A stretch of 12,047 nt of DNA from the NCBI GenBank assembly GCA_021809365.1, contig JAKBAC010000104.1, positions 1-12,047 of the forward strand, given 5' to 3'. The notes beneath the pieces are model-generated. The model ran no database searches and had not been told where the DNA came from. It saw nothing but the letters and a program-made list of their open reading frames with translations. The stretch comes from Planctomycetota bacterium (GTDB taxonomy: Bacteria > Planctomycetota > Phycisphaerae > WQYP01). The translations under genes were made by a program, and so were the position numbers. Position 1 is the first letter of the stretch, and every line of letters begins with the position of its first letter. Below are positions 1-12,047 of the stretch, in pieces.

Positions 1-1182
1 TCACGGTCACAACGCAACGGTGATGTGGAACGAATTCAAGCCATCAGTGCCCGATATATTCAAGCCTTTCCCAATGACATATTTTCCAGCGTTCTGCGCT
101 CCCGACTCGCGGCTCAGCGGGGTGATGCGGCGCTTTCCGAGCAAATTCTTGTCGCGGCGTTACGCACCCATCCCGCCAATATCCAGCTTTGGCTGGCCCG
201 CATTGAATTGGCGATTGCTCTCAAGGAACCCGTTTCGGCCCAATCTTTGGCGCGGCAGGCCATGGTGCTGAATCCAGATAGTCGCATTTTGGCCGATGTC
301 ATGGCGCAATTGCTATCCGATAAGCCAGATCCGTGCATTGCGGTGATTCAGGCTTTCGCTGGTCGCCATGGCCAATCGCCCGGCGCGCAACAGGATTATG
401 TGCAGACACTTCTGGAATATAAGCGCTATGCCCAGTGCCGAACATTTTTGCATCCACTGATCCGGCACTACCCCAAGGCACATTGGATACAGCAATGCTG
501 GGTGGATTATCTTGATGCCACGCACAATTATCAGGCGGAGCGGACATTTTTGGCCGCCATAACTTCCGGCCCCGCGCCGCGCGTGTCTGATCTTCTGCTT
601 CTGGCGACGGTGGATTATCAACTCCATGATCTGCCCGCCGAAGAAGCCGCCTATAAGAAGGTACTGAGCCTGGAGCCGGCCAATGCCATGGCCGCCAATG
701 ATCTGGGCTATACCCTGACCATTGAAAACAAGGAATTGCCCTATGCGCAGAAAATTATTGAAATCGCGGTGAGAAATCACCCCGGCGATGCCGCCTCGCG
801 TGACAGCCTCGGCTGGGTGCTCTATAAGCGGGGACATTTCCGCCGCGCGCTGGCGCAGTTAAAGCAGGCCGTGCAGTTGCCCGGTGGAGAATCTCCGGAA
901 GGGCTGGAACATCTTGGCGCGGTTTTGAATAAACTTGGACATTCACACCGGGCCATAATGATTTGGAAGGTGGCACTTAAAGACCTGGCGGAGGAGAAAA
1001 CGCTTTCCAAACATCAGCAGATCGTCAAAAAACGCATTGAAGCGCGCATTAAAAAAGCCACGCTCTGGCTGAAAATGAAAAAATCCGGCGGCGTGGCGCT
1101 TGGCCCGGCATCACACAACCGCGCAGTGGATAGCAGACAGGAGACAGGAGGCAGAAGTTGGGAGTTAGAAGTTAGGATTTAG
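1..1182 (+). CDS. TPR-repeat protein, 5' end cut by window edge
   Basis: The reading frame is open from base 1, so the true start lies outside the window; the GTG at 25 is only the first start-like codon seen. About 393 residues are visible. Tetratricopeptide-type helical pairs are clearest between about 600 and 980: NDLGYTL, then DSLGWVLYKRGHFRRAL, then EHLGAVLNKLGHSHRA. An earlier stretch (about 170-300) also shows helix-pair spacing with LNPDS. TPR proteins are protein-interaction scaffolds; the NDLGYTL/DSLGWVLY pair is common in large periplasmic or cytoplasmic TPR proteins of unknown partner. After the repeats comes a Lys/Arg-rich helix (about 1010-1085). The last 16 or so codons lie inside a tandem 7-bp repeat array, and the TAG stop is within a repeat unit, so the native C-terminus has probably been replaced or extended. 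No partner or exact function can be assigned. Confidence 0.85.
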   Translation, partial: SRSQRNGDVERIQAISARYIQAFPNDIFSSVLRSRLAAQRGDAALSEQILVAALRTHPANIQLWLARIELAIALKEPVSAQSLARQAMVLNPDSRILADVMAQLLSDKPDPCIAVIQAFAGRHGQSPGAQQDYVQTLLEYKRYAQCRTFLHPLIRHYPKAHWIQQCWVDYLDATHNYQAERTFLAAITSGPAPRVSDLLLLATVDYQLHDLPAEEAAYKKVLSLEPANAMAANDLGYTLTIENKELPYAQKIIEIAVRNHPGDAASRDSLGWVLYKRGHFRRALAQLKQAVQLPGGESPEGLEHLGAVLNKLGHSHRAIMIWKVALKDLAEEKTLSKHQQIVKKRIEARIKKATLWLKMKKSGGVALGPASHNRAVDSRQETGGRSWELEVRI

Positions 1183-1204
1183 GAGTTAGGAGACAGGATT
1201 TAGC
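1135..1204. repeat. Tandem array of ten degenerate 7-bp units (AGWYAGG)
   Basis: Ten consecutive heptamers can be read without a gap: AGACAGG, AGACAGG, AGGCAGA, AGTTGGG, AGTTAGA, AGTTAGG, ATTTAGG, AGTTAGG, AGACAGG, ATTTAGC. The TPR gene's stop codon (1180-1182) lies inside the seventh unit. Heptanucleotide short tandem repeats of this sort are known in intergenic DNA of several bacterial groups, cyanobacteria among them. The unit is far too short for CRISPR and no spacers exist. Confidence 0.85.
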
Positions 1205-1223
1205 CGGCGGCATGGTGCCGCCG
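1205..1223. other. Perfect 8-bp hairpin between two heptamer arrays
   Basis: CGGCGGCA (1205-1212), loop TGG, TGCCGCCG (1216-1223). It lies 22 bases after the TPR stop codon. It could help end or stabilise the TPR transcript, but no T-run follows, so it is not a standard intrinsic terminator. Confidence 0.5.
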
Positions 1224-1235
1224 CGGGGATCTAAA

Positions 1236-1284
1236 ATTGGGATGGGGGATTTGGGATTTCAAATTCCAGATTTCAAATTTCAGA
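1236..1284. repeat. Second heptamer array, unit near TTTSRRA
   Basis: Seven consecutive 7-bp units: ATTGGGA, TGGGGGA, TTTGGGA, TTTCAAA, TTCCAGA, TTTCAAA, TTTCAGA. The period is the same as the array at 1135-1204 but the unit sequence is different. It occupies the gap between the TPR gene and def (1183-1373). Apart from these arrays and the hairpin, I see nothing coding in that gap. Confidence 0.75.
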
Positions 1285-1373
1285 TTGCGCAAGGGGATGG
1301 GGTATCCCGGTACGTTGGTTCGGATCTATTGCCACGCCCAACGCCGCCACGCGCCGCTGAACATCTTTGCGGG

Positions 1374-1961
1374 TCACGGCTTGTTCGCTTGCAATTCACG
1401 AAGTTTTTTGCCCACCGCGATCCGCGCGGCTGGTGACATCCGGTCAATAATCAGTACGCCATCAAGATGGTCGCTTTCATGCTGGGCGATGCGTGCCGGA
1501 AAATTTTCCAGAGACGTAGAAATTGGCACACCTTGCGGATCATAGCCTTTCAGGGTGATCCGCTTGGCGCGCGCTACAGGTCCCCGAATCCCCGGCAGAG
1601 ACAGGCATCCTTCCTCCGCCTCATCGGTTGCCCCATCTAATTCCAGCACCGGATTAATCACCGCGATCGCTTCCGCCGCCCTGGATTTTTCCGCCATCAC
1701 AAACAACCGCAGCGGTAGTCCCACCTGTGGAGCCGCCAAACCAACCCCTTCATGCGATTCCATAAGCTGTTTCATGCGTTCGATCACCTGGAGCAGCCAG
1801 GAATCGATTTTCTCCACATCCCCGGCCCGATGCGTCAGCACGGGATCCGGCCACACCACCACTTCCAACGTTGCCGGATCAGGCCGCGCCGGCGGCAGAA
1901 CCACGTTGGGTGCTGGGGATTCCCTGCGTTTATGACGCTTGATGACATGACTTCGACTCAT
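1374..1961 (-). CDS. def: Peptide deformylase
   Basis: Removes the formyl group from the N-terminal methionine of new proteins; a metal-dependent cytoplasmic hydrolase. All three family motifs are present: GVGLAAPQ (residues 72-79), EGCLS with metal ligand Cys119 (117-121), and HESDH (161-165), giving His161, Glu162 and His165 of the HExxH site. The length of 195 aa is slightly long because of a basic, Pro-rich extension of about 30 residues before the core begins at LEVVVWPDP. The ATG at 1961 was chosen because the frame further upstream encodes an unconvincing Cys-rich stretch and a -10-like TATAAT lies at 2031-2036. A purine-rich GGAAGAG precedes the start at a slightly long distance. The usual partner fmt is not adjacent. 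The gene converges on the TPR gene and is separated from the upstream barrel gene by a terminator, so it is probably transcribed alone. Confidence 0.95.
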   Translation of the reverse strand: MSRSHVIKRHKRRESPAPNVVLPPARPDPATLEVVVWPDPVLTHRAGDVEKIDSWLLQVIERMKQLMESHEGVGLAAPQVGLPLRLFVMAEKSRAAEAIAVINPVLELDGATDEAEEGCLSLPGIRGPVARAKRITLKGYDPQGVPISTSLENFPARIAQHESDHLDGVLIIDRMSPAARIAVGKKLRELQANKP

Positions 1962-2030
1962 GAATTTTCTCTTCCAGATCAATCCGCATACGTCCGGCCC
2001 GCCAAGGCCGACATCAATATCAAAGATTAA

Positions 2031-2036
2031 ATTATA
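2031..2036 (-). promoter_or_regulatory. Candidate -10 element for def
   Basis: A perfect TATAAT on the minus strand, 69 bases upstream of the def ATG. No convincing -35 is seen at 16-18 bp spacing, so this is a moderate call. The upstream terminator at 2165-2196 means def needs its own promoter somewhere in 1962-2164. Confidence 0.4.
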
Positions 2037-2164
2037 GCACGATGCACCACGAAATGCCCCGCAGCAACATTGAGACAGCAACACTCAATACCGCGGCATG
2101 GAAATAAATGTCCGAATGGTGCCAAGACGCCCCATCCAGTTTTAGTCGCGTGGAATATACCAAT

Positions 2165-2196
2165 AAAAAAGGCGGCGGAGTATTAACTCCGCCGCC
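2165..2196 (-). terminator. Intrinsic terminator of the outer-membrane barrel gene
   Basis: On the minus strand a perfect 10-bp GC-rich stem (GGCGGCGGAG / CTCCGCCGCC, positions 2196-2187 and 2180-2171) with a 6-base loop is followed directly by TTTTTT (2170-2165). It lies 46 bases after the stop codon at 2242 and is the clearest terminator in the window. Confidence 0.93.
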
Positions 2197-2241
2197 AGGA
2201 ATTTTCACTGATACGTCTGGTCCAAGTCCAGTCGGACGATC

Positions 2242-3639
2242 TTAGAACTGATAGATCGCGTCGATGGCCACAGTGGTTTGATACTGTTTGCCGTTGAACA
2301 CCTGGTGATCAGCCATGTCTTCGCGAATTTCCGGACGAATGTAGAAATTCTTGGACAGACTGTTATTGGGGAATGGGGTGATCTTCACACCGAAGGTCAG
2401 ATCGCCGATATTGGTGTAGTTGTTGATCCCGAACGGATTGATCGCGAGACCAGCATTAGCATTGGTTAAGCCTGATCCAACGTAATCATATTCTTCCCGG
2501 GTGGTGAAGCTGAAATAGCTGTTGAGAACATAGTTCTGATACAGAGCCTCACTGAACCAGCCGGAAGATTGATTCCCATTGGTGCTGTTGCCAGCCCCAT
2601 CGTAACCAATAACCGTATCGGAAACCAAAGTCAGGGCATTATTGAGAATTGGCGGCGTGTAGGTAATCAATGGTTCAACCACCGTGCGGTAGCTGTTGTT
2701 ATCGCCCAGCGTTGCATTGGCCCCGGTTGCGGTTGTTGCAAAAGAGCCATCCTGCGGGCCGGTTGACAGGTTAAGGATAAAATCCCACTGCGAATTCGGG
2801 GCATACCCGACTTCACCGAGGAAATCCACGCCATTGCTGTTATTATCATAAAGGGTTTGATTCCAGCCGCGCGTTACACCACCGTAGAACGTCCATTGGC
2901 TGTTTGGGGCATATTCCGCCAGCACGCCTGTCTGGGTAAAAGGAATAAAATAGCCGAACGAATACGTGTGCGAATAGAGAAAATTGGTCGTTGGGTTGAT
3001 GGTTTCTTCACCCAGCAACGTATCGAACTTACCGGCTTTGATTTTCACATCACCCGCACCGCCAAGGTGCAGAGCCAACGTGACATAAGCCTGTTCGATA
3101 TCCGCCTGATAGAGCGGCGAGTAGGGAGTGGAATTGGCATCCTGATAGCCAAAATCCAGGCCGGAGGAGTGGATGGAATCGCCATCATAACCATATAGAA
3201 ATTCAAACTTGCCGCCGACATCCCAACCGCGCTTGATGTACTTGGGATCGGAGAAATTAATCGCCTTGGCAATGGTCAGATCCAACTGATCCATCTGAAT
3301 GTGGTTGCCATATTCCGTGTTGAAGACCATACCCGGAATCGTCGAGTGCGCCGCCGGTGGGCCAGCCAAGTCCGCGGTATAGCCCATTTCCAAGTAGCCG
3401 TAGATATTGATCCCGGCATTGGACAGGCTTTGTCCGACGGACGTATCACCGGTCTTGATCTGATCCAGCGAGTACATCAGCAGCGGATTGGTATCCGCCG
3501 CCGCTGGTGCTGGTGCCGGGGCCGGAGCCGCCGGAGCTGATGGTGTGCTGGTGACATCCGTAGAGTCGGCCCACGTAAGGCCGGTGGTCGCCAACATCGC
3601 TGCGACTGCCAGAGAAATTGCGAATGAGCGTTTCTGCAT
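2242..3639 (-). CDS. Secreted outer-membrane beta-barrel protein (porin-like, BBP2-type)
   Basis: Predicted 465-aa outer-membrane barrel. The ATG at 3639 was chosen over 3672 because GGAG (3647-3650) sits seven bases upstream and translation then opens with a standard signal peptide: MQKR, a hydrophobic stretch of Ala/Leu/Val, and likely cleavage after TWA (residue 24). An Ala/Pro-rich linker follows (about residues 30-50). The rest alternates aromatic/polar strands (GYLEMGYTA, KFEFLYGYDGD, NSQWTFYGGVTRGW, SYFSFTTREEYDYV), and the chain ends in a C-terminal phenylalanine (AIYQF), typical of barrels inserted by BamA. The text resembles the 'outer membrane beta-barrel protein, BBP2 family' found in Planctomycetes and Verrucomicrobia; substrate and pore function are unknown. 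It is monocistronic, with its own promoter and a strong terminator, which suggests high expression. Confidence 0.85.
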   Translation of the reverse strand: MQKRSFAISLAVAAMLATTGLTWADSTDVTSTPSAPAAPAPAPAPAAADTNPLLMYSLDQIKTGDTSVGQSLSNAGINIYGYLEMGYTADLAGPPAAHSTIPGMVFNTEYGNHIQMDQLDLTIAKAINFSDPKYIKRGWDVGGKFEFLYGYDGDSIHSSGLDFGYQDANSTPYSPLYQADIEQAYVTLALHLGGAGDVKIKAGKFDTLLGEETINPTTNFLYSHTYSFGYFIPFTQTGVLAEYAPNSQWTFYGGVTRGWNQTLYDNNSNGVDFLGEVGYAPNSQWDFILNLSTGPQDGSFATTATGANATLGDNNSYRTVVEPLITYTPPILNNALTLVSDTVIGYDGAGNSTNGNQSSGWFSEALYQNYVLNSYFSFTTREEYDYVGSGLTNANAGLAINPFGINNYTNIGDLTFGVKITPFPNNSLSKNFYIRPEIREDMADHQVFNGKQYQTTVAIDAIYQF

Positions 3640-3693
3640 GAGATATCTCCTTAAAAAGGACCCTAAAATCAACGCCGCGTTCTACAACCGCAA

Positions 3694-3715
3694 AGCCCGT
3701 GCCAAAGCACTGGCT
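3694..3715 (-). promoter_or_regulatory. Hairpin in the 5' leader of the barrel gene
   Basis: On the minus strand AGCC-A-GTGC-TTTG-GCAC-G-GGCT can fold into two 4-bp stems separated by one mismatch and capped by a tetraloop. It lies about 55 bases upstream of the start codon and inside the leader predicted from the promoter at 3753-3781. It may stabilise the message or be a regulatory site; this is inference only. Confidence 0.4.
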
Positions 3716-3752
3716 GGGACGTCCAAGCCCCTAGCGTTCCTATAACGGCTGA

Positions 3753-3781
3753 AGGATAGCATCCTCAAAATACCATGTCAA
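3753..3781 (-). promoter_or_regulatory. Sigma70-type promoter of the barrel gene
   Basis: On the minus strand a perfect -35 TTGACA (3781-3776), a 17-base spacer, and -10 TATCCT (3758-3753) with an upstream TGC (extended -10). Start of transcription would be near 3746, giving a leader of roughly 107 bases. The remaining 3782-3938, between this and pssA, shows no gene. Confidence 0.7.
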
Positions 3782-3938
3782 GTGGATTTTAGCAGCGCAT
3801 TAACTATTTCTTAACCATTCGCTCATACGCACAATTCCTATGCACACCATATAATCGTGCTTATATTATTGGCACTCGCGAAATTCTCTGCTCTCGTGGC
3901 GTCCCGTAACCGCCCGCATTGCCCGCAAATAGCGCGAG

Positions 3939-4952
3939 CTATACCGGCAGACGTGACATCGTATTATCATCCCCGTGTTCCGGGTTTATAGGTCCACCGC
4001 TCCCCCGCGAAAATATCCGATTAAATAACGCCTTTACCGCCGGATAAAATGCGTACCAGTAGATGCCAAGCAATGCCATCAACTGCGGCTGCCAGAAAAA
4101 CAGCAGCACCAGCACCACCGTCCGAACCACATAAGAAAATGGCCGCCGACCACGCAGGTACTGATTGATTAAATGTGGATATTGAATTCGGCTTACCATT
4201 AATCCCGAAAGCACCAGCAAAATTATCGGCATGAGGTATGGAAACACAATGACGACCCACCCCTGCACAACCCCCGGCACATGAAATGGCAGGATATGCG
4301 AAGTGCCTGGCCGCAGCGCCTCAAAAAATATCACCGTCGCCCCCACCACTCCCGCGGCCCCGGGGCTTGGCAGCCCGCGAAAAACCAGATGGGCGTCGGT
4401 GCCTGGTGCCGTGTGCGTATTAAACCGAGCTAATCGCAGCGCTGTGCAGGCCACATAAATTGCCGCGATCATCCAGAAAAATCGGCCGTCCACATTCTGT
4501 GCCAGCGGGTTGATCAGATATCCCGCCCGCGACTGCGGAGCCAGGAGAAACGCGATAATTTTCACACTGAGAAACGCCGGTACAATACCAAAGCTCACCA
4601 CATCCGCCAGAGAATCCAGTTCCGCGCCAAAATCACTCGTGGCTCTCGCCAGACGCGCCATGCTGCCATCGAGCATATCAAACACCATCGCCCCAAAAAT
4701 CAGATATCCCGCAATGGAAAACGCTCCCGTGGTATCAGCAGTCCCCGCCACGGGCACGGATGCGTACCAGATCGCCGAGAAACCACACAATAAATTGCCC
4801 AGCGTCAGCAGCGTGGGCACCACGGAAATCCGCCGCCGCAATCGCCCCGCAAAGGCTTCCTGCCGTAAAGTTCGGGTCTCACGATAACGCATTGACACCG
4901 GCCAATCTGATTTATCTGATGAACGTACCATCGAACGCATATTATACCGCAT
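3939..4952 (-). CDS. pssA: CDP-diacylglycerol--serine O-phosphatidyltransferase
   Basis: Integral membrane enzyme that joins serine to CDP-diacylglycerol to make phosphatidylserine, the precursor of phosphatidylethanolamine. The complete CDP-alcohol phosphatidyltransferase signature D-x2-D-G-x2-A-R-x8-G-x3-D-x3-D is present at residues 92-117 (FDMLDGSMAR ... LDSLAD). Upstream is the typical SVVPTLLTLGNLLCG segment of bacterial PssA, and several hydrophobic membrane segments follow (for example GVVIVF-type and VLVLLFFW stretches). The C-terminal hydrophilic tail is short. At 337 aa it is long for the family. The start is uncertain: ATGs at 4952, 4940, 4931 and 4892 are in frame, none with a strong Shine-Dalgarno, and a perfect TATAAT at 4941-4946 suggests the later start at 4892 (317 aa) may be the real one. 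Phosphatidylglycerophosphate synthase is the main alternative, but the N-terminal motif favours PssA. Confidence 0.88.
   Translation of the reverse strand: MRYNMRSMVRSSDKSDWPVSMRYRETRTLRQEAFAGRLRRRISVVPTLLTLGNLLCGFSAIWYASVPVAGTADTTGAFSIAGYLIFGAMVFDMLDGSMARLARATSDFGAELDSLADVVSFGIVPAFLSVKIIAFLLAPQSRAGYLINPLAQNVDGRFFWMIAAIYVACTALRLARFNTHTAPGTDAHLVFRGLPSPGAAGVVGATVIFFEALRPGTSHILPFHVPGVVQGWVVIVFPYLMPIILLVLSGLMVSRIQYPHLINQYLRGRRPFSYVVRTVVLVLLFFWQPQLMALLGIYWYAFYPAVKALFNRIFSRGSGGPINPEHGDDNTMSRLPV
4941..4946 (-). promoter_or_regulatory. Candidate -10 element overlapping the pssA start region
   Basis: TATAAT on the minus strand lies within the first codons of the longest pssA frame. The possible -35 (TGGCAA, 4970-4965, 18-base spacer) matches only three of six consensus bases. 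If real, transcription starts near 4934 and translation probably begins at 4931 or 4892. Confidence 0.3.
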
Positions 4953-4976
4953 TGCCCCGCCCGATTGCCATCCCAG

Positions 4977-5000
4977 TTTTGAAAATCTGAAATTCCGAAA
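4977..5000. repeat. Three 8-bp units related to the 1236-1284 array
   Basis: TTTTGAAA, ATCTGAAA, TTCCGAAA, period 8. The complementary strand reads TTTC-rich like the array at 1236-1284 and shares an exact 11-mer AATTTCAGATT (1276-1286; complement at 4984-4994). A nearby 13-mer, ATTGCCACGCCCA, is also shared in inverted orientation (1328-1340 and 5014-5026). Confidence 0.5.
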
Positions 5001-5029
5001 TTCCCGCTGGGCATGGGCGTGGCAATTTT

Positions 5030-5120
5030 TCCGTACCAGGCGGCAAAATCGACGGCATAAATGCCGGCGCTAAGCGAATGGTTGGCCATGGCAATTCGCA
5101 CCCCAGAGGCCTGGTACGGA
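5030..5120. repeat. 12-bp inverted repeat enclosing smaller palindromes
   Basis: TCCGTACCAGGC (5030-5041) and its exact complement GCCTGGTACGGA (5109-5120) enclose 67 bases that contain the hairpin CGGCAT-AA-ATGCCG (5053-5066) and the palindrome GCCATGGC (5085-5092). It lies in the divergent gap between pssA and argG (4953-5230). Candidates are a folded leader RNA, a small RNA or a short mobile-element remnant. No T-run follows the outer stem on either strand, so it is not a terminator. Confidence 0.6.
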
Positions 5121-5162
5121 TTTATGGCCGCGCCCCGCAGGGCATGTGGACATACAGAGCGT

Positions 5163-5191
5163 TTGCCATTCGAGCTTAAAACGCGCATCAT
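5163..5191 (+). promoter_or_regulatory. Candidate promoter for argG-gcvT
   Basis: TTGCCA (5163-5168), 17-base spacer, CATCAT (5186-5191). Five of six -35 and four of six -10 bases match the sigma70 consensus. It lies 39 bases upstream of the argG ATG. A moderate call; no recognisable ARG-box pair was found. Confidence 0.35.
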
Positions 5192-5230
5192 ACTGCACTG
5201 GTTTTATTTTGATATTGGAGTGTAACGACC

Positions 5231-6442
5231 ATGGTTGATAATGTAAATAAAATTGTTCTCGCTTATTCCGGCGGGTTGGATACATCCGTGATTCTTCCCT
5301 GGCTTAAGGATAATTACCCCGGTTGCGAAGTGATCGCCTTTGCCGCGGAACTCGGTCAGGGTGATGAGCTTGCCGGCATCAAGAAAAAAGCGCTGGCCAG
5401 CGGGGCGGATCGGTGCGTCGTGGCTGATCTGCGAGAGGAATTCGCCCGTGATTACTGTTTTCCCATGCTGCGGGCCGGCGCGGTTTATGAACATCAATAT
5501 CTTCTCGGCACGTCCATCGCCCGACCGCTGATTGCCAAACATCAGGTGCGTGTGGCGCATGAACTGCACGCGGATGCGGTCAGCCATGGTGCCACCGGCA
5601 AGGGCAATGATCAGGTGCGATTTGAGCTGACCTATATGGCGCTGGGGCCGGAGTTGAAGATCATTGCGCCGTGGAAGGATGATCGCTTTGAACTGCGCAG
5701 CCGGGAGGCGGCCATTGCGTACGCCAAAGAGAAGGGCGTTCCAATCAGTCAGACGGTGAAAAAGATTTATTCGCGTGATCGCAATCTCTGGCATATTTCA
5801 CATGAGGGGGCCGATCTGGAAAATCCCGCCAATGAGCCGCTGGATGATCTCTGGGTCATGAGCGTTCCAGTCAGCAAGGCTCCGGGCAAAGCGGAGTTTG
5901 TGACCGTTGGCGTTGAAGCTGGCACGCCGGTAAGCGTCAATGGGCGCAAACTGGCGGCGCATAAAATCATTGAAACGCTCAATACTATTGCCGGTCGCCA
6001 TGGCGTAGGGCAGGTCGATCTAGTTGAAAACCGTCTGGTGGGAATGAAAAGTCGCGGGGCGTATGAGACTCCCGGCGGCACCGTTCTGCTGACCGCGATC
6101 CGGGCGTTGGAATCTGTGTGCCTGGAGCGTGAGCTGGCCCATTACAAGCAGCAGATTGCCTTGAAATATGCGGAATTGGTTTATTATGGGCAATGGTTTC
6201 ATCCCTTACGTGAAGCCCTGGACGCGTTCGTTTCCGCCGCCACACGTCAGGTGACAGGCACGGTAAAAATCCGGCTGTTCAAGGGCCGGGCCACGGTGGC
6301 CTCGGTGACATCGCCGCGCAGTTTGTATCGCAATGATCTGGCCAGCTTTACCATGGGTGGGGAATATGACGGCAAGGATGCCATCGGCTTTATTAAACTC
6401 TTCGGCCTGCCGATGAAGGTCAATGCCATGGTCAACCGCTGA
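5231..6442 (+). CDS. argG: Argininosuccinate synthase
   Basis: Condenses citrulline and aspartate with ATP to give argininosuccinate, the penultimate step of arginine synthesis, in the cytoplasm as a tetramer. Full length at 403 aa. The N-type ATP pyrophosphatase loop AYSGGLDTSV is at residues 11-20. The nucleotide/citrulline-binding GATGKGNDQVRFE and IAPWKD are present, as are the C-terminal ENRLVGMKSRGAYETPGGT and SLYRNDLASFTMGG blocks. The ATG at 5231 gives the usual N-terminus (VNKIVLAYSGG) and follows GGAG (5217-5220) by ten bases. gcvT starts 25 bases after its stop and the two are probably cotranscribed. argH is not in the window. Confidence 0.97.
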   Translation: MVDNVNKIVLAYSGGLDTSVILPWLKDNYPGCEVIAFAAELGQGDELAGIKKKALASGADRCVVADLREEFARDYCFPMLRAGAVYEHQYLLGTSIARPLIAKHQVRVAHELHADAVSHGATGKGNDQVRFELTYMALGPELKIIAPWKDDRFELRSREAAIAYAKEKGVPISQTVKKIYSRDRNLWHISHEGADLENPANEPLDDLWVMSVPVSKAPGKAEFVTVGVEAGTPVSVNGRKLAAHKIIETLNTIAGRHGVGQVDLVENRLVGMKSRGAYETPGGTVLLTAIRALESVCLERELAHYKQQIALKYAELVYYGQWFHPLREALDAFVSAATRQVTGTVKIRLFKGRATVASVTSPRSLYRNDLASFTMGGEYDGKDAIGFIKLFGLPMKVNAMVNR

Positions 6443-6467
6443 CAGTGGGTGTATACAGGAGTGTTTT

Positions 6468-7577
6468 GTGGCTGAACCGCGAACGGCGTTATTGAAAACC
6501 TGCTTCTATGACTTTCATGTGCGGCAGGGAGCCAAAATGGTGGATTTTGGTGGATGGGATATGCCTTTGTTGTATAAGGGCATTCTTGCCGAGCATGAAC
6601 AGACGCGGCGAGCCGCATCCGTGTTTGATGTCTCACACATGGGCCGGCTCTATTTTTCCGGCCCGGACGCCCAGAAATTTTTGCAACATATCTGCACGCG
6701 TGATTTATCCAATGCGGTGGTGGGGCAATCGCTGTACAGTCTGATCTGCAATTCATCCGGCGGTGTCCTGGATGATGTGATTGTCTCCAAAATGGACAAG
6801 CAGTGGTTGATGGTATGCAACGCTTCCAACCGGCTGAAACTTCTGGACTGGTTCAAGTCCAACCGTGACGGATTTGACTATCAGCTCAAGGATCAGACCA
6901 TGGAAACCGCCATGGTGGCGATTCAAGGACCCAAGGCGATCGCCCTGCTGGATGATCTGCTGCCGGAACCGGTGTCAGCATTAAAGCGTTACCATTTTAT
7001 GACGCAAAGCTATTTGATCGCGAAGTTCACGGTATTTCGCAGCGGCTACACCGGTGAGGATGGCGTGGAAATTATCTGCGGGTCCACTATTGCGCAGATG
7101 GCGTTGAATATGCTGTTCAAACAGGGGAAGGATGTCGGTGCGGCCCCGATGCAACCCGCGGGCTTAGGTGCGCGCGACACGCTGCGGATGGAGGCGGGGA
7201 TGCCGCTGTATGGCCATGAGTTAAATGAAAGTACGGATCCGATATCCGCGGGGCTGCAATGGGCCGTTGCTCCGGATAAGGAATTTATCGGCTCCGCGTC
7301 GCTGGGCAAAATCAGACAAGACGGCCCGGCCCGGCGGCTCGTGGGGCTGGCGGTGCAGGGACCTCGCATCGCCCGGCAGGGCATGACCGTTTGGGCCTCA
7401 GATCGCGAAGTCGGTGCCATTACCAGCGGGGCCAGCAGCCCCACCTTGCAGCGCGTTATTGCCATGGCGTATGTGCAGGCGGAATTTGCAAAGGAAGGTA
7501 CCGCGTTGGAAATTGACTTGCGCGGCACACGAACGGCGGCCACGGTGGTGAAGTTGCCATTCTATAGACACGGATGA
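6468..7577 (+). CDS. gcvT: Glycine cleavage system T protein (aminomethyltransferase)
   Basis: Transfers the methylene carbon from aminomethyl-lipoyl H protein to tetrahydrofolate, releasing ammonia. 369 aa, full length. The GTG at 6468 was chosen because AGGAG (6457-6461) lies six bases upstream and the protein then opens with the family's [31 protein letters not shown] N-terminus; the ATG at 6423 would overlap argG by 20 bases and add an unconserved leader. Family landmarks: FDVSHMG (residues 53-59), GGVLDD with likely catalytic Asp102, [10 protein letters not shown], and [21 protein letters not shown]. gcvH and gcvPA/gcvPB are not adjacent, so the system's genes are split in this genome or a folate-binding paralogue is present; the intact motifs favour true GcvT. 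Confidence 0.95.
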
Positions 7578-7852
7578 GGCACATGACGCATGACCCGCGC
7601 ACCACTGTGGTGATAACCCGGTACCGTTTCGCTCCCTGCGGATCCCAACGGCACCACATTACTTTGATAGTGCTCCGGAGACTATGATCCCAACGCAAAG
7701 CGCGCGGTGCAAGCACGCGCGGCTAAAAATGGGAATGAAGCGTTTCCGGTACCGTGGTGTGGAATTAGTTCCATTCCCGCGCTCTCCAAACGCGACCACC
7801 AGTTGTGGCTTTATGCCTGGTGGGGTAAACGCACCGACTTGTTAGTCTCCCG
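7578..7852. other. Convergent intergenic region rich in dyads, no gene
   Basis: The 275 bases between the 3' ends of gcvT and phoH hold no convincing ORF. They contain CACCAC-T-GTGGTG (7600-7612), two copies of the palindrome CGGTACCG (7619-7626 and 7747-7754), a direct 10-bp repeat GATCCCAACG (7641-7650 and 7686-7695), a GC-rich hairpin with a bulge (7701-7721), the inverted pair GGGAATG/CATTCCC (7731-7737 and 7772-7778), and CCACCAG/CTGGTGG (7796-7802 and 7817-7823). No T-run follows any stem, so a classic terminator is not seen. Confidence 0.55.
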
Positions 7853-8803
7853 TTAGCCTCCCGTTGCTTGCGTATCCCCTTCGCGCTGGTAGGCTTGAAC
7901 GATATTTTGCACCAGATGATGGCGGACAATATCGGATCGCCCCAGTTCAATGCACGCCACGCCTTTTACCGCGGAAAGTTTTCTTTGAGCGTCCATTAAA
8001 CCGCTGATCTGCCCAGGCTCCAAGTCCACCTGCGTGGGATCACCGGTGACGACCATTTTGCTGCCTTCACCCAGACGAGTGAGGAACATGAGCATCTGGG
8101 CGGGCGTGGTATTTTGAGCTTCATCCAGGAGCACAATGCTTTCATTAAGCGTGCGGCCCCGCATATAGGCCAACGGAGCCAGTTCAATCATATCATTGGC
8201 CATGAAGCGCCGAATCTGTTCATAGGGCATCATATCATGCAGCGCATCGAGCAGTGGCCGCAGATAAGGATTCACCTTGGCCTGAATATCGCCGGGCAGA
8301 AAGCCGAGCTTTTCACCGGCTTCCACCGCGGGCCGCACCAGCACCATCCTCCGCACCTTATTGTGCCGCAACATGCTGACCGCCAGCGCTACCGCGAGAA
8401 GCGTCTTTCCGGTACCAGCCGGGCCGGCGCAAAACACCAAATCATGCTCCAGCATCGCGTTGACATAATGTCGCTGGCCGGCGGTTCGGGGCTCAACGCC
8501 GCGGCCACCGATTGCCACATCCAGCAGTGGCGGATGATGGGTATGCCCTTCCGGCGCGGCCAGGCGCACGGCGGAGGTGATATGTTCATGCGTCAGCGAA
8601 CGGTGCTCTTTGAGCAGCCGGCGCATCTGATGCAAAGTGGCCACGCAATGCTCAACCGCCGCGGGTTCACCGCTGATTTTAATTTGATCATCGCGGGCAA
8701 TCAGGGTAACGCCCAATAGTTCGCGCAATGTTTTAAGATGTCGATCCGCCGAGCCATAGAGGCCCAGGCGATGCTGCGCGTCGATTTGAACGGTGACAAC
8801 CAT
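7853..8803 (-). CDS. phoH: PhoH family ATPase
   Basis: PhoH-type P-loop ATPase of about 316 aa, thought to act in RNA metabolism, often beside YbeY. The N-terminal 90 residues form the KH-like domain seen in PhoH/YbeZ (VVTVQID, DRHLKTLRELLGVTLIARDDQIKISG). The ATPase domain has Walker A GPAGTGKT (residues 127-134), VLVRPAVEAGEKLGFLPGD, Walker B SIVLLDEAQN (about 222-231) and VTGDPTQVDL. The ATG at 8803 was chosen because AAGGGGG lies five bases upstream and the KH-like domain begins at once; the longer frame to 8962 would overlap the upstream gene and has no family match. The gap to that gene is only 62 bases with no terminator, so cotranscription is possible. The frequent neighbours ybeY and the HD-domain gene are absent on both sides. 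Confidence 0.95.
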   Translation of the reverse strand: MVVTVQIDAQHRLGLYGSADRHLKTLRELLGVTLIARDDQIKISGEPAAVEHCVATLHQMRRLLKEHRSLTHEHITSAVRLAAPEGHTHHPPLLDVAIGGRGVEPRTAGQRHYVNAMLEHDLVFCAGPAGTGKTLLAVALAVSMLRHNKVRRMVLVRPAVEAGEKLGFLPGDIQAKVNPYLRPLLDALHDMMPYEQIRRFMANDMIELAPLAYMRGRTLNESIVLLDEAQNTTPAQMLMFLTRLGEGSKMVVTGDPTQVDLEPGQISGLMDAQRKLSAVKGVACIELGRSDIVRHHLVQNIVQAYQREGDTQATGG

Positions 8804-8865
8804 GCGGTCCCCCTTACGGGCAAGTCTATCATTAACTGAGGCATTAAAAACAATTAAAGCCGAAA

Positions 8866-9534
8866 CTATTTTTCCCCCACGCCGTTCGTTAATTTCGCCG
8901 CGGCGCACAGGTGCCGCAGGAAGTTCTCGATCAGAACCAACGGAGGTGAATCGGAATTCCACATGCCCTTTTTAGCGCTATCGCCGAGCGTCATCTCCGG
9001 TTTTTCACCAATGGCGATCATTGTGTGCACCAGTGCCTTTGCCTTCCAATTAGGACTTCCGGCGACACGTTTCGCGCAGTCCAGGAAACGTTGTGCGCAA
9101 TCCAAGTCCTCCGCATTGCCGTAGGCGCTGAGGCAGGCATTTTCCAGACAACCGGGGTTGATGTTATCCGGAAAAAGATGTAATCCGCAGGCCGGACTAC
9201 CCGGCCGAACCTCCCCCGCAATTCTTGGCACCTCAAGCCCGACGTTCTCAAACGCGCCGCAAACGGAAGCGATCGCGCTTTCCACGTCAGCCTCCGCATC
9301 GCGCATCACTCCGACAGCCCTTATACATTCCCTGAATCGTGGCGCCTTTACCAGAGTCTCTATTTCCACATTTAATTCACTGATGGAACCGAAATCATAC
9401 AGGTGGATGACGGCGAATTCTTTCCGGGATAAAAACTGCGAAAGTACAAAATAGAACGCATCCGCCCCCTCGATCAGGAGCAGCACGGGTTTATCCGGGT
9501 GGGGACTATAGCTGCGCTTGCCGGCCAGATTCAT
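8866..9534 (-). CDS. Toprim-like protein (DUF3226-type), partner of the ATPase
   Basis: 222-aa protein of unproven function. The acidic motifs fit a Toprim-like fold: LLLIEGADAF with Glu22 and Asp25, then VGVMRDAEAD with Asp79, Glu81 and Asp83. A later block, LFPDNINPGCLE (about 120-131), and a C-terminal block, NWKAKALVHTM ... GDSAKKGMW ... IENFLRHLC, resemble my recollection of the DUF3226 family. Toprim domains in OLD-family proteins are metal-dependent nucleases, and DxD-type acids bind the metal; here the second acid is Glu. The ATG at 9534 overlaps the ATPase stop by one base (TGATG), implying translational coupling; a TTG at 9537 is a possible alternative. It most likely works with the ATPase as a nuclease or effector. 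Family assignment is from memory of motifs, so moderately sure. Confidence 0.75.
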   Translation of the reverse strand: MNLAGKRSYSPHPDKPVLLLIEGADAFYFVLSQFLSRKEFAVIHLYDFGSISELNVEIETLVKAPRFRECIRAVGVMRDAEADVESAIASVCGAFENVGLEVPRIAGEVRPGSPACGLHLFPDNINPGCLENACLSAYGNAEDLDCAQRFLDCAKRVAGSPNWKAKALVHTMIAIGEKPEMTLGDSAKKGMWNSDSPPLVLIENFLRHLCAAAKLTNGVGEK

Positions 9535-10649
9535 CAACGGACCTCGATTCCATGAGCACAGGCTGTTTGTATATGCACAAAATCATAGTCCTCGCAGCTT
9601 ACCTGGCCATCCTGGGATCGGTCAATCCGGAAGAGCTTGAGCGCTTCGGGCGATTCCCCAAGAGCCGCCACGGCCGCGTGCAGCATTTCCTCATTGTGGG
9701 TACTGCAAAAAAGCTGTATCTCCCGGTGCCGACAGATGCTTGGAATAGCGCGCCAGAACTTTTCCATCACGGTGTGGTGAAGCCCGGCATCAATATCATC
9801 CACGATCGTAATCTTCGGCCCATCAGCCACAAGCCCCGTTGCGATCAGGCAGGCGCGGCAGAAGCCATCACCGAGCAGAGATATGGACAGTCGCTTCGTG
9901 CTGCCCACATCGGCAAGGAGAATCGGCTGGCCCCCCAATAGCCCGACCTGAATTGATCTGCACCTGGGCTCAATGGCCTGGATAATATGAAGGAACTCCT
10001 CTTCCTCACCGCTTTCAGTAATTCGTGTGAGCGCTTCAGCGGTTTCCGAGGTACTATTTGCCCGTCGCCCCTGAATATAGAAGACCCCCAATGCCCGGGG
10101 CACCGAGCGTACCACTCCCTGTAAGCCCATGGGTATCAAGGATGCGGTGCCGGTTGAGGCCTGTCCATATTCATCCGTAAATTTGTAATTAACACCAACC
10201 AGTTTTATTCCGTCCGCCCAAAGTGGTTCTTCCGACCGGCCCGAGCCGCTGACCGGTCCATTCGCTGCCTGCGGGCCGTTCCCACTGGCCGCCGGGCTTA
10301 CTTCCAACTGCTTTGAATGAGAAATGGTTGATTGCAATCCAGTAACCGCGAGTCGCTGGGTCCCCGCATCCGTATGAGCGTTGAGAGAAATTTCCCTTCC
10401 CGCATTCAGATCAGGAAAAAATGATCGTAATGGGTAATCAATTTGATTATTCATCGGCCCCATTTCGCGCCACATGGCCAGCCTCGATAACATGTGCGGA
10501 TCGCCCGGTGAGGCCATAATTGCCAGCGCTTCGAGCACGGTTGTCTTTCCTGAACCATTGGCTCCGACAAATATATTGACCCGACCGAAGGTTCCGATGT
10601 CAAGATGCTTTATCCCACGGAAGTTGTCTATCGTTAAGGATTTTAACAT
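9534..10649 (-). CDS. OLD-like AAA/ABC-type ATPase (AAA_15/AAA_21 group)
   Basis: 371-aa ABC-type ATPase of the kind found in OLD and RecF/SMC-like proteins. The N-terminus LKSLTIDNFRGIKHLDIG is the standard opening of this group, followed by Walker A GANGSGKTT (29-37). The signature region is SISLLGDGFCR (about 255-265), Walker B ITIVDDIDAGLHH (280-292), and the switch histidine is in STHNEEM (316-322). At the position of the usual catalytic Glu the protein has Asp285. A Gly/Pro/Ala-rich low-complexity linker lies at about 118-145. There is no Toprim domain in this chain; it is encoded by the next, overlapping gene. The ATG at 10649 has GGAG seven bases upstream; longer starts up to 10721 lack this and would run over the predicted -10. 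Probably the sensor or motor of a two-gene defence module; the role is inferred from architecture. Confidence 0.88.
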   Translation of the reverse strand: MLKSLTIDNFRGIKHLDIGTFGRVNIFVGANGSGKTTVLEALAIMASPGDPHMLSRLAMWREMGPMNNQIDYPLRSFFPDLNAGREISLNAHTDAGTQRLAVTGLQSTISHSKQLEVSPAASGNGPQAANGPVSGSGRSEEPLWADGIKLVGVNYKFTDEYGQASTGTASLIPMGLQGVVRSVPRALGVFYIQGRRANSTSETAEALTRITESGEEEEFLHIIQAIEPRCRSIQVGLLGGQPILLADVGSTKRLSISLLGDGFCRACLIATGLVADGPKITIVDDIDAGLHHTVMEKFWRAIPSICRHREIQLFCSTHNEEMLHAAVAALGESPEALKLFRIDRSQDGQVSCEDYDFVHIQTACAHGIEVR

Positions 10650-10729
10650 TGCGATACTCCTGAACATCCGCCGCCTTGCGATCAACATCCGCTCTCTGCG
10701 GTCGTTGGCGACACAGATCACATGCCACC

Positions 10730-10756
10730 ATTATAACCGAGCTCCGACGTCGGCAA
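10730..10756 (-). promoter_or_regulatory. Candidate promoter of the ATPase-Toprim operon
   Basis: A perfect -10 TATAAT (10735-10730) and a -35-like TTGCCG (10756-10751; four of six) with a short 15-base spacer. The leader would be about 74 bases. A 10-bp palindrome, CCGACGTCGG (10744-10753), covers the spacer and half of the -35, where a repressor could bind. Confidence 0.45.
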
Positions 10757-10774
10757 CTGATGGCTATGCTCCCG

Positions 10775-10786
10775 GTCTGATCAGAC
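10775..10786. promoter_or_regulatory. Perfect 12-bp palindrome upstream of the ATPase gene
   Basis: GTCTGATCAGAC is its own reverse complement. It lies about 20 bases upstream of the candidate -35 of the ATPase gene and about 30 bases past the mfd stop codon. A dimeric regulator site is possible; as a hairpin it would be weak (four pairs and a GATC loop). Confidence 0.4.
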
Positions 10787-10816
10787 AGATCGTGGCAAAG
10801 CTTGGCACGACTCCAA

Positions 10817-12047
10817 TCATCTGTTTTCCGGTGGATTAGCCAGTAGATTTCGCAATATATTTAACAGGGTTTGGCCTTCAAAATAATTGGGCGGCAGCCG
10901 CAGGTGAATTGCTTTTTCATCCACGGGCCGCAGAGACCCCGGTGATTTGCTTAACAGCGGTCCGAGCCTCGATAAATCCTGCATGGCAAACACCAGATCG
11001 GGCGGCTGGCTCATCAGATTGGTGATGGTCCAAGCCGCCGCCAGAATACGCAACTCGGTAAGCTGGAACAGTATTTCCGCCGCCTTTGGCAACGGGCCGA
11101 AGGCATCAACAATATCTTTCCGCAGGGCCTCAACAACTTCCATATTATGGCAACGGGATAACCGACGGTACAGCTCCATGCGCTGTTTTTCAGCCATGAT
11201 ATACGTGCGCGGAAAACTGCCGGAAATGCCGATGTCGATGTTCACTTCCGGCGGACGGTCAATGGGCTGATTTTTCACCCGCTTGACCGCTTCCTCCAGC
11301 AATTGGCAATACAGTTCATACCCCACCGCGGCGATATGACCGGACTGCTCGTCACCCAACAAATTGCCGGCCCCGCGAATTTCCAGATCACGCAGCGCAA
11401 TTTTGAATCCCGCCCCCAACGAGGCATATTCTTCCATGGCCTTGAGCCGCTTGGCGGCCGATTCGCTTAACGCCTTATTCTGACTGATTACCAGATAACA
11501 ATATGCCCGGTGGCGGGAGCGGCCCACACGCCCGCGCAGTTGATGCAGATCACTTAATCCAAAATTCTCGGCCTCATGAATAAAAATGGTGTTGGCAGAT
11601 GGAATGTCCAGCCCGCTTTCGATAATGGTCGTGGACACCAGAATATCCGCTTCACGCTTTACAAATGTGTGCATGACCTGTTCGAGTTCATGATCCGGCA
11701 TCTGCCCATGGCCAATGACGATCCGGGCATCGGGAACCAGCCGACGAATGCTGTCGGCGACGGATTCAATATTCCACACGCGGTTATGCACGAAATATAT
11801 CTGTCCGTCGCGGGCCAGTTCGCGCTCGATGGCCTGTTTTATTCTGGCACCTTCCCAGCCCATGACTTCCGTGACCACGCTGCGCCGATCGCGCGGCGGC
11901 GTGGATAAATTAGAAATATCCCGTATTCCCAGCAAACTCATGTGCAACGTGCGCGGAATGGGTGTTGCGGTCATGGTCAGCACATCAACGGTAAGCCGCA
12001 ATTTCTTCAGGCGTTCCTTGTTTTCCACACCGAATCGCTGCTCTTCA
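10817..12047 (-). CDS. mfd: Transcription-repair coupling factor Mfd, C-terminal part (5' end cut by window edge)
   Basis: Mfd is a DNA translocase that removes stalled RNA polymerase and recruits UvrA for transcription-coupled repair. About 409 C-terminal residues are in the window; the frame is open to the right edge, where EEQRFGV, the tail of the DEEQ motif II, is visible. Next come TATPIPRTLHMSLLGIRD (motif III), VSTTIIESGLDIPSANT (motif V) and QLRGRVGRSRHRAYCYL (motif VI). The TRCF-specific RDLEIRGAGNLLGDEQSGHIAAVGYELY separates it from RecG. The final part, IMAEKQRMELYRRLSRC onward, is the regulatory D7-type domain. The N-terminal UvrB-like and RNA-polymerase-binding domains lie outside the window. 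The stop is followed by a 167-base gap with the ATPase-gene promoter. Confidence 0.96.
   Translation of the reverse strand, partial: EEQRFGVENKERLKKLRLTVDVLTMTATPIPRTLHMSLLGIRDISNLSTPPRDRRSVVTEVMGWEGARIKQAIERELARDGQIYFVHNRVWNIESVADSIRRLVPDARIVIGHGQMPDHELEQVMHTFVKREADILVSTTIIESGLDIPSANTIFIHEAENFGLSDLHQLRGRVGRSRHRAYCYLVISQNKALSESAAKRLKAMEEYASLGAGFKIALRDLEIRGAGNLLGDEQSGHIAAVGYELYCQLLEEAVKRVKNQPIDRPPEVNIDIGISGSFPRTYIMAEKQRMELYRRLSRCHNMEVVEALRKDIVDAFGPLPKAAEILFQLTELRILAAAWTITNLMSQPPDLVFAMQDLSRLGPLLSKSPGSLRPVDEKAIHLRLPPNYFEGQTLLNILRNLLANPPENR

Follow-up and report, generated by a model that had tools for sequence, protein, structure and literature searches.

A 12,047-nucleotide stretch of planctomycete DNA (the window) carries two overlapping genes between the housekeeping genes mfd and phoH, and the question raised by this locus is whether they form an anti-phage system in which the ATPase and nuclease parts of an OLD-type enzyme are encoded separately. 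Gene order on the minus strand is mfd (partial), ATPase gene, DUF3226 gene, phoH. The ATPase gene (9534..10649) encodes a 371-residue protein of the ABC/SMC-head type (P0002), the presumed sensor or regulator of the pair, and the DUF3226 gene (8866..9534) encodes a Toprim-like protein (P0001), the presumed nuclease effector, of 222 residues when counted from an ATG or 223 from an in-frame TTG. Both minus-strand flanks, namely the C-terminal part of mfd upstream (10817..12046), which runs off the window, and phoH downstream (7853..8803), lie outside the system. A first-pass annotation, made from the sequence, had placed the two genes here with a one-base overlap, and both are found at those positions on the minus strand, sharing one base of a TGATG stop/start (9532..9536); in relatives of the pair, the two genes commonly overlap by 1 or 4 bases. 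Our analysis makes a two-gene split OLD-type defense module (ABC ATPase plus DUF3226 Toprim), an accessory cassette with mfd on one side and phoH on the other, the probable explanation of this locus.

The DUF3226 gene is separated from phoH by 62 bp, as calculated from the coordinates, and 167 bp (10650..10816, minus strand) lie between the mfd stop and the ATPase start. Within the latter gap, the sequence GGTTATAAT at 10730-10738 recurs upstream of the pair in the two near relatives used for comparison, L001 and L002 (from genomes G001 and G002); it went unreported in a consensus scan, and it is possible that it serves as the pair's own promoter. Elsewhere in the window (5231-7577), the longest frame of an aminomethyltransferase (GCV_T) overlaps by 20 bases, on the same strand, a frame at 5231-6442 that we take, by eye, to be argininosuccinate synthase.

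Conserved features of the two proteins

The four motifs that the first-pass annotation had read in the ATPase are all present, and the following residues are invariant across 65 aligned rows, of which the window is one: in Walker A, G29, N31, and G34-K35-T36; in the signature-like motif, G260-x-G262; in Walker B, D284; and in the switch, H318. The structure, predicted with confidence, has an ABC fold, near Rad50/SMC heads in a structure search. The protein thus has the ABC ATPase head general to the OLD type, with Asp for the usual Glu: position 285, after the Walker B Asp, is Glu in 55 of the 65 rows and Asp in the other 10, among them the window. Asp285 is common to the window, G001, and G002 ATPases. 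The window ATPase ends in E369-V370-R371 (9537..9545, minus strand), and an acidic-x-Arg C-terminal end of this kind is common to the ATPases found beside DUF3226. Two ATPases without a DUF3226 neighbor (L133 and L145) are also without this tail, and they count as one case because they look near-identical; the ATPase of L121 has the tail with no DUF3226 neighbor visible, the locus stopping about 260 bases later. The invariant acidic-x-Arg end and the replacement of the usual Walker B Glu by Asp are new details of this type of ATPase.

The small protein matches Pfam DUF3226 over residues 18-210 (E = 3.3e-23), and structure prediction gives it a Toprim nuclease fold (pLDDT 92), so that the fold on which the proposal depended is present in the model. 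In structure, this model is most like PH0156 of Pyrococcus horikoshii (2p62), titled a hypothetical protein, and the nuclease region of class 2 OLD proteins; AriB chains were absent among the 50 structural matches listed, which does not speak against such a likeness. In a sequence search of the PDB, P0001 gave no match and its 81-row alignment gave chance-level matches only.

Four Toprim-like acids had been named in the first-pass annotation, three of which stand. Glu22 and Asp79 are invariant in both small-protein alignments (22 and 81 rows), and position 81, Glu in the window, is D in 61, N in 14, and E in 6 of the 81 rows, whereas Asp83 is not conserved (D in 8/22 and 22/81 rows). Two residues had been overlooked: E131, kept in 81/81 and 21/22 rows, and K166, kept in 81/81 and 22/22. 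In the model, E22 follows strand 17-21, D79 ends strand 73-79, E131 lies in helix 130-137, and K166 lies in helix 161-175. The active site of Burkholderia OLD comprises the Toprim Glu E400, a DxD (D455/D457), E404, T506, E508, and K562 of the helical part, as given in excerpts of PMC6755086. The conserved acids and Lys of DUF3226 follow one another as they do there and fall in corresponding structural elements, a mapping made by order and secondary structure rather than from superposed coordinates. On the strength of the model, the small protein keeps an OLD-like catalytic set (E22, D79/E81, E131, and K166); the general OLD features of a Toprim fold, a Glu, and a helical-part Glu and Lys are all present, and the window has DxE, not DxD. 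Position 26 is D in 74 of the 81 rows and A in the window lineage, in which the adjacent D25 is kept, and it may answer to E404 of Burkholderia OLD.

Pairing and relation to known systems

Among the 32 DUF3226 loci first fetched (L003-L034), 31 have an ATPase of this type directly upstream on the same strand; the two genes are thus kept together, and the pairing is therefore not chance. In the pairs of this set, the two genes overlap by 1, 4, or 16 bases or stand no more than 12 bases apart; only in L007 and L010 does the longest DUF3226 frame reach further into the ATPase, by 37 and 223 bases, probably through a DUF3226 start placed too early. The sole unpaired locus, L013, has a transposase-like frame upstream of DUF3226. 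At L005 (contig C8 of G001), a second G001 ATPase of this type has an intact frame, followed by a DUF3226 frame shortened to 82 residues. Nine further loci, some of them repeats (L037-L045), include seven pairs, one locus that begins inside DUF3226 (L040), and one that holds only a remnant, that of genome G093 (L043). The reverse search found DUF3226 directly downstream in 26 of 30 ATPase loci (L116-L145, some repeats), cut down in L144; the other four are L121, which ends, L133 and L145, without partner or tail, and L136, with a broken ATPase frame. The ATPase is seen in all 20 of the larger regions, the DUF3226 genes of the L091 and L095 regions being found via L006 and L010.

This type of pair proves to be already catalogued as a defense candidate, PDC-M38 of PADLOC, because the proteins of five other DUF3226 loci match both of its components: the small proteins all match PDC-M38B (E 6.9e-9 to 6.7e-79), and the ATPases match PDC-M38A (E 1.6e-50 to 2e-139). 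The window ATPase also matches two PDC-M38A models (E 9.3e-39 and 5.6e-34), with AbiLi scoring better, and its partner matches PDC-M38B weakly (E 1.6e-5 and 1.3e-4) and only PDC-M38B models. By these E-values, as distinct from PADLOC's own cut-offs, the window pair matches PDC-M38 as a divergent member. A classification of ABC ATPases reportedly appeared in 2020, and an earlier description of the pair may possibly be contained in it. No paper on "DUF3226" or "PDC-M38" was found in the open literature, subscription papers being outside that search, and a term search of the main text of the 2022 PADLOC paper (PMC9252829) returned no use of PDC. According to excerpts of PMC12839542, earlier work by Aravind and colleagues had described TOPRIM-linked OLD-ABC operons. 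The ATPase-DUF3226 pair is thus a catalogued, widespread candidate for which a functional study was not found in the literature searched.

Profile and structure searches bear out the split OLD logic of PARIS and AbiL that had been attributed to the pair, in that an ABC ATPase and a Toprim protein with an OLD-like catalytic set are separate. PARIS (AriA/AriB, OLD class 4) likewise has separate ABC ATPase and Toprim genes; P0002 matches AriA (E 2.3e-21), and a plasmid relative of the small protein (L113) matches AriB weakly (E 0.0023). The pair differs from PARIS in that its Toprim gene is of the DUF3226 and not the DUF4435 type, as had been supposed: neither DUF4435 nor AriB matches P0001 at E ≤ 1, a limit to be read with HMMER filters that discard most matches above 0.1. 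DUF3226 also differs in having the OLD-like E131 and K166, AriB being outside this alignment. For AbiL, the likeness lies in the ATPase, for which AbiLi is the best PADLOC profile (residues 1-371 to 1-340, E 2.3e-47); P0001 has no AbiL-named PADLOC match at E ≤ 1, in a library that may contain no AbiLii model. The ATPase model aligns with GajA 2-371 of Gabija, end to end over the ATPase part of GajA, and the pair therefore resembles an OLD enzyme split at the domain border, while the Toprim fold and catalytic order of the small protein are as in the C-terminal regions of class 2 OLD nucleases. In OLD classes 1 to 3, including Gabija, ATPase and Toprim are in one chain, whereas here they are in two genes, and the helicase gene gajB of Gabija does not adjoin the pair, whose neighbors are phoH and mfd.

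Distribution, the mfd-phoH junction, and mobile relatives

Of 298 genomes in the class to which G001 belongs, 46 match DUF3226, at 55 places in all; of 14 control genomes, 1 does (Methanocaldococcus jannaschii). In the 28 genomes of the family of G001, a P0001-like match is present in 11, in the case of G093 to the remnant alone, and phoH has a strong match in 23 and any match in 25. The full pair stands at the mfd-phoH junction in the window and in G001. In G069 and G105, mfd and phoH are about 20 bases apart with nothing between them; in G093, only a 44-residue remnant separates them, matching DUF3226 residues 176-219 at 64% identity. In G002, the pair is followed by phoH, and the upstream genes are other than mfd. 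Twelve further regions from the family contain phoH, with neither mfd nor the pair seen in them, so that the comparison of junctions rests on the near kin of the window. The pair is thus not universal, and its housekeeping flanks, together with the empty or scarred junctions, uphold the accessory insertion that the first-pass annotation had proposed. The gain or loss was recent, since dS between the mfd parts of G001 and G105 is only 0.33, and at least one loss is very likely because of the G093 remnant.

Among the window, G001, and G002, non-synonymous divergence is 0.16-0.36 for the pair and 0.053-0.067 for phoH; for mfd it is 0.025 (window-G001, with no value for G002). The dN/dS ratio is 0.12 for the ATPase (window-L002, the sole unsaturated ATPase comparison) and 0.21-0.25 for the Toprim gene; judged from these substitutions, the pair is under purifying selection. 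The window ATPase is closer to that of G002 (identity 0.77 versus 0.66 to G001) and the window Toprim gene to that of G001 (0.72 versus 0.57 to G002), and the synonymous distances of the two genes to G001 differ as well (window-G001 proportion of synonymous differences, 0.76 for the ATPase versus 0.49 for the Toprim gene). This is only a hint of partner exchange inside the module; it is not confirmed by rooted trees of the pair genes, which show no supported conflict and place the G001 ATPase on a long branch.

Relatives of the pair are also carried by mobile elements. The window ATPase as query matched 143 plasmid records, 130 of them from Klebsiella, and a gammaproteobacterial DUF3226 query matched 10; neither P0001 nor the alignment of its close relatives gave a match in the plasmid, phage, and viral-contig searches. 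Five plasmid records were opened: a Klebsiella ColRNAI plasmid of 4166 bp with the DUF3226 partner annotated in two pieces (L111), a 9.7-kb Acinetobacter plasmid with tet(39), a 40-kb Acinetobacter plasmid, a mobilizable 6.4-kb Citrobacter plasmid, and a Plesiomonas plasmid with the pair about 3 kb after phage tail genes. Two plasmid-derived pairs had no DNA match in E. coli genomes. Broader DUF3226 queries matched three viral contigs, each with a pair whose ATPase has an E-V-R tail; an integrase frame lies about 370 bp upstream of the pair in L148, baseplate and tail-fiber frames lie within about 5 kb in L146, and the one neighbor scanned in L147 gave no match. A search of phage records gave no match with the window ATPase or the broader DUF3226 queries.

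Around 20 planctomycete regions, 139 neighbors were selected, 131 being compared with PADLOC and Pfam and the 8 longest with PADLOC only; 25 of 38 PADLOC families and 25 of 117 Pfam families were listed. Among the matches listed, the neighbors are varied and largely housekeeping. They include at least three N6/N4 methylases and at least one type III methyltransferase, single matches to DndA/SspA, dGTPase, and mad3, and two to an HNH profile; we claim no enrichment of defense genes around the pair. The ATPase-DUF3226 pair at L099 (contig C98 of G128) has, about 1 kb upstream, a frame resembling a type III restriction methyltransferase. A core, non-defense setting would speak against the proposal; the chromosomal neighbors are varied and largely housekeeping among the matches listed, while further relatives occur on plasmids and close to phage genes. 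The pair has the accessory distribution and mobile carriage expected of a defense system.

Alternatives and a possible mechanism

The same carriage would suit a module that stabilizes the element bearing it, in the manner of a toxin-antitoxin pair, with a toxic Toprim protein restrained by the ATPase and persistence through addiction rather than through stopping phages. The tight overlap and fixed gene order, the relatives on plasmids of 4-10 kb, and the cut-down Toprim frame beside an intact ATPase frame at L005 are consistent with such a module, whereas the DUF3226 gene of L013 has a transposase-like frame, not an ATPase, upstream. We consider this reading unlikely; it is also not exclusive with abortive defense, since PARIS kills the cell on triggering (excerpts of PMC12409363). 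A defense directed at plasmids or other incoming DNA instead of phages is highly improbable: a Rad50/SMC-like head joined to an OLD-like Toprim recalls the logic of the anti-plasmid system Wadjet, whose JetD is homologous to the OLD Toprim domain (excerpts of PMC10568477), but the pair is itself carried on plasmids, and its neighbors in the window are phoH and mfd, not condensin-like genes. Still less probable, and disfavored, is a DNA repair or replication accessory working with Mfd and PhoH. The mfd-pair-phoH order recurs in G001, and Rad50/SMC heads, to which the ATPase fold is close, include repair proteins; yet in G069 and G105 mfd adjoins phoH with no pair between them, in G093 the junction bears a scar, the gene upstream in G002 is not mfd, and relatives elsewhere sit beside unrelated genes or on mobile elements. 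The smallest chance falls to an inactive, decaying window copy, which Ala26, Asp285, and the G093 remnant might suggest but which is opposed by the open frames in the window, G001, and G002, by the purifying selection on both genes, and by the retention of the main catalytic residues.

For a split OLD-type defense module, we infer anti-phage activity, trigger, and substrate from the systems it resembles. In PARIS, three AriB are sequestered by a hexamer of the ATPase until a phage trigger frees them, and the AriB dimer cuts tRNAs, as excerpts of PMC12409363 describe; in Gabija, ATP binding keeps the Toprim closed and ATP loss opens it, GajA having likely lost ATP hydrolysis, according to excerpts of PMC12796447. 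By analogy, an ATPase oligomer would hold the Toprim protein, with the conserved acidic-x-Arg tail probably contacting it near what is the domain junction in single-chain OLD enzymes, and the complex would stay quiet while ATP is bound. The state of the ATPase might then be changed by a phage protein or by falling nucleotide levels, upon which a two-metal Toprim site would cut nucleic acid, either DNA, as in class 2 OLD and Gabija, or tRNA, as in PARIS, and stop phage growth at the cell's cost. The OLD-like Glu and Lys tilt the expected substrate towards DNA; RNA is plausible from the example of AriB. A more specific version, tentative and on balance doubtful, would make ATPase-DUF3226 pairs a widespread candidate class of split OLD immunity, with the invariant tail as a Toprim docking handle and with the Asp for the catalytic Glu in the window lineage giving a non-hydrolyzing or slowly hydrolyzing nucleotide sensor, so that falling ATP, not hydrolysis, would free or open the nuclease.

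To our knowledge, PARIS is the one split ATPase-Toprim system understood in molecular detail. A second, sequence-distinct family of Toprim partners, DUF3226 with its OLD-like catalytic set, would mean that more than one kind of Toprim effector can serve in the split layout, and it poses the question of whether the substrate is DNA, as in Gabija, or tRNA, as in PARIS. A single junction that is empty, full, or scarred in related planctomycetes provides a natural control for gain and loss of the pair.
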